DNA of 64,000 nt from an uncultured Lachnospiraceae bacterium (GTDB lineage Bacteria > Bacillota > Clostridia > Lachnospirales > Lachnospiraceae). Of this stretch, positions 1-64,000 are shown in pieces. The notes beneath the pieces were generated by a model. The model made no database searches. It saw only the letters and a list, made by a program, of their open reading frames with translations, and had not been told where the DNA came from. The DNA lies in contig CANQSB010000019.1 in the NCBI GenBank assembly GCA_947626435.1, positions 1 through 64,000 on the forward strand, in the 5' to 3' direction. The position numbers and the translations under genes are program-made. Every line of letters starts with the position of its first letter. The first letter of the stretch is position 1.

Positions 1-752
1 AATAATCTAAATTTACTTGAGGTATTTTTTTCTGTCAATATCTTAACCTATTTAAAGTATACAGGAAGCTTTCTTAATATTATTATATTGTTTCTTTTTA
101 CAAGCCAAAATAATGGACATTTCCCTGTATCTGGTACGAAAATAACTGGTTTTGGGTACACGAAGCAAAACGTCTTGCTATTTCATCTTACATGACCTTT
201 TATTTACCCCTCCATCTACGACGGCGAACCTCCCATGTCTACCAGAATCATCTGTCTCACTCCCTTTGCACAAAAAACAGCGTCTAAACCGTTCTGGCTT
301 AGACGCTGTAATCCCGCTATCCCTTATCCGACAGTTTTCCAAAAGCCTCCACGCAGTCATACACATTACGCATCAGACTTACCTCTTCCTTTTTTGAAAC
401 AGGAAAAGCCCTGATTTCGCAGAGCTTTTCCTGACGTTTTCTTTCAACTGCTTATGCATAAATTGCATATGCAGTCTAGCCAGAACGCGGTAAACGTCAA
501 ACCCATTCAAAGCTCGTAGGGCACTGCCCTCTGGCGCAACGCCTTATGTCAGCGCTTTGACTGACACTCAAGTTTCCCGTCTTTATTATTTTATTACGAC
601 AGGCGCCAAAATATGTCAACCGGAATTTTCGGGGGACACGCATCGTGTGCCGGTCAAATCATAGTGGCAGAGTGTTTGTTCCATCGCTTGCCGAAGCTGT
701 TTTAACTGGGCATTGTCATGTATTCTTTGGACGCGTTGCTAATCTGAACATT
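1..752. other. Gene-poor flank with hairpins
   Basis: I see no convincing gene here. Two strong hairpins lie close together: a minus-strand terminator at 272-309 and an inverted repeat at about 406-434 (arms CAGGAAAAGC and GCTTTTCCTG). Between them, on the minus strand, a Shine-Dalgarno-like AGGAAGAGG precedes an 18-codon ORF (starting MRNVYDCVEAF, stop about 318) that I cannot assign. A GC-richer patch around 480-560 contains a GGGCAGTGCCC palindrome. The setting, beside recombinase fragments, suggests the remnant edge of an integrated element. Confidence 0.4.
272..309 (-). terminator. Rho-independent terminator, minus strand
   Basis: Arms ACAGCGTCTAA and TTAGACGCTGT (11 bp) enclose an 11-base loop. 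On the minus strand the stem is followed by a run of T. No intact gene is seen immediately upstream on that strand. Confidence 0.6.
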
Positions 753-962
753 TCATGCTACAAGCAACCTCTCTTTCATAATTGTATTGTAAAATTCACT
801 CTCCTGATTAATTTCGTGAATTTCAAATACATCAACCTTCTTATCCAGTACTTCCCGCAATTCTTCGGCAAGCGCAAAAATCATGGTAAGTTTGAAGTTT
901 TCAGCTTGATTAGCCCAGATTGTTTCAAAAAGTGGAGTGACTGTTTTTGTTAGGACAAGCAA
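753..962 (-). pseudogene. Nucleotidyltransferase-like C-terminal fragment
   Basis: The last 45 or so residues (ALAEELREVLDKKVDVFEI, then NTIMKERLLVA at the stop) resemble the end of small MNT-type nucleotidyltransferases, where a GKKVDL-like strand is followed by a short helix and strand. The N-terminal half with the catalytic GSxxxG motif is absent. The piece sits directly behind a serine recombinase fragment on the same strand, so it is probably a decayed remnant joined by rearrangement. The assignment rests on one motif and is tentative. Confidence 0.35.
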
Positions 963-986
963 ACAACCATCTCGACATGCTCATCA

Positions 987-1262
987 TTATCCAAACTCAC
1001 TTCCATACAATTTGAACACAAGAACAAAGGATACTCCATCCTTTCCCGACTTAATATCTTCCATCATACGGGCAAACTCCGCTCTGCCCTCGATGGATTT
1101 CCCTGACTTTCCTGTATCTTCATATTCACCGGCGATCTCATAATCGTTATATTCGGCAAAGGCCTTCATTCTGGCTTTCTGGGCATCCAGTGAATAGCCG
1201 TCGACCTGCATGGCGGTGGATACCCGCGTGTAGGTATAGACTTTAACTTTTTCTTTACGCAT
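987..1262 (-). pseudogene. Serine site-specific recombinase, N-terminal fragment
   Basis: This is the catalytic start of a large serine recombinase of the kind that moves integrative elements. YTRVSTAMQ carries the nucleophilic serine, followed by DGYSLDAQ and SFVLVFKL, all typical of the resolvase domain. A good Shine-Dalgarno (GGAGAGGGCAGG) precedes the ATG. Homology breaks off after about 83 residues, where intact members continue with SRFGRN, and the frame stops at TAATGA. The recombinase and zinc-ribbon domains (normally a further 400 residues) are missing, so the fragment cannot act as an integrase. Confidence 0.75.
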
Positions 1263-1316
1263 CCTGCCCTCTCCAATTGCGCAACGGCCGTTGCACTTTT
1301 ACTACAATTTCTTCAG

Positions 1317-2393
1317 CTATTCCAACTCTTTCTCTATTTCCTCGATAGACGGCAGACTGCTCTTTAATTCTTCAGGCAGGGCCTGGGCAATCTGGTTTTT
1401 CCACTCCGCTACGCCTATGGGATTTTGATACCCCGCAAGAGAATACTCCACAACGGTCTTATTCTTTCCTTTGACAAGAAGCAAACCAATCGTCGGCTTA
1501 TCGTCCGGATGGCGCAAAATGTCATCTACCACATTCTGGTACATATTCAGTTGACCGATAAAGCCCGGTTCAAAATCACAGGCTTTCAGTTCAATCACCA
1601 CATAACAGCGCAGTTTTAAGTGGTAGAACAGCAGATCAATATAAAAATCCTGGTCGCCGACTTCCATGTGGACTTGCCGCCCCACAAAAGCAAAGCCCTG
1701 ACCAAGTTCCAAAAGGAAGTTCTGAATATGCTCTGTCAACTGTCTCTCGATCTCCACCTCGCGTCTGGGCATATCCGTACCTAAAAAATCAAACAGATAG
1801 GGATCTTTAAAAACCTGATTTGCCATGTCAGAATCAAGCGGCGGCAATGCAGCCGGAAAATTATTGACCGTCTTTCCGGTACGCTCCATCAATCTGTTCT
1901 GAATCTGCAACTCCAGAATCGCTTTACTCCATCCATTTTCTATCGTTTTACCAGCATACCATATGCGCTCTTCCTCCGTTTTTAGTTTGTCCATTAATGA
2001 TATATTTGTGCGCCATGGTATTTGTGCAACGACCCGTTGCACAATTTCATAGTCCGACCAACACTGAGCAAATTTACGCATATACTTGATATTTCTTGGG
2101 GAAAATCCAGACATGTCAGGAAACGCTTCCTTCAAATCTTTTGCCATGCGGTCAATAACTTTGGTTCCCCAGCCTTCTTCTTCCTGTTTTGCTAAAATAT
2201 CCCTACCAATATTCCAATAAAGGCAAATCATACCGGCATTGGCATTCATTACAATAGAAACTCTTTGCTTCTGAATTTCCATCTTAATTTTTTCTATAAA
2301 CTCCAAATAACTGTCACCCATTTCGGAAAGATTTGGAGCAATAGGAAATATTACTCCGTCTTTATTCTTTCCCATATGTTCTCTATTATCCAT
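1317..2393 (-). CDS. PDDEXK nuclease, DUF1016/YhcG family
   Basis: Predicted protein of 358 aa. The N-terminal half (about 30-190) matches the DUF1016 helical domain, with YWNIGRDIL and the MSGFSPRNIKYMRKFA helix. The C-terminal half (about 200-340) is a PD-(D/E)xK nuclease fold, including DFYIDLLFYH, RCYVVIELK and FIGQLNMY, and the catalytic D and ExK residues are visible. Members are common near restriction systems, mobile elements and genomic islands, but no partner restriction gene is seen here. The start at 2393 is chosen because GAGGGGGAAGAGG lies just upstream; an earlier in-frame ATG lacks a site. The frame is intact, unlike its neighbours. Confidence 0.8.
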   Translation of the reverse strand: MDNREHMGKNKDGVIFPIAPNLSEMGDSYLEFIEKIKMEIQKQRVSIVMNANAGMICLYWNIGRDILAKQEEEGWGTKVIDRMAKDLKEAFPDMSGFSPRNIKYMRKFAQCWSDYEIVQRVVAQIPWRTNISLMDKLKTEEERIWYAGKTIENGWSKAILELQIQNRLMERTGKTVNNFPAALPPLDSDMANQVFKDPYLFDFLGTDMPRREVEIERQLTEHIQNFLLELGQGFAFVGRQVHMEVGDQDFYIDLLFYHLKLRCYVVIELKACDFEPGFIGQLNMYQNVVDDILRHPDDKPTIGLLLVKGKNKTVVEYSLAGYQNPIGVAEWKNQIAQALPEELKSSLPSIEEIEKELE

Positions 2394-2523
2394 TCTGTTA
2401 CCTCTTCCCCCTCTCTTCTTTATAGTAAAAATATACTCACGCATAAGGTTTGGACGCAAAAATCATGTTAATTATATCATGCCATTTTAACACATTCAAC
2501 ACCGCACTATGGGAATTTTTATC

Positions 2524-2720
2524 TTTTATCCGGTAATGAAAAAGAATCTATATCCAATTCACATATATGTCTTGCTATCATCTCCGACAAAAAATCGGCA
2601 AACTTCTGCAGAGCAGCATCCCCGTCCGCTGCTTCCGCGCGGAAAGGTAAGTTCGTATCTTTCTTCTGTTCCACATAATAATCTCCTTCCTGAACTATCG
2701 CTGTAAGATTCCGGTGTCTT
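2524..2720 (-). pseudogene. Short unidentified coding remnant
   Basis: Reading the minus strand in the frame that passes through YYVEQKKDT and LPFRAEAADG to a TAA near 2530 gives about 60 residues with protein-like composition (ending DSFSLPDKR). There is no clean start: the AGGAAGGAG site positions an ATG in a different frame. I do not recognise the family. It is one of several small scraps in this stretch. Confidence 0.2.
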
Positions 2721-2817
2721 CAAGGCATGATCCGTCCGCTGCCGCCGGTAGCATTTTTTCATGTCACATCTGCCAATTCTCAAATGATAGAATTTTAATT
2801 TGCAGACTACATTTACT

Positions 2818-3157
2818 GTTCTATGACAGGCTGCTTTTTCAGCATGGCAATCTGCACTTTCCAGAGCCTGTCCATCTCTGCTTTTACTGCATCCATATCT
2901 GCCTGATAAACGCTTCTCGTTTCGTTGATCCGTTTCGCGATCTGATTCAAGCTCTGATGATCAACATGGAAAAGAAGGCTTACTTCTCCAATCGCACCCT
3001 AAAGATCATTAAAAAATTTGACTACACTGAGCTGCCGATGATCGACCAGTTGATCGCCTATTTCTATGTACTGGACGACGCAGCAAGGAAAGATGTATTT
3101 GAATATCTGAAGATTATGAGGAAGAACCATAGTGATCCGGAAAGGAAAATAACTTAA
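2818..3157. pseudogene. Two abutting coding scraps of unknown origin
   Basis: Minus strand 2818 to about 2955 encodes a helical, charged tail (IAKRINETRSVYQADM, MDRLWKVQIAM, stop at PVIEQ), possibly the end of a mobile-element protein. Plus strand from about 2957 to 3157 encodes a separate protein-like stretch (MINMEKKAYFSNRTLKIIKK, then VFEYLKIMRKNHSDPE). They meet near 2950 in opposite orientations, which is what repeated insertion and deletion would leave. Neither has a clean start with a ribosome-binding site. Confidence 0.25.
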
Positions 3158-3307
3158 ATATCTGATTCTCTTTGAATTGCCCTATATTCAATATGATATT
3201 TCACAACATTACATATCTCTAACCATGTTGACGATTTTATTATCTTCGATACCAAACGGCGTATTGCAGAGTAATCAGGTTTGATGAAAACATCTCCAAA
3301 AATACTT

Positions 3308-3580
3308 TTAGAAAGTTGCAAAAACACCTGCCCGCAAGTTGGATGTCACTATGGTTTTGCCAATGCCCATTTCTATCAAAAGCACCATGCCACAGCTATT
3401 AAGACGCCCATCAAATACACCGAACTTGTCACAGACAAAGGTAAAGGCTCTTTTCTGGTAATCATAAGGCGCTGCCTTAATTGGCATCATCAATTCGATG
3501 TGCTCATCATTCATTGCCGTCCGAAGAGGTGCGGCCGGGGTGGACTCCGACCACCGTATCTGCCGCCACTCACTGTTCAA
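3308..3580 (-). pseudogene. SNF2-type helicase, N-terminal fragment
   Basis: PYDYQKRAFTFVCDKFG followed by LLIEMGIGKTI is a Q-motif region plus Walker A of SNF2/DEAD-like helicases carried by phages and conjugative elements. The third glycine-lysine box reads MGIGKT. Everything after Walker A is lost at a stop. The TTG start overlaps the stop of the preceding sigma-like remnant (TTGA), which indicates former translational coupling in one operon. Confidence 0.55.
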
Positions 3581-3996
3581 TCTTTCTTCTGATACTTGCT
3601 GCGTTTCACTCGCTCAACCCCGAAAGACTTGGCTGCCTTGTCAATAATCTTGTTCTTGCGGTTGGTCATCGCCGCAGGGGACGGCAGCTTGCCCGTTTGC
3701 TCGGCTTCAGCCTAGCGCATCTCCTCAAGCGGAGTACCCTTGCCGAAATGCTCAAAGAAGAAGTCCTGCTGCGAATCCGTGCATTCCTCGTCAATGACGC
3801 GGCAGGCTTCTACCGCCTAGGGATTTTCCTGTTCCGGCTCGGCGAACATGGCGTCTTCCGGGCTGCCTCCCTTGTCGGCAATCATATCCCAAGGATCGAC
3901 AGAGTCCTCGTTGTCGGGATCGGCCTTATAGCCGTTCACCTTGGCATCAAACAGGGAATCGCGCAGTTCGCCCTCGTAGCGGTCCTGCAGATCCAT
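3577..3996 (-). pseudogene. Sigma-70-like element protein with two internal TAG codons
   Basis: The minus-strand frame from the ATG at 3996 reads through 140 codons to a TGA. It is interrupted twice by TAG, once after EQENP and once after LEEMR. The product resembles a small sigma-factor-like or excisionase-associated protein of integrative elements: an N-terminal acidic part (DLQDRYEGELRDSLFDA, DPWDMIADKGG) and a C-terminal helix-turn-helix-like part (EAEQTGKLPSPAAMTNRKNK, then AAKSFGVERVKRSKY). Both TAGs sit where CAG (Gln) would fit. Decay by C-to-T change is the simple reading, given that the neighbours are broken. Confidence 0.45.
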
Positions 3997-4069
3997 TGAT
4001 ACATTAAAAGAAAGGAAGGACTCATATGGCTAAAATAATTACTTTTCAGAAATTTAACCTAGGGAAAAA

Positions 4070-4594
4070 ATGATAAAATCAGAATGGTATTTCCAGACAC
4101 CAAAGACCAATACTTCAAATCGGACAATAAAATTTGGTGAAACATTATATAAGGCATTGAAGAAAGCCAAACTGGACAAGACCAAAAATCGCCTGAAATA
4201 TGGGGAACATTTTACCGAATACTATTTGAAGTCAGAAATTGACGAAAAGGGGGACACCATACAACGAATCATTTCTGCATCAAGGGCATTACCAGTTTCC
4301 CTTCCTTCTGCTGATCTGGTTTGTGTCAGGGATGATGGCTCCATGATCTCCACTGACTCATTCAAATATGTCAGCAGAATTGTGAACCATAATATGCACA
4401 TACCATTCAACTATCATTCTCTTAGGCACACTCACGCCACAATGCTGATTGAAGCGGGCGCACCTTTAAAGGATGTTCAGGAGAGGCTTGGTCATGCAGA
4501 TATTCAGACCACAATGAACAAATATGTGCATAATACGGATGAAATGCGACTGGAAACAGTTGAAATCTTTGAAAAAGCTGCAAAATCTTCATAA
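4070..4594 (+). pseudogene. Tyrosine integrase, C-terminal part (Tn916-Int type)
   Basis: 174 aa correspond to the second half of a phage/ICE integrase. FNYHSLRHTHATML holds the HxLRH box, RLGHADIQTTMNKY the later His and the nucleophilic Tyr. The arm-binding and core-binding domains and the first catalytic Arg are missing, so it is truncated (full members are about 380-400 aa). Just upstream, at 4026, a ribosome-binding site drives a 15-codon ORF (MAKIITFQKF) ending at TGATAA, possibly the join of the deletion. A strong terminator follows at 4599. It is the integrase end of the degraded element that occupies 1-4.7 kb. Confidence 0.75.
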
Positions 4595-4598
4595 AAGC

Positions 4599-4638
4599 AA
4601 GGCTGAACCGATCATTGTTCAATCGGTTCAGCCTTTTT
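4599..4638 (+). terminator. Terminator after integrase remnant
   Basis: Fourteen-bp stem (AAGGCTGAACCGAT with its complement) and a 9-base loop, followed by TTTTTCTTTC. It lies 5 bases after the integrase stop. Confidence 0.85.
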
Positions 4639-4668
4639 CTTTCAAAAAATCAATAATTCAGTTCAGTG

Positions 4669-4700
4669 GTGGAAAAAGGGTGGAAAATACCCTTTTCCAC
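4669..4700. repeat. Inverted repeat between integrase and rlmD
   Basis: Arms GTGGAAAAAGGGT and ACCCTTTTCCAC flank a 7-base loop. There is no T-run on either side, so it is less likely a simple terminator. It could be part of the old element end, or a stem for the convergent rlmD transcript that stops at 4724. Confidence 0.4.
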
Positions 4701-4723
4701 ATCCAAAAATTTCCTGAAAATGC

Positions 4724-5872
4724 TTATTTTATACGGGTTAGCAAGCATACGGTTTCTACATGCCAGCTAAACGGAAACATGTCCACACCCCAAGCCTCTT
4801 TCGCCTTATACCCTGCCTTCTTGAAATATTCAAGGTCGCGCCCAAGCGTTTCAGGATTGCATGACACATACACCACCCTTGACGGCTTTACAAGCGCCAT
4901 CGCTTTGACAAACTCCTCCGTAGTACCACTCCTTGGAGGGTCAAGGACGACCACATCTGCACGCTGATCATTTTCTGACATCTGTGTCATATATTCAGTC
5001 GCATCGGCGTTGACAAAATGTATATTGCTTATATTGTTGCGCTTCGCGTTCGCCTTGGCGTCCTTTACAGCCTGAGTGTTAAGCTCTACGCCAATCACCC
5101 TACCCGCCTTTGAAGCCATAGCCATGCCAATCGTACCAATGCCACAATACGCGTCAATAACGGTTTCCTTCCCCGTCAGTTCCGCCGCCTGTATCGCTTT
5201 TTTGTAAAGCGCCTGTGTCTGCGCCGAGTTTATCTGGTAAAATGAGTTCGGTGATATCCTAAAGCGCAGCCCGCACAGCACATCCTCTATATAGCCGTCG
5301 CCGTAGAGCGGCTTATTTCTCTCGCCAAGCACCATTGTCGTGTCCTGCCCGTTTATGTTCTGGACTATCGTGGTTATCTCGGGGTGGCGTTTCCTAAGCT
5401 CGTCAACAAAATTGTTTTTGTGCGGAAATTCAGGACCTGCCGTCACAATCACCACCATTATCTGCTTTGTGGACATTCCCTTCCGTATTAGTATATGACG
5501 CATCACGCCGCGCCCCGTGTCCTCATTGTAAGCCCATATTTTAAAGGAATTTATAAGCTGCACTGCCGTCTCAATAATAGCCGCCGCCTGCTTGTCCTCT
5601 ATAAGACAGTTCTTTATCGGGACTATATTGTGTGTGCCCTCCTCATACATTCCCGCAACTATTTCGTCCTTGACGTGTCCAAAAACGGCATGAACCTTGT
5701 TCCTATAATAATAAGGATAGTACATGCCTGTTATTCCATTCACCTTACAATATTTTCCAATGTTTTCCTCAATCCATTTCTGCTTGCCCGCAAGCTCCTC
5801 CTCATAGCTTTCACTGCCTATGTGGCAGCCGCCGCATCTGTTTACATACGGGCATTTTTGCATATCCGCCAT
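4724..5872 (-). CDS. rlmD: 23S rRNA (uracil-5-)-methyltransferase, RlmD/RumA family
   Basis: 382 aa, SAM-dependent m5U methyltransferase of the TrmA/RumA family. The N-terminal CPYVNRCGGCHIG supplies cysteines of the iron-sulfur cluster. SAM motif I is VIDAYCGIGTIGMAMA (about 240). The DPPRSGTTEEF motif and the catalytic Cys in VYVSCNPETLGRDL come near 330-350. It lacks the long N-terminal TRAM domain of some relatives, hence the shorter length. The ATG at 5872 follows GAGGTAAGCA. A small ORF lies upstream on the same strand. Which uridine is modified cannot be told from sequence (RlmCD-type enzymes in Firmicutes do two sites). Confidence 0.88.
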   Translation of the reverse strand: MADMQKCPYVNRCGGCHIGSESYEEELAGKQKWIEENIGKYCKVNGITGMYYPYYYRNKVHAVFGHVKDEIVAGMYEEGTHNIVPIKNCLIEDKQAAAIIETAVQLINSFKIWAYNEDTGRGVMRHILIRKGMSTKQIMVVIVTAGPEFPHKNNFVDELRKRHPEITTIVQNINGQDTTMVLGERNKPLYGDGYIEDVLCGLRFRISPNSFYQINSAQTQALYKKAIQAAELTGKETVIDAYCGIGTIGMAMASKAGRVIGVELNTQAVKDAKANAKRNNISNIHFVNADATEYMTQMSENDQRADVVVLDPPRSGTTEEFVKAMALVKPSRVVYVSCNPETLGRDLEYFKKAGYKAKEAWGVDMFPFSWHVETVCLLTRIK

Positions 5873-5912
5873 TGCTTACCTCATTTCCGCGCAACCGTCC
5901 GCGCGCTTTCCT

Positions 5913-6056
5913 TTACTTTAATTTGTCAATCAGCTTTTTAAACGGCATATTGACGTCATAGTTGACTCCGTACAAAACCGTGCCAAACACAAGCGCTCTT
6001 TTTACGTCGTTTCTCTTAAACACATCATCTTCAAAAACAAGCGCACGCAATCCCAC
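5913..6056 (-). CDS. Small hypothetical protein (47 aa)
   Basis: A GTG at 6056, 7 bases after AGGAGG, opens a 47-codon frame (ending MPFKKLIDKLK) upstream of rlmD on the same strand. An overlapping ATG in another frame gives only nine codons. The product has alternating hydrophobic and charged residues (RALVFEDDVFKRND, RALVFGTVLYGVNYD). I do not recognise a family. It could be co-transcribed with rlmD; the gap is 40 bases. Confidence 0.4.
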   Translation of the reverse strand: MGLRALVFEDDVFKRNDVKRALVFGTVLYGVNYDVNMPFKKLIDKLK

Positions 6057-6215
6057 ACATTTCTCCTCCTTTAAATCCAACGCGTTTTTACCATTATACC
6101 ACCAATGGCCACGCTTGAGGGAAATATTTTCAAAATATGTCAGACAGTCACAAAAAAATTTGTCAAATTTTGAAAGAAAATGTTGCATTTTTTTAATAAA
6201 ATTTTAAAATTACTC

Positions 6216-6243
6216 TTGACAGAACTGTAAATCAAGGTACAAT
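6216..6243 (+). promoter_or_regulatory. Sigma-A promoter for DUF1266 gene
   Basis: A perfect -35 TTGACA (6216-6221) and -10 TACAAT (6238-6243) are separated by 16 bases. The gene starts about 80 bases downstream. Confidence 0.75.
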
Positions 6244-6321
6244 AATCTTGCGTACTGAACATTCGATAGTTTTAATACTCTTAATTTATATCGACAAATC
6301 GGTATCATGGAGGTAATGCTC

Positions 6322-7116
6322 ATGTTTCTTTTCGACCATTTCAAAAAGAAGGAAAAAAATATAAACGGCGGAAATGAAACTAATCTGTCTTCGCAGGTAT
6401 CGGCATTTGTTCAGGAGTATCAGAATCGTATTCCCGAACAAAAAACCTGCGGACGAGATGAATTTATCGCCCTGCTGTCGGGCATTGCCGCTCTGCGGAA
6501 GACGCCGGGGATTCCCGGTCCTGATCAAATCTCTTTTACCGCATTGCCCAAATGCGCGTCTTCAGAAGATGAAGCTTCCTGCAAGGCGCACTTGGAACGG
6601 GTATTCCACATTACGGATAAGGACTCTTTGTTGGATTTTTGCCAGAATGAAATTCTGTGCAATCGTCAGTATATGGACTTTGTAGAATTTTGGGAGAGAC
6701 GCCCGCCTTTCGAATTGGAAGAGCTAAATGAACAGGCGCTGGAATTTTTCAAATCGGCACGCGATTTTTCATTTCAATTTTATCACATAATAGGTCATCG
6801 CGGTTATCTCGCGTGGGACATAAGCGAGTGCATGGGACATCTGCGCAACGGCTATGCCTGCGGTTTGATAAGCAGGGACGAATTTGATGCTTTGACGGAG
6901 TATTGGATTGATCAGACGCGCGTTTTCAACAACTGGGTGGATTTTGCCGCCAGCCTGATATGCGGAGAACTGTATTGGGATTTCAGACACGGTACAAAGC
7001 TGCCCGAGCTGCAAGAGGGTCTCAATTTATATTTAAGGTTGGTATCCATTCTTTTGGACAACGATACCGCGTGGGGCAGCGGTATGTGGTATGTGCCGCC
7101 TCATGATGAAAAATGA
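6322..7116 (+). CDS. DUF1266 domain protein
   Basis: 264 aa from the ATG at 6322, which stands 8 bases after TGGAGGT; two earlier in-frame ATGs overlap that site. Residues about 140-255 carry the DUF1266 pattern: AWDISECMGHLRNGYACGLI, then FNNWVDFAASLICGELYW, and a terminal W-rich segment GSGMWYVPP. Molecular function of DUF1266 is unknown; the domain is found in putative toxin or immunity-like proteins of many bacteria. The gene is monocistronic with its own sigma-A promoter and converges on the RNA ligase gene. Confidence 0.7.
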   Translation: MFLFDHFKKKEKNINGGNETNLSSQVSAFVQEYQNRIPEQKTCGRDEFIALLSGIAALRKTPGIPGPDQISFTALPKCASSEDEASCKAHLERVFHITDKDSLLDFCQNEILCNRQYMDFVEFWERRPPFELEELNEQALEFFKSARDFSFQFYHIIGHRGYLAWDISECMGHLRNGYACGLISRDEFDALTEYWIDQTRVFNNWVDFAASLICGELYWDFRHGTKLPELQEGLNLYLRLVSILLDNDTAWGSGMWYVPPHDEK

Positions 7117-7177
7117 CGCAAACCTGCCGTTCAACATCGGCGCACATTCCCCTGCCCCCAAAATATCGTCTGACATG

Positions 7178-8266
7178 CTATTCATTATATTTAATTAAAA
7201 ACTCCGGACTTACTGCCTTAAATGATTGTTTTCCGTCCAAGCTCCTAAATACGATGCCTTCCCGAAGAGTATCATATAACTGGCTCTTGCCGGTGGCATA
7301 CTCTAAAACTTCCGGAACCGTCATTCCTTTTATGCTTACTTCCTCGTCAACAATGGGTACAAATTTTAAACCATACTCAGTAACAATTTTCTTCGTTTCG
7401 ACAGAGCCGACGCGTCCACTTGGATAAATCAGATTAAACACATACAAATCCGACTCCTTTACTTTATACTTATTGCCTTGTACTTTTGGAGAAATACACT
7501 CTCCCTGAATAGCGACCCACTCATTATCCCCGATTAGTTTGTGTAAAACTTCTTCAAGCTTATATTTCTCTGCAACAGACCAAAACGAAGACGAATCCTT
7601 CTTCCATTTCCTGAGATTCCTTGAACATACCGCAAAATCATATGTGTCTTTACTCCAAAAATGTTTTCCCTTAATACGCTGCAATGTAAATGACCCTGAT
7701 TGTCCGTCCACCTTTTCTGTAGCCGTCCACTTACAATCCATATCAAGGTAAAACGGCGCATTTTGAATTCTTATTTCGTCCGTTTTGCTGATGAATGGGG
7801 GGAAATCCTTTGTTTGTTCCTTTGGCTGTACTAATTTTCTAAACCATGACCACCTCATAAGAAATTTAGGGTATTTCTTTACCGGTACTATATTTGCTTC
7901 ATTTGTTTCCTCTTCTTTATCCATCGTCTGCTCATATTGAGTAATCCCCATAAGCTCCGTTACATCGTCGCCAATTTCGTAACTGCCTTCCGGCAGCATG
8001 GACAAAGGGAAGCAAATGCCCTGTGACAGGACTCCCGACATTTTCATGGTTTTGATGCGAAACTTCTTACTTCTAAGGAATTCAAATTCCGGTTTCTCGG
8101 GAAATACGGAATCAATTTCACAAAAAATACACTTATCGCCAACATTGTAATCCGCCTTCTGGACAATTACCGTCCAGCCAAGTATACCTGCCAAAACAAT
8201 TCTGTCCTTCCCTTCAATCGGTTTAATCCACTCAATCTTTTCTATATGTGCTAATTTTCTACTCAT
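7178..8266 (-). CDS. RNA ligase, DraRnl (Rnl5)-like
   Basis: 362 aa. The N-terminal OB-like domain (about 1-115; KLAHIEKIEWIKPIEGKDRI, CEIDSVFP) is followed by a nucleotidyltransferase domain with the lysine motif TEKVDGQSG (about 190), motif III-like WVAIQGECISP and the motif IV-like LREGIVFRS. This arrangement matches DRB0094-type RNA ligases, which seal 3'-OH/5'-PO4 ends in RNA and form a lysyl-AMP intermediate. The start at 8266 is the first ATG after AAGGGG; an upstream TTG is less likely. The gene stands alone, with no obvious tRNA-damaging partner. Physiological substrate is unknown. Confidence 0.8.
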   Translation of the reverse strand: MSRKLAHIEKIEWIKPIEGKDRIVLAGILGWTVIVQKADYNVGDKCIFCEIDSVFPEKPEFEFLRSKKFRIKTMKMSGVLSQGICFPLSMLPEGSYEIGDDVTELMGITQYEQTMDKEEETNEANIVPVKKYPKFLMRWSWFRKLVQPKEQTKDFPPFISKTDEIRIQNAPFYLDMDCKWTATEKVDGQSGSFTLQRIKGKHFWSKDTYDFAVCSRNLRKWKKDSSSFWSVAEKYKLEEVLHKLIGDNEWVAIQGECISPKVQGNKYKVKESDLYVFNLIYPSGRVGSVETKKIVTEYGLKFVPIVDEEVSIKGMTVPEVLEYATGKSQLYDTLREGIVFRSLDGKQSFKAVSPEFLIKYNE

Positions 8267-8349
8267 TACGCCCCTTACTCTCCTTTCCAATTAACGAATC
8301 GTTTTCATCTATTCCTCGTCACTTGTTATGTCCATATTAATAAGCTTTA

Positions 8350-8435
8350 AGTGGATGGGGCAGGACTCGAACCTGCGGTGTTTCTGTGTGGCGGATTTAC
8401 AGTCCGCTGCCCTCGCCGCTAGGCATACCCATCCA
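8350..8435 (-). tRNA. tRNA-Tyr (GTA)
   Basis: The anticodon arm is GCGGA-CTGTAAA-TCCGC, anticodon GTA. A T arm GCAGG-TTCGAGT-CCTGC and a 7-bp acceptor (TGGATGG with CCATCCA) are present. The long variable arm is as expected for a class II tRNA-Tyr. CCA is not encoded. Confidence 0.9.
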
Positions 8436-8487
8436 TGGAGTGACCATGGGGAATTTTCGCTTTATCACCACTATCCTATGGCCACAA

Positions 8488-8560
8488 CAGCTCCTGCGGG
8501 ACTTGAACCCTGCATTTCCGGCTTGAAAGGCCGATGTCCTATCCTTTAGACTAAGGAACC
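8488..8560 (-). tRNA. tRNA-Glu (TTC), unusual T arm
   Basis: The anticodon arm TCGGC-CTTTCAA-GCCGG gives anticodon TTC. The D arm GTC/GAC is present. The T arm reads GCAGGG-TTCAAGT-CCCGC, so pairing needs a bulged A in the 5' strand, and the first acceptor pair is G-T. CCA is not encoded. It could be a divergent or decaying copy; 50 bases separate it from tRNA-Tyr on the same strand. Confidence 0.75.
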
Positions 8561-8595
8561 TTGCTGCAGACATTTCCCAGCCTGCATTTTTCTAT

Positions 8596-8850
8596 TCATG
8601 CACTAATCTTTACCTGCGCCGCCGTATCAACAACCAAAATGTCATCCATGCGTACCTGAAGAACCGCCGCAAGCACCACCAGATTGTCTACAGTCGGTAG
8701 GGCAGCCCCTTGCTGCCACTTGTATATTGCCTGCGGCGTGGCAAAACCGAAAATATCCTGCAAATCCTTTACCGACAGTCCTGCCTGCTTCCGCAGCCTT
8801 CCTATATTCTGTCCTGTCCTTACCATATCTATAACCGGCAGATTCACCAT
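8596..8850 (-). CDS. XRE-family helix-turn-helix regulator
   Basis: 84 aa, nearly all one Cro/C1-type HTH: GQNIGRLRKQAGLSVKDLQD, then FGFATPQAIYKWQQG (recognition helix region) and LPTVDNLVVLAAVL. The ATG at 8850 is 9 bases after GGGG; an ATG three codons upstream abuts the ribosome-binding site. It lies just upstream of the two tRNA genes on the same strand. The target is unknown; such small stand-alone XRE proteins often control neighbouring accessory genes. Confidence 0.8.
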   Translation of the reverse strand: MVNLPVIDMVRTGQNIGRLRKQAGLSVKDLQDIFGFATPQAIYKWQQGAALPTVDNLVVLAAVLQVRMDDILVVDTAAQVKISA

Positions 8851-8996
8851 GATTCTCATCCCCTACCATTTGAAATAAACATCCCAATTGAGCTAATAGA
8901 ACATAAAAAATACCGCCTACCTCATCTAAGATAAGCGGTACTTAAATCCATGTCCTATTTCCGGCATCTTCCTTAAAGACCTGCCACCTGACATCA

Positions 8997-9137
8997 CACG
9001 ATTTTTCGCCTTTTCCTTATCTTGCATGAGCGCACCTTAACCAGACTCTGTTCTTTTTCTTTATTTAACAGTGTCTCATAATATTCACTATGCTGATAAT
9101 ATATGAAGCCATTCGAGGCGAAATTAACCGTTGCCAT
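8997..9137 (-). CDS. Small hypothetical protein (about 46 aa)
   Basis: An ATG at 9137 follows GGAAAGGAAAAG and opens a short frame (MATVNFASNGFIYYQHSEYY) with a basic tail (KIRKRRKIV). I do not recognise it. The good ribosome-binding site is the main support; codon composition is neutral. It could be a real small protein or chance. Confidence 0.35.
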
Positions 9138-9297
9138 AATCTTTTCCTTTCCGGACTCATCCAGTCTGCTTTGTTTTCTATCTGTAACCACTATAGCACA
9201 AATTTTCCGTTTTGTCATTATACCGGTAATATAATTTTACTGATGGTTTTTATAAATTTTATGGAAAAAATCTTGCCGCCACGCCCTTTAATTTCAG

Positions 9298-9362
9298 CGG
9301 TTCATATTTCTACGGTATTCCGTAGGCGATATTCCATAAGTGCTCTTAAAAATACCATCTAC
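9298..9362 (-). pseudogene. Terminal scrap of an AraC-family regulator
   Basis: Minus strand reads GIFKSTYGISPTEYRRNMNR and stop, the last helix of an AraC/XylS DNA-binding domain. No HTH is found upstream; the homology covers about 20 residues only. The 300 bases between 9138 and 9446 otherwise hold nothing I can identify. Confidence 0.5.
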
Positions 9363-9446
9363 TTGATTTTACGTCCATGCTTTCCATTTCAGACAGTTAA
9401 AATTATGATTTGTTATTTGAAAGTTTTTCTTTGAGATAATTTATGG

Positions 9447-10313
9447 CTAGTTTGTCTCCCCTGTCGGCAGCTTTTTATACCATTTGACTGCCTCATCGTT
9501 ATTTTTATCCAGATACCACTCGCCCACTTTAATCTGGGCTTCTATGTAACCATTTTCGGCAGCTCTCGTATACCACTTAATTGCCTCTCTGGCATTTTCC
9601 TCTATATTTATTCCTTTGCTGTATGTCTCTCCCATGTGGTACTGCGCCTTGACATCTCCCTCACGGGCAGCCGTCAGCCACTCGCCAAAATCCTTCTGTG
9701 CAGTCAAAAATTCTCTTTTTGCGTATCCGCACAATGAGGCTTTCTCATACCACTTATATGCTTCCTCGACATCCTTCTCTACGCCTTTGCCCTCATTGTA
9801 AAAATCTCCCACGATGTTCAAAGCCGCCGCGACCGTATCAGATGATTCCTTATACCATTTAAGCGCCTCCTGATAATCCTGTTCTACGCCTTTCCCTTCA
9901 CTGTACAGATTTCCCAGACTAAATTTTGCCGCTCCTTCACCCTGTTCGGCGGCTTTCTTATACCATTTAAATGCCTCATCATCTTGCCGTACGCCGCATC
10001 CCCTATAATACAGCTCTCCTAAGTCGCATTGCGCCCACATGTTTCCCTGTTCGGCAGCTTTCTTATACCACTTAAACGCTTCACGGTAATCCTGTTTTAC
10101 GCCCTCTCCCATATAATATAAGTAACCCAAATTGTGCTGTGCCGGCACATATCCCTGTTTTGCAGCTCTCTCAAACCACTTAAACGCTTCACGGTAATCC
10201 TGTTCTACGCCCTCTCCGCTATAATATAGGGTTGACAAATGGCATTGCGCCTCTGCGTCGCCCTGTTTTGCGTTGTTTTTGATTTTTTCTATTTCCTGTT
10301 CATTAAACTCCAT
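9447..10313 (-). CDS. Sel1-repeat (TPR-like) protein
   Basis: 288 aa built of about seven Sel1 repeats, each with the pattern A-x-LG-xLY-xGxGVxQDYxEAxKWYxKAAEQG, arranged from about residue 10 to the end. Such solenoids bind proteins and often act as scaffolds. There is no signal peptide, so it is presumably cytosolic. One repeat near 170-210 is extended and degenerate (KREFLTAQKDFGEWL). The ATG at 10313 is 10 bases after TGGAGA; the ATG three codons earlier overlaps it. It lies 41 bases beyond the rlmI-like stop on the same strand. Function cannot be deduced. Confidence 0.8.
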   Translation of the reverse strand: MEFNEQEIEKIKNNAKQGDAEAQCHLSTLYYSGEGVEQDYREAFKWFERAAKQGYVPAQHNLGYLYYMGEGVKQDYREAFKWYKKAAEQGNMWAQCDLGELYYRGCGVRQDDEAFKWYKKAAEQGEGAAKFSLGNLYSEGKGVEQDYQEALKWYKESSDTVAAALNIVGDFYNEGKGVEKDVEEAYKWYEKASLCGYAKREFLTAQKDFGEWLTAAREGDVKAQYHMGETYSKGINIEENAREAIKWYTRAAENGYIEAQIKVGEWYLDKNNDEAVKWYKKLPTGETN

Positions 10314-10354
10314 TTTTCCCATTCTCCATTAGTTATTATGAAAAAGTAGCGACA

Positions 10355-11557
10355 TCATCTCTCCCATATCACCTGGAAAATATAAAACTTCAAATAATAC
10401 GACTCGTCCGCGCTCCACAGTATCGGGTGGTCGGCGGACTGCGTCCTGTATTCCACCTGGCGCAGGCGGCAGTGGACGTTTTTCGCCGCCTGCGCTATCA
10501 TCTGCGTAAAAAGCTCGTAATCCATAAAGTGCGAACATGAGCAGGTCGCAAGAAAACCGCCGTCCTTTACGAGCTTCATGCCGCGCAGGTTTATCTCTCG
10601 ATAGCCCTTGACCGCGTTCTTTACCGAACTGCGCGACTTGGCAAACGCGGGCGGGTCGAGAATCACCACGTCAAAACGCTCTCCCGCCGCCTCAAGCTTT
10701 GGCAGAAAGTCAAACACGTCTTCACAGACAAATTCAACCGTCTTTTCAAGTCCGTTCAGCTTTGCATTTTCACGCGCCTGATTTACCGCAAGCTCAGACG
10801 CGTCGACTCCCAATACGCTCTTTGCCCCCACTATTCCCGCGTTGAGCGCAAATGAGCCTGTATGTGTGAAACAGTCGAGCACCCTCGCATTACTGCACAA
10901 GCGCTGTATGGCAAGCCTGTTATACTTCTGGTCGAGGAAAAAGCCCGTTTTCTGTCCGTCCTTCACATCCACTATATACTTTACGCCGTTTTCCACAATC
11001 TCAACATTCGTGTCAAACTCGTCACCGATAAACCCCTTAAAGCGCTCCATTCCTTCCTGAAGCCTGACTTTCGCGTCGCTTCTCTCATATACACCGCGGA
11101 TATTTATTCCGTCATCAGCGAGCACACGCTTTAATATTTCGATTATCTCGCTTTTCAACCTATCGATGCCAAGCGCAAGCGACTCCACCACCAACACATC
11201 GCTAAACTTGTCCACCACAAGCCCGGGCAAAAAATCCGCTTCTCCAAAAATGATACGGCAGCTTGATGTGTCAACCGTCTTTTTGCGGTATTCCCAAGCT
11301 GCCCGTATGCGTTTCTCCAAAAAATCCGCGTCTATGCGCTGCCCCTTGTCCCGCGTCAGCATCCGTATGCGGATTTTTGAATTTTCATTTATAAATCCCC
11401 TGCCGAGCATGTATCCGTCAAAATCATGTACGGCTACAATATCGCCGTTTTCAAATTCGCCTTCCACGCGCTCAATCTCGTTGTCATAAATCCAGAGCCC
11501 GCCTGCCTTCAGGCTCCTGCCCTCTCCCTTCTTTATCGTAACTGCCGCCTCTGCCAT
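10355..11557 (-). CDS. Class I SAM-dependent rRNA methyltransferase, RlmI-like
   Basis: 400 aa. The N-terminal PUA domain (about 1-75; GRSLKAGGLWIYDNEI) is followed by a central EEHEE-like region (FLPGLVVDKFSD) and a Rossmann methyltransferase domain: VLDCFTHTGSFALNAG (SAM motif I, about 215), LGVDAS, and the catalytic-region DPPAFAKSR (about 300), ending with ATCSCSHFM. This architecture is that of RlmI/YccW m5C methyltransferases of 23S rRNA and close relatives. The ATG at 11557 has AAAGGAG 8 bases upstream. Exact target position is not determinable. Confidence 0.85.
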   Translation of the reverse strand: MAEAAVTIKKGEGRSLKAGGLWIYDNEIERVEGEFENGDIVAVHDFDGYMLGRGFINENSKIRIRMLTRDKGQRIDADFLEKRIRAAWEYRKKTVDTSSCRIIFGEADFLPGLVVDKFSDVLVVESLALGIDRLKSEIIEILKRVLADDGINIRGVYERSDAKVRLQEGMERFKGFIGDEFDTNVEIVENGVKYIVDVKDGQKTGFFLDQKYNRLAIQRLCSNARVLDCFTHTGSFALNAGIVGAKSVLGVDASELAVNQARENAKLNGLEKTVEFVCEDVFDFLPKLEAAGERFDVVILDPPAFAKSRSSVKNAVKGYREINLRGMKLVKDGGFLATCSCSHFMDYELFTQMIAQAAKNVHCRLRQVEYRTQSADHPILWSADESYYLKFYIFQVIWER

Positions 11558-11616
11558 ACACCGCACTCCTTTAGCTTAAATTTTTACCCCAAACACCCTT
11601 CTGTCCAGACAGCCCT

Positions 11617-12375
11617 TCATCCGAACAATTCATTTATATAGCCAAGATACGTCCGCATAACCTTTGTATCAAGGAACTCCTCCAACGCCTCGGCACATTT
11701 CCTGAAATACCATTCCTGAAGCTGCTTGTCCGTCTGGTTAAACTTTTCCCAGAGCTTATCGCCCACAAGCCTGTACTCTCTAACGAGCGACTCCGCATTT
11801 GCCGTCTTGTCCGCAAGGGCTATAATTTTCACGTCGCGCGGCATGTCCTTCAAATGCTCTATGGTTTCCTGCTTGCGTATCTCCCATGTCTCGCTTGCGG
11901 GCTTGTCGCGGCGCTTATCCTCCGTCTCTGCCTCCACCAAAAACGCCACGCGCTTTCCAAACTCATGGCGTATATCCTCGATTGTCACAGATGTGTCCTC
12001 CACTGTATCATGAAGTATCGCCGCCACCAGCACCGACGGATTATCCGTCAGCTCCATACAATAATTCATAGTAGTGATTATGTGGCTAAAATACGGGATT
12101 TTCGTCCCTTTCCTGACCTGACCCCTGTGTGCCCATGCCGCATACGCATACGCCTTGTAAAGCCTCTCGTCAAGCCTTGAAACACGCGGAAAAAGAGAGG
12201 GCGTGTCCTCCTCCTCATACTGACATACAAGTTCAGTCCCGCTTGTCTCCACAAAGCAGGGGCAGCCCTTGCCGCAGACCTGCTGGTCTTTCCTAAAGCT
12301 AAGCCTGCTGTCCACTGCCCTGCAATAAAAATATCCCTCGCTGTCAACAGTAACGGTGTGCTCTATATTCGCCAT
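11617..12375 (-). CDS. HD-domain protein, RelA/SpoT hydrolase-like
   Basis: 252 aa. A C-terminal HD domain (about 75-200) resembles the hydrolase half of RelA/SpoT and MESH1: AHRGQVRKGTKIPYFSHI, then AAILHDTVEDTSVT (metal-binding HD) and DVKIIALADKTANAESL. There is no synthetase, TGS or ACT domain, so a stand-alone (p)ppGpp or related nucleotide phosphohydrolase is likely. The first 60 residues hold a Cys-rich patch (VCGKGCPCF) not found in classic small hydrolases. The ATG at 12375 follows GGAGGC. The gene lies 60 bases upstream of the rlmI-like gene. Confidence 0.75.
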   Translation of the reverse strand: MANIEHTVTVDSEGYFYCRAVDSRLSFRKDQQVCGKGCPCFVETSGTELVCQYEEEDTPSLFPRVSRLDERLYKAYAYAAWAHRGQVRKGTKIPYFSHIITTMNYCMELTDNPSVLVAAILHDTVEDTSVTIEDIRHEFGKRVAFLVEAETEDKRRDKPASETWEIRKQETIEHLKDMPRDVKIIALADKTANAESLVREYRLVGDKLWEKFNQTDKQLQEWYFRKCAEALEEFLDTKVMRTYLGYINELFG

Positions 12376-12421
12376 TATGCCTCCAACTATCCCATGATTA
12401 AGCATCAAACCAAAACTATGC

Positions 12422-13312
12422 TTAATCCTTCTTTGTAAAATTTATCGTCCAACCCTTAGCTTCGCCGCCGTCCGATTCCTTGTAGGTGCCATATTCTATC
12501 TTGCATGTGAATGACACACCCTGCTCCGCCTTCATATCGTCAATGACGTCCTCCATAAAATCATGCATCTTGTCCTCATTATTGCCGATAGAAGCGTTTC
12601 TGTACACGCTGCTAAAGCTCTCTATGTCATAGCGTATCGCGCGGTTTAGCGCAAGCTTCAAGTCCTTTTCACTCCTAAAGGGGCCCACCATGCTGTTGCT
12701 GAAATATTTATTTCGATAATCAATAAGGTATGCCTGCATGGTCATGGCGGCAACCTTTGCGTCCGTCTTTGCTTCCCTTTTGTATACCGTCGCAAGCGTC
12801 TCGCCCGTATCCTGCAGTATGCAGTCGTCTATTATGGCGTAGCCCATCAAAAACGAATCCATATATTTTATGTACGTGTTTTCGTCCATATCCTCGACGT
12901 CGTCCTCGTCAAAGTCGCTGAGTTGGGGATTCTTAAAAAATGAAAATGTGCCCTTTGTGAGCTTCTTCAAATCGCTTGTGTTTATAGTCACGCTCTGCGT
13001 AATGTCGCCCTCCACAAGCCCGTAACCCGGAATATAATACGTCCCCTCAAGGTTTATCCTAAACCAGCCGTTTGACGTGATGCCCGTTACCTCTACGGGA
13101 AGTCCGTCCTCGATTGTAGTCACCACCTGGGAATTTATATCAGGCTTTTGATATACGTTTGTTTTTCCGTTCGTATAAAGTACCGCCTTTTTGGCTTCAA
13201 CTGTAAACTCCGCCGCCTCCGCGGTATGCGCCCCCGTCCGCGCGCCGACAGCCACGACTGCCGTCGCCGCCATTACCGCCGCTATCAATACCCTTATCCA
13301 TAGCTTTCTCAT
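12422..13312 (-). CDS. Secreted SH3-domain protein
   Basis: 296 aa with an N-terminal signal peptide (RKLWIRVLIAAVMAATAVVA, cleavage near TAEAAE). A bacterial SH3-like domain covers about 38-105 (VYQKPDINSQVV, DGLPVEVTGI, GWFRINLEGTYYIPGYGLV), suggesting cell-wall binding. The remainder (110-296) is unassigned, with an acidic patch (DFDEDDVEDMDENT). The ATG follows ATGGAGGCTGAATT. It is 60 bases downstream of the M13 peptidase on the same strand, so they may be co-transcribed. Confidence 0.7.
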   Translation of the reverse strand: MRKLWIRVLIAAVMAATAVVAVGARTGAHTAEAAEFTVEAKKAVLYTNGKTNVYQKPDINSQVVTTIEDGLPVEVTGITSNGWFRINLEGTYYIPGYGLVEGDITQSVTINTSDLKKLTKGTFSFFKNPQLSDFDEDDVEDMDENTYIKYMDSFLMGYAIIDDCILQDTGETLATVYKREAKTDAKVAAMTMQAYLIDYRNKYFSNSMVGPFRSEKDLKLALNRAIRYDIESFSSVYRNASIGNNEDKMHDFMEDVIDDMKAEQGVSFTCKIEYGTYKESDGGEAKGWTINFTKKD

Positions 13313-13372
13313 AATTCAGCCTCCATTCTGCCAAGGTCAGCCCGCACCGCTTAAAGCGCCGACCCTGGATTT

Positions 13373-15511
13373 TTATCTCCATATGCCTACTCTGTCCTCC
13401 GGCGCCACGTACATTCCATCGTCCTCATCTATATCATAAATCTCATAAAACGCGTCGCACGAGCTGAGCACAGCATTCACGCGTATCTTGTTCGGCGCGT
13501 GTGTATCCATATTTATCAGATACATCATATAGCTTGCCGTATCCTCGCTTGCCCAGTTGTATGCCATCTGTCCAAACGCCGTATCAAGCGCCTCCTCGTC
13601 GTCCCCTATAATCGCCGCAATGCATGTGACCGCCCCCAGGTCAGCGATGTTTTCCATAAGGGTAAGCTCGCCGTTTACGGCTATACCCATCATCTCATAG
13701 CCATCATAATAGTCGATTATCGACTTCGTAAGCTCCGCATACTCTTTCTGCTCCTCATCCGTCCACCATATGTTATAATTGCCATACTCGTCATAAAGCG
13801 AACCGCTTGAATCAAACGCATGGCTTACCTCGTGCGCGATTATGTAGCCAATGCCGCCAAGGTTTGCCGCCTCGTCCCTGTCGCCCGAATAAAACGGATA
13901 CTGCAGAATCGCCGCCGGGAACACTATCTCATTGTTCTGCGGGGAATAGTACGCGTTTATGGTCTGCGGCGTCGCCTCCCACTCGCTTTTGTCAACCGGC
14001 TCCCCGAGCCTGCTCAAACTGTCGTCAATCGCCACCTGCATACTGGTGAGCATATTTGAAATAAGGCTGCCTCCCTCCGATACCGGCACCACCTGCATCA
14101 TGTCCTTTGCCGCAGGCCACTCGTCGGGATAGCCGATTTTTATCTGCATGGTCTCAAGCTTTTTGACCGCCTTCTGCTTCGTGGCGTCACTAAGCCATCC
14201 CTGCCGCATGATGATGTCCTCATACTCGTCAAGGATAAGCCCTATCATCTCCTCGACGTTTTCCTTGTCCTTTTCGGAAAAATGCCTTTCCACATAAATC
14301 TCACCAAAATCCCATGGAAGCAAATCCTGCGTCATGTTCATATATACGCGCTCATCGTCCCAACGCTGCGTTATGCCGTAGAGCGCGTTGTCCATATCCT
14401 CCTTGAGTCTCGCGTAGCCCTGTGCGGAATACTCCGCTATGTCGTTTAGAAGCACAAAGGTCGAATAATCCTTCAACGCCTGCAGATTTTCCTCGACAAG
14501 CAGGGAATTTATCTTTTTCGCCTGCTCTACGTCCATCACGATATATTTGTCCTGACCGTCAATTTTCAGCGCCTTGAGCATATTGTCTACATTTAAGTTT
14601 GTATAAAGCTGCCCAAGCTGCTCCTTGGTATAAGGATTATATGTAACGGCAGGGTCGTAGAGCTGCTCCGCGGAAAGGGTTGAGGCGCATATGTCACGCA
14701 GAAGCGCTTCTATCTCCTCCACGCCTGCTGCCGCCTCGTCACTGCTAAAGCCAAATTCCGTAAGCATATCGTTTATGTAGTCAAGATACAGGTCAACATA
14801 TTCGCCGGCAGCCGAATTTTCAATGTATTCCTTGCCTATAAGGGTGTCGGCATACATCATATATACGGCGTATTTGCTCGAATCAGCCCTGTCCTGCATT
14901 ATCGAATAGCCGCCGACAATGCTGCTGAAACCGTAATCCCCGCTTAGTCTCGCAAGCGCGTCCACATATTCGTCTATCGTCCGCGCGTCCCTGATGGCGT
15001 CCATATACGGCTGAAGCTCGCCGAGACCCGTCTTATTCCTGCTTTCGATATTTGACACACATTCGTAAAGGTCCTTTATTTTCTGCTCGCTGCTGCCCTT
15101 GGGATAATCCTTGCCGTCCTTTGTCAAGTCCCTCGTGATGTCCGACATCTCCTCGCTCACATACGCGCTGAGCTCACTGAACCAATCCCAGTGGGCATCG
15201 GTAGCGCCAAGCTCTATCTCGTTCAGTATGTTTTCGTTCACATACTCATAGTAATCGTCCTGATACCTGACCCCGTCCAAGTCTTCTTCCGTATTGCCGC
15301 CGTCTGCGGTGTCCTGTTTTGAGACATCCGCCTTGCCGCCTGCGGCGTCCTGCCCTCCGCTTTCCTCCATGCCTTTGTCGGCTGTGCCCTCATCAGAGTT
15401 TTCCGCGTCAAGACGGTTTTCCATTGCCTGCTTTGTAATAAGCTGCGTGCAGCCTGTGAGCTGAAAAGCCGTAAGCGCCGCAAGAAACAACGCGATTATT
15501 TTCTTTTTCAT
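13373..15511 (-). CDS. M13-family metallopeptidase lipoprotein (PepO/neprilysin-like)
   Basis: 712 aa. A lipobox ends at Cys21 (LTAFQLTGC), followed by an acidic linker, so the enzyme is anchored outside the membrane. The zinc site IIAHEVSHAFD (HExxH) and the third ligand in LMENIADLGAV (ExxxD) are intact. INAYYSPQNNEIVFPAAILQ is the typical NAYY substrate-binding stretch. Length and order match bacterial PepO-type endopeptidases. The ATG at 15511 is 6 bases after GAGGAAG; upstream in-frame starts lack a site. Probably processes peptides at the surface. Confidence 0.9.
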   Translation of the reverse strand: MKKKIIALFLAALTAFQLTGCTQLITKQAMENRLDAENSDEGTADKGMEESGGQDAAGGKADVSKQDTADGGNTEEDLDGVRYQDDYYEYVNENILNEIELGATDAHWDWFSELSAYVSEEMSDITRDLTKDGKDYPKGSSEQKIKDLYECVSNIESRNKTGLGELQPYMDAIRDARTIDEYVDALARLSGDYGFSSIVGGYSIMQDRADSSKYAVYMMYADTLIGKEYIENSAAGEYVDLYLDYINDMLTEFGFSSDEAAAGVEEIEALLRDICASTLSAEQLYDPAVTYNPYTKEQLGQLYTNLNVDNMLKALKIDGQDKYIVMDVEQAKKINSLLVEENLQALKDYSTFVLLNDIAEYSAQGYARLKEDMDNALYGITQRWDDERVYMNMTQDLLPWDFGEIYVERHFSEKDKENVEEMIGLILDEYEDIIMRQGWLSDATKQKAVKKLETMQIKIGYPDEWPAAKDMMQVVPVSEGGSLISNMLTSMQVAIDDSLSRLGEPVDKSEWEATPQTINAYYSPQNNEIVFPAAILQYPFYSGDRDEAANLGGIGYIIAHEVSHAFDSSGSLYDEYGNYNIWWTDEEQKEYAELTKSIIDYYDGYEMMGIAVNGELTLMENIADLGAVTCIAAIIGDDEEALDTAFGQMAYNWASEDTASYMMYLINMDTHAPNKIRVNAVLSSCDAFYEIYDIDEDDGMYVAPEDRVGIWR

Positions 15512-15771
15512 AAACTTCCTCATTTCTATCATTATAAAAACAAAACCATTCAAAACCGATACTGCCACTACATATTATATTATACTAAAATTGTCCAAAG
15601 TACAACAGCGCATTTTTAACTTAATAATTAGTGAAAATAACCAATTTTTGTTTTTTTATCATTTTTTTATGTTTGCGAGTGGGAATTAGTGATAAAATAG
15701 ACACAGATGCGCATATACGCGCCAAAATAATAATTTTCACCGTTTCATGCAGAGCGGTAGAATGGAGGAAT

Positions 15772-16761
15772 ATGAAAAAACGCAATATCATAGCGGGACT
15801 TGGCATTGTGGCATCAGCGGCTGCCGCATGCGATGTCGCATTGAGCCATTATCTGTTAAAATACACCACCTCGCGCAACAGCGCAAGCAATGAGCGCAAG
15901 GTAAAAAAGAAAGCCGAAACGACGGACGGCGAGGAGGAATATTACATAAAAAACGCCTCCGCAAGAGCCACGCACGACCTTGAGCGCGCTATGGGAAAGG
16001 CTTGGTTTGACACAGTTCCTAATGCATATGTTATGATTACCTCACACGACAGTCTTATGCTCAACGCCACGCTTTTTTCCAAGGAGCCCGCAAGCAGCCT
16101 GTATGTGATTCTCGTACATGGCTACAAGGCTGACGCCTCCGCCATGTATCACTACGCATATCATTACTGGCAGAAGGGCTACAATGTACTGCTGCCTGAT
16201 TTGCGCGGGTGCGGCAGCAGTGAGGGCGATTATATCGGAATGGGCTGGCTTGACCGTATGGACATACTGGGTTGGATTGATTATATTTTGTCACTCAATT
16301 CAGAGGCCAAAATAGTGCTGCATGGCGAATCTATGGGCGCCGCAGCCGTCATGATGGTTTCGGGTGAGGAGACGCTTCCTCCAAATGTAAAGGTTATTAT
16401 CGAGGATAGCGGCTACACCTCCGTAAACGATATACTCGGTTCGGAGCTTGACGCGCGCTTCGGGCTTCCAAAATTCCCGATTTTAAATACCGCTTCAATG
16501 CTTTCACAGCGCAAGGCGGACTACAGCTTCCGCGAGGCTTCGGCGCTTAAACAGGTCGCCAAGTCGCATACGCCCACGCTTTTTATTCATGGGACAGGCG
16601 ATGACTTCGTGCCCTGCTCAATGCAGGAGCCGCTTTTTGAGGCATGCAGCGCTCCCAAGGATAAATATACGGTGGCAGACGCCGAGCACTGCTGCAGCGC
16701 GTTTTACGATACCGACGAATATTACAGACGCGTTTTTGATTTTATAGGCAAATACATTTAA
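15772..16761 (+). CDS. Alpha/beta hydrolase with N-terminal membrane anchor
   Basis: 329 aa. Residues 4-25 form a signal anchor (IIAGLGIVASAAAACDVAL). The hydrolase fold follows: VILVHGYKADAS (oxyanion region), LLPDLRGCGSSEG, the nucleophile elbow HGESMGAAAV, the acid in HGTGDDFVP and the His in DAEHCCSAF. It is a typical serine hydrolase of the BAAT/DUF-type membrane-associated group in Firmicutes; the substrate is unknown. The ATG at 15772 has TGGAGGAAT upstream. The GDPD gene begins 22 bases later, so the two are probably one operon, divergent from the M13 peptidase. Confidence 0.85.
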   Translation: MKKRNIIAGLGIVASAAAACDVALSHYLLKYTTSRNSASNERKVKKKAETTDGEEEYYIKNASARATHDLERAMGKAWFDTVPNAYVMITSHDSLMLNATLFSKEPASSLYVILVHGYKADASAMYHYAYHYWQKGYNVLLPDLRGCGSSEGDYIGMGWLDRMDILGWIDYILSLNSEAKIVLHGESMGAAAVMMVSGEETLPPNVKVIIEDSGYTSVNDILGSELDARFGLPKFPILNTASMLSQRKADYSFREASALKQVAKSHTPTLFIHGTGDDFVPCSMQEPLFEACSAPKDKYTVADAEHCCSAFYDTDEYYRRVFDFIGKYI

Positions 16762-16783
16762 GTTTTGAAAGGTCCTGATTTTA

Positions 16784-17614
16784 GTGTTTTTTGTATCAAC
16801 TTTTTTGATTTTCTGCTGTGTGACTGTTATGCTCTATCTGATTTCCATTATGCCGCGCGTGTACGGCAGGCCCGATTACAAGCCGTTTTACGGTCATATG
16901 TACGCGCACAGGGGGCTGCACAATACGCCTTATCCCGAAAATTCTTTTGCGGCGATAAAGCGGGCGGCCGATTTGGGCTACGGCATTGAATTTGACGTGC
17001 ATTTGACTAAGGACAACATCCCTGTCGTGTTCCACGACGATTCTCTCTGGCGCATGTGTGGAGTTAAGGGGTATTTGAGGGATTACACCTTTGACGAGCT
17101 GCAGCAATTCAGGCTGCTCGGCACTGACGAAAAAATCCCAAGGCTGAAGGATATTCTTGATATGGTTGACGGCAGAGTGCCGCTGATTATCGAATATAAG
17201 GTGGAGAAAAACGCCTCCCGCCTGTGCGGCATATGCGACAGGATTCTGGCTGATTATAAAGGGATTTACTGTATTGAATCGTTTCACCCGCTTGCTGTGC
17301 GCTGGTACCGCAAGCACAGACCGAACATAGTGCGCGGACAGCTCTCCGAGGATTTTACAAGGGAAAAGCGCATCAGTATCACGTATTTCCTGCTGTCGCA
17401 TTTAATCGGCAACTGCTATGCCGCGCCCGATTTTGTGGCGTACAACTGCAAGCACAAGAATGAGCTTTCAAGAAACATATGCCGCCGCCTCTATAAGAGC
17501 TTAAGCGTTGCATGGACAGTCCGCTCGCAGGAGGAGCTGCAGAAGGTGTCAAAAAGCTTTGACTTGTTTATATTTGAGGATTTTGTCCCCGCGCAGCCGC
17601 CGATGGCCGGATGA
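16784..17614 (+). CDS. Glycerophosphodiester phosphodiesterase family protein
   Basis: 276 aa. A single N-terminal membrane helix (FLIFCCVTVMLYLISI) precedes the GDPD TIM barrel. YAHRGLHNTPYPENS supplies the catalytic His-Arg, GIEFDVHLTKD the metal-binding Glu-x-Asp, and VVFHDDSLWR the second His. IIEYK and the terminal IFEDF segment are also typical. It would hydrolyse glycerophosphodiesters or lipid/teichoic-acid-derived diesters at the membrane. The GTG at 16784 lies 13 bases after AAAGG; an ATG 15 codons later is an alternative that would lose part of the helix. Confidence 0.85.
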   Translation: MFFVSTFLIFCCVTVMLYLISIMPRVYGRPDYKPFYGHMYAHRGLHNTPYPENSFAAIKRAADLGYGIEFDVHLTKDNIPVVFHDDSLWRMCGVKGYLRDYTFDELQQFRLLGTDEKIPRLKDILDMVDGRVPLIIEYKVEKNASRLCGICDRILADYKGIYCIESFHPLAVRWYRKHRPNIVRGQLSEDFTREKRISITYFLLSHLIGNCYAAPDFVAYNCKHKNELSRNICRRLYKSLSVAWTVRSQEELQKVSKSFDLFIFEDFVPAQPPMAG

Positions 17615-17658
17615 AATACAATAAAAAAAGAGCGTTTAAGCTCTTTTTTTATTGTATT
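17613..17658. terminator. Bidirectional terminator
   Basis: Long A/T-flanked stem (AAAAAAAGAGC, 5-base loop, then GCTCTTTTTTT) extended by TACAATA/TATTGTA pairing. It separates the plus-strand GDPD gene from the minus-strand PAP2-like gene and can serve both. Confidence 0.85.
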
Positions 17659-17680
17659 TATATTTCCACGCTGTCAGCTG

Positions 17681-18361
17681 TTAATGAACGCTCTGGCGGT
17701 CGATGACCTCTCTTTTCTCCCTGACTGTCTCTCTCCTGTAGCAGACAGAGTACATAATTGATGAAAGCAGCAGCGCAAGGAGCACGTCAAGCATTGAATG
17801 TTGTTTTATAAGGACTGTAGAGCATATGATGCTCGCGCCCAATAAGAGCAGCTCCCATTTTACCGCCTTGTGGTTTGCAAACAGCCTGCTCCTCCACACC
17901 GCAATCATAATGGCGACTGAATTGTAAACATGTATGCTCGGGAGCACGTTTGTCGGCGTGTCTGTGGCATACAGCACTTTTATCATGTCCGTAAATATGT
18001 TGTCGCGCTCAAAAACCCTCGGTCTTAAATGGTGCCCGTTTGGGAAAACCGCCGATACAACTATAAATATCGTCATTCCCGCAATCAGAAAGCGCACCAG
18101 CTTATCCGCCTCCGCCTTGTCCTTTATGCAGAACAGTATGACCGTAAACGCCACATATCCGAACCACATAATGTACGGCACTATAAATACCTCGCAAAAC
18201 GGTATATACTCGTCAATCTTAAAATTGATTACATGGTATGACACGTTTCTGTGCTCCAGATAATAGAATGCCGTCAAATACAGCACAGCGTAAACTACCA
18301 TCACCGCAAGCGAGCGGTATTCGCTGAGCAGTTCGCCTGTTTTAGAAATAATTTTTTTCAT
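17681..18361 (-). CDS. PAP2-like membrane phosphatase/transferase
   Basis: 226 aa with about six membrane helices. Phosphatase-like residues appear in order: GHHLRPRVF (about 107), VLPSIHVYNSV (PSxH, about 140) and IKQHSMLDVLLAL (HxxxxD, about 183). This pattern fits the PAP2/Aur1-like group rather than classic PAP2, since motif 1 is partial. The likely substrate is a lipid or isoprenoid phosphate. The ATG at 18361 follows GGAGGATGGTT. The gene is not in an obvious operon. Confidence 0.7.
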   Translation of the reverse strand: MKKIISKTGELLSEYRSLAVMVVYAVLYLTAFYYLEHRNVSYHVINFKIDEYIPFCEVFIVPYIMWFGYVAFTVILFCIKDKAEADKLVRFLIAGMTIFIVVSAVFPNGHHLRPRVFERDNIFTDMIKVLYATDTPTNVLPSIHVYNSVAIMIAVWRSRLFANHKAVKWELLLLGASIICSTVLIKQHSMLDVLLALLLSSIMYSVCYRRETVREKREVIDRQSVH

Positions 18362-18771
18362 AACCATCCTCCATACCGCTTCAGCCTTTATTCAAAACAG
18401 TCATGCCGCAAGCGGTTAAAATTATTCCTGTCTTTCAAGTATATAATTATAGAATATGCGTTTTGGTGTGTCAACTTTTATAATGTATAAAAATTTGTTA
18501 AGATTTCCTTAAGATGGATGCAAAATGCATATAGTTTCAAAATCCGGACAATTAGCTATAACGCATTATCAAAGCCCTGAAAAGTATATGCAAATTGTCG
18601 GTTTTTCATAACGCGTGTCGGATAAATGACATTAATTGCTAATACAACGGCATTTTTTTTGTTAATTTTTTTTGATTTTTTCCATAAAATGATGTTTGAT
18701 TATTGAATTGTTTTGCTGTAGAATATAAGCGTTGAAAGCGTTTGCTTATTTTAGGAGGTATTTAGGCGTTT
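18362..18771. other. AT-rich intergenic region upstream of PHP gene
   Basis: 410 bases between divergent genes, very AT-rich. It holds one clear plus-strand promoter (see 18696-18724). Nothing else is recognised. Confidence 0.6.
18696..18724 (+). promoter_or_regulatory. Sigma-A promoter for PHP gene
   Basis: -35 TTGATT and -10 TAGAAT are separated by exactly 17 bases. They lie about 45 bases before the PHP start codon, which itself follows TAGGAGGTATTTAGG. Confidence 0.75.
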
Positions 18772-19545
18772 ATGAAGTTTGATATGCATTGCCACACTCA
18801 TGAGGGTTCACTTGACGGTAAGATTCCCATAGATGAATATATACAGCTTTTGATGGATAATGGCTACGGCGGTATGCTCGTCACCGACCATGATTCCTAC
18901 AACGGCTTTCGCGCGTACCGCGATTTATATAAGGAAAAATTTGATAATTTCGTCGTCCTAAAGGGCATTGAATATGACACTATTGACGCGGGGCATATTC
19001 TCGTGGTCATGCCTTCAAATGTCAAGCTTTTGATTTTGGAATGTCGGGGGCTGCCCGTCAGGCTGCTTCAGGAAATAGTACACAGGCATGGCGGCATACT
19101 GGGACCCGCGCACCCCTGTGGAGAGCGCCATCTCAGCATTACGCGCACACACTCGTATAAAAGGAACCACGATATAATGAAAGGCTTTGACTTTGTCGAG
19201 GCTTTTAACGCCTGTGAAGCGCCGGAAGCAAACGCCCGAGCAAGAAGCCTTGCTCTTGAGTACGATTTGCCCATGTTTGGCGGCAGCGATTCGCATCACG
19301 CTGAATGTGTAGGCACTGCTTATACGGAGCTGCCTGACACTGTCAAGACTGAGAGCGATTTGATAAGCATTGTGAAAGAAAAACAGGATATAAGCTACGG
19401 CGGTACTTATTACCATGGCACCGTCAAGAGCAAAATCGGCGTGTTTAATCACATACTTGTCGAATCTTTCTGGCTTTATAACAGATTTGCAAGCCTTTGC
19501 CGTCATCACAAGAGGAAACTGGCGCTGGCTTTACTGAAAAATTAG
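18772..19545 (+). CDS. PHP-domain phosphoesterase
   Basis: 257 aa. DMHCHTHEGS (HxH metal motif, residues about 4-9), VTDHDSYNGF (about 39), PAHPCGER (about 106) and GGSDSHHAE (about 174) supply the metal-binding residues of a PHP (polymerase and histidinol phosphatase) domain. It may hydrolyse a phosphomonoester, a nucleotide or an oligonucleotide end; close substrates are not determinable. The last 45 residues are basic and not part of the domain. The gene has its own promoter and no partners. Confidence 0.82.
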   Translation: MKFDMHCHTHEGSLDGKIPIDEYIQLLMDNGYGGMLVTDHDSYNGFRAYRDLYKEKFDNFVVLKGIEYDTIDAGHILVVMPSNVKLLILECRGLPVRLLQEIVHRHGGILGPAHPCGERHLSITRTHSYKRNHDIMKGFDFVEAFNACEAPEANARARSLALEYDLPMFGGSDSHHAECVGTAYTELPDTVKTESDLISIVKEKQDISYGGTYYHGTVKSKIGVFNHILVESFWLYNRFASLCRHHKRKLALALLKN

Positions 19546-19555
19546 AAGACAGCTT

Positions 19556-19720
19556 TTAATGCTTTCGCTTCGAGCGCATTATCTCCTCACGATAATTTTC
19601 ATCCGTTATCACTTTTTCGAGGGTGTCCATATCGCCCTCCTCCAAAAGTGCTTTTAATATTTCGTTATAACGGTTGATTATATTTTTTTCCAATAGCTCC
19701 ATTTCATTTAATTCAGTCAT
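19556..19720 (-). CDS. Small helical protein (54 aa)
   Basis: A 54-codon frame on the minus strand starting at 19720 behind AGAGGC, coding MTELNEMELLEKNIINRYNE and ending REEIMRSKRKH. It is highly charged and helical. It follows cheD on the same strand with a 43-base gap, so they may be one transcript. I do not recognise the family; linkage to chemotaxis/flagellar genes is the only hint. Confidence 0.5.
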   Translation of the reverse strand: MTELNEMELLEKNIINRYNEILKALLEEGDMDTLEKVITDENYREEIMRSKRKH

Positions 19721-19763
19721 ATTGCCTCTTTTCATGCCGCTTGCTTTAGCGGCTTTTTATTTT

Positions 19764-20270
19764 TTACAGCACCTTGTCGGTCTTCCCTGCTGTCAAAATC
19801 CTGAACGTCCCGCTGCCCGGCTCAAATGTGACTGTGCGCGGATGATAGCCGCCAAGCTCTGCGGCAATCACAGGAATATGCATTCCCGCAAGCTTTCGCC
19901 TGACTGCCTCGGCGTTTCTCGAAGATATGTCGCTGCTTTCGCTTTCACTTCTTACCATATGGGCGCCGCCCGCAAGCTTCGCCACAAGCCTTTCACGCTT
20001 CGCGCCTTTCAGCACGAGGTTTTTCACGAGCGTGTCAATGCCTGTGTCGGCGTATTTAGCGAGGTTCTGCGTGCTGTTCATGTCGACATCCGTATAGCGC
20101 GGAAGCATGATGTGAAGCAGTCCGCCCACCCCTGTCTGCGGGTCGTGCATGGCGATTGCCACGCATGAGCCCAAATCCCTTGTTATCAGCTTTTGTGAGC
20201 CTCTCGCAAGCTTGTAGTCGCCCATATCGACCGTTATCATGCTCTGAAGCTCGTCCAGTGTAAACGCCAC
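19764..20270 (-). CDS. cheD: Chemoreceptor glutamine deamidase CheD
   Basis: 168 aa, CheD family. The catalytic Cys is in RDLGSCVAIAM and the His in GGLLHIMLPRY, with AKLAGGAHM and the NAEAVRRKL helix following. CheD deamidates glutamines in chemoreceptors and, in Bacillus, interacts with CheC. The GTG at 20270 has CGGAGGAC 8 bases upstream; the first internal ATG would cut about ten residues. It lies beyond the terminator of flagellin copy 1, so it is probably a separate transcript. No other che genes are in the window. Confidence 0.88.
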   Translation of the reverse strand: MAFTLDELQSMITVDMGDYKLARGSQKLITRDLGSCVAIAMHDPQTGVGGLLHIMLPRYTDVDMNSTQNLAKYADTGIDTLVKNLVLKGAKRERLVAKLAGGAHMVRSESESSDISSRNAEAVRRKLAGMHIPVIAAELGGYHPRTVTFEPGSGTFRILTAGKTDKVL

Positions 20271-20463
20271 CTGTATGTCCTCCGAAAATGTGTTTATCGT
20301 TATGCCTTATGCCTGCACATGATATTCCTCCATACCGGAAATCCCGGCTGTGACATTAAATATCCACTTAGATGTTTAAGCGTCGGCAAATATATTTTAT
20401 CATATAAATTGTGCGTATTCCAGATGTATTTATGTAAAAACGCAAAACATTCGTTTTTGCGGC

Positions 20464-20497
20464 AAAAAGAACCGGCGCGGATGCGTCGGTTCTTTTT
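20464..20497 (-). terminator. Terminator of flagellin copy 1 (bidirectional)
   Basis: Stem AAAAAGAACCG with CGGTTCTTTTT around a GC-rich loop. T-runs exist on both strands. A near-identical copy ends flagellin copy 2 (24291-24325), which shows that the duplication unit extends through the terminators. Confidence 0.9.
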
Positions 20498-20530
20498 AGG
20501 GTCGTGCTATTTATTTCATTCAGGGAGTGA

Positions 20531-22693
20531 TTAGCCAAGTAATGAGAGTACGCCCTGGTTAGACTGGTTAGCCTGTGCGAGCATTGACTGACCTGCCTGC
20601 GCGAGGATGTTGGCGTTAGAGTACTGTACCATCTCTGTAGCCATATCCGTGTCGCGAATACGAGATTCTGCCGCTGTGGTGTTCTCTACTACGTTGTCGA
20701 GGTTCTTGATTGTGTGGTCTAATCTGTTTTGTACGGCACCGAGAGCTGAACGCTGTGCTGATACCTTTGCAACCGCATCTGCGATTGCGTCGATTGCGTA
20801 TGTTGCCGCTGCGCCTGTTTCGTCCTTTACATTAAGATTCTTAATGCCAAGTCCTGCCGTGCTCATTGACTCGATATTGACCATAATCTTGTTGGTCATA
20901 TCAGCGTCCGCGCCTACGTGGAGGCTGAAGTTCAAAGCGTCCGTGTAGGTTACTGAGCCCTGCTTGATTCTGAAATCGCCGTCGCCTAAGTGCTCTACCT
21001 CTGCCGCCGTGTCCGTGCCGATTGAACTTGCCTTTCCAAGCTCCTCCGTCATCATATCATAAGCTTCCTTCTCGGTAATGTTCTTCTTATTGCCGTCCAA
21101 TGCGGTATACACTTTTTCAGCCTTTTTAAGCATCTCAGCCGTAAGCATCGCATCAAGCCTGCCATCGGAGGTCGTTGAAGCAATAGTGCTGCCCACACCG
21201 CTATTGGTCAACTCATCTTTCAAACCTGCTGTATTATTCTTGCTGTATGTCCTTACGGTATCACCATCCTTGATTCTGGCAAGAATCTGGTCTACAGTGA
21301 GCTTTTGATAACCGTCTACCGTATTTTCAACCGGCGCATCACCCTGACCTGTCGCTATCTGGTATACATTGGGCTTTCCTGTAAGAGTATCTTCTCCTAC
21401 TACAACCCATGCACCCTCGCCGAGTTTTTCCAACGCGGATTTCAAATCGTCAAAGGTAGAAGGGGTGCCTGCTACTATCTGCTGCTCTTTGCCGCCCAAT
21501 ACAATCTTATCGCCTACTTCAGCTTCTGAGTAATACTGCCCTATGGCATATTCCCTCAACTCTTTTTGGCTGGCGGTCTTGGTTGCGAATATGTTTACCT
21601 CGCCTTCTTCAAGCTCCTCAATCTTCATACCGATTATATTGTTAAAAGCTCCGTTATTGCCTGCATTAATTTTAGCGTTGTTTATATCAACGATTGTCGT
21701 GCCCGCTTTCAGCAGGTTAGCCAGCTCTTTCTCTACATCAGCTTGGGCAATTATTCCCTTTTCCAAATCAGTCGCAACAGTATCGCTGATTGTATATGTT
21801 GATATTACACCGGATGCACTCTTTATGGTTATTGAATCATTGTTAGCCCATGAGTCATTTGTTGTTGCTGTTGAGTCGTCTCCCAAATGTTTAATTATGT
21901 CTTCCGCCGTAAGCTTCTCTACAAATGTTATCTTTTCGCCATTGCTTTTTGTTATGCTGTCGCCATCCCTGAGTTTAAGAGCTGCCGTCTTACCTGTTTC
22001 TGAAGCCACTGTAGCGCTGGTGAGATCAATAGCATTCTCATAAATTTTACCGGTACCTTTTTCTCCCCAACCGGTTACCGTAGATATGGAAACATAATCC
22101 AGCTTATCCTTAGACTCGCCAATCTCATACTCCTGTCCGCCAATCTTAACACTGTCGCCAGCCTTAAGGGCTTCTTCAAGCTTGAAGGAATATGTTCCGT
22201 CGCCGTTGTCAACAAGCTTTCCGTCAAGACCTGCGTCATGAGCCGCTACAAGATTCTCTGACTTTGTTCCTTCCGCGTTGCCCTTCAACAGATAAATCTC
22301 GTTGAACTTTGTCGTTTCAGCTACACGGTCAATCTCTGTCGTGAGCTGGCTTATCTCGTCCTGGATTGCCTGACGGTCTGACTCTGAGTTTGTGCCGTTT
22401 GAAGCCTGTACCGCAAGCTCGTTCATTCTCTGCAGCATGTCGTGAACTTCCGTCAGCGCGCCTTCTGCCGTCTGCACTGCCGAAACGCCGTCCTCCGCGT
22501 TTGTAGATGCCTGCGTAAGTCCTCTTATCTGCTTTCTCATCTTCTCTGAAATTGTCAAGCCTGCCGCGTTGTCAGCCGCACGGTTAATCTTGTAACCTGA
22601 AGAAAGCTTTTCCGTAGAGCCTGAGAGCGTTCCCTGCGTGATGCCTAAAAGTCTGTTAGAGTTGATTGCCTGTAAATTGTGCTGTACTACCAT
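20531..22693 (-). CDS. Flagellin, copy 1 (phase-variable module 1)
   Basis: 720 aa, long for a flagellin (about 270-500 is usual). Residues 1 to about 165 are the ND0-ND1 domains (VVQHNLQAINSNRLLGITQG, INRAADNAAGLTISEKMR, LQRMNELAVQASNGTN). The last 140 or so are CD1-CD0 (SAQRSALGAVQNRLDHTIKN, ending NQSNQGVLSLLG). The roughly 400-residue middle is variable and acidic and differs from copy 2. The TLR5-contact helix motif QRMNELAVQ is kept. The ATG follows AAGGAGGTATTT. csrA copy 1 lies upstream on the same strand, separated by a 204-base leader with a hairpin and GGA motifs. Transcription should depend on the invertible sigma-28 promoter at 24038. Confidence 0.95.
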   Translation of the reverse strand: MVVQHNLQAINSNRLLGITQGTLSGSTEKLSSGYKINRAADNAAGLTISEKMRKQIRGLTQASTNAEDGVSAVQTAEGALTEVHDMLQRMNELAVQASNGTNSESDRQAIQDEISQLTTEIDRVAETTKFNEIYLLKGNAEGTKSENLVAAHDAGLDGKLVDNGDGTYSFKLEEALKAGDSVKIGGQEYEIGESKDKLDYVSISTVTGWGEKGTGKIYENAIDLTSATVASETGKTAALKLRDGDSITKSNGEKITFVEKLTAEDIIKHLGDDSTATTNDSWANNDSITIKSASGVISTYTISDTVATDLEKGIIAQADVEKELANLLKAGTTIVDINNAKINAGNNGAFNNIIGMKIEELEEGEVNIFATKTASQKELREYAIGQYYSEAEVGDKIVLGGKEQQIVAGTPSTFDDLKSALEKLGEGAWVVVGEDTLTGKPNVYQIATGQGDAPVENTVDGYQKLTVDQILARIKDGDTVRTYSKNNTAGLKDELTNSGVGSTIASTTSDGRLDAMLTAEMLKKAEKVYTALDGNKKNITEKEAYDMMTEELGKASSIGTDTAAEVEHLGDGDFRIKQGSVTYTDALNFSLHVGADADMTNKIMVNIESMSTAGLGIKNLNVKDETGAAATYAIDAIADAVAKVSAQRSALGAVQNRLDHTIKNLDNVVENTTAAESRIRDTDMATEMVQYSNANILAQAGQSMLAQANQSNQGVLSLLG

Positions 22694-22897
22694 AAATACC
22701 TCCTTGTCCGCCTTGGCGCTTCATAATTTCCAACCTCTGCGCCTTAGCCCTGCCGCGGAAATTTCCGTTTCCCGCCGTTTGTTTTTGAGTTGCATTGTTT
22801 TCAATATTCAGTTGTATATAATAATCTGAATACGGTCCGCCTTTTGGCGCGCCTGCTTTGACGAACCGTATTCAGCTATTATCATTGCCTGCGGCCG
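22694..22897 (-). promoter_or_regulatory. Flagellin 1 leader with conserved hairpin and GGA motifs
   Basis: Transcribed between csrA1 and flagellin 1. A hairpin pairs CTGAATACGGT (22865-22875) with ACCGTATTCAG (about 22827-22837) around a GGCGCGCC-containing loop. A second small palindrome is CGGAAATTTCCG. GGA motifs occur upstream of and inside the Shine-Dalgarno (GGCGGACAAGGAGG), the layout of CsrA sites in the Bacillus hag leader. The same elements are conserved in copy 2. A 24-codon ORF (MQLKNKRRETEISA) is also preserved in both. CsrA binding is inferred, not shown. Confidence 0.55.
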
Positions 22898-23146
22898 CTA
22901 TGCTTCCTGTGCTTTTTGTGCTTTTTCAACGGATGCCTCAACGCCGCTTTCCTCCTGCGCCTTTTTCAACGTTGCGTTCCTGCGCTTTACCGCACGCTTT
23001 TGGATTGCCCTGCCTCTTGCGATGTTTACCTCTTTGGGAGCGTCTATCATCAGCCTAAGCTGATTGTTGTTGCCTCCGAGGAAAGTGATTTTAATATCCT
23101 TGCCTATCATCAGGTATTCTTCCTTTGGCACCGTGAGCATTAACAT
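22898..23146 (-). CDS. csrA: CsrA-like RNA-binding regulator, copy 1
   Basis: 82 aa from the ATG at 23146, which stands 6 bases after AAGGAGGTT. The fold signature is clear: LMLTVPKEEYLMIGKDIKI, then NQLRLMIDAPKEVNIARGR. Relative to classic CsrA, Arg6-Arg7 are Val-Pro, but Val40 and Arg44 are kept. A basic tail (KRAVKRRNATLKK) and an acidic end extend it by about 20 residues. CsrA represses flagellin translation in Bacillus and is antagonised by FliW; here the gene is co-transcribed immediately upstream of flagellin 1, so an autoregulatory loop is likely. Its promoter would come from the invertible segment. Confidence 0.88.
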   Translation of the reverse strand: MLMLTVPKEEYLMIGKDIKITFLGGNNNQLRLMIDAPKEVNIARGRAIQKRAVKRRNATLKKAQEESGVEASVEKAQKAQEA

Positions 23147-23180
23147 ACAAAAACCTCCTTGTTTTCCCGCTTTCATCCCT

Positions 23181-23210
23181 AATGCGACAATTCGGGCAGA
23201 ATGTTGCATT
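23181..23210. repeat. Left recombination site, module 1
   Basis: Arms AATGCGACAAT and AATGTTGCATT flank the 8-bp spacer TCGGGCAG (23192-23199). The outer arm has two mismatches to a perfect inverted repeat. Over 31 bases it matches the complement of the right site at all but two positions. Confidence 0.85.
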
Positions 23211-23238
23211 TGATATTTGCCGTGAAACGAATTATATT
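23210..23238 (+). promoter_or_regulatory. Sigma-A promoter of recombinase 1
   Basis: -35 TTGATA (23210-23215), 17-base spacer, -10 TATATT (23233-23238). It abuts the inner arm of the left site and lies inside the segment, so the recombinase keeps its promoter in either orientation. Module 2 has the same layout. Confidence 0.75.
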
Positions 23239-23287
23239 AAAGAAAAGGAACTCTAACGAAAGGAAACGTTTAGAAAAGGATAAGATT

Positions 23288-23878
23288 ATGAGTACAATGT
23301 CACCTATCAAGGACAAAAGAGGGCTGGAAGCCATGAAAAAATATTTTTTGGGGAAAAATGAAATAAGAAATTACACGCTGTTTTGTGTCGGCATCAATAC
23401 CGCCCTGCGCATAAGCGACATTTTGAAACTGCGCTGGAAGGACGTGTATGATTTTAAAAACCATTCATTTAGACAGCATTTGCAGGTAAGGGAGCAAAAA
23501 ACGAAAAAAAGAAACGAGATATTTTTAAATAAAGAGGCCGTCAAAGCCCTAAAGAAGCTGTTTGCGTACCTTAGCAGAAGCAATGTACCGATAAAAGAAA
23601 ACAGCTTTATATTTGTCGGCAGGGAAAAAACAGGCAAACCGTTGAGCCGTTCGCAGGCGTACCGCATCATAAACGGCGCCGCAAAAGCGTTGAAAATAGC
23701 GGGAAATATCGGCTGCCACTCGCTCAGGAAGACCTTTGGCTATTTTGCGGCGCGCAGAGGCATTTCCGCCGTGCTGATTATGAATATCTTTAACCACTCA
23801 TCATTTCCGATTACAAGGCGCTATCTTGGCATAGAGCAGGACGAACGCGATGAAGTGTTTATGAAAATCACGCTTTAG
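23288..23878 (+). CDS. Tyrosine recombinase, FimB/FimE-like, module 1
   Basis: 196 aa from the ATG at 23288, behind AAAAGGA; an upstream in-frame ATG lies inside the recombination site and is unlikely. It is nearly all catalytic domain: Arg in NTALRISDILKLRW, Lys in REQKTKKRNE, His-Arg in CHSLRKTFGYFAA, His in IFNHSSFPITRRYLG, with the Tyr nucleophile in the last motif. No arm- or core-binding domain is visible. That size and layout match FimB/FimE and other promoter-inverting recombinases. It sits inside the segment bounded by inverted sites, so it probably flips its own segment. Confidence 0.92.
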   Translation: MSTMSPIKDKRGLEAMKKYFLGKNEIRNYTLFCVGINTALRISDILKLRWKDVYDFKNHSFRQHLQVREQKTKKRNEIFLNKEAVKALKKLFAYLSRSNVPIKENSFIFVGREKTGKPLSRSQAYRIINGAAKALKIAGNIGCHSLRKTFGYFAARRGISAVLIMNIFNHSSFPITRRYLGIEQDERDEVFMKITL

Positions 23879-23941
23879 CAAAATTGGTTGGCAGAACTGA
23901 TTGATTAACTTAATACCATTTTAAATTTTTGAGCGCCTTAT

Positions 23942-23961
23942 GGCATAACTATGCCCTTTTT
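23942..23961 (+). terminator. Terminator after recombinase 1
   Basis: GGCAT-AACT-ATGCC followed by CTTTTT. Conserved in module 2 (27753-27771). It insulates the downstream sigma-28 promoter from recombinase read-through. Confidence 0.65.
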
Positions 23962-24037
23962 CACTTAATATCAGGTCATTCATCATGTGCTCAGAAATCA
24001 TTTTCCCAAAATCAACGAAAATTTTTTAAACAAAGGG

Positions 24038-24064
24038 TAAAGTATTTTGAACTATAACCGATAT
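24038..24064 (+). promoter_or_regulatory. Sigma-28 (FliA/SigD) promoter in segment 1
   Basis: TAAA (24038-24041), exactly 15 bases, then ACCGATAT (24057-24064), against the consensus TAAA-N15-GCCGATAA. It points right, outward through the right site. No flagellar gene lies downstream in this orientation, only the 3' end of flagellin 2 in antisense, behind a bidirectional terminator. After inversion it would drive csrA1-flagellin 1. Confidence 0.85.
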
Positions 24065-24096
24065 ATAGGGTGTAAGAACAAAAAATGTCATCAAAA

Positions 24097-24126
24097 AATG
24101 CAACATTCTGCCCGAAATGTTGCATT
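24097..24126. repeat. Right recombination site, module 1
   Basis: Arms AATGCAACATT and AATGTTGCATT are perfect inverted repeats around the 8-bp spacer CTGCCCGA, which is the reverse complement of the left-site spacer. The two sites are therefore inverted relative to each other, as needed for inversion. Confidence 0.87.
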
Positions 24127-24290
24127 TTTATATTATACCATATTATAAAAAATATTCAGCCTCCGTATGCAAAAAAATTAGATAACCACTTTCCTGTTAC
24201 ATTTTTATTATTCCGAAAAACGCCTGAATTTGCATCAAAATTCATGTTAAATTTCCGTTTCATTCCGCTCTCTCAAATACTTTTCTATGT

Positions 24291-24325
24291 AAAAGAACCG
24301 ACGCAAAACCGCGCCGGTTCTTTTT
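24291..24325 (-). terminator. Terminator of flagellin copy 2 (bidirectional)
   Basis: AAAAGAACCG pairs with CGGTTCTTTTT. It ends flagellin 2 and can also stop rightward transcription from the sigma-28 promoter of segment 1 in its OFF orientation. Confidence 0.9.
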
Positions 24326-24362
24326 GTTAGGGGTCATGTTATTTATTTCATTCTGGGAATGA

Positions 24363-26489
24363 TTAGCCAAGTAATGAAAGTACGCCCTGATTAGACTGGT
24401 TAGCCTGTGCGAGCATTGACTGACCTGCCTGTGCGAGGATGTTGGCGTTAGAATACTGTACCATCTCCGTAGCCATATCCGTGTCGCGGATGCGTGACTC
24501 TGCCGCTGTGGTGTTCTCTACTACATTGTCGAGGTTAGCGATTGTGTGCTCGAGTCTGTTCTGTACAGCGCCGAGGGCTGAACGCTGTGAAGATACCTTT
24601 GCGATAGCGTCCGCAATAGCGTCAATAGCGTATGTTGCAGCGATGCCGCCGTCGTTTATTGCCTTTCCGTTCTCGTCTACCGCCGTAACCTTCAAATCCT
24701 TTACGCCAAGCCCTGCCGTGCTCATTGCCTCAATCTTAACGCCAATCTTGTTTGTCATGTCAGCATCTGCGCCTACATGGAGGTTAAAGTCAAGGTCATC
24801 CTTTACTGTTACTGAACCTTTTGTGATAGTGAAGTTGCCTTCGCCGTCGCTTTCTACTGTAGCTCCCTTGCCCTCGTCTGTACCGATGCTGCTTGCCACC
24901 TCAAGCTCTTTTGCTATTTTTTCATAAGCCTCTTCTACCGTGAGGACATTGCCTTCAGGTAAATCTTCGTCTTCAACAGGAGTTTCCTCACCGATTGTTC
25001 CGACTACAGTCATCATGCTAGCATAGTCATTAGCCGCACCATCCCAATCAACTTTACCATCTGCATCAAACGCATTGTTTGTAATTTTGAGTTCTTTCAT
25101 CAAATCAAGTGCTTCTTTGTTCTGATCATCTGCCGCGAACTGAATACCATACATTGCACCGTCTTCATTGTTAATAACATGTTTCAGAAGCTTTAAGGCA
25201 TCTTCTATTGTATATTCGCCGTTCTTGGCATTTGTTTCAGCCGCAATTGTGACAGTTAAAACAGCAGTGTCACCTGAATCACTGTTCGCATATATTCTGA
25301 ATGCATTGCCGTCGCGAAGTTTGCTGACAAGCTCCTCAACATCTGCTGCGCTTACAGGTTCTTTCTTTGTGAAAATGGTTTCTGTACCAGCTAAGTTTAC
25401 GGAATCAACCTTTTCAGCAGTAGTGTCCTTTATTGTTGTTCCCTTCACTACATCATCAACTGTTTTTCCAACCCATTTGCCACTATCCTTTTTGCTCCAT
25501 TCAGTGTAACCGATTTCGCCCTCACCAAGTTTTTCAACTACTTCTACGTTAACTTCATCCCCATCCTTATCAGCAGTGATGAATACTCTACCTCCATCTT
25601 TTAAAGCACCCTTGATAAGATTCTCTGCATCGGCTTTACTAACAACGTTGTCTCCTGAAAAAGTGCCAACAGTATATTCATGCTCTGTGCCATTAGCATC
25701 AACTATCTTGAACTTAGATTTCTTATCTGTTGCTGCTGTTGCTGCCGTAAGCTCAAGGTCACCTGTAATACCATCTACGGATACCGTCGAAACCATAGTA
25801 TACGTCTTGCCATCGTCTGTAATTGTATCGCCTGCTTGAAGCGTGGTTGAACTAATTCCACTGGTATCATATTTCGCATACCCTTCTGTAGAACTTGTAG
25901 ATTTTGGAATCGTTGTTGTATTAGCAATCGTATACTCCTCGCCCGCGATATTTACTTTATCACCATTTTCAAGTACCTTTGTAAATACAGCCGTATTGCC
26001 GTTGTCAACAAGTTTGCCGTCGATGCCTGCGTCATGGGCGTTTACTTTCTTGTCGGTATATGTTCCCTGTGCATTTCCTTTCAGCAAATAAATCTCATTG
26101 AACTTTGTCGTCTCAGATACGCGGTCAATCTCTGTAGTGAGCTGGCTTATCTCGTCCTGGATTGCCTGACGGTCTGACTCTGAATTTGTACCGTTTGACG
26201 CCTGTACTGCAAGCTCATTCATTCTCTGCAGCATATCATGAACCTCTGTCAGCGCGCCTTCTGCCGTCTGCACTGCTGATACGCCGTCCTCCGCGTTTGT
26301 AGACGCCTGCGTAAGTCCTCTTATCTGCTTTCTCATCTTCTCGGAAATTGTCAAGCCTGCTGCGTTATCTGCCGCACGGTTAATCTTATAGCCTGACGAA
26401 AGCTTCTCTGCCGAGCCTGAAAGCGTTCCCTGTGTAATGCCTAACATTCTGTTAGAGTTGATCGCCTGTAAATTGTGCTGTACTACCAT
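24363..26489 (-). CDS. Flagellin, copy 2 (phase-variable module 2)
   Basis: 708 aa from the ATG at 26489, behind AAGGAGGTAATTCT; upstream in-frame residues are leader. The first 165 or so and last 120 or so residues are nearly identical to copy 1 (same ND1 helices; ending NQSNQGVLSLLG). The middle 400 residues are largely different, with its own Thr/Asp/Val-rich repeats (TTTIPKSTSSTEG, GDTAVLTVTIAAE). This would display a different filament surface. It is preceded by csrA copy 2 and switch segment 2. Its 3' end faces the outward sigma-28 promoter of segment 1. Confidence 0.95.
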   Translation of the reverse strand: MVVQHNLQAINSNRMLGITQGTLSGSAEKLSSGYKINRAADNAAGLTISEKMRKQIRGLTQASTNAEDGVSAVQTAEGALTEVHDMLQRMNELAVQASNGTNSESDRQAIQDEISQLTTEIDRVSETTKFNEIYLLKGNAQGTYTDKKVNAHDAGIDGKLVDNGNTAVFTKVLENGDKVNIAGEEYTIANTTTIPKSTSSTEGYAKYDTSGISSTTLQAGDTITDDGKTYTMVSTVSVDGITGDLELTAATAATDKKSKFKIVDANGTEHEYTVGTFSGDNVVSKADAENLIKGALKDGGRVFITADKDGDEVNVEVVEKLGEGEIGYTEWSKKDSGKWVGKTVDDVVKGTTIKDTTAEKVDSVNLAGTETIFTKKEPVSAADVEELVSKLRDGNAFRIYANSDSGDTAVLTVTIAAETNAKNGEYTIEDALKLLKHVINNEDGAMYGIQFAADDQNKEALDLMKELKITNNAFDADGKVDWDGAANDYASMMTVVGTIGEETPVEDEDLPEGNVLTVEEAYEKIAKELEVASSIGTDEGKGATVESDGEGNFTITKGSVTVKDDLDFNLHVGADADMTNKIGVKIEAMSTAGLGVKDLKVTAVDENGKAINDGGIAATYAIDAIADAIAKVSSQRSALGAVQNRLEHTIANLDNVVENTTAAESRIRDTDMATEMVQYSNANILAQAGQSMLAQANQSNQGVLSLLG

Positions 26490-26692
26490 AGAATTACCTC
26501 CTTGTCTGCCTTGGCGCGTTATTTTTCTACTCTGCGCCTTAGCCACGTTGCGGAAATTTCCGTTTCCCGCCGTTTGTTTTTGAGTTGCATTGTTTTCAAT
26601 ATTCAGTTGTATATAATAATCCGAATACGGTCCGCCTTTTGGCGCGCCTGCTTTGACGAACCATATTCAGTTATTATCATTGCCTGCGACCG
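26490..26692 (-). promoter_or_regulatory. Flagellin 2 leader with conserved hairpin and GGA motifs
   Basis: Same layout as in module 1: a long hairpin with arms around CTGAATATGGT and ACCGTATTCGG, the CGGAAATTTCCG palindrome, and a GGCAGACAAGGAGG sequence over the Shine-Dalgarno. Arm base changes partly keep pairing (G-T). A 23-codon ORF (MQLKNKRRETEISA) is preserved although its end has diverged. Confidence 0.5.
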
Positions 26693-26932
26693 TTATGCTT
26701 CCTGCACTTTTTGGGTGGAAGCCTCCGCGTCACTTTCCTCCTGCGTCTTTTTCAGTGTCGCATTCCTGCGCTTTACCGCGCGCTTTTGAATAGCCCTGCC
26801 CCTTGCGATGTTTACTTCCTTAGGCGCGTCTATCATCAGCTTGAGCTGGTTGTTGTTGCCGCCAAGAAAAGTAATTTTTACATCCTTTCCTATCATCAGA
26901 TATTCTTCCTTTGGTACTGTGAGCATCAGCAT
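26693..26932 (-). CDS. csrA: CsrA-like RNA-binding regulator, copy 2
   Basis: 79 aa, close to copy 1 except in the C-terminal tail (EESDAEASTQKVQEA). The same Val6-Pro7 change, Val40 and Arg44 are present. The ATG at 26932 follows AAGGAGGTTTTTAT. It is the first gene of the module 2 operon; flagellin 2 follows after a 203-base leader. As for copy 1, a role in translational control of the linked flagellin is inferred from family knowledge and position. The two copies may cross-regulate each other's flagellin, since the leaders are alike. Confidence 0.88.
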   Translation of the reverse strand: MLMLTVPKEEYLMIGKDVKITFLGGNNNQLKLMIDAPKEVNIARGRAIQKRAVKRRNATLKKTQEESDAEASTQKVQEA

Positions 26933-26978
26933 ATAAAAACCTCCTTGTTTTTTAAGTGTTTTCGAGGATAAGCCTCCA

Positions 26979-27008
26979 AATACAACAAATTAGCCAAAAT
27001 GTTGCATT
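26979..27008. repeat. Left recombination site, module 2
   Basis: Arms AATACAACAAA and AATGTTGCATT flank the spacer TTAGCCAA (26990-26997). The outer arm is degenerate, as in module 1. Confidence 0.85.
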
Positions 27009-27036
27009 TGATATTTGTCGCAAAACGAATTATATT
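27008..27036 (+). promoter_or_regulatory. Sigma-A promoter of recombinase 2
   Basis: -35 TTGATA (27008-27013), 17-base spacer, -10 TATATT (27031-27036), same position relative to the site as in module 1. Confidence 0.75.
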
Positions 27037-27085
27037 AGAAGAAAGGAAATCTGACGAAAGGAAACGTTTAGAGAAGGGTAATGCT

Positions 27086-27676
27086 ATGAGTACAATGTCG
27101 CCTATCAAGAACAAAAGAGAGCTGGAAGCTATGAAAAAATACTTTTTGAGAAAAAATGAGATAAGAAACTACACGCTGTTTTGCGTCGGGATTAATACCG
27201 CCCTGCGCATAAGCGATATTTTAAGCCTGCGATGGAAAGACGTATATGACTTTAAATGCCGCTCATTTAAAAAACATCTGCAGTTGAGAGAACAAAAGAC
27301 AAAAAAGGCATCCGCGATATTTTTAAACAAGGAAGCGCTAAACGCCTTAAAAAAGCTGATGGCGCATTGCAGCAAAAGCCGCCTGCCAATAAGGGAAAAT
27401 GATTTTATATTTATCGGGAAAAGAAGCACAGGCAAGCCGTTGAGCCGCTCGCAGGCATACCGCATCATAAACGGCGCCGCGAAAGCGTTGAAAATAGCGG
27501 GAAATATCGGCTGCCATTCGCTCAGAAAGACCTTTGGCTACTTTGCGGCGCGCATGGGTATTCCTTCCGTAATGCTCATGAATATCTTTAACCATTCATC
27601 ATTCCCAATAACGCGCCGATATCTGGGCATAGAGCAGGACGAGCGCGACGAGGTGTTTATGAAGGTTGCGCTTTAG
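27086..27676 (+). CDS. Tyrosine recombinase, FimB/FimE-like, module 2
   Basis: 196 aa from the ATG at 27086, behind GAGAAGGG. Same length and catalytic set as the module 1 enzyme: Arg in ALRISDILSLRW, Lys in REQKTKKASA, CHSLRKTFGYFAA, and IFNHSSFPITRRYLG with Tyr. Differences concentrate in the middle (about 75-120), outside the active-site motifs. The terminal IEQDERDEVFMKVAL tail is conserved. It is expected to invert segment 2; whether each enzyme can act on the other module's sites is open, since the arms are shared. Confidence 0.92.
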   Translation: MSTMSPIKNKRELEAMKKYFLRKNEIRNYTLFCVGINTALRISDILSLRWKDVYDFKCRSFKKHLQLREQKTKKASAIFLNKEALNALKKLMAHCSKSRLPIRENDFIFIGKRSTGKPLSRSQAYRIINGAAKALKIAGNIGCHSLRKTFGYFAARMGIPSVMLMNIFNHSSFPITRRYLGIEQDERDEVFMKVAL

Positions 27677-27752
27677 CCGCTCATAAAAAGCTTTTTTGAG
27701 CGTAAAATATTCAATTCAATAATGCCGCCTTAAACATTTTTTATCGCTTTAT

Positions 27753-27771
27753 GGCATAACTATGCCTTTTT
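27753..27771 (+). terminator. Terminator after recombinase 2
   Basis: GGCAT-AACT-ATGCC followed by TTTTT, the counterpart of 23942-23961. Confidence 0.65.
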
Positions 27772-27847
27772 GCGGCTAATTTAGGGACATTCATTATGTT
27801 CTTGGAAGACATTTCTTGCAAAATTCAAAAATTTTTCACATAAAAGG

Positions 27848-27874
27848 TAAAGTATTTCAAACAATAACCGATAT
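27848..27874 (+). promoter_or_regulatory. Sigma-28 (FliA/SigD) promoter in segment 2
   Basis: TAAA (27848-27851), 15 bases, ACCGATAT (27867-27874), followed by the same ATAGGGTGTAAGAAC as in module 1. It points right and away from flagellin 2 in this orientation. Confidence 0.85.
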
Positions 27875-27906
27875 ATAGGGTGTAAGAACAAAAAATCACA
27901 TTAAAA

Positions 27907-27936
27907 AATGCAACATTTTGGCTAAAATGTTGCATT
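27907..27936. repeat. Right recombination site, module 2
   Basis: Perfect arms AATGCAACATT and AATGTTGCATT around TTGGCTAA, the reverse complement of the left spacer of this module. Confidence 0.87.
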
Positions 27937-28005
27937 TTTGTTATATTTATCTTTATTTTTCCAAAATAAACGAGGCACCGCCATTTCGCTGATGCCCCAT
28001 TTATT

Positions 28006-28305
28006 TCAATCTTCCTTATAACCGTGGGCTATTGCCCATTCACGGTATTTTTTTGTTTCTACCTCGGCTTTACCAAGTCTTTCAACATAATCCTCAAATT
28101 CCTCACGCTCCCAACAGCGCTTTTTGACCTCGAAATCTGCGCACAGCTCATAGATTGTCTTAGAAGCTTCATTAATATAAATGTCTTCTTTTGCCAACAT
28201 CTTAACCGCCTCCCATGTATTCGCCTTGAACAGCTTCGCCCATTTGTCAATGCCGTACTTTTTATCCTCGTCCGTTGCAAGCTCTGTTTTATTTAAGTCT
28301 ACCAC
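28006..28305 (-). pseudogene. Rpn/PDDEXK transposase-like C-terminal fragment
   Basis: 99 aa resembling the C-terminal part of the Rpn recombination-promoting nuclease family: DKWAKLFKANTWEAVKMLAK, then NEASKTIYELCADFE and CWEREEFEDYVERL. The N-terminal nuclease domain (about 200 residues) is missing, so this is probably a remnant. It could still be expressed as a short protein: its start is preceded by a weak site only. It sits between the flagellin modules and the fab operon. Confidence 0.6.
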
Positions 28306-28364
28306 ACAAAGGGTAACATTGTCACTATAAATCTGACCTGTTTTAACATTGGTATTTGCCTTTA

Positions 28365-28817
28365 TTATACTTTTTTCTCCATCTCTTCAAAAAAGTCACT
28401 CAGGTTGAGAAGTCCTTTTATCATAGCTTTGAGCTCATCTTCTTCCATGTCGCGCAGTATGGCTTTTACCATATTTTGGTGAAAATTCCTGTGGTGGTAA
28501 AAGGCTTTTTTGCCCTTAGCTGTGAGGCGCGCCAAAACGACACGCTTGTCATTTTTGCTGCGTTCCCTGATTATATAGCCTTTGTCTTCAAGGCTGTTCA
28601 TATTTGTGGTGAGGGTGCTTACTGTGACAGAAAGCTTTTTGGCGATAGCGGACATGCTCTGGGGTTCTTCGATTCCTATCGCATCCATGATATGCATATC
28701 GTTGTTTGTGATATCCTTAAATTCGCTCGTGATTATCGCTTTTTCCTCGATATCCATTACATTGTTGAACAGCTTTACCAGCATATTGTTCAAAGCTCTG
28801 TTCTCGCTCCTCTGCAT
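28365..28817 (-). CDS. fabT: MarR-family regulator of fatty acid synthesis (FabT-like)
   Basis: 150 aa with a winged-helix MarR core: NDMHIMDAIG, PQSMSAIAKKLSVTVSTLTT (recognition helix), LEDKGYIIRERSKNDKRVVL (wing) and LTAKGKKAFYHH. Its place at the end of the fab operon, and a TTTGA-N3-TCAAA palindrome at the operon promoter (36636-36648), match streptococcal FabT, which with long-chain acyl-ACP represses fab genes. The ATG at 28817 lies 10 bases after GGAGG; an ATG six codons earlier overlaps that site. Unlike in streptococci the gene is last, not first, in the operon. Confidence 0.8.
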   Translation of the reverse strand: MQRSENRALNNMLVKLFNNVMDIEEKAIITSEFKDITNNDMHIMDAIGIEEPQSMSAIAKKLSVTVSTLTTNMNSLEDKGYIIRERSKNDKRVVLARLTAKGKKAFYHHRNFHQNMVKAILRDMEEDELKAMIKGLLNLSDFFEEMEKKV

Positions 28818-28921
28818 ATCCGCCACACCTCCCATCTTAATATTTCATTAAGCATTTATAAAACTCTATTTGACAACACAGAATTTAGACAAAATATATG
28901 AAAACCGCCGCTCTTGCGTTT

Positions 28922-29920
28922 TTACCAAACTATCACGCTCGCGCCATATGTAAGCCCTGCTCCGAAGCCTGAAAGCACAAGTCTGTCGCCACGCTTTAAT
29001 TGTCCGCTTCTGTTTAACTCATCAAGCAGCACAGGTATAGTCGCTGACGACATATTTCCCACTCTGTCCAAATTCATCGGAAACTTGGAGATATCTGCTT
29101 TTAGGCGTTTCGCCACAGACTCTATTATTCGCACATTTGCCTGATGAAGTACAAATTTATCTATGTCGTCGACATCAAGTCCCGCTTTATCCAACGCCTC
29201 GCTTATACACGCAGGCACTTGCCTTGTGGCAAACTTGTATACCTCCTGCCCATCCATATGTATATATTTTGACGGTGTCTCACAGCTTTCAGTAAACGGG
29301 TTTGAAACGCCTCGCTCGCCGCATGAGAGCACCATTCCTTTTGCGCCGTCCGAGCCCTGGACTATGCTTTCTATGCCTGAGTGCCGTCCGTTTTCGCACT
29401 GCGCATCTTCATCCTCTGCCGCCTGAATATACGCCGCGCCCGCGCCGTCGCCAAAGAGTACGCAGGTGGCGCGGTCGCTCCAGTCCACCAGCTTTGAGAG
29501 CACCTCGCTTCCAACGACAAGAGCATTTTTGTACAAGCCTGTATTTATATAGGCATACGCAGTATTCAGCGCAAATAAAAAGCCCGAGCAGGCGGCGTTC
29601 AAATCGAATGCGGCCGCTTTTTGCGCGCCCAGAATACTCTGCACCTGACAGGCGCAGCAGGGAAGCAGGAGCTCGGGCGAGCAGGTCGCCACAATTATCA
29701 GCTCTACATCCTCCGCCGAAGCCCCTGCGTTTTCAAGCGCAGCCTGACAAGCTTTTGCCGCAAGCGTCGATACAGTGTCTTCTGTGGAAATTCGTCGCTC
29801 CGCTATTCCTGTCCTTTCACGAATCCATTCATCAGAGGTATCGACAAGCTTCGCCATATCAAAATTAGTAATCGTTTTTTCGGGCAGCGCGCTTCCTGTG
29901 CCGCTGATTTTAACTGTCAT
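28922..29920 (-). CDS. fabH: 3-oxoacyl-ACP synthase III
   Basis: 332 aa ketoacyl synthase III, which condenses acetyl- or branched acyl-CoA with malonyl-ACP to start fatty acid synthesis. The catalytic Cys is in DLNAACSGFLFAL (about 112), His in VLHQANVRIIE (about 255) and Asn in RVGNMSSATIPV (about 285; most members read GNTSAASIP). DTSDEWIRERTGI is the typical N-terminal motif. The ATG follows GGAGGAATTTTCGTA. It lies 48 bases after accDA. Confidence 0.95.
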   Translation of the reverse strand: MTVKISGTGSALPEKTITNFDMAKLVDTSDEWIRERTGIAERRISTEDTVSTLAAKACQAALENAGASAEDVELIIVATCSPELLLPCCACQVQSILGAQKAAAFDLNAACSGFLFALNTAYAYINTGLYKNALVVGSEVLSKLVDWSDRATCVLFGDGAGAAYIQAAEDEDAQCENGRHSGIESIVQGSDGAKGMVLSCGERGVSNPFTESCETPSKYIHMDGQEVYKFATRQVPACISEALDKAGLDVDDIDKFVLHQANVRIIESVAKRLKADISKFPMNLDRVGNMSSATIPVLLDELNRSGQLKRGDRLVLSGFGAGLTYGASVIVW

Positions 29921-29968
29921 TACGAAAATTCCTCCATTATTTCTGTCGCAATTATGTAAACGCGTTCG

Positions 29969-31747
29969 TCAAAACGCCCTGAACCTGTCATAGCGCTCCG
30001 CCGCTATCTCCTCACCGCCCTTGCCGTCATATTTTGCAAGAAACTCCTTTATATGCCCCTTCATGTAGCCCGCAATCGCCTGCGTAGTCCTCTTGTCCGC
30101 GCCGCCAAATTCAGGTATTATGCGCTCTATCACGCCGAGGCGCTTTAAATCCTGCGCCGTAATATTCATGACTTCGCTCGCTTCCTGCGCCCTGTTGGAG
30201 TCCTTCCAGAGAATTGACGCAAAGCCCTCGGGCGAGAGAATTGAATATGTAGCATTTTCCATCATCCACACCTCGTTGCCTACCGCTGTCGCAAGTGCGC
30301 CGCCACTGCCACCTTCGCCTATAAGTATGCAGAGTACGGGCACCTTCAGGCTTGACATTTCAAGCAGATTTCTCGCGATTGCCTCGCCCTGTCCGCGCTC
30401 CTCAGCCTCTATGCCGCAGAACGCACCTGATGTGTTCACAAAGCTGATAATGGGACGGTTAAACTTTTCCGCCTGTTTCATGAGGCGTAAGGCTTTTCTG
30501 TAACCTTCGGGGAGCGGCATGCCAAAGTTGCGCTCCTGACATTCTTTGATATCCTTGCCCTTTATGTCGGCAATGACAGTTACGGGCTGTCCGTCAAGAA
30601 ACGCTATGCCGCCGACTATCGCCTTGTCGTCACTAAAGCACCTGTCACCATGCGCTTCCACGAACACATCAAATATATGTTTCATATAATCAGTAGCCGC
30701 GGGACGCTCCACGCGGCGCACTGCCATTACTTTTTCCCACGCGCTGCGCGGGCTTGAATACCAACTGTGCTCCTTGACATCCTCGCTGAGTTCAAAGTGA
30801 GAATCCCTATTCTCGCTGAAGTCCGCATATGTCTTTTTCCCGCCGCATTTATGCGATTTTATAAGGAAATATATCGTCTTTTTGAGGTTTTCTCTGCGCA
30901 CTATGCCGTCAACGAAACCATGCTCTACGAGAAACTCCGCCGTCTGAAAACCCTCCGGCAACTCCTGCCCTATCGTCTGCTTTATGACGCGCGGTCCCGC
31001 AAAGCCTATAAGCGCCCCCGGTTCAGCCATTATTACATCGCCAAGCATTGCAAAGCTTGCGGTAACGCCGCCGGTAGTGGGGTCGGTAAGAATCGTGCTG
31101 TACAAAAGTCCAGCGTCGCCATGCTTTTTAATCGCCGCGGAGGTCTTTGCCATCTGCATGAGCGAAACTATTCCCTCCTGCATTCTCGCACCGCCCGAAC
31201 AGCAGAACATAAATACAGGAAGCCTAAGACTTGTAGCCTGCTCGATTGCCTTTGTGATTTTCTCGCCTACCACATGACCCATGCTCGCCATAAGAAAGCG
31301 TGAATCGCACACGCCTAAAACAATGTCCTCGCCAAATACCTTGCAGCGTCCGACTGTGACCGCCTCGTTCAGACCTGTTTTTTCCCTCGCCGCCGCTAGC
31401 TTATCTTCATAGCCATCGTAATCAAGAGGATTGCTTACCTCCATATCTTCAAACCATGGTTCAAATGTATTGTAGTCAGCGACCATTCGGATGCGGTTTT
31501 TGGTTTTTACCCTGAAATACGCGCCACATTCATAGCACTCGTATCTTTTTCTTACTACCTTGTCACGCTCCAGCAGCTTGCCGCATTTTGGACATTTTAC
31601 AAGCTTTTTGTCGTCATCCGCTGCCGCCTGCCCATCATTTTTGTTTTCATTTTGAGGTTGTGCGACTTTTTGTCTCAGCCTTTCCTCTAATTTATTGTAT
31701 AAATTCGGAAACTGTCTTACTGTTCTTACCGATTGTTTGTTATCCAT
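29969..31747 (-). CDS. accDA: Acetyl-CoA carboxylase carboxyltransferase, fused beta-alpha (AccD-AccA)
   Basis: 592 aa joining both carboxyltransferase subunits. The N-terminal part has the AccD zinc ribbon (CPKCGKLLE and [10 protein letters not shown], about 50-80) and crotonase-like [12 protein letters not shown]. The AccA part begins about residue 300 with [10 protein letters not shown] and contains [20 protein letters not shown] and [11 protein letters not shown]. It transfers CO2 from carboxybiotin to acetyl-CoA to form malonyl-CoA. In most bacteria these are separate genes; fusion fixes a 1:1 ratio. The ATG at 31747 follows GGAGGGAATTGTG. The biotin carrier (accB) and biotin carboxylase (accC) are not in this operon. 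Confidence 0.93.
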
Positions 31748-31796
31748 CACAATTCCCTCCGCTCTGCTTATTATGCCTATACATTGAAAAACGCGG

Positions 31797-32228
31797 TCAA
31801 TCACCGACCGCAAAAGTAAGCTCTGCCTTGCACGCCAGCTTGCCGTTTACCGTAGCTGTCGCCTCACCTACGCCGATAGATCCCTTTACCTTGATTATCT
31901 TTGTTTCCAGCATAAGCACATCACCCGGCAAAACCTTCTGCTTGAAACGCGCCTTGTCTATGCCAACAAAATACGCAGTTTTCCCTTTCCACTCGGGCTG
32001 TCCCAATATCGCCACAGCGCCTACTTGTGCCAGCGCTTCTATAATGAGTACGCCTGGCATTACGGGATTTTGAGGAAAATGCCCCGCAAAATAGGGCTCG
32101 TTAAAGCTTACACACTTTTTGCCGAGCGCCCTTTGCCCTTCCTCAAGCTCCTCTATGGTGTCTATCAGCATAAAGGGATGTCTGTGCGGTATGATTTCCA
32201 TTATTTCTTTCGCCGTATAAACTGACAT
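31797..32228 (-). CDS. fabZ: 3-hydroxyacyl-ACP dehydratase
   Basis: 143 aa hotdog-fold dehydratase. The catalytic His is in [12 protein letters not shown] and the catalytic Glu in [25 protein letters not shown] is the typical signature. It removes water from 3-hydroxyacyl-ACP. The ATG at 32228 is 6 bases after AAGGAAGGTG; a GTG three codons earlier is possible. It lies 20 bases after fabF, where streptococci have accB between them. Confidence 0.95.
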
Positions 32229-32248
32229 TTGTGTCACCTTCCTTGTAT

Positions 32249-33487
32249 TTATGCCTCTATATATTTCTTAATCAAAATGCTTGCATTGTGTCCGCCAAAG
32301 CCAAGCGAATTGCTGAGGGCATAGGTAATCTCCTTATTGCAGCTCTCCTTGCAATAGTCAAGGTCCAGCTCCTCCTCGCTCTCTCTAAGCCCTACTGTCT
32401 TATGTATAAAGCCTTCTTCCAGCTCTTTTACGCAGGTTACAAATTCTACTGCGCCTGCCGCGCCGAGAAGATGACCTACCATTGACTTTGTAGAGTTAAT
32501 CTTTATATCCTTTGCATGCTCGCCAAACGCAAGCTTGATTGCCCTTGTCTCAAAAAGATCATTGTGGTGCGTGCTGGTGCCATGCGCGTTTATATAGGTA
32601 ATGTCGTCAGGCGAAATACCCGCGTCATTCACAGCGTTCAGCATTGCCCGCGCCGCGCCTGCGCCGTCCTCTGCGGGCGACGTGATGTGATACGCGTCTG
32701 ATGAACAGCCGTAGCCTACTACTTCCGCATATATCTTCGCGCCCCTTGCCTTGGCATGCTCAAGCTCCTCAAGCACTACTATGGCTGAGCCTTCGCCCAT
32801 CACAAAGCCGCTCCTGTCCTTGTCAAACGGAATCGAGCAGCGTGTCGGGTCCTCGCATGGTGAGAGTGCCGTAAGCGACGCAAAGCCCGCTATTCCAAGC
32901 GGCGTGATTGAAGCCTCTGTGCCACCTGCCACCATTATGTCGGCATCGCCGTACTGGATTGTCCTGTATGCCTCGCCGATTGAGTTTGTGCCTGTGGCGC
33001 ATGCCGAAACTACATTTATGCTCTTGCCTTTGAGATTATATGCAATGCTTACATTTCCCGCCGCTATATTCGAGATAACCATTGGCACAAAAAGAGGTGC
33101 TACCCTTGAGGGACCTTTTTCCACAAGCCTTGTGTATTCTCGTTCCATCGCCTGTAGGCTGCCGATACCGTTGCCTACCGCACAGCCTGCCCTGTAGGCA
33201 TCCTCTTTTTCCATGTCAAGCCCTGAATCCTCGATTGCCTCTTTTGCCGCCGCTACCGCATACTGTGAAAATTGCTCCATTCTGCGCGCGGCTTTTTTGT
33301 CCATATAATCAGCGGGCTCAAAATTTTTTACCTCTGCGGCAAGCTTGCATTTATAATCTGTGACATCAAAATAGCTTATTTTATCAAAGCCGATTTTGCC
33401 CGCCTTGACTCCTGCCCAAAATTCCTCCACGCTGTTGCCGATAGGGGTAATTGCACCCATGCCTGTTACTACTACTCTTTTCTTCAT
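32249..33487 (-). CDS. fabF: 3-oxoacyl-ACP synthase II
   Basis: 412 aa elongating ketoacyl synthase. Cys in [13 protein letters not shown] (about 163), His in [13 protein letters not shown] (about 303), His in [15 protein letters not shown] (about 340), and FGGHNASI near the end are all intact. The N-terminal [18 protein letters not shown] is standard. The start follows AAAGAGGAAAAT. It is 40 bases after fabG. Confidence 0.96.
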
Positions 33488-33527
33488 ATTTTCCTCTTTC
33501 CTTTTTGCGATGCTGCCCTTTATGCGT

Positions 33528-34268
33528 TTACATAGCCATTCCGCCGTCGACGCATATGACCTGTCCTGTAATATAATCCGAGCCTTCGCCCGCCAAAAAC
33601 GCTACGACTTTAGCCACATCGGCGGGGGTACCGATTTTGCCCATCGGAATCGTATTATTAAGAAGCTTCTTTGCATCGTCGGAAAGCGCCTTTGTCATAT
33701 CCGTATCAATGAACCCCGGGGCTACGGCGTTTACGCTTATGCCGCGGCTTGCAAGCTCTCTTGCCACACTCTTTGTAAGCCCTATAAGTCCTGCCTTTGA
33801 CGCTGAATAATTTGCCTGTCCCGCGTTGCCGAGTATGCCGCTTACAGATGCAATATTTATTATCTTGCCGCTCCTCTGCTTCAGGAAGCTGCGTGACAAA
33901 TGCTTTATCATATTGAAAGCGCCTTTTAGGTTTGTGTCAAGAACCGCGTCGTAGTCCTCCTCCGACATCCTCATGATGAGGTTATCCCTCGTCACGCCCG
34001 CGTTGTTTACAAGTATGTCAACTTTTTTGTACTTTTCAAGCGCCTGCTTCACGAATGCTTCGCTTGCCGCAAAATCAGCGACGTTGCACTGTATCGCCTC
34101 GGCCGTGCCGCCGTCTGACATTATCTGCGATACCGTTTCGTCTGCCGCCGCTTTAGAGCCGTTGTAATTTACTATGACTGTCGCGCCTTCCTTGGCAAGA
34201 GCGAGCGCTATTTCACGCCCTATCCCCCTGCCTGCTCCCGTGACGAGAGCGACCTTACCTTTTAGCAT
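33528..34268 (-). CDS. fabG: 3-oxoacyl-ACP reductase
   Basis: 246 aa short-chain dehydrogenase. The NADP site is VTGAGRGIGREIA, NNAGVTRDNL the structural motif, and the catalytic Ser-Tyr-Lys are in NIASVSGILGN and YSASKAGLIG. It ends IDTDMTKAL, ITGQVICVDGGMAM. The ATG at 34268 is 9 bases after GGAGG. It reduces 3-ketoacyl-ACP with NADPH. Confidence 0.95.
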   Translation of the reverse strand: MLKGKVALVTGAGRGIGREIALALAKEGATVIVNYNGSKAAADETVSQIMSDGGTAEAIQCNVADFAASEAFVKQALEKYKKVDILVNNAGVTRDNLIMRMSEEDYDAVLDTNLKGAFNMIKHLSRSFLKQRSGKIINIASVSGILGNAGQANYSASKAGLIGLTKSVARELASRGISVNAVAPGFIDTDMTKALSDDAKKLLNNTIPMGKIGTPADVAKVVAFLAGEGSDYITGQVICVDGGMAM

Positions 34269-34321
34269 TTTTATATTCCTCCATCCACCACGCAAACTGA
34301 CATATGTGTTATATTTTTAGT

Positions 34322-35242
34322 TTATGCCAAAATCTGCAATACATTGTCCAAGTCGGCAAGCTTATCCATATTTACGCATTTCATGTCCTTGTTTATCTTC
34401 CTCATAAAGCCGCTGAGCGTCTTGCCGGGACCTATTTCCACAAAAGTATCTACGCCGTCGGCTATCATTTTTTCAACGCTCTGCTGCCAGCATACCGAGC
34501 TTGAAACCTGCTTTTCAAGCAAGTCCCTGATTTGTGACACATCTGTCACATAGTTTGCGTCAACATTGCAGACATACGGAATCTTTGGGGTTTTGACCTC
34601 GACCTTGTCAAGCTCCTCGCGAAGCTTCCTGCCGGCATCCTTTAAAAGCGCCGAATGGAAGGGGCCGCTTACCTTTAACGGCACACACCGCTTTGCGCCT
34701 GCCTCACTAAGCGCCTTAGAAGCGTTTGCAACGGCTTCCTCCTCGCCCGTTATTACTATCTGTCCCGGACAGTTGTAGTTTGCTATGGTGACTATGCCTT
34801 CCGTCTGATTGCAGATTTCGAGGATTTTGTCGCTGTCCATGCCAAGAACCGCGGTCATGGCGCCGCCTGTCGGATACGCCTCCTGCATGTAAATGCCGCG
34901 CTTTCTTATCAAGTGGAATAAGTCCTTTAAATCCATTACGTCTGCGGCTGCCAGCGCGCCGTATTCGCCAAGGCTTAAACCTGCGGCGACATCCGCTTTT
35001 TTGCCTTTTGACTCTAGTACTTTTAAAAGCGCCACTTCCGTGGCAAGCATTGCTATTTGCGTGTATTCAGTGACGTTAAGCCTGTCATTTTCCGTAAAGC
35101 AGAGCTCCTCCATATCAAGCCCCGTGACCTCTCCCGCAAGCTTGTAGACTGCCCTTGCTTCCTCGTATGTATCATAAAAATCTTTTCCCATGCCGACGTA
35201 CTGCGCGCCCTGCCCTGGGAAGATAAATGCCGTTTTTCCCAT
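34322..35242 (-). CDS. fabD: Malonyl-CoA:ACP transacylase
   Basis: 306 aa. FIFPGQGAQYVGMGKDF begins the protein; the active Ser lies in AAGLSLGEYGAL (about 90) and the His in SGPFHSALLKDAG (about 195). It loads malonyl groups onto ACP. FVEIGPGKTLSGF is the conserved C-terminal motif. The start follows GAGAGGAAGT. The gap to fabG is 53 bases. Confidence 0.95.
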   Translation of the reverse strand: MGKTAFIFPGQGAQYVGMGKDFYDTYEEARAVYKLAGEVTGLDMEELCFTENDRLNVTEYTQIAMLATEVALLKVLESKGKKADVAAGLSLGEYGALAAADVMDLKDLFHLIRKRGIYMQEAYPTGGAMTAVLGMDSDKILEICNQTEGIVTIANYNCPGQIVITGEEEAVANASKALSEAGAKRCVPLKVSGPFHSALLKDAGRKLREELDKVEVKTPKIPYVCNVDANYVTDVSQIRDLLEKQVSSSVCWQQSVEKMIADGVDTFVEIGPGKTLSGFMRKINKDMKCVNMDKLADLDNVLQILA

Positions 35243-35309
35243 ACTTCCTCTCTCATTCCGTCATTATTCACACTGCCGTTATCGGCGGCTTTTGCACTGA
35301 TTCTTCCGA

Positions 35310-36233
35310 TTATATGTTGAGCAGTTTTTGCGCCTGTGCCATGATTTCGCCGATTATCTCCGCGCAGGTCTGCTCGCTTTTGACAAGTCCCGCAATCTGT
35401 CCCGCCATGACTGTGCCATTTACGACATCACCCTCAACTACTGCTTTTTTGAGCGAGCCGAGCGTGAGCTTTTCAAGCTCCATGAGATCCGCGCCCTCTT
35501 TTTCGAGGCGCAGGTATTCCTTTGTCATTTTGTTGCGTATGCTCCTTACCGGATGTCCCGTAGACATGCCCGTGACTGCGGAATCTATGTCTTTTGCCTT
35601 GATAAGCATATCCTTATATTTTTGATGTACTACCGACTCCTTGGCGACTACAAAGCGCGTGCCCATCTGAACCGCCTCCGCGCCGAGCATAAATGACGCC
35701 GCGAATCCTCTGCCGTCCGCTATGCCGCCTGCCGCGATTACGGGAATGCTTACGGCATCAACTACCTGTGGCACGAGCGCCATTGTCGTGGTGGAGCCGA
35801 TGTGTCCGCCGCTCTCCATGCCCTCCGCAACTACCGCGTCCGCGCCGCCGCGCTCCATGAGTTTAGCCATTGCCACGCTCGCGATTACGGGGATGACCTT
35901 TATGCCTGCGGCTTTCCACAGCTCCATGTATTTAGCGGGATTGCCCGCGCCGGTAGTAACTACCTTTACGCCTTCGTCCGCAACTACTTTAGCTATAGCA
36001 TCCGCCTCGGGATTCATGAGCATTATGTTGACGCCAAAAGGCTTATCGGTAGCCTGCTTTACCTGCCTTATCTGTTCCCTGACAAATTCCGCGGGCGCGC
36101 CGCCTGCTCCGATAATGCCCAGCCCTCCCGCATTTGATACGGCGGCCGCGAGATTGTGCTCTGCAACCCACGCCATGCCGCCTTGGATAATCGGATATTC
36201 AATTTCTAAAATGTCCGTAACTCTCGTTTTCAT
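35310..36233 (-). CDS. fabK: Enoyl-ACP reductase II (FMN)
   Basis: 307 aa FMN-dependent TIM barrel of the nitronate monooxygenase superfamily. PIIQGGMAWVAEHNLA, AGGLGIIGAGG, GMESGGHIGS, IPVIAAGGIADGRG and GTRFVVAKES match FabK. It completes each elongation cycle and is insensitive to triclosan, unlike FabI; no fabI is seen here. It lies 35 bases after acpP and is immediately upstream of fabD, the same order as in streptococci. Confidence 0.94.
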   Translation of the reverse strand: MKTRVTDILEIEYPIIQGGMAWVAEHNLAAAVSNAGGLGIIGAGGAPAEFVREQIRQVKQATDKPFGVNIMLMNPEADAIAKVVADEGVKVVTTGAGNPAKYMELWKAAGIKVIPVIASVAMAKLMERGGADAVVAEGMESGGHIGSTTTMALVPQVVDAVSIPVIAAGGIADGRGFAASFMLGAEAVQMGTRFVVAKESVVHQKYKDMLIKAKDIDSAVTGMSTGHPVRSIRNKMTKEYLRLEKEGADLMELEKLTLGSLKKAVVEGDVVNGTVMAGQIAGLVKSEQTCAEIIGEIMAQAQKLLNI

Positions 36234-36268
36234 AGTTTTATGTTTCCTTTATAACGCCTGCCCCGCGA

Positions 36269-36502
36269 TTATGCCTCTACGCCCTTTGATTTCATATATT
36301 CAATAATCGAACCTACCGTAGTGATGCCTTCCAAGTCCTCAGAGGGAATTTCTACGCCGTACTCCTCCTCAAATGCCATTACAAGCTCGAAAAGGTCAAG
36401 CGAATCCGCCTCCAAATCCTCCTTGAAACGCGTTTCCTCCGTGATTTCCACCCCGTCAAGATTTAACTGCTCCTCGATGATTTCCTTTACTCTTTCTAAC
36501 AT
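36269..36502 (-). CDS. acpP: Acyl carrier protein
   Basis: 77 aa, acidic. The phosphopantetheine serine is in LEADSLDLFELVM (about 36). It carries growing acyl chains and is the first gene of the fab operon. The start follows GGAAGGAAATCACA. The promoter lies about 155 bases upstream. Confidence 0.95.
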   Translation of the reverse strand: MLERVKEIIEEQLNLDGVEITEETRFKEDLEADSLDLFELVMAFEEEYGVEIPSEDLEGITTVGSIIEYMKSKGVEA

Positions 36503-36635
36503 TGTGATTTCCTTCCTTTCTACTTTTTAAATTAGGATTTTTAATATTTGGATTTTTGGCGCTTAATGCCTTATTTGTGGCGTTTGGCGCCGGGTCTTTA
36601 TATTTTGGTTTTCAAATATTTTTGGTTTCAAATAT

Positions 36636-36648
36636 TTTGACCCTCAAA
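36636..36648. promoter_or_regulatory. FabT-like operator
   Basis: TTTGA-CCC-TCAAA, a 13-bp palindrome matching the core TTTGAN(3)TCAAA of streptococcal FabT boxes. It lies 15 bases downstream of the -10 box, so it overlaps about +10 to +22 of the transcript. A bound MarR/FabT protein would block initiation or early elongation. Confidence 0.6.
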
Positions 36649-36663
36649 CCATTTATCTGCTAC

Positions 36664-36692
36664 AGCATATACCAGTTATATATATTTGTCAA
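36664..36692 (-). promoter_or_regulatory. Sigma-A promoter of the fab operon
   Basis: On the minus strand: TTGACA (36687-36692), 17 bases, TATGCT (36664-36669). The predicted start is near 36657, giving a leader of about 155 bases to acpP. Confidence 0.75.
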
Positions 36693-36937
36693 TAGCTAAT
36701 TTGGAAAAAATTTTCCGCACAATAGAACATATTTTCGTTTTTAGTGTTGCATATTTCCTATTATGGTGATATATTAAATATATTCCACTTTTTTGGCAAT
36801 TGATACGGTGAATTACCTTTATGTCAATTCAGATGTCAACTTTCGCTATATTACTTGTTTATAATGCGATTATCCGGTTATAATTGTGTTATAATGTTGC
36901 TTTCAGATATTTAGGGTTGGTATGGAGGAGATATTTT

Positions 36938-37222
36938 ATGGATTCAGGCATTTTTGATATGTTAGTTGATTATGTCGTAAACGAAAGGTTGGACACCGTA
37001 GTTTTAGGGGATGAAAAATACAAACAGGCGCAAAGGGATGTAGGGCTTGCCACAAACGAGGTCACGGAATACGGCTTCAGCGATGAGCAGTTAAAGCTGA
37101 TAGACCGTCTCGTTTGCTCATATACGGCAGAGGGAGCGCTATCAGCCAGGCTGTCATACGCTCAGGGCTTTAAGGACTGCGTGACTTTCCTCAAGGAAAT
37201 CGGTCTGATAAAGACGGAATAA
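36938..37222 (+). CDS. Hypothetical protein (94 aa)
   Basis: The ATG at 36938 stands behind ATGGAGGAGATATTTT. The product is helical and acidic (DMLVDYVVNERLDTVVLGDE, then DEQLKLIDRLVCSYTAEG and YAQGFKDCVTFLKEIGLI). The last part resembles small DUF proteins of Clostridia (a SYTAEGALSARLSYAQGF helix), but I cannot name the family with confidence. It has its own promoter and no clear operon partner; GH9 starts 135 bases later. Confidence 0.6.
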   Translation: MDSGIFDMLVDYVVNERLDTVVLGDEKYKQAQRDVGLATNEVTEYGFSDEQLKLIDRLVCSYTAEGALSARLSYAQGFKDCVTFLKEIGLIKTE

Positions 37223-37357
37223 TCTGTTGCCCACACCAATATACATCAAAAATAACAGCATTTTGATATTCTTTTTCGCTTTTATCATTATACTCTGTAT
37301 ATATGATGATTTTATTTACATTCATCCCACAAAATAATGTTTTTAGGAGGTCTTTTT

Positions 37358-38980
37358 ATGTACAAACGCATCTTTATAAACCAGTGCGGCTATCTGCCCG
37401 ATATGGAAAAGCTTGTCACGTTCAACTGCGTGTGCGAAGACAAGCCGGTAAGCTTTAACGTATTAAAAAGCGACGGCTCGTTCGTTTACGCCGGCACTGC
37501 GGCAAAGCGCGTCGATAACCCTTCCGCCGGGGAAATCAATTATATAGGTGATTTTTCCGAGGTCACGGAGCCCGGCAGATATTATGTTACGGCGGACGGC
37601 TACGGCGAATCCGATACGTTCGCCGTCGGCGCGGACATATATAATGGCGTTTTCCAGAAAGCATACGCGTTTTATTACCTTCAGCGCTGCGGCTGCGATA
37701 TTCCCAAACGCGCAGGCGGCATATATGCCCACGGCGCCTGCCACACCTCTCCCGCGCTCGTCTACGGCAGCAACCGCCGCAAGGAAGTAAGCGGAGGCTG
37801 GCATGACGCGGGCGATTACGGGCGCTATATCGCCCCCGCCGCGATGGCAGTAGCGCAGCTCTTGTATGCATACGAAGAAAACCCGGGGCTCGCGTCGCTC
37901 TATCTTTCCCCGGACAGCGAAATCAACGCCACAAAACCCTCGCCTTTCCTTGACGAAATCAAATATGAGCTTGATTGGATGCTGAAAATGCAGGACGATG
38001 ACGGAAAGCTCTTCCACAAGGTTACGTGCAGAAGCTTCTGCGGCTTCATAATGCCTGATATGGAAAAGGACGAGCTCGTGCTCAGCCCCGTGTCCGTCAC
38101 TGCTACGGCGGATTTTGCGGCAGCGGCGGCGCTCGCTTCACGCCTTTACCGCGAAATTGATAGTGAATACGCAGATACGCTTGCGGACGCGGCAAAGCGG
38201 GCTTATGATGCCATGTACGGCATGGTGCTCGAGGGAGGCTTTAAAAATCCTCCTGAAATAAGCACCGGCGAATACGGAGATGCCTGCGACGCTGATGAAC
38301 GCTACTGGGCGGCGGCGGAATTGTACAAGACCTTTGGGGATGAAAAATACAGAAAAGATTTCGAACGCCTTGCCGCTGAAAGGATATACCATGGCTATGG
38401 CTGGGAGGACATGGGAAGCTATGGCAACCGCGCATATATTACTGCGGGGCATCCCGTCGACGCAGAGCTTGTCGGGCGCATTAAAAGCTCTATGCTTGAG
38501 CTTGCCGACAAGCTGCTTGCCAACACGCTTGCCGACGGATACGGCACGTCACTCACCTCAAAAGAATACATATGGGGAAGCAACCTTTATGCGGCAAACA
38601 ACGGCATACATCTATATGACGCATATAAGCTTACGGGTGATGCGAAATACCTCAACGCGGCGGCACAGCAGCTTCATTACCTGCTCGGGCGCAACTGCGT
38701 AGGACTGTGCTACCTCACAGGCTGCGGCACAGACGCTATAAAGCATCCTCACCACAGACCCTCGGGCTTCAACGGACGCGCTATGGAGGGTATGCTTTCG
38801 GGCGGTCCCTGCAGCGCCCGCCTTGACGAAGTGGCAAGGCAGGTTCTTACTGAAAATACGCCTCCCGCCAAAGCGATTGTCGATATGACGGGAAGCTATT
38901 CGACAAACGAAGTGACTGTATATTGGAACTCAGCCTTTGTGCAACTTTTAGCCGAGGTCATGTGCGGTACGAACGCTTAG
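37358..38980 (+). CDS. Glycoside hydrolase family 9, apparently cytosolic
   Basis: 540 aa. An N-terminal CelD-type Ig domain (about 1-85; FINQCGYLPD, ITYIGDFS-like YIGDFSEVTEPGRYYV) precedes the (alpha/alpha)6 barrel. GGWHDAGDYGRY (about 145) has the two GH9 aspartates, HHRPSGFNGR (about 470) the substrate His, and STNEVTVYWNSAF (about 515) the acid Glu. No signal peptide or lipobox is present, so it likely acts on imported oligosaccharides (cellodextrins or related), unlike secreted GH9 cellulases. The ATG at 37358 follows TAGGAGGTC. The GH10 and GH5 genes lie nearby. Confidence 0.88.
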   Translation: MYKRIFINQCGYLPDMEKLVTFNCVCEDKPVSFNVLKSDGSFVYAGTAAKRVDNPSAGEINYIGDFSEVTEPGRYYVTADGYGESDTFAVGADIYNGVFQKAYAFYYLQRCGCDIPKRAGGIYAHGACHTSPALVYGSNRRKEVSGGWHDAGDYGRYIAPAAMAVAQLLYAYEENPGLASLYLSPDSEINATKPSPFLDEIKYELDWMLKMQDDDGKLFHKVTCRSFCGFIMPDMEKDELVLSPVSVTATADFAAAAALASRLYREIDSEYADTLADAAKRAYDAMYGMVLEGGFKNPPEISTGEYGDACDADERYWAAAELYKTFGDEKYRKDFERLAAERIYHGYGWEDMGSYGNRAYITAGHPVDAELVGRIKSSMLELADKLLANTLADGYGTSLTSKEYIWGSNLYAANNGIHLYDAYKLTGDAKYLNAAAQQLHYLLGRNCVGLCYLTGCGTDAIKHPHHRPSGFNGRAMEGMLSGGPCSARLDEVARQVLTENTPPAKAIVDMTGSYSTNEVTVYWNSAFVQLLAEVMCGTNA

Positions 38981-39090
38981 TGTACCGCCAACATCTGCAT
39001 TTACCCGATTGTTTGCGCAGGGGGTTCTATCTGCCATGTTCGGATTTGCAGACATTGATGCTTTTGATTGACAATTTTATTCCATAATGA

Positions 39091-39176
39091 AATTCCCCGC
39101 AACAGAGCTGATGGGTATCAGCCCAAGACTCGCTCCGCTCGTCATTAATTTGTTACGCAACAGACCTGCGGGGATT
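39091..39176. repeat. Multi-hairpin intergenic element
   Basis: Outer stem AATTCCCCGCA with TGCGGGGATT. Inner hairpins are GCTGATGGGTATCAGC and GACTCGCTCCGCTCGTC. GCAACAGA occurs near both ends as a direct repeat. The layout looks like a small structured interspersed repeat; copy number elsewhere is unknown. Confidence 0.5.
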
Positions 39177-39193
39177 TACCCTGAGAGATTAAA

Positions 39194-39295
39194 TCGGGGC
39201 TGTCACAATAAAGAATATAAGTACAAGATATGGTATCTTTTAATTCATACATAATACCATATTTTGTTTGCTTATCCTTATTATGACAGCCCCGA
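39194..39295. mobile_element. MITE-like palindromic element (102 bp)
   Basis: Terminal TCGGGGCTGTCA and TGACAGCCCCGA are perfect inverted repeats. Pairing continues imperfectly through about 42 bases per arm (to ATATGGTAT and ATACCATAT). No ORF. Such GGGGCTGTCA ends recall insertion sequence termini, so it may be a non-autonomous derivative. No clear target duplication is seen. Confidence 0.6.
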
Positions 39296-39325
39296 GTTTT
39301 GTGTTTACCTCTCACAAAACTGTGA
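39296..39325. repeat. 30-bp direct repeat, unit A
   Basis: Contains the inverted arms GTTTTGTG and CACAAAAC. Unit B at 39366-39395 differs at two positions; the units start 70 bp apart, immediately beside the MITE-like element. Confidence 0.6.
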
Positions 39326-39365
39326 GTTATTCAGCCAAGCTTTTAATGAAACTGTTTTCACCCAA

Positions 39366-39395
39366 GTCTTGTGTTTATCTCTCACAAAACTGTGA
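39366..39395. repeat. 30-bp direct repeat, unit B
   Basis: Second copy of the repeat at 39296-39325, with C for T at the third base and T for C in the loop. It lies just downstream of the GH10 stop on the minus strand. Confidence 0.6.
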
Positions 39396-39419
39396 AAGCG
39401 GTACATATCTATCTTTATT

Positions 39420-40892
39420 TTACTCAGTAAAAGCATAAAACGCAGGCTTTTTCTCATAATTTTCGTCAAATAAGAGCGGACACTCGGGAAGTCCCGTCGT
39501 GTTTCCTCCGCCGATATTTGAACGGCTCTGCAGCCATGACAGATGGTCTGCCGTTCCCCAGAAAGTGAGCGAGGTCACATTTACGCCATCCTCCTTGCTT
39601 GCCGACTTCAGAGCCTGATATATCGCCCTGTAACGCTCTGCCTGAGCCTTATATTCCTTCTCCTTTGCTTCCGGGCTGCCGTCATAGCTCTCGCTTGCCT
39701 TCATATCGCACTCCGTCAGCTGGATATTATCTATGACTTGGGCGTAGTCGTGGATTGCCGTCTCTATGTCCGATATGCTTGGCCAGTCCGCACCGTAATG
39801 TCCCTGCATTCCCATAGCGTCTATGCGCGTACCCTCTGCCGACTGTACCGCCTTAATAAGCTCTATGATGCCTTCCTTTTTGTTTGCCATATATTCGTTG
39901 TAGTCATTGTAGTAGAGCTCCAGACTTGCGGGCGCGTATTTGTTGGCATATTTAAACGCGTTTATAATGTATTCATTGCTCTCATACACATGCCACCAGC
40001 TTGAATTATTGCCATGAGTATCATTTGAAAGGGGCTCATTAGGATTTTCATTGTCTGAGCGGTATGTGCCTGTAGCGTCGCTTACAGCTTCGTTTACTAC
40101 ATCCCAGCCGTAAAACAAATCTTTGTATTTGCTGTTTTCTCCCGTATAATGCGTGAGCACTGTGCGTATGTACCACTCTAAGCGCTTATTCATCGTGTCC
40201 TTGTCAACATATGGCTTCGTCTTGTCATAGTCCTCATGGAAAAACCATTCAGGCGTCTGCGAGTGCCATACAAGCACATGACCTCTAACCTTTAGCGCAT
40301 TGTCGGGATTTTTCTCGTTCCACTGCAATACTTTTTCAAGCATTGTATCCGCCCTTGTGTAATTTACCTTCGGCACTGTCATTGTCTCGCCGTTAAGCTC
40401 TACCTCCGTAGTGCCGGGGCAAACGGCATTGCTGTAGCCAAACAGCGCGTCGGGCTTTAACTCATTGCCAAAAGTCACAGCATTGAAATGCGTCGTGACT
40501 ATATCCCACACCTGTTCGTTGTTTATTTCCATGCCTGTCACAGCCGCGCCGACATAGCAGCCAAGCTCTTTTACTACCGCGTCCTTCAAAATCACGCCGT
40601 CGTCAACCGCCGCCTGCGTCTCGCCGCTTTCTGCTGTTTCAGTTACCGCTTCCGTAGTGGTCGCGGCAATCTCTGTCGTTTCTGTTTCCATAGCTTCCGT
40701 ACCTCCCGTACTCTCGGTTTCTGCGCTCTCTGCCTGCTGTGCGCTCTCCGTCTGCTGCTCGTCCGATATCGCGTTGCTATTGCTTTCGGATGACTTCGCC
40801 GAACAGCCTGCAAGCATAGAAACCGCCAAAAACAGGGCTGTCATGCGCCCAAGCTTTTTGATTGTGATATTGCTTCCAAATTTTTTTATCAT
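39420..40892 (-). CDS. Endo-beta-1,4-xylanase, GH10 lipoprotein
   Basis: 490 aa. A lipobox ends at Cys30 (VSMLAGC). An acidic Thr/Glu-rich linker (31-95) leads to a GH10 barrel. RGHVLVWHSQTPEWF, the acid/base Glu in YGWDVVNEAVSD and the nucleophile Glu in IQLTECDMKAS are intact; ALKVRGHVL and GMQGHYG are also typical. It would hydrolyse xylan at the cell surface. The ATG follows GAGAGGAATTATCA. The AraC gene is divergent and close by (286 bases). Confidence 0.93.
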   Translation of the reverse strand: MIKKFGSNITIKKLGRMTALFLAVSMLAGCSAKSSESNSNAISDEQQTESAQQAESAETESTGGTEAMETETTEIAATTTEAVTETAESGETQAAVDDGVILKDAVVKELGCYVGAAVTGMEINNEQVWDIVTTHFNAVTFGNELKPDALFGYSNAVCPGTTEVELNGETMTVPKVNYTRADTMLEKVLQWNEKNPDNALKVRGHVLVWHSQTPEWFFHEDYDKTKPYVDKDTMNKRLEWYIRTVLTHYTGENSKYKDLFYGWDVVNEAVSDATGTYRSDNENPNEPLSNDTHGNNSSWWHVYESNEYIINAFKYANKYAPASLELYYNDYNEYMANKKEGIIELIKAVQSAEGTRIDAMGMQGHYGADWPSISDIETAIHDYAQVIDNIQLTECDMKASESYDGSPEAKEKEYKAQAERYRAIYQALKSASKEDGVNVTSLTFWGTADHLSWLQSRSNIGGGNTTGLPECPLLFDENYEKKPAFYAFTE

Positions 40893-41077
40893 TGATAATT
40901 CCTCTCATTCTGCCGTTTCAGCGGCATTTTTCCCATTGCGGTGCGTCATGTGTCTATTATATGTCCTCCGTCCCTGATTTTCATTCCGTTTTTTGCTTTT
41001 TGCCTCCCACTATTTGCTTTTAATGAATTTTTTTGTAAATTTTGCTTATTCTTCAAAATATTATCAGCGTTGTATAA

Positions 41078-41106
41078 TTTACTTTTTGTGCAATATGTGA
41101 TAAAAT
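41078..41106 (+). promoter_or_regulatory. Sigma-A promoter of AraC gene
   Basis: -35 TTTACT (41078-41083), 17 bases, -10 TAAAAT (41101-41106). The gene starts 71 bases downstream. Confidence 0.65.
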
Positions 41107-41177
41107 AGGCATAAACAGGCAATAAAGTTACCAAAAGCGTAACTTCTCGAGCGCAATAGTTGTATGGGGGGATTAAT

Positions 41178-42107
41178 GTGCTTGCAAAAAATATTGACTT
41201 TTTTTCGGTAAATAATGATTTCTCGGGCGAGCGTACCATTGCTGACGGAAAGCATGAACTGGTAGAGCATTTGGAAAGCTGCGCGATACGCATATGGTAC
41301 AACACTCAAAATACATGCTTCGATACACACTGGCACAACGACATCGAGATAATCATGCCTGTAGAAAACTGGTATGACGCGGTTGTCGATGAGCAGTATT
41401 TCCATGTAGAGCCCGGCGACATCATCATTATACCCTCCGGCGCGCTCCACTCGCTTACGGCGCCCGATACAGGCATGCGTTTTGTCTTTCTGCTTGATAT
41501 AGCTTCTATCGCGTCAATACATGGCTTTGCGGAGGTCGAAGCAAGACTTTCCTCGCCGCTCCATGTCACAAAATCGGCATTTCCGTATGTTTATGACGAC
41601 ATACATTCTATCCTCATGCAGATACGCGACGAATATTTCTGCAAGAAGCCGTTTTATGAGCTTACTATTTTTTCCCTGCTTTTAAATATGTTCGTCACCA
41701 TTGGCAGAAACCATCTAAACAACATAGAGGCATTTTCCAACACGCGCATATACAAACAGCAGGAATACACTGATAAATTCAATAATGTCTTGGAATACAT
41801 TGACGAGCATTACATGGAGGATTTCACGCTTGAGGATGTCGCTGCCGCGGTAGGCTTCAGCAAATACCATTTTTCAAGGCTTTTTAAGCAGTACACAGGC
41901 TTTACCTTCTGCTCATACATATGCCACCGCAGAATCAAGGTTGCTGAGAAGCTTCTTGCGCAGCCCGACCTCTCCATCACAGAGATTGCCATGAAAGCGG
42001 GCTTTCCAAGCATTTCCACCTTTAACAGAGTATTCCGCCAGCAAAAAAACTGTTCGCCGACGGAATACCGCGATAAAAACAGGTTAAGGCATTTTTACGG
42101 AGATTAA
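41178..42107 (+). CDS. AraC-family transcriptional regulator
   Basis: 309 aa. The N-terminal cupin (about 40-110; THWHNDIEIIMPV, EPGDIIIIPSGALHSL) is a sugar-sensing pocket. The C-terminal double HTH (about 205-305) has FTLEDVAAAVGFSKYHFSRL and LSITEIAMKAGFPSISTFNR, ending NCSPTEYR. It is set between divergent GH10 and convergent GH5 genes, so it is a good candidate to control them. The GTG at 41178 is 6 bases after GGGGGG. Its stop overlaps the GH5 stop by 4 bases. Confidence 0.87.
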   Translation: MLAKNIDFFSVNNDFSGERTIADGKHELVEHLESCAIRIWYNTQNTCFDTHWHNDIEIIMPVENWYDAVVDEQYFHVEPGDIIIIPSGALHSLTAPDTGMRFVFLLDIASIASIHGFAEVEARLSSPLHVTKSAFPYVYDDIHSILMQIRDEYFCKKPFYELTIFSLLLNMFVTIGRNHLNNIEAFSNTRIYKQQEYTDKFNNVLEYIDEHYMEDFTLEDVAAAVGFSKYHFSRLFKQYTGFTFCSYICHRRIKVAEKLLAQPDLSITEIAMKAGFPSISTFNRVFRQQKNCSPTEYRDKNRLRHFYGD

Positions 42108-43444
42108 TCTTGCGGCTTAGCGGCGTACTCCACAAGCGCGTCCGCTATCTCCTGTGAATACCATGTGAGATTTCTCCTGTCAAATATGCCAAATTTTTCG
42201 CCTGAATCAGAGTAATTGCCGTTGTCCCACCAGATACATTTTATGCCGTAGCCATTCATAATCTCCATATAATCCGCAAGCCACTTTATTATCTCCTGCG
42301 TGTTCTGCGTTTCCTGTCCGTCCGCATTCGTGTATGTCTTGTTTACCGCCCCAAACTCTGTGACTATGACGGGGATTCCTTTCTTTATCAAGGGGTACAG
42401 TTGGCTCGTTGCCCATTTTATATCTGTTTTGAGCGAACCGTCCCATTCGTATACGCTGCCGCTGCCACTGTTAGGCTCATATGTAAAGAAGTACGGCGTG
42501 TACAGGTGCGCCGATACCATTACATACTTGTCGTCGGGCACTTCAAGCTGCGTTATTGTCTGCGTCGTAACTGAATTGCCGTATGGGCATATGATAAGGC
42601 ACCTCGTAGCATTTTCACCGCCTGTGGCACGCACTGTATCTACAAAAACCTTGTTTAATTCATTCACCGCCGCGCGACCTTCGTCTGTACCGCCTGACCA
42701 CTCCTCAAACGAGCCCTTTATCCTCGGCTCATTCATCCCCTCAAACAATAGATGATAATCATATTCGGCAAATCTCTCAGAAAGCTGCCCCCATATCGCA
42801 GCAAGCTCCGCCTTAACCTCGTCCAAGCCGTCCTTCTGCGGTTTCAACCAAAAATCAGGCTCATGGTGCGTGTCAAGTATGACATACATTCCCTCACTGT
42901 AAGCGTAATCCACTACCTCCGCCACCCGCTCAAGCCACGCGCTGTCTATCGTATAATCGGGAGCCGCGCCTGTATTTTCGCTCCAAGTCACCGGGATTCT
43001 GATAGTGTTAAAGCCCTGAGCGCGTACAGCGTCAATCATTTCCTTGGTAGTTTTGGGATTGCCCCAATATGTCTCATTATCAAGCGGCGTCGGTGAACCC
43101 CATGCATCAAAAGTGTTTCCAAGATTCCACCCCACCGTCATCTGCGCAAGCACCTCAGACGCCGTAGGCGCATCGGGATTCGCATTGTCTGTCGTTTCCG
43201 CTGCCGTCTGTGTCATTGTCTCACTCTCCTGTTCATCAGACTTGATTTCTGCACTCTCAGTTTCTCCCTCCGACTGCGATTGACTTTCAATCACAGAGGT
43301 ATCTGCCTCCGCCGTTTCTACCGTTTCTACCGTTGCCACCTGTCCATCTGCTTCCTGATTATCCTTTGATGAACATGCCGACAACGCCAACACCGCAGTC
43401 GTTACAAGTACAAACAACACATGCTTTACATTTTTTCTTTTCAT
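42104..43444 (-). CDS. GH5 endo-glucanase-like lipoprotein
   Basis: 446 aa. A lipobox ends at Cys24 (LALSAC), followed by an acidic linker (to about 95) and a GH5 barrel. MTVGWNLGNTFDAWG, GFNTIRIPVTWSEN, LDTHHEPDFW, the acid/base in LFEGMNEPRIKG and the nucleophile in VIVTEFGAVNK are intact. It hydrolyses beta-1,4-glucan or mannan; the family alone does not settle the substrate. It converges with the AraC gene. Confidence 0.9.
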   Translation of the reverse strand: MKRKNVKHVLFVLVTTAVLALSACSSKDNQEADGQVATVETVETAEADTSVIESQSQSEGETESAEIKSDEQESETMTQTAAETTDNANPDAPTASEVLAQMTVGWNLGNTFDAWGSPTPLDNETYWGNPKTTKEMIDAVRAQGFNTIRIPVTWSENTGAAPDYTIDSAWLERVAEVVDYAYSEGMYVILDTHHEPDFWLKPQKDGLDEVKAELAAIWGQLSERFAEYDYHLLFEGMNEPRIKGSFEEWSGGTDEGRAAVNELNKVFVDTVRATGGENATRCLIICPYGNSVTTQTITQLEVPDDKYVMVSAHLYTPYFFTYEPNSGSGSVYEWDGSLKTDIKWATSQLYPLIKKGIPVIVTEFGAVNKTYTNADGQETQNTQEIIKWLADYMEIMNGYGIKCIWWDNGNYSDSGEKFGIFDRRNLTWYSQEIADALVEYAAKPQD

Positions 43445-43762
43445 GATGATATCGTACTCCTTTTTACATATACTATTATAGATGTCACTATTATAAACAT
43501 TTGCGAAACTCTAGTCAATAACCTAGTGTACCGTACCGTTCATACTTAGCATGATATAAAAACGAACAAAGCTTTACCTTATCATTATTATAAGTCTTGC
43601 AGCTTGCTGCACATATGTACTGTATCTACGATACAGTAACATTGACGCGATTTTTATATATTTTGACTAAATTCGGACAGTTGAGAACATATTTCACCAC
43701 TACTTAATACCATAAACAGGCAATTATAAAACTCCCTCCCCGACACAGTATTTAAGCATTTT
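43445..43762. other. AT-rich intergenic region upstream of GH5
   Basis: 318 bases. Minus-strand TATAAT boxes at about 43475 and 43490 could form the GH5 promoter, without a clear -35. A short palindromic GGTACGGTAC lies near 43530. No gene seen. Confidence 0.45.
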
Positions 43763-44686
43763 TCATTTCCGCACAGCACCTGCCGACACAGGCGCTTTTA
43801 CAGACGCACCGCCCACCATCTTCGCCAACTCACCGCGGATAAATTCCCTCCGCTCATCCCTCACAAGGAAATACAAATAAGCATCCAACACATACTGCTG
43901 CGGCATTCCACGCCCCGCAATTTTGAAGTTCACAAAACCTCTTTCAATATACCCCCCTATTTCCTCATTCGAAATAAACGCAGGCCGTTTCCTGCACTCC
44001 TCAAATGTCTTATTGGGATTAGCATTCGGACATGGAAAAATGTCCTTTACATCAAACTCAAGCTGCGCCCTTGACTGCTGCGCATAATGCTCCGCCCGCC
44101 TCGTACAGCCCGGTGTGCATACCTCATTTACCAAAATCTCTATGCGCCCCGCGCGGCTTTCCAGCTCACTCAACACCTTTTCATTATGATTTAAGTCATA
44201 GTCAAGCACTACCAAAAAATAATCCTTATCCAACTCACCAAGCACACGATCCCTCTCCACTATTCTCTTAGTAGTAGATGAAATCAGCGGAAAGCGCGGA
44301 TACTCGCGACGAATATAGTCCTCCAATATCGGAGAATTGACGAGCGCCTGATTTAAGCCGTTATCTGCAAGCCGCATGATGAGGTTGCAGTAGGTATCAT
44401 AAACATGCTTTTCCTCAAGGACTGAATTTGTCCATGTAAATCTTACAGGCACACCCTTACTGTTGTAAAGCTTAAGAGTCGCCTCAATGTCCCTTTTGCC
44501 GGCAATGCCCATTACCACACGCCCGCCATTCCATATAGCCCCCGGAAAAGTCCCGTAAACCGAGCCTATCCTATAGCCCTCGCGGAAACATTCGGGATAT
44601 TTTTCCATCAGGGTGATTACCGCATAATTTAACTGCCGAAAATAGCAAAAACCCGGCAGATGCCAAAATATCTCCTTATCAGCCAT
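43763..44686 (-). CDS. U32-peptidase-like protein, paralogue A
   Basis: 307 aa. Begins HLPGFCYFRQLNYAVITLM; a TIM-barrel-like run of strands follows (FRIGSVYGTFPGAIWNGGR-type YRIGSVYGTFPGAIWNGGR). NEVCTPGCTRRAEHY (about 195), IFPCPNANP and TFEECRKRP give four cysteines in the U32/UbiU-like pattern that can hold a [4Fe-4S] cluster. Function is unknown; U32 relatives act in RNA hydroxylation or as collagenase-like proteins. The ATG follows AAAGGAGAAGGTAA. It is 32 bases after the neighbouring paralogue, so one transcript is likely. Confidence 0.6.
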   Translation of the reverse strand: MADKEIFWHLPGFCYFRQLNYAVITLMEKYPECFREGYRIGSVYGTFPGAIWNGGRVVMGIAGKRDIEATLKLYNSKGVPVRFTWTNSVLEEKHVYDTYCNLIMRLADNGLNQALVNSPILEDYIRREYPRFPLISSTTKRIVERDRVLGELDKDYFLVVLDYDLNHNEKVLSELESRAGRIEILVNEVCTPGCTRRAEHYAQQSRAQLEFDVKDIFPCPNANPNKTFEECRKRPAFISNEEIGGYIERGFVNFKIAGRGMPQQYVLDAYLYFLVRDERREFIRGELAKMVGGASVKAPVSAGAVRK

Positions 44687-44718
44687 TTACCTTCTCCTTT
44701 CCTGCCGCCTGTAAACCC

Positions 44719-45681
44719 TTACACCTTATCCGGATGCCACTGCACCGGCTTCGGTCTTGCCACAGTGATAAACCGGTTTGCCGCAAGGCTGTTTAGCAGC
44801 GTGGTCGCGGCATCCACCCTATACTCAGGACGGATTAGATAGTGGCAGTAAACCTCCATAATATAAAAGAGGTTTGCCGTCCTCCCCTCGAGCTTAAAGT
44901 TGGTAAAGCCCATCGGCACATATTTTTCCCAGATGTCCTCGGGCGATACATAGGTGCAGTAGCTTTGTATCGTCTTAAACTCATTGTGCTCACCATAATC
45001 ACAGTGCCAAGGCTCTAAAGGTATCTGCCTGTCAGGCGTGCGCGTGCGGTTTTTTAGCATAATCCGCTGATTTTTCGCTTCATTTTCGTAGTGCTTGCCG
45101 CGTCTTGGACAGTCGGGCTGGCACACCGCGTTTACCAGAATCTCACAGCGCCCCTTGTCCTTTATCTTGTCAAGCTCGTCAAAACGATTATTGAAATTGT
45201 AATCGAGGACTACGAGATGATAGTCCTTTGAAAGCTCCTCATTTACCGCATCAATATCGCGTATTTCTTTACATGTGGAGCTGTTTATCCTAAAGCTTGG
45301 ATATGTCCTGCGTATATAATCCTCCAAAAGCGGCGATACCACAAGCACGCCGTTCATGCCATTGTCCGCCGCTTTCAGGCAGAAGTTGCAGTAGGGGTCC
45401 TTTAAATCCTCCTCATCTATAAACATATTTGTATAGGTATAGCGTACAGCCACACCCTTTGCGTTAATGCTTTTAATGGCATTCTCGATAAAGCCCGCAT
45501 CACACTGGTCATTCCGCGAATGTCTGCCGCCGTTCCACAGTGACACCGGAAATTCACCGAAAAAAGAGGCAATCTTTACACCCTCCCTAAAATATTGCGG
45601 CCGCTTTTCAAGCATTGAAAGCAGCACCATATTAAGCGCCAAATTCTGCCTCAGTCCCGGCAGATGAAAATTGACTTCCAT
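44719..45681 (-). CDS. U32-peptidase-like protein, paralogue B
   Basis: 320 aa. Same plan as paralogue A: FHLPGLRQNLALNMVLLSML, IASFFGEFPVSLWNGGRHS, LVNAVCQPDCPRRGKHY, then PWHCDYGEHN and IQSYCTYVSPED. The Cys order is conserved although overall identity looks moderate. DNGMNGVLVVSPLLEDYIRR aligns with DNGLNQALVNSPILEDYIRR of A. The ATG at 45681 is 9 bases after AAAGG. The two may form a heterodimer, as UbiU and UbiV do (inference). Confidence 0.6.
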   Translation of the reverse strand: MEVNFHLPGLRQNLALNMVLLSMLEKRPQYFREGVKIASFFGEFPVSLWNGGRHSRNDQCDAGFIENAIKSINAKGVAVRYTYTNMFIDEEDLKDPYCNFCLKAADNGMNGVLVVSPLLEDYIRRTYPSFRINSSTCKEIRDIDAVNEELSKDYHLVVLDYNFNNRFDELDKIKDKGRCEILVNAVCQPDCPRRGKHYENEAKNQRIMLKNRTRTPDRQIPLEPWHCDYGEHNEFKTIQSYCTYVSPEDIWEKYVPMGFTNFKLEGRTANLFYIMEVYCHYLIRPEYRVDAATTLLNSLAANRFITVARPKPVQWHPDKV

Positions 45682-45985
45682 CACTATCATCCTTTCGCAG
45701 TGTTTCAGCTCAGCGTACTTACGACTCATGCCCATTTTAAGAGCACTTTGCACATAATGCACTTTTTTAATTATTGTAGCACATAAGCGGGCATAATTCT
45801 ACCAAAAACACATAGGCTTGTCAGAAAATTTTGGAAGAGAATCTTGAATCATGCGCACAATATGCCATAACTAAAATCTTTTCATAACAATAGTTTTGTG
45901 ATATACTATATACAACATAAATTATTCCTTTTTTGAATACCAATAAATTTTTATTCAAAAACCTAAAAACACAAACAACAGAGAT
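45682..45985. other. Intergenic region between U32-like gene and Rpn remnant
   Basis: 304 bases, AT-rich beyond 45780. No gene or clear promoter seen. The reading frame of the Rpn remnant extends upward into it for a few codons (KTKNTNNRD) without a start. Confidence 0.45.
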
Positions 45986-46414
45986 TTGTTCCAATTGCTG
46001 AATCTTATCTATAATACAACATTGGACAAGAAAACGCGGATTCAAAAAGCACAGGATTATGAAAGCAATCACAAAGTTAATGAAGAAGTGATACATGTCC
46101 TGGCAGCAACGAATCGCATCCAATTGAAAACGTCAAAAAGGGAGGGAGCGAAAGTGTGTACATTATTTGAAGAAATTGCAAGAGATAGCAAGGCAGAAGG
46201 AATAACCGAAGGTAGAGCGGAAGGTAGAGCAGAGGGAATAACAGAAGGAAAGGCTGAAGCTACATTAGAGCTTTTGGAAGATTATGGCGAAATTCCTGAA
46301 GATCTTAGAAAAATAGTCATGGGGCAGACTGATTTGAATATTTTGAAAGAATGGCTCAAGGCTGCGGCAAAGGCCGGGTCAATCAAAGAGTTTGAAAAAG
46401 CTATAGGAATTTAA
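45986..46414 (+). pseudogene. Rpn-family C-terminal remnant with charged repeats
   Basis: About 142 aa. LFQLLNLIYNTTLDKKTRIQ and FEEIARDSKAEGITEGRAEG are characteristic of the C-terminal tails of Rpn/PDDEXK-type transposase-like proteins. A short run of E-G-(R/K/I)-A repeats and the end LKEWLKAAAKAGSIKEFEKA follow. The nuclease domain is missing and no good start exists. A different Rpn tail fragment lies at 28006. Confidence 0.6.
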
Positions 46415-46447
46415 TGACAAAGAAATCTTTATAACCAAAAAGACTAA

Positions 46448-46484
46448 CCAAAAAGGATGGCGTACAAAAACGCCATCCTTTTTA
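46448..46484. terminator. Bidirectional terminator of ABC operon
   Basis: AAAAGGATGGCGT pairs with ACGCCATCCTTTTT around a 6-base loop. It ends the long minus-strand transporter operon and also the plus-strand Rpn remnant. Confidence 0.88.
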
Positions 46485-46520
46485 TGATTCATCATTTTAT
46501 ACAGACTATGCCGCAGCGCG

Positions 46521-48098
46521 TTATTCAAGCGAAGCATTGAACTCGTCAACCGCCGTCTGCCATGCAGGAAGATTCTGCTCGATAAGTGCGTCAACATCTG
46601 CGCCTACGCCCATTGAATACAGGAAGTTTGTATTAGGGTCGAAGTTAGGAACGATTGCATGTAAATCGTCTACACCTCTTGTAGTCATCATGTCGATAGT
46701 CTCATCTACGGAACGTGTATCAGCCATACCGCCATAGAGGTTGTCAAGTAATGAGTAGTATCCCTCATAACCCGGCACATCGTCTGTCCATACGTCATAT
46801 GCGAACATAAGCAATCTTGCTTTCTCATCACTGTATGAAGCAGGAAGACACAGAGGATTGTTTTGCTTGTTTACTACATAGTCGCTTGCCTTGGGTCCCT
46901 TAGGGAACATTACGAAACCGAAGTCAAGCTTCTGGTCAAGAGTAACACCGTTTACTTCAACAGGGTTCTGACCTGTAAGCCAGCCGCCCTCATATGCGCA
47001 GTATGCGTCATCATACATGAAGGCTGCCTTGCCGCTCATAAAGAGGTTCTTGTAATCTTCCCAGTTAGAACCGTCTTCATTGCCGAAGTCAAGATAATAA
47101 TTGTTTGTAACTGTATCAATTGCGAAATGGAGACCTTCCTTTACAGCATCGCTGTCAGCAGTAAGCTCGTATAAACCATCTGCATTCTTGCTTACAAGAG
47201 CGCCGCCATTAGAACGTACACACTGGTATACCATACCGCCGTTGTTCTGTACGCAGCCATATATATCGTCCTGTCCGTCGTTGTCAGTATCGCGCTGTAC
47301 CTGCTTCATTATGTCTACCCATGCATCCCATGTCCATGTGCCGTCTGCCTGCATATCATAAATGCTCTCAGGGTCGATGCCTGCGTCTCTGAGCACGTCC
47401 TTATTGAAATACAAGCCTCCTCTGGGCTCTGAAGGACCTGTGTAGAAGCAGTAGATTGACTCGCCTACGCCCCATGAGTAAATTTCACCGTTCTTTGTCC
47501 ACTTCTCTTCTGAAAGGTCAATTACGTCACCGTCAAGCTTGCTTATGTCATACATCAAGCCTTGGCTAACGTCTGATGCCGTAGCCGCTGAGTTTGTCAG
47601 AGTGAAGATGACGTTTTCATCACTTCCGGAAGTAGCGGCCTGTACGAATGCCTCACCTATTGAGCCTTCCTCCCAGCCCCAGCCTGCGTAGTTCTTCTGA
47701 ACCATCTTAAAGTTGTATGTTTCCTGAAGCCAATCCTGATAATCCCTCTGAGCCTGCTGGAAATCAGTCGTAGGATCTGCCGGCTCATCCGGTGACCACC
47801 AGTCTGCAATGATAATCTCCATGCCGCCTAAGTCAAACGGTTCGCCTGTGTTGGGGTCAATCCTTACCTCAGGCGTGCCTTCCTCACCCTCTGCGGCAGC
47901 CGTAGTCTGCTCTGCATCAGCCTGCTCCGTGCTCGGTGTCTGTGCTGCATCATTTGTCTGGCTTGCCGACTGATCCGTCGTGCTGTTTGACTGGTCTGAA
48001 GATGCGTTATTATTGCCGCCGCCGCAGCCCGTCATCCCTACAGTCATGACTGTAGCCAATGAAGCAGCCATAAGCCTACTTAACATTTTTCTTTTCAT
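46521..48098 (-). CDS. ABC sugar-binding lipoprotein
   Basis: 525 aa. A lipobox ends at Cys25 (VGMTGC). A Ser/Thr/Gln-rich linker (26-75) leads to a cluster B-type solute-binding fold (IIIADWWSPDEP, GLYFNKDVLRDAGIDPES, GTWTWDAWVDIMKQ). DTDNDGQDDIYG is a calcium-loop-like motif. FMSGKAAFMYDDAYC is typical of oligosaccharide binding proteins. It is the last gene of the operon, after the two permeases at 48254 and 49266. The ATG follows AAGGAGGAAAAT. Confidence 0.88.
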   Translation of the reverse strand: MKRKMLSRLMAASLATVMTVGMTGCGGGNNNASSDQSNSTTDQSASQTNDAAQTPSTEQADAEQTTAAAEGEEGTPEVRIDPNTGEPFDLGGMEIIIADWWSPDEPADPTTDFQQAQRDYQDWLQETYNFKMVQKNYAGWGWEEGSIGEAFVQAATSGSDENVIFTLTNSAATASDVSQGLMYDISKLDGDVIDLSEEKWTKNGEIYSWGVGESIYCFYTGPSEPRGGLYFNKDVLRDAGIDPESIYDMQADGTWTWDAWVDIMKQVQRDTDNDGQDDIYGCVQNNGGMVYQCVRSNGGALVSKNADGLYELTADSDAVKEGLHFAIDTVTNNYYLDFGNEDGSNWEDYKNLFMSGKAAFMYDDAYCAYEGGWLTGQNPVEVNGVTLDQKLDFGFVMFPKGPKASDYVVNKQNNPLCLPASYSDEKARLLMFAYDVWTDDVPGYEGYYSLLDNLYGGMADTRSVDETIDMMTTRGVDDLHAIVPNFDPNTNFLYSMGVGADVDALIEQNLPAWQTAVDEFNASLE

Positions 48099-48253
48099 AT
48101 TTTCCTCCTTATTCTGGATGCGCCCGCTTCCACGCTTGGCGCTGTCTGTGCGCAGAGCCTTTTCTCCGCGCGTTTGCTTTGTTTTTAGTTACCATATATA
48201 AATTTCCGCCCGCAGCCGTACATATTTTTTACGGCTGTCAGGTGAAACTCATA

Positions 48254-49273
48254 TCACATCTTGATACCAGTACTGCTAAGGCTCTCTACGAAGCCCTTCT
48301 GCGCATAGAGATAAAGTATAATCAACGGCACAATCACCATCAGCGTGCCCGTCGCCAGCATACAGTTAGTATACGGCACTGAAACGCCCGCCGAGCTTGA
48401 AGCTCCCGTAATCCTTGCCATGTACCCGCCAAACGTATCGGGAAGCTGCTTAAGCTTGATGCTGAGCAGGCTTATGTTGCCAAGGAACATGCTTGAATAA
48501 AAGCCGTCCGTCCACTGCCATACGAATGCGAACAAAAAGCATGACGTAAGGATAGGCTTCGCGTCAGGAAGCATTATGCTCACAAACGTCTTGAGCGTGC
48601 CGCAGCCGTCCACATACGCAGCCTCCTCCATCTCCTTGGGAATGTTGCGGAAGAACTGGCGTATCATGTATATATACAGTCCGTTCTTCAAGCCCATGCA
48701 CCCTGCCGACATCAGATAATACGGCAGTATGGAGCCTCTCAGATTTATCGTGGAGCCGGTAAGCAGCTGCGAGATTCCCAATATGTCAAAGAACCTGAAA
48801 TGCAGGTGCAGCGAAGTGGAGATTACCTGGGGCGGAATCAAAATCATCACCATGACGCAGGCAAACCAAAAGTTCTTCAACGGGAACTGGAAACGCGCAA
48901 AGCCGTATCCTACCAGAGTGCACATGGTTACCTGAAGCACCGATATAGTCAGCGCAATCATCAACGAATTAAACAGGCTCTTCGCGTAATCCATCAGACC
49001 GGCAGCCAGGCGGTAGTTTTCCGTAGTAAAATGCAGCGGGATGGAAATAACTATCGGGTCATACAAATCCCCCTCCGTCATGAAGCTTACGGAAATCTTA
49101 TTCAGCAGCGGCTGCAGAATCAGGAAGCATAATCCAAAGAGCAGTATAGCCCTGCATATGCTCACGCCGTACCCCATAACAGTCCTGCGCAGAAGATAAC
49201 CGCCCGACTTTCTGTTCCTCTCCCAAAAATTAGTATATTTGCCCGTCTTTGGCTTGCTTGCAGTCTTACTCAT
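48254..49273 (-). CDS. ABC sugar permease, MalG type
   Basis: 339 aa, about six membrane helices. The EAA loop that docks the ATPase is PKEMEEAAYVDGCGTLKTF. A basic N-terminal tail (1-30) precedes the first helix. The start overlaps the stop of the preceding permease by 8 bases, implying coupled translation. No ATPase gene is in the window; such transporters usually share an MsmK-type ATPase. Confidence 0.87.
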   Translation of the reverse strand: MSKTASKPKTGKYTNFWERNRKSGGYLLRRTVMGYGVSICRAILLFGLCFLILQPLLNKISVSFMTEGDLYDPIVISIPLHFTTENYRLAAGLMDYAKSLFNSLMIALTISVLQVTMCTLVGYGFARFQFPLKNFWFACVMVMILIPPQVISTSLHLHFRFFDILGISQLLTGSTINLRGSILPYYLMSAGCMGLKNGLYIYMIRQFFRNIPKEMEEAAYVDGCGTLKTFVSIMLPDAKPILTSCFLFAFVWQWTDGFYSSMFLGNISLLSIKLKQLPDTFGGYMARITGASSSAGVSVPYTNCMLATGTLMVIVPLIILYLYAQKGFVESLSSTGIKM

Positions 49274-50177
49274 AGTAATAAACCCCCTTCGAGATAATGA
49301 ACGAACTTACTCCAATAATCACCATAACCAGCACAAAGTAAGTCCATGCCATAGCGGAAGCCAGCCCGTAATTCAGGTTTACATTCATATATGTAGTAAT
49401 CTTGTCAATGACCTCGTTGTCAGATCTCATACAGAAGTCAACTACCGTATAAATCCAGTTTACTAGGAAAAGGGAACTAACCATCGGGAATGTAATCTTC
49501 CAAAGGCTTTCCCACTTAGTACATCCCTCGATATCAGCAGCTTCATACATACTTACCGAAATCGTCTGCAATCCCGAAAGGAAAATGATAATCTGTATGC
49601 CTGAAGAAATTGCTACATCATAGATATTATCAATAACCTCAAACAGCTTTTCAAACGCCCTTACGCCTACACCAGTAGTCCTCAATATTTCTTGAAGTGC
49701 ATCTGTAACGCTTGACGCACCCTGCGCATTTACTTCTACTGTCTGTGCCAGCGCCGCCATCAGCGCATTGTCGGAATCAAGCTTCAGCATTACACCAGAT
49801 GCCAATATAACTGGCAGGAAGAATATTGAACGAACCAACGCCCTGCCTTTAAATTTCTGGTTAAGCACCAGCGCTACAAAAAAGCTGAATACCATTATGG
49901 CAACTGAATAAATTGCCATCCTCGCAAGCTCCTCTGTCAAGAGCCTTACAAAATCAGCATCCACACGAAAAGCATAATTGTAATTATCAATGCTTTTCCA
50001 TACCAGATCAAATCCTCCCGTTCCCAGCTTCACGTCGCAAAAGCTCATGTACAGGGACTGGAACAGCGGCTTTACCATAAAAGCCAAAAAACCAATGATA
50101 AACGGCGCTATAAACAGGTAACCCGATATGGCTTTTCTTTTTTGAAGACCCGCTAACTTCGTTTTCTTTGTTTTCAT
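49266..50177 (-). CDS. ABC sugar permease, MalF/UgpA type
   Basis: 303 aa. AISGYLFIAPFIIGFLAFM is the first helix and YEAADIEGCTKWESLWKITF the EAA loop. A periplasm-side insert (about 105-180: SDNALMAALAQTVEVNAQG) is longer than in most relatives. The ATG at 50177 is 9 bases after AAAGG; an ATG two codons earlier is possible. Confidence 0.87.
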   Translation of the reverse strand: MKTKKTKLAGLQKRKAISGYLFIAPFIIGFLAFMVKPLFQSLYMSFCDVKLGTGGFDLVWKSIDNYNYAFRVDADFVRLLTEELARMAIYSVAIMVFSFFVALVLNQKFKGRALVRSIFFLPVILASGVMLKLDSDNALMAALAQTVEVNAQGASSVTDALQEILRTTGVGVRAFEKLFEVIDNIYDVAISSGIQIIIFLSGLQTISVSMYEAADIEGCTKWESLWKITFPMVSSLFLVNWIYTVVDFCMRSDNEVIDKITTYMNVNLNYGLASAMAWTYFVLVMVIIGVSSFIISKGVYYYE

Positions 50178-50247
50178 AACCATAACCCTTTCTAAAAACT
50201 TATTATGCCATAAACCGCCGACGGCGATGCCGCCGACAGTCTGACCG

Positions 50248-52869
50248 CTAACGCACTACTAAGTAATCTCTAGCCGGAACCTTCACGCCATCAGGAGTAG
50301 TTTCATCCGTAAAACCATAATTTACATATACTTTCGTGCCATCCTCATAAACGGTGCAGGAAAGATCTTCGTTAAGCTTTTCATGGTCTGTCATCTTCTG
50401 ATTGAATACATGCCCCAGCTCGCTGTTGTATCTGTTGTAGGTCTCCAGCATCCTGTCATGAACTGCCGCAAAATCAGAAGCATAATACTCTGTGTAAAGC
50501 GTCTTTTGTAATGCAAATGCCGTCTCACGCATAAGCGAGAAGGATAAGCCCGCGCCATATTCCGCCGATTCAAGAAGCTGCTCCTGCTCGTTGCCGCACA
50601 CGTTAAGCGGTGCTCCCGTATAATTTACATAGCCATGTATCGCAAGCTGATAAAATGGAATCTCCTCGTCTATAATGGTATATCCGCTGCCTGACAAATC
50701 CATATTTGTAACCATATCCGTATATGGAACGGCATAGTCATTGCCCATGTCGATCATGACTTTCTTGCCGCTGTCCTCTATCTCCTTGAGCATGCCTGCC
50801 TGTGAAACCATTGCCTGCTGTCTGCTCACCGTATCCTTAAGGTAATAATCAGAAGAAAGGTCTTTGCCGGTATCCCGGAACGCCACGTTTGCATTGTATT
50901 TATCCGCCGCCTTCGCAAGCGTCTGCGTGTTTTCCTCTATTATATCGGGATGCAGTAGATAATAGCTGTCTACGCTTTCTCTTGCATTGTAGGTTACAGG
51001 ATTGTATACAAACTGCTCGGCTCTTTCCTTTGACAAAAATCTCGCCGCATCCGTAAATGAGAAGAAACCGTCAAAGATTCCGCTGTCAAATTCGTAATGT
51101 GTCACACCCTCCAAATAGAGATCCGCGCCAAGCTCCGCCGCCGCATCGCCAAAAGCCTTCAAATCTTTTTTGCTGCCCAAGGCGCCTATCGTCTTTGCCT
51201 TGCGGAGAATCTTTTGATTTACGCCGCCATTGCACCAGCCTGTATATTTTATGGACATATTGTCCATACCCTCTGACGCCAGCTGACGTATCATGTCCTC
51301 AGCTTCGCTGTATTTTGTAAGCTTCAAGGGTCTTGATACGGGTACGCCCAAAATCTGTCTAACCTTATCTACCGCGCCTACAATCTCCAATGCTACCGGA
51401 GTCGAAGCGTCATCATTCTCCGCGAAATAATCTCCGTATTTATCCTTTAGATAACCCTGATAGCACTTTGCCATGTCAACATAGCTGTTGCTGTCAACAA
51501 AGCGGTAACGCTGTGTCAACGTTTCATCCGGGAGAGTTTCCAAAAACTTATACACGTTCTGGCTGTTCAAATCGCCTACCTGGTACAGCTCTGACGGGCT
51601 GATGGTATAGCTTGAATTGACATAATTGTAGCTGCTTCCATGTCCGGCAATGTCCGCCTGTACGGACGCGTATGGAGCGCCCTCCTCCATTATACATATA
51701 AAGGAATCGTCCCCGTTTGCAATGCCAAATACATTGAAGTACGCCCTCGTGTCATGCACTACCGCATCCCTTGACAATGCCATGTCCCAGCCGTAAAGGT
51801 TAGCGTAATATGAAGCCTGCGACTGTTTATTGTTGTTGAAGTTAATCAACGCGCCGCCGCCTTCAGGTACAAGTGAAAAGCCTACGTCTTCCGCACCGCC
51901 TGCTCCAAAGTAAGGAAGCGGAACCAATGTATAGATAGGCGTCGCCTCCGTATACTCCATAGAATCCATCGGCAACTCCACAACCAAATCGCCGCCGTCA
52001 AGCCTGTAAATTATGCTCGTATTAAACACGAATGCGTCCTTACCGCTCAACTGCGTGCTAAGCTGTTTGTCAGCCGCCAAATCGTCAGCCGTATAGCCGG
52101 CTTTCTCGAAAATCTGCTCAAGCTTCTGGAATATGGCGCCCTTAGCGCTGTCTCTCAGCACATAAAGCGGTTCAGTTTCCAACGACGGATAGTTGGCAAG
52201 AAGCGTATCCCTGTCATCATCCTTTCCTAAATCGTTGATGTCATATTTCTTATAATAACGCTTGATAAAGCCTGAGTCAGACACGTCAAGGTTGCCAAAC
52301 CATTTATCCATATCAGCCACTGTGCAGACAGGAGGAATCAGATATTCCTTCTCCACATTTCCCAGCGAGTAATCGACACGCACATAGTCGTCTCCTGTCT
52401 CAATATTATATAAGCCGTTGGCAACGCCATAGGTATAGCTGTCATATGTAGTCTGCAGACCCGACGCGATACAGTAGGTCATAAGCAGCGTAGACTGAAG
52501 TCTTCCCTTATATGACGCCACAGCTACAGGATCAGCGTCCGCATCGGGGGGATTGGAATACCATACCTTTCCCGTTTCCTTTACTTCCAAGGTAAACTGG
52601 GTAGTAGTCGGATCCATTGTGAGCTTTAGCTTATCGTTTTCTATCACGATAGTCTGCTCTGAGCCGTCATAAGCATATGGTTTTATCGCCTCCGCCTGTT
52701 CAGTCTCACCTTTCATATTGACAATCACAAATATTGCCACTACTATGACAGCCGTTATGATTAGCGGAACAGCCAAGCTTTTCAGCTTATCCTTCCATGC
52801 CGCCCTTGACACGCTCGCATCATTTTCGACTGCTTTTACTGATTTTTCTTTCTTCATGGTCACTTCCAT
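50248..52869 (-). CDS. DUF5696 membrane-anchored protein
   Basis: 873 aa. One membrane helix near 30-50 (LAVPLIITAVIVVAIFVIV) leaves about 820 residues outside. IVIENDKLKLTMDPTTTQFT begins a galactose-mutarotase-like beta region; the C-terminal half (about 490-800) looks like a TIM barrel (MSIKYTGWCNGGVNQK, DLYLEGVTHYEF). DUF5696 proteins occur beside sugar transporters in Firmicutes and their activity is not known to me; a glycosidase-like role is inference. The ATG at 52869 follows GGGAGGAAGG; a second ATG four codons on is possible. Confidence 0.75.
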   Translation of the reverse strand: MEVTMKKEKSVKAVENDASVSRAAWKDKLKSLAVPLIITAVIVVAIFVIVNMKGETEQAEAIKPYAYDGSEQTIVIENDKLKLTMDPTTTQFTLEVKETGKVWYSNPPDADADPVAVASYKGRLQSTLLMTYCIASGLQTTYDSYTYGVANGLYNIETGDDYVRVDYSLGNVEKEYLIPPVCTVADMDKWFGNLDVSDSGFIKRYYKKYDINDLGKDDDRDTLLANYPSLETEPLYVLRDSAKGAIFQKLEQIFEKAGYTADDLAADKQLSTQLSGKDAFVFNTSIIYRLDGGDLVVELPMDSMEYTEATPIYTLVPLPYFGAGGAEDVGFSLVPEGGGALINFNNNKQSQASYYANLYGWDMALSRDAVVHDTRAYFNVFGIANGDDSFICIMEEGAPYASVQADIAGHGSSYNYVNSSYTISPSELYQVGDLNSQNVYKFLETLPDETLTQRYRFVDSNSYVDMAKCYQGYLKDKYGDYFAENDDASTPVALEIVGAVDKVRQILGVPVSRPLKLTKYSEAEDMIRQLASEGMDNMSIKYTGWCNGGVNQKILRKAKTIGALGSKKDLKAFGDAAAELGADLYLEGVTHYEFDSGIFDGFFSFTDAARFLSKERAEQFVYNPVTYNARESVDSYYLLHPDIIEENTQTLAKAADKYNANVAFRDTGKDLSSDYYLKDTVSRQQAMVSQAGMLKEIEDSGKKVMIDMGNDYAVPYTDMVTNMDLSGSGYTIIDEEIPFYQLAIHGYVNYTGAPLNVCGNEQEQLLESAEYGAGLSFSLMRETAFALQKTLYTEYYASDFAAVHDRMLETYNRYNSELGHVFNQKMTDHEKLNEDLSCTVYEDGTKVYVNYGFTDETTPDGVKVPARDYLVVR

Positions 52870-52907
52870 CCTTCCTCCCGGCAGATGTCCTTTTACTCAC
52901 CGCCTTG

Positions 52908-53564
52908 CTATAGTCGGAACATAATTTCCTTAGCTAAGGAAATAAAATATGCGACGCCCTGCGAAATCATGCTGAAGAACAGCAGCAGGATAAACACAAT
53001 CACAAGCATTGCGAACAGACTCGCCACCATAAACAGCAGATTCTTTCCCATGCCAAATTCATGTATCTGTCCCATAGCGGCAATCATCAGCAATGCCGCC
53101 CATACTAATGAAATTACACTGATTACCGAGTAAAACTCTGCCTCGTCCACAGTGACAAAGTTACTGAAAATCATCAGCGGAAACTGAATGAGCGGATACG
53201 GCGTCAATGCATAGCAGCTTGCCATATATACCTGCCCAAGTCGTCCCTTGCCGTCAAACAATGTAGTCAATCCCCAGTTTCCAACCACAAACATCGCGAG
53301 CGGAAACGCCACGCTGGCAATATACAGGAAGATGTTTATTCCCTCCCAGTACACCGTCAGGAAAATAAAACTGGTATAGCGCAGCTTCAAAACTCTGATT
53401 AACAGGGTCAGAAACAAAATAGTGTTCGCCGCCGCATACGTGCCTCTCTTTTCATGAGTGAGATCCCAGAAGCCGTCTAATGGATGGGTAATGCAGTACA
53501 GCGCGAATTTAAGGCTCTTTATATATTCTTGAAAATTAAATTTCTTTCCCAATGCAACAGCCAT
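52908..53564 (-). CDS. Yip1-family membrane protein
   Basis: 218 aa with about five to six helices (TILFLTLLIRVL, FLYIASVAFPLAMFVV, LFAMLVIVFILLLFF). YALTPYPLIQFPLM matches the Yip1 domain. The N-terminal cytoplasmic part has FALYCITHPLDGFWDL. Function in bacteria is unclear. The ATG at 53564 is 5 bases after GGAGG. It lies between the NHL and DUF5696 genes, an order that suggests a membrane complex. Confidence 0.75.
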   Translation of the reverse strand: MAVALGKKFNFQEYIKSLKFALYCITHPLDGFWDLTHEKRGTYAAANTILFLTLLIRVLKLRYTSFIFLTVYWEGINIFLYIASVAFPLAMFVVGNWGLTTLFDGKGRLGQVYMASCYALTPYPLIQFPLMIFSNFVTVDEAEFYSVISVISLVWAALLMIAAMGQIHEFGMGKNLLFMVASLFAMLVIVFILLLFFSMISQGVAYFISLAKEIMFRL

Positions 53565-53581
53565 AGCAACCTCCATATTAT

Positions 53582-55084
53582 CTAGGTTTCAAAGATATCA
53601 GCAGTATCAATCTCATGCTTAATCTTCTTTATCCTGCCAATGGACAGCGGAATAAGGAACGCCGCCAAAATAACAATTACAATTATAACGATATGATCCT
53701 CTACCCACTCCTTGCGGTACTGCTTATATGCCTTGGAATAGTTCTCATCATCATATTTCAGTTCAAAGTAGTCCATCGCTTCCCCGTACTTCTTCTGGCG
53801 CAGGAGCGAACGCCCGATGCCTATGTATGCCAAATCATAGTTGCCGTCAAGCTCCATGACCTTCTGCCAGCTCTCGCCCGAAGCCTCATAATTACCCGCG
53901 TCAAATTCTTCAATCGCGTCATAAATCAGCTCGCCGAACTCAGTCGGTGTAAACAGCGTAACACTGCAGTCCAGAGAATCAAGCACAAGCAAGTCGTGAC
54001 CCATATGCTCGATTGCCACCGGCTGCCTGAAATATCCGTCCATATTGCCGTTGCCGCCGAAGCAGAACACCGTCTTGCCTTGGTCGTCATAGCCGAAAAG
54101 GCGTCCGCGGTTTTTATCGAGGCATACATATATGTCGTTGTCAAATACGGTCACGTCGGTAAAGTATGACGGTCCCTCATAGCCGCCGCCTTTGCCCCAG
54201 TACAAATCGCCGTAAACCGGATACTCGCCGTTTTGAACCAAAATATCATTGCCCATAAGATTGAGCTTGCGGATAGCGTCCGCCGCTCCGGAATCCAAGT
54301 CGTCCTCATCCATACCGCCCGCGCAGGCATAGATGAAGCCTTCATGGTCCATATAGATATTGTCATATGCGGTAGGTACAAAGGATGCCATACGCACTCT
54401 CTGCTCCTGCGTCGCAAACTTCTTCCAGATATAATCCACCCAGTCAAAGGTAACGGGCGTAGCGCCTACAAAGCCTGAAAACGTCCCGTCAGGCTCATAT
54501 TTACATAAGCCCTGATTGATAGTCGTAGCGATGCAGTATACTCGCCCCGCCGTATCAATGACAATCTTGGATGGCTGGAAGGTGCTCTCCGCACTTACGG
54601 TAGAGTCCACAGGCAGATTAAATTGAAGCAGATAGTTTAAATCACTGTCAACCTTGACAATCCTCGCATTGCCGTTGTCGCTGATAAAGATGTCGCCCTC
54701 GTCAGATACGGCGATATCGGTCGGTCCCGATAAGTTCTTTACATCCGTATTGCCCTTGATGCTGTCGATAATGCGCACCACCTCAAACTGCTCCGTACCT
54801 GTGCGCTCCAACTGCACGATGCGGTTGTTGCCGGTATCGCATATATAAACCATATTGCCTTTGACAAACATACCTTGAGGGCTCTTGAAATTCATATCCA
54901 AGCCAAATGACGTCGCCGTATAAACATTGTTCACCGTATAGGCATCCGGCGAATCCTGTACATCGCCCCAATAATCATAGTTGTATGTATAGCTGTTGTC
55001 CGAGGCCATAACGCTTAATGAGGATGTCGCAATAACTATTGCTCCCAGCGCTAAGGCACCGATTGATTTGATTATCCTTTTCAT
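53582..55084 (-). CDS. NHL-repeat extracytoplasmic protein with C-terminal anchor
   Basis: 500 aa. Signal peptide (IIKSIGALALGAIVIATSSL), NHL/beta-propeller blades (about 55-365: MVYICDTGNNRIVQLE, DIFISDNGNARIVKVD, VYCIATTINQGLCKYE), a TPR-like stretch (about 385-455: AIEEFDAGNYEASGESWQKV) and a final membrane helix (VIIVIVILAAFLIPL). It could gather substrate or hold the transporter parts together. The ATG at 55084 is 4 bases after GAGGTG. It is 6 bases upstream of the Yip1 gene region end and 18 bases after the permease stop. Confidence 0.78.
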   Translation of the reverse strand: MKRIIKSIGALALGAIVIATSSLSVMASDNSYTYNYDYWGDVQDSPDAYTVNNVYTATSFGLDMNFKSPQGMFVKGNMVYICDTGNNRIVQLERTGTEQFEVVRIIDSIKGNTDVKNLSGPTDIAVSDEGDIFISDNGNARIVKVDSDLNYLLQFNLPVDSTVSAESTFQPSKIVIDTAGRVYCIATTINQGLCKYEPDGTFSGFVGATPVTFDWVDYIWKKFATQEQRVRMASFVPTAYDNIYMDHEGFIYACAGGMDEDDLDSGAADAIRKLNLMGNDILVQNGEYPVYGDLYWGKGGGYEGPSYFTDVTVFDNDIYVCLDKNRGRLFGYDDQGKTVFCFGGNGNMDGYFRQPVAIEHMGHDLLVLDSLDCSVTLFTPTEFGELIYDAIEEFDAGNYEASGESWQKVMELDGNYDLAYIGIGRSLLRQKKYGEAMDYFELKYDDENYSKAYKQYRKEWVEDHIVIIVIVILAAFLIPLSIGRIKKIKHEIDTADIFET

Positions 55085-55102
55085 ACGCCACCTCACTCCT
55101 CA

Positions 55103-56014
55103 TTAATCCTTCAAGCCGGAGCTTGCCATCGTTTCCAAAATCTGGCTTTCAGAGAATACGAATATTGCTATCGGCACAATCATCAGCACGACCAATACCG
55201 CCGCACCCTGTCCTGTTCTTGCAATACCACCGCTTTGAATCTGCTGCATGGCATACACAAGCGTCTTCTTTTCCTCGGAATAGATGAAAGTAGCCGCCTT
55301 ATTATTCCACAAGCCCTGCACTGAAAAGATTATCAACGTCATCCACGCAGGCTTTACGTTCGGCATCACTATTCCGCTGAACACACGCCATTCGCTCGCG
55401 CCGTCAATCTTTGCAGCCTCTATAAGCGAAGTCGGAAGTCCTTCCATAAACTGCTTCATAAGGAAAAGACCCATGGGCGACGCAAAGCCGGGAATAATGA
55501 TGGACCAGTAGGTATCAATCCAGCCAAGCTTATTCAGAATCAAATAGTTCGGTATCTGTGTTACATATCCGGTAAACATCATCGCCACAGTAACCAGCTT
55601 GAAGAAAGTCTGATTGCCCGGGAAATCGTATTTTGCCAATACGAAAGCTCCCATTGACGCCACAATCAAGTGGCCTGCCGTACCTACAAATGTGATAAAT
55701 ACTGTGTTAAACAGATATCTTGAAAACGTTACCCACGATTTTCCCATAGTTACGAACAAATCGGAGAAGTTGTCAAACGTGGGGTTCTGCGCCAAAATCT
55801 TCGGCGGGAACTTAAATAACTCATCCAACGGCTTCAACGCGCTGCTCACCGCGTAAATAAGCGGAAATGCCATTACCAATGCAACCATCAGCAGAAACAG
55901 ATACAGGAAAAAGTCTCCTACGACAGATCGATTGGGCTTTCTTCTCTTGATCAGCTTTTTGTGGTATACCGGTTCTAAATTTTCTTGCTCTTTTTTCTTG
56001 TTCTTCTTGCTCAT
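55103..56014 (-). CDS. ABC sugar permease, MalG type (second system)
   Basis: 303 aa, six helices. EAA loop TSLIEAAKIDGASEWRVFSG. A basic N-terminus (KKNKKKEQENLE, KKLIKRRKPNRS) precedes the first helix. It starts 1 base after the stop of the MalF-type permease. Same operon as the 989-aa binding protein. Confidence 0.88.
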   Translation of the reverse strand: MSKKNKKKEQENLEPVYHKKLIKRRKPNRSVVGDFFLYLFLLMVALVMAFPLIYAVSSALKPLDELFKFPPKILAQNPTFDNFSDLFVTMGKSWVTFSRYLFNTVFITFVGTAGHLIVASMGAFVLAKYDFPGNQTFFKLVTVAMMFTGYVTQIPNYLILNKLGWIDTYWSIIIPGFASPMGLFLMKQFMEGLPTSLIEAAKIDGASEWRVFSGIVMPNVKPAWMTLIIFSVQGLWNNKAATFIYSEEKKTLVYAMQQIQSGGIARTGQGAAVLVVLMIVPIAIFVFSESQILETMASSGLKD

Positions 56015-56015
56015 A

Positions 56016-56954
56016 TCAGGTTCCTACTCTCCTCAACAGACTTTGAATTGCTTTGTTACAAAGTATCATCATCAGGAACAGGATGGTTGCGATAGCACAT
56101 GCATAACCCATCTCAAACCTAGTGAAGCCGTAATCGAACAGGTGCGTTACTATAGTACGCGCCGCATAGTCCGTACTCGGATATCCGCAGAGCGCCATAG
56201 TCACGTCGCAGACGCCAAAAGCCTGAGTGATTGACATTACCGCGCCAAACATCAGCATCGGACGCATATTTGGAAGCGTTATATACCACAGCTCCTGCCA
56301 ACGGTTTTTCACGCCGTCCATGTATCCCGCCTCAAACTGCGACCTGTCTACACCTTGCAGACCTGCCACGAATGAGAGGAAGCCGGTGCCAAGACTCATC
56401 CACAGAATGACGAGCATACATATCGGCAGCATATAATCCGGATTTATAAACCACAGAATCGGTGTATCTATAATGCCAAGGTTCATTAAGAAAGCATTGA
56501 CGTATCCGTATGCGTCTCCTCTAAAGAATACCGAGAAGATTACGTAGCAGTTGCCCGCAATCGACGGAGCGTAAAATACGACTACCGCCACGCTGCGCAC
56601 CCATCTGGGAAGCTCGTTGATAAGCCACGCGAACAGGAATGACATTATGTAGCCTAACGGTCCCGTAATAACGGCTATCATCAGCGTATTCTTTATACCG
56701 ATAAGGAATATGTCGTCATCAAGTATCAGGCTGATATAGTTCTGCAATCCGATAAACCTCGGACTTTCCAGGATGTTGTAATAAGTAAAGCCGTAAAATA
56801 TGGATATTACTACAGGCGCCACATAAAACAGTATAAACAGCAGCGCATAGGGCAGAAGGAACAGGTAGCACATCTTGCTTTTCTTCGCTTTTTTCCATGC
56901 GACCTGTGCATTATGCTTTCGCAGAGTGAAAAACTTACTTACATATTCTTTCAT
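56016..56954 (-). CDS. ABC sugar permease, MalF type (second system)
   Basis: 312 aa. First helix MCYLFLLPYALLFILFYV; EAA-like loop SQFEAGYMDGVKNRWQELWY. It lies 17 bases after the large binding protein. The pair with the MalG-type permease forms the channel of the upstream importer. Confidence 0.88.
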   Translation of the reverse strand: MKEYVSKFFTLRKHNAQVAWKKAKKSKMCYLFLLPYALLFILFYVAPVVISIFYGFTYYNILESPRFIGLQNYISLILDDDIFLIGIKNTLMIAVITGPLGYIMSFLFAWLINELPRWVRSVAVVVFYAPSIAGNCYVIFSVFFRGDAYGYVNAFLMNLGIIDTPILWFINPDYMLPICMLVILWMSLGTGFLSFVAGLQGVDRSQFEAGYMDGVKNRWQELWYITLPNMRPMLMFGAVMSITQAFGVCDVTMALCGYPSTDYAARTIVTHLFDYGFTRFEMGYACAIATILFLMMILCNKAIQSLLRRVGT

Positions 56955-56971
56955 TTTTGCACCTCACCCCT

Positions 56972-59941
56972 CTATTCTTCATCTAACGGCAGACCAAACT
57001 CAATCCGCTTCTTCTTAATCTCGTCGTTTATCGTAACGGCGTAATCTATGATGGTTTCTCGTGAGTCGGTCTTTTCGTTGATTACCTTTCTGATGGCATT
57101 CGTGATATGGCGTCCGGTAAAGTAACCGCCCGGTACCTCGCGTATTCCCACAGTCTGATCCCACTGCGCGTCAAGCACCTCGATATCATCATTGCTCCAT
57201 GAAAGCTGTACAAACGCGTCTTTATTCGCCGTCGCGTAACGTGCCGAAGAACCAAGCAGAGCCTCTATCTCGCGTCCGAAGCGTACCTGCGTATCAGGCT
57301 GTGCCCACCACTTCATAAACTCCCATGAATTCTGACGAAGCCCTTCGTCCTCGGTCGAAATCATCATTGTCGCGTTGCCTGTGATAAAGTCTGAACGGTC
57401 TATATATGTGCTTCCGTTCTCCGCAGTGCGCTCCGTACCCGGTATCAACGTGAAATCCCAAAGCCCTCTAATCTCAGGCGCCGATACCATCAGGGTATTA
57501 TATGTTGAATATGCCGCAATGCCTATCGGCATCTCTCCCGAACGGAAACGGCTTACAAAATCGTACACTGTAGGAAGTCCATAATCATTAAAGTATCTGA
57601 CATAGTCCTTAAATGCCTTTACGCCGGCCTCATCGTCAACTACCGTCTTTGTGCCGGTGTCATTGTACATGTCTCCGCCGTACTGATAGAGAAGCGTGAA
57701 GTACAATGATAAGTCAGGAGCGTTGGATGCCACCGCTGTGGTCGCTGTAGCCATAGCGCTGCTGCCTGCCGCCGTCGGAATGCCTATAGAGAGGTTGTTG
57801 CCCTGTATAGTAGGCATCATCTCAATAAGCTCCTGCCATGTATTGGGAGTGTCAAGCCCCAACTCCTCCAATACGTCTTTCCTGTAGAACATTACGTTAA
57901 ACGTCTGTGTCTCAGGTATCGCGTATATATGTCCGTCAAGTCCGTACTGTTCATAAGAGCTCTTTGTATAATGAGAGAATACTTCTTCCCAGTCGTCAAA
58001 CTGGGTGAGATCTTCCACCGCGTTTCTAAGCGCGTAGTTTACAGGCTGGTCCGCGCCTACCGAAAGCACCACATTCGGTCCTCTTCCCGCCATAACCGCG
58101 TTCATCAGCGCACTGGGGTCAACCACCTCTACGTTAACCTTCACGCCACTGGTCGGAGTAAAGGTATCGTCCACCATGGTTTTCAGGATAGTGCCTTGGT
58201 CGCGTCCCGTCAGAACCCATACCTTAACTATATCCTCGTCGCCGCCCTCGTCATAAACATCGCCTACCGCATTGTAATCCACTACGAAGGATGCCACGAA
58301 GGATTTCGCCTCGTGCCACAGCTTCATAGGCACGTTTGCCTTTTTCTTCTCCGGCTTTGCGTTCACTCCGCTTACCACCAGATAATCAATGTCAAGTTTT
58401 GTCTCGCTCAAATTAAGAGATGATGTGCCAAGAGCGGTTATGTTATCCTTAAAGGTCGTAAACTCCAGCGTAATCTTCTGCGGCTTCTTGCAGAAACGTT
58501 CAAGCTGCTGCGCCACCGTCTGCGCGGACGCAATGCCGTCAGCCTTCTGCCCGCTGTATTCAACCATGTCGTCTACAATCTTGTAAAGCCTCTTGGATTC
58601 AAGGTCCATTGCCTCTATAATTTCGGGATAGCTTCTCTCTATATAGTAGTCTCTGTATTGGTCGGGAGTAGCACCCGTATATACCAAAACCTTCCTGTAA
58701 ATCTGGTTAAGTCTGAAAGTCGAATCCTCCAACTCCTCAAGGATTGTGCCTATGCCGCCCAGAGTAGCTTCCAGCCTAATCGTATGTACGCCCTTGGTCA
58801 AATAGAAGTTGTACGGCGTACCCTGCTCGTCAGCCAGGTCCATATAGTCCCAATCGTTGCTGTAGTCAAACGATATCGACTTCATCTCCTCAAAAGGAAT
58901 CTTGCCGTCTATGTACACGCTTCTGCTGGATACCACGCCTCGCGAATAATTCTGGCGTCCCTTAACCATTATATTGTAATAGCCATCCTCCGGAACCTCA
59001 AACTGCCATTCAATCCACTGTCCGGAGCTTCTCCATGCCTCGCCGCCCACGTAATTCAATACTGTGGTGGTAACGCTGTTTGGCTGTGTCGTCGGTGAAG
59101 ACCTGTCATATTTTGCATAAAGCGAAGATTCCGAACGATAAGTTGAATCCTCACCTTCAATAAGCGTCATATAATTTTTTGCTGTATCAGACGATGTGTC
59201 TGCCGGGTTTTTAGCCGTATACTCTTCATAAGTATCAAGCTGCTGTACAGAAACAAGCTCAAGCTTGCGCAGAACCATAGGCTCATTCTCAGCTTCAAGG
59301 CCTATGGTATTCTCACCCTTCTCTAAATAGAACATATAGGGCTCGGTGATATAGCCCATGTCATCTCTAAAATATGCCTCCTGCCAGTCAAATACTTCAA
59401 CCTGGCTGGGTCTGATTTCATTGCCCTGATTGTCAACGGTCGGCGCTCCGTCGTCCGTCCAAATTCTGGCAAACGAAATATTTCTCGCATCCTCAAAAGG
59501 AACCTCGTCATTCAGGTATACTATACGCTCTGCCGCCACGCCTCTTGATTCAGGGAGCAGATACTCAATGCCAATGTTATAGAACCCTGTTTCCGGCACG
59601 TTTACCTTCCAAGTAACCTTGGAATTGGTATCCGTAAACAGAGCTTTCGTTTCTCCTTCATAATTGTCGTACACTTCCACGCCGCCCTCGGCTTCGTAGT
59701 CGTACAAATCCACCTCCGCGCCCTGCGCAGGATGCGCCGCACCCGCATGGTCATTAAGGTATCCCGTATAGGTACCCTCTCTCTGCATGCCTTCCACATC
59801 GGTGCTCAGGTCAGCTCCCGCATACTTCTCATGGAAGTCCTCCACACCGCGCAAAGACATCAGGAAAGCAATCACCGCTATAACCGCTACGACTGCTACT
59901 GCAATAATAATCTTCTTTCCAGACTTTCCTTGGCTATTCAT
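56972..59941 (-). CDS. Large ABC binding protein with carbohydrate-binding-like domains
   Basis: 989 aa, about twice the usual length. It has an uncleaved-looking N-terminal helix (IIIAVAVVAVIAVIAFLM) instead of a lipobox. Two jelly-roll, CBM35-like domains follow (about 75-240 and 290-440), each with VPETGFYNIGIEYLLPESRG or EDGYYNIMVKGRQNYSRG. The binding-protein domain begins near 590 (VKVWVLTGRDQGT) and includes GHIYAIPETQTFNVMFYRKD. The protein may both bind polysaccharide and feed the permeases (inference). The ATG at 59941 follows GGAGGAAAGT. First gene of the operon. Confidence 0.82.
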   Translation of the reverse strand: MNSQGKSGKKIIIAVAVVAVIAVIAFLMSLRGVEDFHEKYAGADLSTDVEGMQREGTYTGYLNDHAGAAHPAQGAEVDLYDYEAEGGVEVYDNYEGETKALFTDTNSKVTWKVNVPETGFYNIGIEYLLPESRGVAAERIVYLNDEVPFEDARNISFARIWTDDGAPTVDNQGNEIRPSQVEVFDWQEAYFRDDMGYITEPYMFYLEKGENTIGLEAENEPMVLRKLELVSVQQLDTYEEYTAKNPADTSSDTAKNYMTLIEGEDSTYRSESSLYAKYDRSSPTTQPNSVTTTVLNYVGGEAWRSSGQWIEWQFEVPEDGYYNIMVKGRQNYSRGVVSSRSVYIDGKIPFEEMKSISFDYSNDWDYMDLADEQGTPYNFYLTKGVHTIRLEATLGGIGTILEELEDSTFRLNQIYRKVLVYTGATPDQYRDYYIERSYPEIIEAMDLESKRLYKIVDDMVEYSGQKADGIASAQTVAQQLERFCKKPQKITLEFTTFKDNITALGTSSLNLSETKLDIDYLVVSGVNAKPEKKKANVPMKLWHEAKSFVASFVVDYNAVGDVYDEGGDEDIVKVWVLTGRDQGTILKTMVDDTFTPTSGVKVNVEVVDPSALMNAVMAGRGPNVVLSVGADQPVNYALRNAVEDLTQFDDWEEVFSHYTKSSYEQYGLDGHIYAIPETQTFNVMFYRKDVLEELGLDTPNTWQELIEMMPTIQGNNLSIGIPTAAGSSAMATATTAVASNAPDLSLYFTLLYQYGGDMYNDTGTKTVVDDEAGVKAFKDYVRYFNDYGLPTVYDFVSRFRSGEMPIGIAAYSTYNTLMVSAPEIRGLWDFTLIPGTERTAENGSTYIDRSDFITGNATMMISTEDEGLRQNSWEFMKWWAQPDTQVRFGREIEALLGSSARYATANKDAFVQLSWSNDDIEVLDAQWDQTVGIREVPGGYFTGRHITNAIRKVINEKTDSRETIIDYAVTINDEIKKKRIEFGLPLDEE

Positions 59942-60263
59942 ACTTTCCTCCACAAAACCCAAATTATTAAGGAACATGTAAAACATTAGAGCATAAAACT
60001 ATTATACCCTTACGGCTTTTGCTCTCGCTTCTCATTTATTGCTATTTTCCATTTATGCGTTGCGCTTTTTTTGTTGATGTTGTACATCAGCACCGCCTGT
60101 ATGCAAAATTTTTCCAACATAATTACCATTTGATATTTGTTGCCAAACATTCCCGATGTCCACAGCGTTCCTTAATTTTAAGTCTTATAGCAAGACAAAA
60201 GACATCCGGCTTGCGGCTGCAGGTCGGATGTCTTATTTGGCAATTGATTTTGACGGCTCCATT
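59942..60263. other. Promoter region of transporter operon and esterase terminator
   Basis: On the minus strand a TATAAT at 60001-60006 lies 60 bases before the binding-protein gene, with no good -35, suggesting activator dependence. A terminator for the esterase operon lies at 60193-60226. Nothing else seen. Confidence 0.5.
60193..60226 (-). terminator. Terminator of esterase/GH130 operon
   Basis: AAGACATCCG pairs with CGGATGTCTT around a GC-rich loop; on the minus strand it is followed by TTGTCTTG. It lies 38 bases after the SGNH esterase stop. Confidence 0.75.
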
Positions 60264-61370
60264 TTACAGCAGGCTTTTGATATATTTACTCAGGACTTCC
60301 GCCGCCTGTTTGTGGCACAAGTATCCCGGATGACAGCGCGAACCGACATTGCTGTCGTCCGTATTCGGCAATTGAAGATACGACACACCTCTGTCGCCGG
60401 TTTCAGCGACATATTCGCCGACTGCCCCGCACAATTCCAGTTGCAGATTTATTCCAAGCATGCCGTAGCACCATATTATTTTCGCGTTTGGATTGCACTC
60501 CCTCAATGTGCGCAGAAAATCCTTTACGGCTCTCTGAAAATATCGTATATCCTCGCTACAATACGAGCCGTCAGGGTTTTTGCACATCTTATGACGCTCT
60601 CCAGTTTTCTCATCTACCCATTCAGGCTGTTCAAACGAGCTTGCGTCATTAGTGCCAAGATTCACAACCACAAAATCAGGCTGCCAGCTCTTAAAGTCAT
60701 GCTCTCTGCCGCCGCCCAGCCGTTCATTTTTTTCACTGAACATAAGGCTGCATATCTGCCTGTAGTATTTTGGCAGCGCACCCCTCGGGTTATTGTCCCA
60801 GGTATTGCATACACCCCAGCCGCTCTGTGAAAACACACGATACTCCGCATCAAGCTCCTTGGCGGTAAGATAGGCGTAATCGCGCAGGGCGGAGAAAAAC
60901 ATGGGTATCCAGTCCTCCTCCTTTTTCGCGCCAAAAAGCCCCTCGCCGGACGTTATGCTGTCGCCGATAAACTCAAGCTTCAGCGCCTTTTCCTCAACAG
61001 GATAGAAAACGCCGTCGCCTCTTAAGGCATGTATATGCACATATGAATTGCCGTCGTCGCTCATCGCCTGCAAATCCTTATAAAAACGCACATTTTTTAT
61101 GCTCTCGGCGTTCATTCCGCGAAAAAGCGGCACCCAATACCTGCCCTTTGGCAGCATCTGGCGGCCTATCCAGTCTCCGTTTACCGTATAGCTGAACCAT
61201 GGCTCAAATGTATCGTAAGTTACCTCGACCTCAACCGCAAGCTCTGTCCCCGACACATTACACTCAAAGCCGCTCGCCGTCCAAAACAACGTGAGCGGCT
61301 CCAGGCAATCGGTCGTCCTGCCATGGATTTTAAGCTCAGGTATATCCTTTATCAAAATCTCTCTCAGCAT
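60264..61370 (-). CDS. SGNH-type carbohydrate acetylesterase
   Basis: 368 aa. An N-terminal beta domain (about 1-120; GRTTDCLEPLTLFWTASGFE) as in CE2-type esterases leads to an SGNH hydrolase domain: EFIGDSITSGEGLF (Ser), VVNLGTNDASSF (Asn) and the Asp/His in SRCHPGYLCHKQAA. No signal peptide. In gut Lachnospiraceae such cytosolic esterases deacetylate imported mannooligosaccharides (CE2/CE17 pairs); here it follows two GH130 genes, which supports that role. The ATG at 61370 lies 20 bases after the GH130 stop. Confidence 0.8.
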   Translation of the reverse strand: MLREILIKDIPELKIHGRTTDCLEPLTLFWTASGFECNVSGTELAVEVEVTYDTFEPWFSYTVNGDWIGRQMLPKGRYWVPLFRGMNAESIKNVRFYKDLQAMSDDGNSYVHIHALRGDGVFYPVEEKALKLEFIGDSITSGEGLFGAKKEEDWIPMFFSALRDYAYLTAKELDAEYRVFSQSGWGVCNTWDNNPRGALPKYYRQICSLMFSEKNERLGGGREHDFKSWQPDFVVVNLGTNDASSFEQPEWVDEKTGERHKMCKNPDGSYCSEDIRYFQRAVKDFLRTLRECNPNAKIIWCYGMLGINLQLELCGAVGEYVAETGDRGVSYLQLPNTDDSNVGSRCHPGYLCHKQAAEVLSKYIKSLL

Positions 61371-61389
61371 GTCAACTCCTTATACGCGC

Positions 61390-62412
61390 CTATCGTCTTC
61401 CTATTTCCGTATCCATAGACGTCACTCTGCTGTTGCTCCTGATATAGTCAACTATATCGTCAAGCTCGGTAAACGCCAGACCTACATAGCTGTCGGCAGC
61501 GCCGTAATATATCGCTATCCTGCCGGTCGCGGAATCATGGATGGTAGCGCATGGGAAGCATACGTTTGGCACAAAGCCCCTCTCCTCATACCACTCCTCG
61601 GGCGTAAGGAGGAAATTCTCGCAGCGGTACTTCACTATTGACGGATTATCAATATCAAGGATAGCGCCGCCTATTGAATATACATATCCGCTGCAGGTGC
61701 CCGCAACCCCATGATAGAACAGCAGCCAGCCCTCGCTCGTCTCAATGGGGGCAGCGCCTCCGCCTATCTTGAGCGACTCCCACCATTCACTGCTCTTGCC
61801 CATCACATGCCTGTGCTTGCCCCAGTATACCAAATCAGGGCTCTCGCTTATGAAAATATCTCCAAAGGGCGTATGTCCGCTGTCTGACGGACGACTGAGC
61901 ATCACGAAGTTGCCGTTGATTTTTCTCGGAAACAGCACCGCATTCCTGTTAAACGGCAGGAACGGATTTTCAATGCGCGTAAAGGTCTTGAAGTCAGTAG
62001 TCTTCGCCATTCCGATAGCCGCGCCGTAAAAGTCGACGCACCATATGATATAATATGTGTCCTCAACCTTCACAAGCCTCGGGTCATACGCATACAGCGG
62101 CATAAACGGCTCGCCGTTCTCGTCCACAAAATTGATTTTGTTCTCCTCAAAATCCCAATGGATGGCATCCTTGCTTCTTCCCAGATAAATATAAGATATA
62201 CCGTTCGTCTGCTCTCCGCGGAACACGCCGATAAATCCGTCGCCGTAAGGCACTACCGCGCTGTTGAATATTCGCGCCACCCCCTTGACGGGATTTCTGC
62301 CTATTATGGGATTCTCATTGTATCTCCATACAGGGGCATTCTTTATGCCCTCGGGTCTTTCCTGCCAAGGCATATTGGGTACTGCGGGACTAATCATTGT
62401 TACTTTGCTCAT
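61390..62412 (-). CDS. GH130 phosphorylase (mannooligosaccharide type)
   Basis: 340 aa five-bladed beta-propeller. NENPIIGRNPVKGVARIFNS, FRGEQTNG, YDPRLVKVEDTYYI (catalytic Asp) and GGGAAPIETSEGWLLFYHGV are GH130 signatures; IYYGAADSYVGLA ends the barrel. GH130 enzymes cleave terminal beta-mannosides with phosphate to give mannose 1-phosphate. Shorter GH130_2 forms act on beta-1,4-mannooligosaccharides. The ATG at 62412 is 8 bases after GGAGA. Confidence 0.86.
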   Translation of the reverse strand: MSKVTMISPAVPNMPWQERPEGIKNAPVWRYNENPIIGRNPVKGVARIFNSAVVPYGDGFIGVFRGEQTNGISYIYLGRSKDAIHWDFEENKINFVDENGEPFMPLYAYDPRLVKVEDTYYIIWCVDFYGAAIGMAKTTDFKTFTRIENPFLPFNRNAVLFPRKINGNFVMLSRPSDSGHTPFGDIFISESPDLVYWGKHRHVMGKSSEWWESLKIGGGAAPIETSEGWLLFYHGVAGTCSGYVYSIGGAILDIDNPSIVKYRCENFLLTPEEWYEERGFVPNVCFPCATIHDSATGRIAIYYGAADSYVGLAFTELDDIVDYIRSNSRVTSMDTEIGRR

Positions 62413-62505
62413 ATTTTTTTCTCCATTTCTGCGCGGCTTTTGTTTTTCGTTTGGCAAGCCTGCGGAAACCGCGCTGCGCAGGTCTGCAATAAATTACTTA
62501 ATTAT

Positions 62506-63687
62506 TTACCGATTCTCATATTCAAGATTTCTCCTGATAAACTCACATCTCTGCTCAACGCATTTTACTGAGCGCATCGCGTCCTCCGGCGTGTTAAACA
62601 CATAATCCATAAGCTTTTCCACTGTGGTCGTCGCCACATGCAGCCTGGTATCGCTTGAGGCATAATAAATGTATACGTCACCGTTTTCCCTTGCTATCGC
62701 GCCGTTCGTAAACACGACGTTTGACACGTCGCCTACACGCTCCCCGCCAAGAGGCGCAATCAAAAATCCTCCCGGCTCCGCGATAACCCGCGTAGGGTCG
62801 TCAAGCGCAGTCGCAAACGCGTACACGACATACCTAAGACCCGCCGCCGTATTCCTCACGCCATGCGCTATATGTATCCAACCCTTTGGCGTCTTAATCG
62901 GCACCGCGCCCGCGCCGTTTTTTGCCTCGGTGATTGTGTGGTATTTGCGCCTGCTCGTGATAATCTCCTCGTCTATGACCGCATGGGTGATATCGTCGCA
63001 CAGACCGAAGCCTACGCCGCCGCCGCTTCCCGTATCTATAAAGTCGTCCATGGGTCTTGTGTAAAACGCGTATTTTCCGTTTACGAATTCCGGATGGAGA
63101 ACCACGTTTCTTTGCTGCGGCGAATTGAGCGTTTTCAGATTTTCAATGCGCTCCCACTTTTTTAAGTCCTTTGTGCGCACGATGCCTGCCGCCGCCACTG
63201 CCGCCGAAAGGTCATTCACGCTCGTATCCTTGCTCTCCGAGCAGAAAACCCCGTAAATATAGCCGTCCTCGTGCTTCGTAAGGCGCATGTCGTACACATT
63301 CGTCTCGTCAGGGCACACGTCGTCGAACAAAATCGGATAATCCCAAAACTTAAAACCATCTATACCGCTGTCGCTTTCCGCTACCGCAAAAAACGATTTT
63401 CTGTCGTTGCCCTCAACTCTTGCCACAAGATAAAATTTACCGTCGAGCTCTATGGCTCCCGAGTTAAATACCGCGTTTACACCAAGGCGCTCCATAAAAT
63501 ACGGATTCGTCTCGGGATTCATGTCGTATTTCCAAAACGGCGGTATGTGGTCTCTCGTCAGGACGGGATATTCATACCTGTCGTAAATGCCGTTGTAAAA
63601 ATCGCTTTTTATGTTTTTGCGATTTATTGTTTCTTCGTATTTTTTGATTACCTTTGTACGGTTTTCTTCAAATAATCCGCTGCTCAT
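62506..63687 (-). CDS. GH130 phosphorylase (mannosylglucose type)
   Basis: 393 aa. [54 protein letters not shown] (catalytic Asp), [20 protein letters not shown] and [20 protein letters not shown] match the GH130_1 4-O-beta-mannosyl-glucose phosphorylases. With the epimerase next to it, the expected route is mannobiose to mannosylglucose, then phosphorolysis to mannose 1-phosphate and glucose. Its start overlaps the epimerase stop by 4 bases (ATGA). Confidence 0.88.
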
Positions 63688-64000
63688 TTTTCCCCTCCAT
63701 TTTGACTTGCGCGGTCTGCGCGTCTGATTACCTCAAAGCACATCCTACCGTTGTGATATGGACATTTCCATGGCTCGACTATCGGCTTTTCACTGTCGGG
63801 AACACCGTCCTTTGACACTCTCCAGTACCATTCTTTTCCCGACGTGTAACCGCCGCGTCCGTCAATCACATACTTTTTTATAAATTCCCACTCGCTGCAT
63901 GCCGCGTCGAGATATTCTTTCCTGCCGCTCCTTTCATAGCCGTTCAGGAAGCCGACCACCGTTTCCGCCTGTACCCACCAGATACGCCATTCGTTGACGG
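63684..64000 (-). CDS. Cellobiose/mannobiose 2-epimerase, C-terminal part (cut by window)
   Basis: The frame runs off the window end, so only the last 105 residues are seen. [20 protein letters not shown], then [17 protein letters not shown], carry the WWVQAE and PYHNGRMC motifs of the N-acylglucosamine/cellobiose 2-epimerase family, including a catalytic His. It converts beta-1,4-mannobiose to mannosylglucose for the adjacent GH130_1. The stop overlaps the GH130 start by 4 bases, so the genes are coupled. Confidence 0.87.

Follow-up and report, generated by a model that had tools for sequence, protein, structure and literature searches.

Candidate self-inverting, OFF-biased flagellin switches with a resident tyrosine recombinase in a Lachnospiraceae bacterium

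Lachnospiraceae flagellins are prominent gut antigens. Among the described inversion switches, the Fim switch relies on small tyrosine invertases of about 200 aa (FimB/FimE), whose genes lie outside the invertible segment; it controls pili, and FimE gives it an OFF bias, as is also seen in the modules described here. The Hin segment of Salmonella is about 1 kb long, the fljBA promoter is sigma-28 dependent and FljA acts on mRNA. As described for Hin/fljBA, the invertible segment between two sites carries the recombinase gene and the promoter of the flagellin operon, this operon consists of two genes, for a flagellin and a regulator, and a non-switched flagellin is encoded elsewhere; the same source describes FljA as acting on the fliC promoter (PMC9368917). 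Hin is a serine recombinase (PMC11868660) and works with hix sites and a Fis-bound enhancer. In the clostridium C. difficile, the tyrosine recombinase RecV inverts a flagella-controlling segment of 154 bp upstream of flgB, which is described as acting after transcription start and not by way of a promoter within it, and one recombinase serves two switches (PMC5386303). Bacteroides has many invertible switches per genome, and a single recombinase, Mpi, serves at least 13 scattered ones with a common 10-bp core (PMC5386303).

We analysed a stretch of 64,000 nucleotides, here called the window, from an uncultured Lachnospiraceae bacterium. It contains a module in which a tyrosine recombinase gene and a sigma-28 promoter lie together between inverted sites next to a csrA-flagellin operon (module 1), and the same layout recurs as module 2, upstream of csrA2-flagellin 2 (Table 1). 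The first-pass annotation was aware of no switch in which recombinase and sigma-28 promoter share the inverted segment beside a csrA-flagellin pair. This part calls for a correction, since the Salmonella Hin segment also carries a recombinase and a flagellin promoter (PMC9368917), and the module layout is thus convergent with Hin. In contrast to Hin/fljBA, the modules rely on a recombinase of the tyrosine family and on spacer-specific sites, and they are present in six or seven copies; CsrA takes the place of FljA as the second gene of the operon. They differ from the C. difficile switch, which has no csrA-flagellin pair, and from Mpi, as each switch comes with a recombinase of its own and the spacers are for the most part private. 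In the parts of the literature searched, no description of a csrA-flagellin inversion cassette was found, although large inverton catalogues (PhaseFinder) may list such loci. Compared with the known switches, the many copies, the mostly private spacers and a hairpin with T-run that is predicted to cap the OFF promoter appear to be new.

Table 1. Features of modules 1 and 2, in positions of the window
Feature	Position	Strand	Remarks
Module 1 invertible segment	23181-24126		~916 bp flipped in the proposed inversion
Module 1 csrA-proximal recombination site	23181..23211	.	spacer 23193-23198
Module 1 distal recombination site, inverted	24096..24126	.	spacer 24109-24114, TGCCCG
Module 1 minimal tyrosine recombinase, 196 aa	23288..23878	+	within the invertible segment; Phage_integrase
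Probable sigma-A promoter of the module 1 recombinase	23210..23238	+	TTGATA-17-TATATT; abuts the inner site arm
Module 1 terminator-like hairpin and T-run	23942..23955	+	3' of the recombinase, 5' of the sigma-28 promoter
Module 1 sigma-28 promoter, TAAA-N15-ACCGATAT	24038..24064	+	outward-facing in the sequenced orientation
Module 1 distal-site hairpin, then TTTTT	24094..24131	+	predicted terminator for the OFF-state promoter
csrA1, divergent CsrA paralogue, 82 aa	22898..23146	-	PF02599
Flagellin 1, 720 aa	20531..22693	-	PF00669/PF00700
Module 2 csrA-proximal site	26978..27009	.	
Module 2 distal site	27906..27937	.	spacer TGGCTA
Module 2 recombinase	27086..27676	+	83% identical to the module 1 recombinase
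Module 2 sigma-28 promoter	27848..27874	+	outward
csrA2	26693..26932	-	Pfam
Flagellin 2, 708 aa	24363..26489	-	Pfam

The elements that had been proposed for module 1 were all recovered. The two inverted sites are each 31 bp long and 94% complementary, and the leftward csrA-flagellin operon beyond the left site is backed by Pfam matches of both genes. The resident recombinase matches Pfam Phage_integrase (E 2.2e-26, 93.1 bits, cut-off 27.1), which was the sole Pfam match of this protein at E 0.001, and no serine recombinase signature was found in it. Residues R41, K71, H144, R147, H170 and Y179, which we take to be the catalytic residues of a tyrosine recombinase, are invariant columns across 26 recombinase homologues, and the recombinase reading frames are open. 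Two NCBIfam models of tyrosine-type DNA invertases, PRK09870 and PRK09871, presumably those of FimB/FimE, gave 56.4 and 48.2 bits, below their cut-offs of 221 and 222. The best NCBIfam match, archaeal XerA, was also below its cut-off (64.8 vs 220), and the similar solved structures, nine distinct sequences, are all Xer- or Int-like recombinases. On viral contigs we found 17 distant recombinases (29-45% identity) with neither csrA nor flagellin found beside them, and the module DNA had no match in phage records. Relatives with 51-52% identity, flanked by inverted repeats, are present on two rumen Treponema MAG contigs (L085 and L105) that lack csrA and flagellin matches, hinting that this invertase family may be used more broadly.

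The outward promoter at the right end matches the sigma-28 consensus TAAA-N15-CCGATAT, which is also stated in PMC3720852. Three strict matches were found in the window, where 0.05 are expected by chance, and two of them are those of modules 1 and 2; the third, at 56420-56446 (-), lies outside the modules. The -10 box of module 1 is located 47 bp ahead of the centre of the distal spacer, and this distance is 44-47 bp in 18/18 close modules. The promoter region is strongly conserved across 18 aligned modules. After an in-silico flip the -10 box would come to lie 97 nt from the csrA1 ATG, close to the 100 bases estimated before.

In the proposed mechanism, the resident recombinase would bind both inverted sites and exchange strands within the 6-bp spacer, which would flip the segment between them. 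In the sequenced (OFF) orientation the sigma-28 promoter is directed away from csrA1-flagellin 1, toward the hairpin and T-run that should terminate its transcripts. In the ON orientation it would reach csrA1 and flagellin 1 by reading over the opposite site, where a T-run is lacking. Because the recombinase carries its own probable promoter within the segment, flipping can stay reversible.

Pairing of the spacers was observed directly. Both sites of a pair have the same 6-bp spacer in 22/22 modules, and 14 spacer kinds occur among these modules. When the pairing of sites was shuffled 10,000 times, identical spacers were obtained in 1.9 pairs on average and in 8 at most. Over 32 positions, the paired sites differ 59 times: 54 differences fall on the outer side and the remaining five on the inner side, so that the spacer itself is free of them. 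The 22 modules were taken from 41; the 19 distant ones were set aside because 15 of them are badly centred (palindrome score of 7 or less), and the four well-centred ones among them (L114, L118, L132 and L133) have identical spacers too. In 4/41 pairs (L111, L124, L136 and L084) the spacers were read as different, and all four are badly centred. Tandem modules have unlike spacers, namely TGCCCG and TGGCTA in the window and TGGCTA, TGTTTA and TGCCCA in the array of a related genome (G034), so deletion between modules should be prevented. Modules 4 and 5 of the genome have the common spacer TATCTA, and could in theory recombine with each other.

Both orientations are present among homologous loci. 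The G034 genome contains two modules that are 95% identical, one OFF (L043) and one ON (L044). Their segments are identical at 912/957 positions when one is inverted and at 437/813 when it is not, while the csrA-side flanks match in the same direction (1798/1988). A flip of one of them in silico at the spacers resulted in 1740/1817 identical aligned positions (95.8%). In L044 the sigma-28 promoter is oriented toward csrA, and the breakpoints lie inside the sites. The distal flanks are identical at 49/60 positions over 60 bp with no match further out, which indicates that the two are paralogues at two places. L044 is the single ON allele, and in principle an assembly error at the 30-bp sites could account for it.

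To describe orientation across relatives, we used 104 distinct recombinase stretches, mostly from MAG assemblies, with identical DNA counted once and viral loci excluded. Five further recombinases (G001, G007, two in G020, and G024) stand outside this set, and the csrA matches of those genomes are on other contigs. A csrA gene was located within 900 bp of the recombinase in 55/104 stretches, and in each of these its direction is away from the recombinase. The promoter points away from csrA (OFF) in 53 of these modules. L044 is ON, and L130 has another internal order, with the promoter on the opposite side of the recombinase, yet directed away from csrA (OFF). In 43/53 OFF-layout modules the sigma-28 pattern had a match that faces outward and lies no more than 1.1 kb past the recombinase, compared to 31/2650 shuffled windows; in the other ten it had none. 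L049 has a weak csrA-facing sigma-28 match within csrA. In a survey of 200 genomes of the family, the recombinase was found in 15 at an E value of 1e-40 or below. Leaving aside the genome of the window, there were eight csrA-adjacent recombinases in seven genomes, all in the OFF layout as read by eye (one is already within the set of 104 and others may be), and in seven genomes the recombinase was distant from csrA. Roseburia faecis M72, a cultured relative, has a longer segment of about 2 kb (L134), with the OFF layout and paired sites of identical spacer; by eye this segment has an outward near-match promoter (TTAAG-, CCGATAT), to which the pattern search gave no match. One ON module among 55 fits rare switching, and also a nearly locked element.

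Is the OFF state silent? The 8 nt beyond the distal site contain more T than those beyond the csrA-side site in 22/22 modules (mean 6.4 vs 2.1; Wilcoxon 3e-5, with relatedness of the modules ignored), and an unbroken TTTTT is present in 18/22 distal flanks and 0/22 csrA-side flanks. Read from the promoter, the predicted hairpin is stronger in the OFF than in the ON orientation in 18/18 close modules, though in two of them by just 0.1-0.2 kcal/mol. The distal hairpin and T-run are A+T rich and were absent from the terminator-scan output for module 1, and R. faecis L134 has a T-run after both sites. For the hairpin behind the recombinase, many modules of the alignment of 18 have a similar sequence by eye. 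Together, the distal hairpin with its T-run and this second hairpin suggest that the OFF promoter would be capped and that recombinase transcripts would not drive the operon when ON. In 6/6 complete modules of the genome the outward promoter faces the 3' end of an oncoming reading frame and hence lacks any other obvious target.

Taken together, the identical paired spacers, a naturally occurring ON allele whose breakpoints fall within the sites and the outward sigma-28 match in most OFF-layout modules support the earlier reading of a self-inverting flagellin switch. We put the probability that these modules are OFF-biased, self-contained flagellin phase-variation cassettes, each with its recombinase in the segment, at roughly 0.86, as judged from sequence comparison. 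As the module flagellins are alike at their ends and differ in between, and as one further flagellin or more has a sigma-28 promoter that is fixed, a population would be able to vary the antigen that its filaments present.

A different reading of the orientation bias is that the modules are nearly locked relics, in which a former inverter is now fixed with the promoter away and the operons are silent or weakly transcribed. The OFF layout in 53/55 modules, plus the one OFF module with another internal order, would agree with this, as would the broken flagellin of module 6 and the loss of the distal site in L047. Against it, the recombinase frames remain open with invariant catalytic columns, the spacers are identical in 22/22 pairs despite drifting outer arms, the promoter region is conserved and a natural ON allele exists, and we consider a relic improbable. 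In L047 (7560-7671, the end of contig C20 of G033) an unrelated inverted-repeat stretch is found in place of the distal site, and this switch is probably locked OFF; the contig end was rejected as a mark of inversion for that reason. The module 6 flagellin (L011:9267-10782, on contig C20 of G000) is interrupted by an internal stop or frameshift, and is either a pseudogene or an assembly error.

Inversion might instead swap one control for another, if a divergent sigma-A promoter by the recombinase gene already expressed csrA-flagellin in the common orientation and the flip replaced this constitutive with sigma-28 control. This bears on the first-pass annotation, which could find no other promoter for csrA1, and calls for a caveat: a csrA-facing TATAAT lies inside the segment of module 1 with a poor -35 box (3/6), but 23% of shuffles score equally and the promoter scan of module 1 did not list this element. 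A csrA-facing TATAAT occurs in 7/21 scanned modules, including 1, 2 and 5 (the ON module was excluded from the scan), and in module 2 the candidate, TCGTCA-17-TATAAT, scores on par with the recombinase-facing one. Relative to shuffles, csrA-facing candidates reach 2-6% in 4/21 modules and recombinase-facing ones at most 5% in 9/21. However, the -35 boxes of the seven match just 3 or 4 of 6 positions and in 14/21 modules the best csrA-facing candidate contains no TATAAT. A weak OFF-state transcript from such candidates is possible; constitutive expression in the common orientation seems to us unlikely. More unlikely still is a mobile element, a recombinase between inverted ends inserted beside flagellin operons with an incidental promoter. 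Recombinase relatives had no csrA within 900 bp in 49/104 stretches, some of which are cut by contig ends, and the module number varies at one locus, as such an element might predict, but the constant direction of csrA, the single layout in 53 modules, the fixed promoter-to-spacer distance and the absence of a match in phage records all speak against it.

The genome as a whole has six complete modules, with recombinases 67-100% identical to that of module 1 and a single orientation throughout. A seventh csrA-flagellin pair, on contig C5, has a complete site at base 1, and the rest of its module is cut by the contig start; as a contig break marking inversion, this start at the first site base is one fitting case. 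A recombinase match on C35 was excluded from the modules (20% identity). The non-switched flagellin locus on C16 has in series a fliW-like gene (named from a reading of its sequence, without family search), a canonical csrA, its own sigma-28 promoter and a flagellin. Three more Flagellin_N genes (C9, C6 and C8) have neither an adjacent csrA nor a site match at 0-1 mismatches. Solo sites elsewhere in the genome numbered none at 0 mismatches and one, on C11, at 1 mismatch. Among seven flagellins compared (modules 1-5, C5 and C16, with module 6 excluded), identity was 85-98% in the N-terminal, 21-72% in the middle and 80-99% in the C-terminal part. The array at the module 1-2 locus consists of two modules here, three in G034 and one plus a flagellin remnant in G033. 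This C-terminal remnant lies at L046:8185-8382, where two related genomes have extra tandem modules. In another genome, G035, one csrA and one switch precede three tandem flagellins (L051:390-5632).

As reported in PMC4894983 and PMC6529632, CsrA acts on GGA motifs to repress translation, and in B. subtilis FliW links it to flagellin. In our modules, csrA1 matches PF02599 with 65.2 bits (cut-off 27) and the NCBIfam equivalog model with 48.5 bits, under its cut-off of 73, and the module CsrAs resemble one another by eye, unlike canonical CsrA. The motif ACAAGGAGG precedes the start codon in 11/11 leaders inspected, those of csrA and flagellin in modules 1, 2, 3, 5 and 7 (modules 4 and 6 were excluded) and of the C16 flagellin, and was not found ahead of the canonical csrA start codon; it doubles as a plain strong ribosome-binding site. 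The csrA-flagellin intergenic leaders of modules 1 and 2 (22735-22918 and 26530-26713) are 94% identical. A long inverted repeat, CTGAATACGGT...ACCGTATTCAG in module 1, lies in this leader, which is possibly structured.

As CsrA represses via GGA and the flagellin leaders have ACAAGGAGG, a FljA-like role can be hypothesized for the module CsrA. We advance tentatively, as something possible rather than probable, that the modules independently reinvented the logic of Hin/fljBA. Each ON flip would yield a new flagellin and a private CsrA. Like FljA, this CsrA would silence the housekeeping flagellin, and it may do so for other switched flagellins as well, through binding to the ACAAGGAGG leader common to them, so that cells would exchange rather than mix antigens. 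The mostly private 6-bp spacers would keep up to seven switches independent and guard tandem modules against mutual deletion.

The R. faecis M72 module, from a cultured strain, makes the switch directly testable. With specificity seemingly set by the 6-bp spacer, the modules would also provide an inversion cassette that is compact and needs a single gene. A set of flagellin switches that are independent and mostly OFF would account for a commensal that has many different flagellins and yet shows few. With such modules, the layout of the Salmonella flagellar switch would have arisen twice in evolution, and the control of flagellin by CsrA would be connected to DNA inversion.
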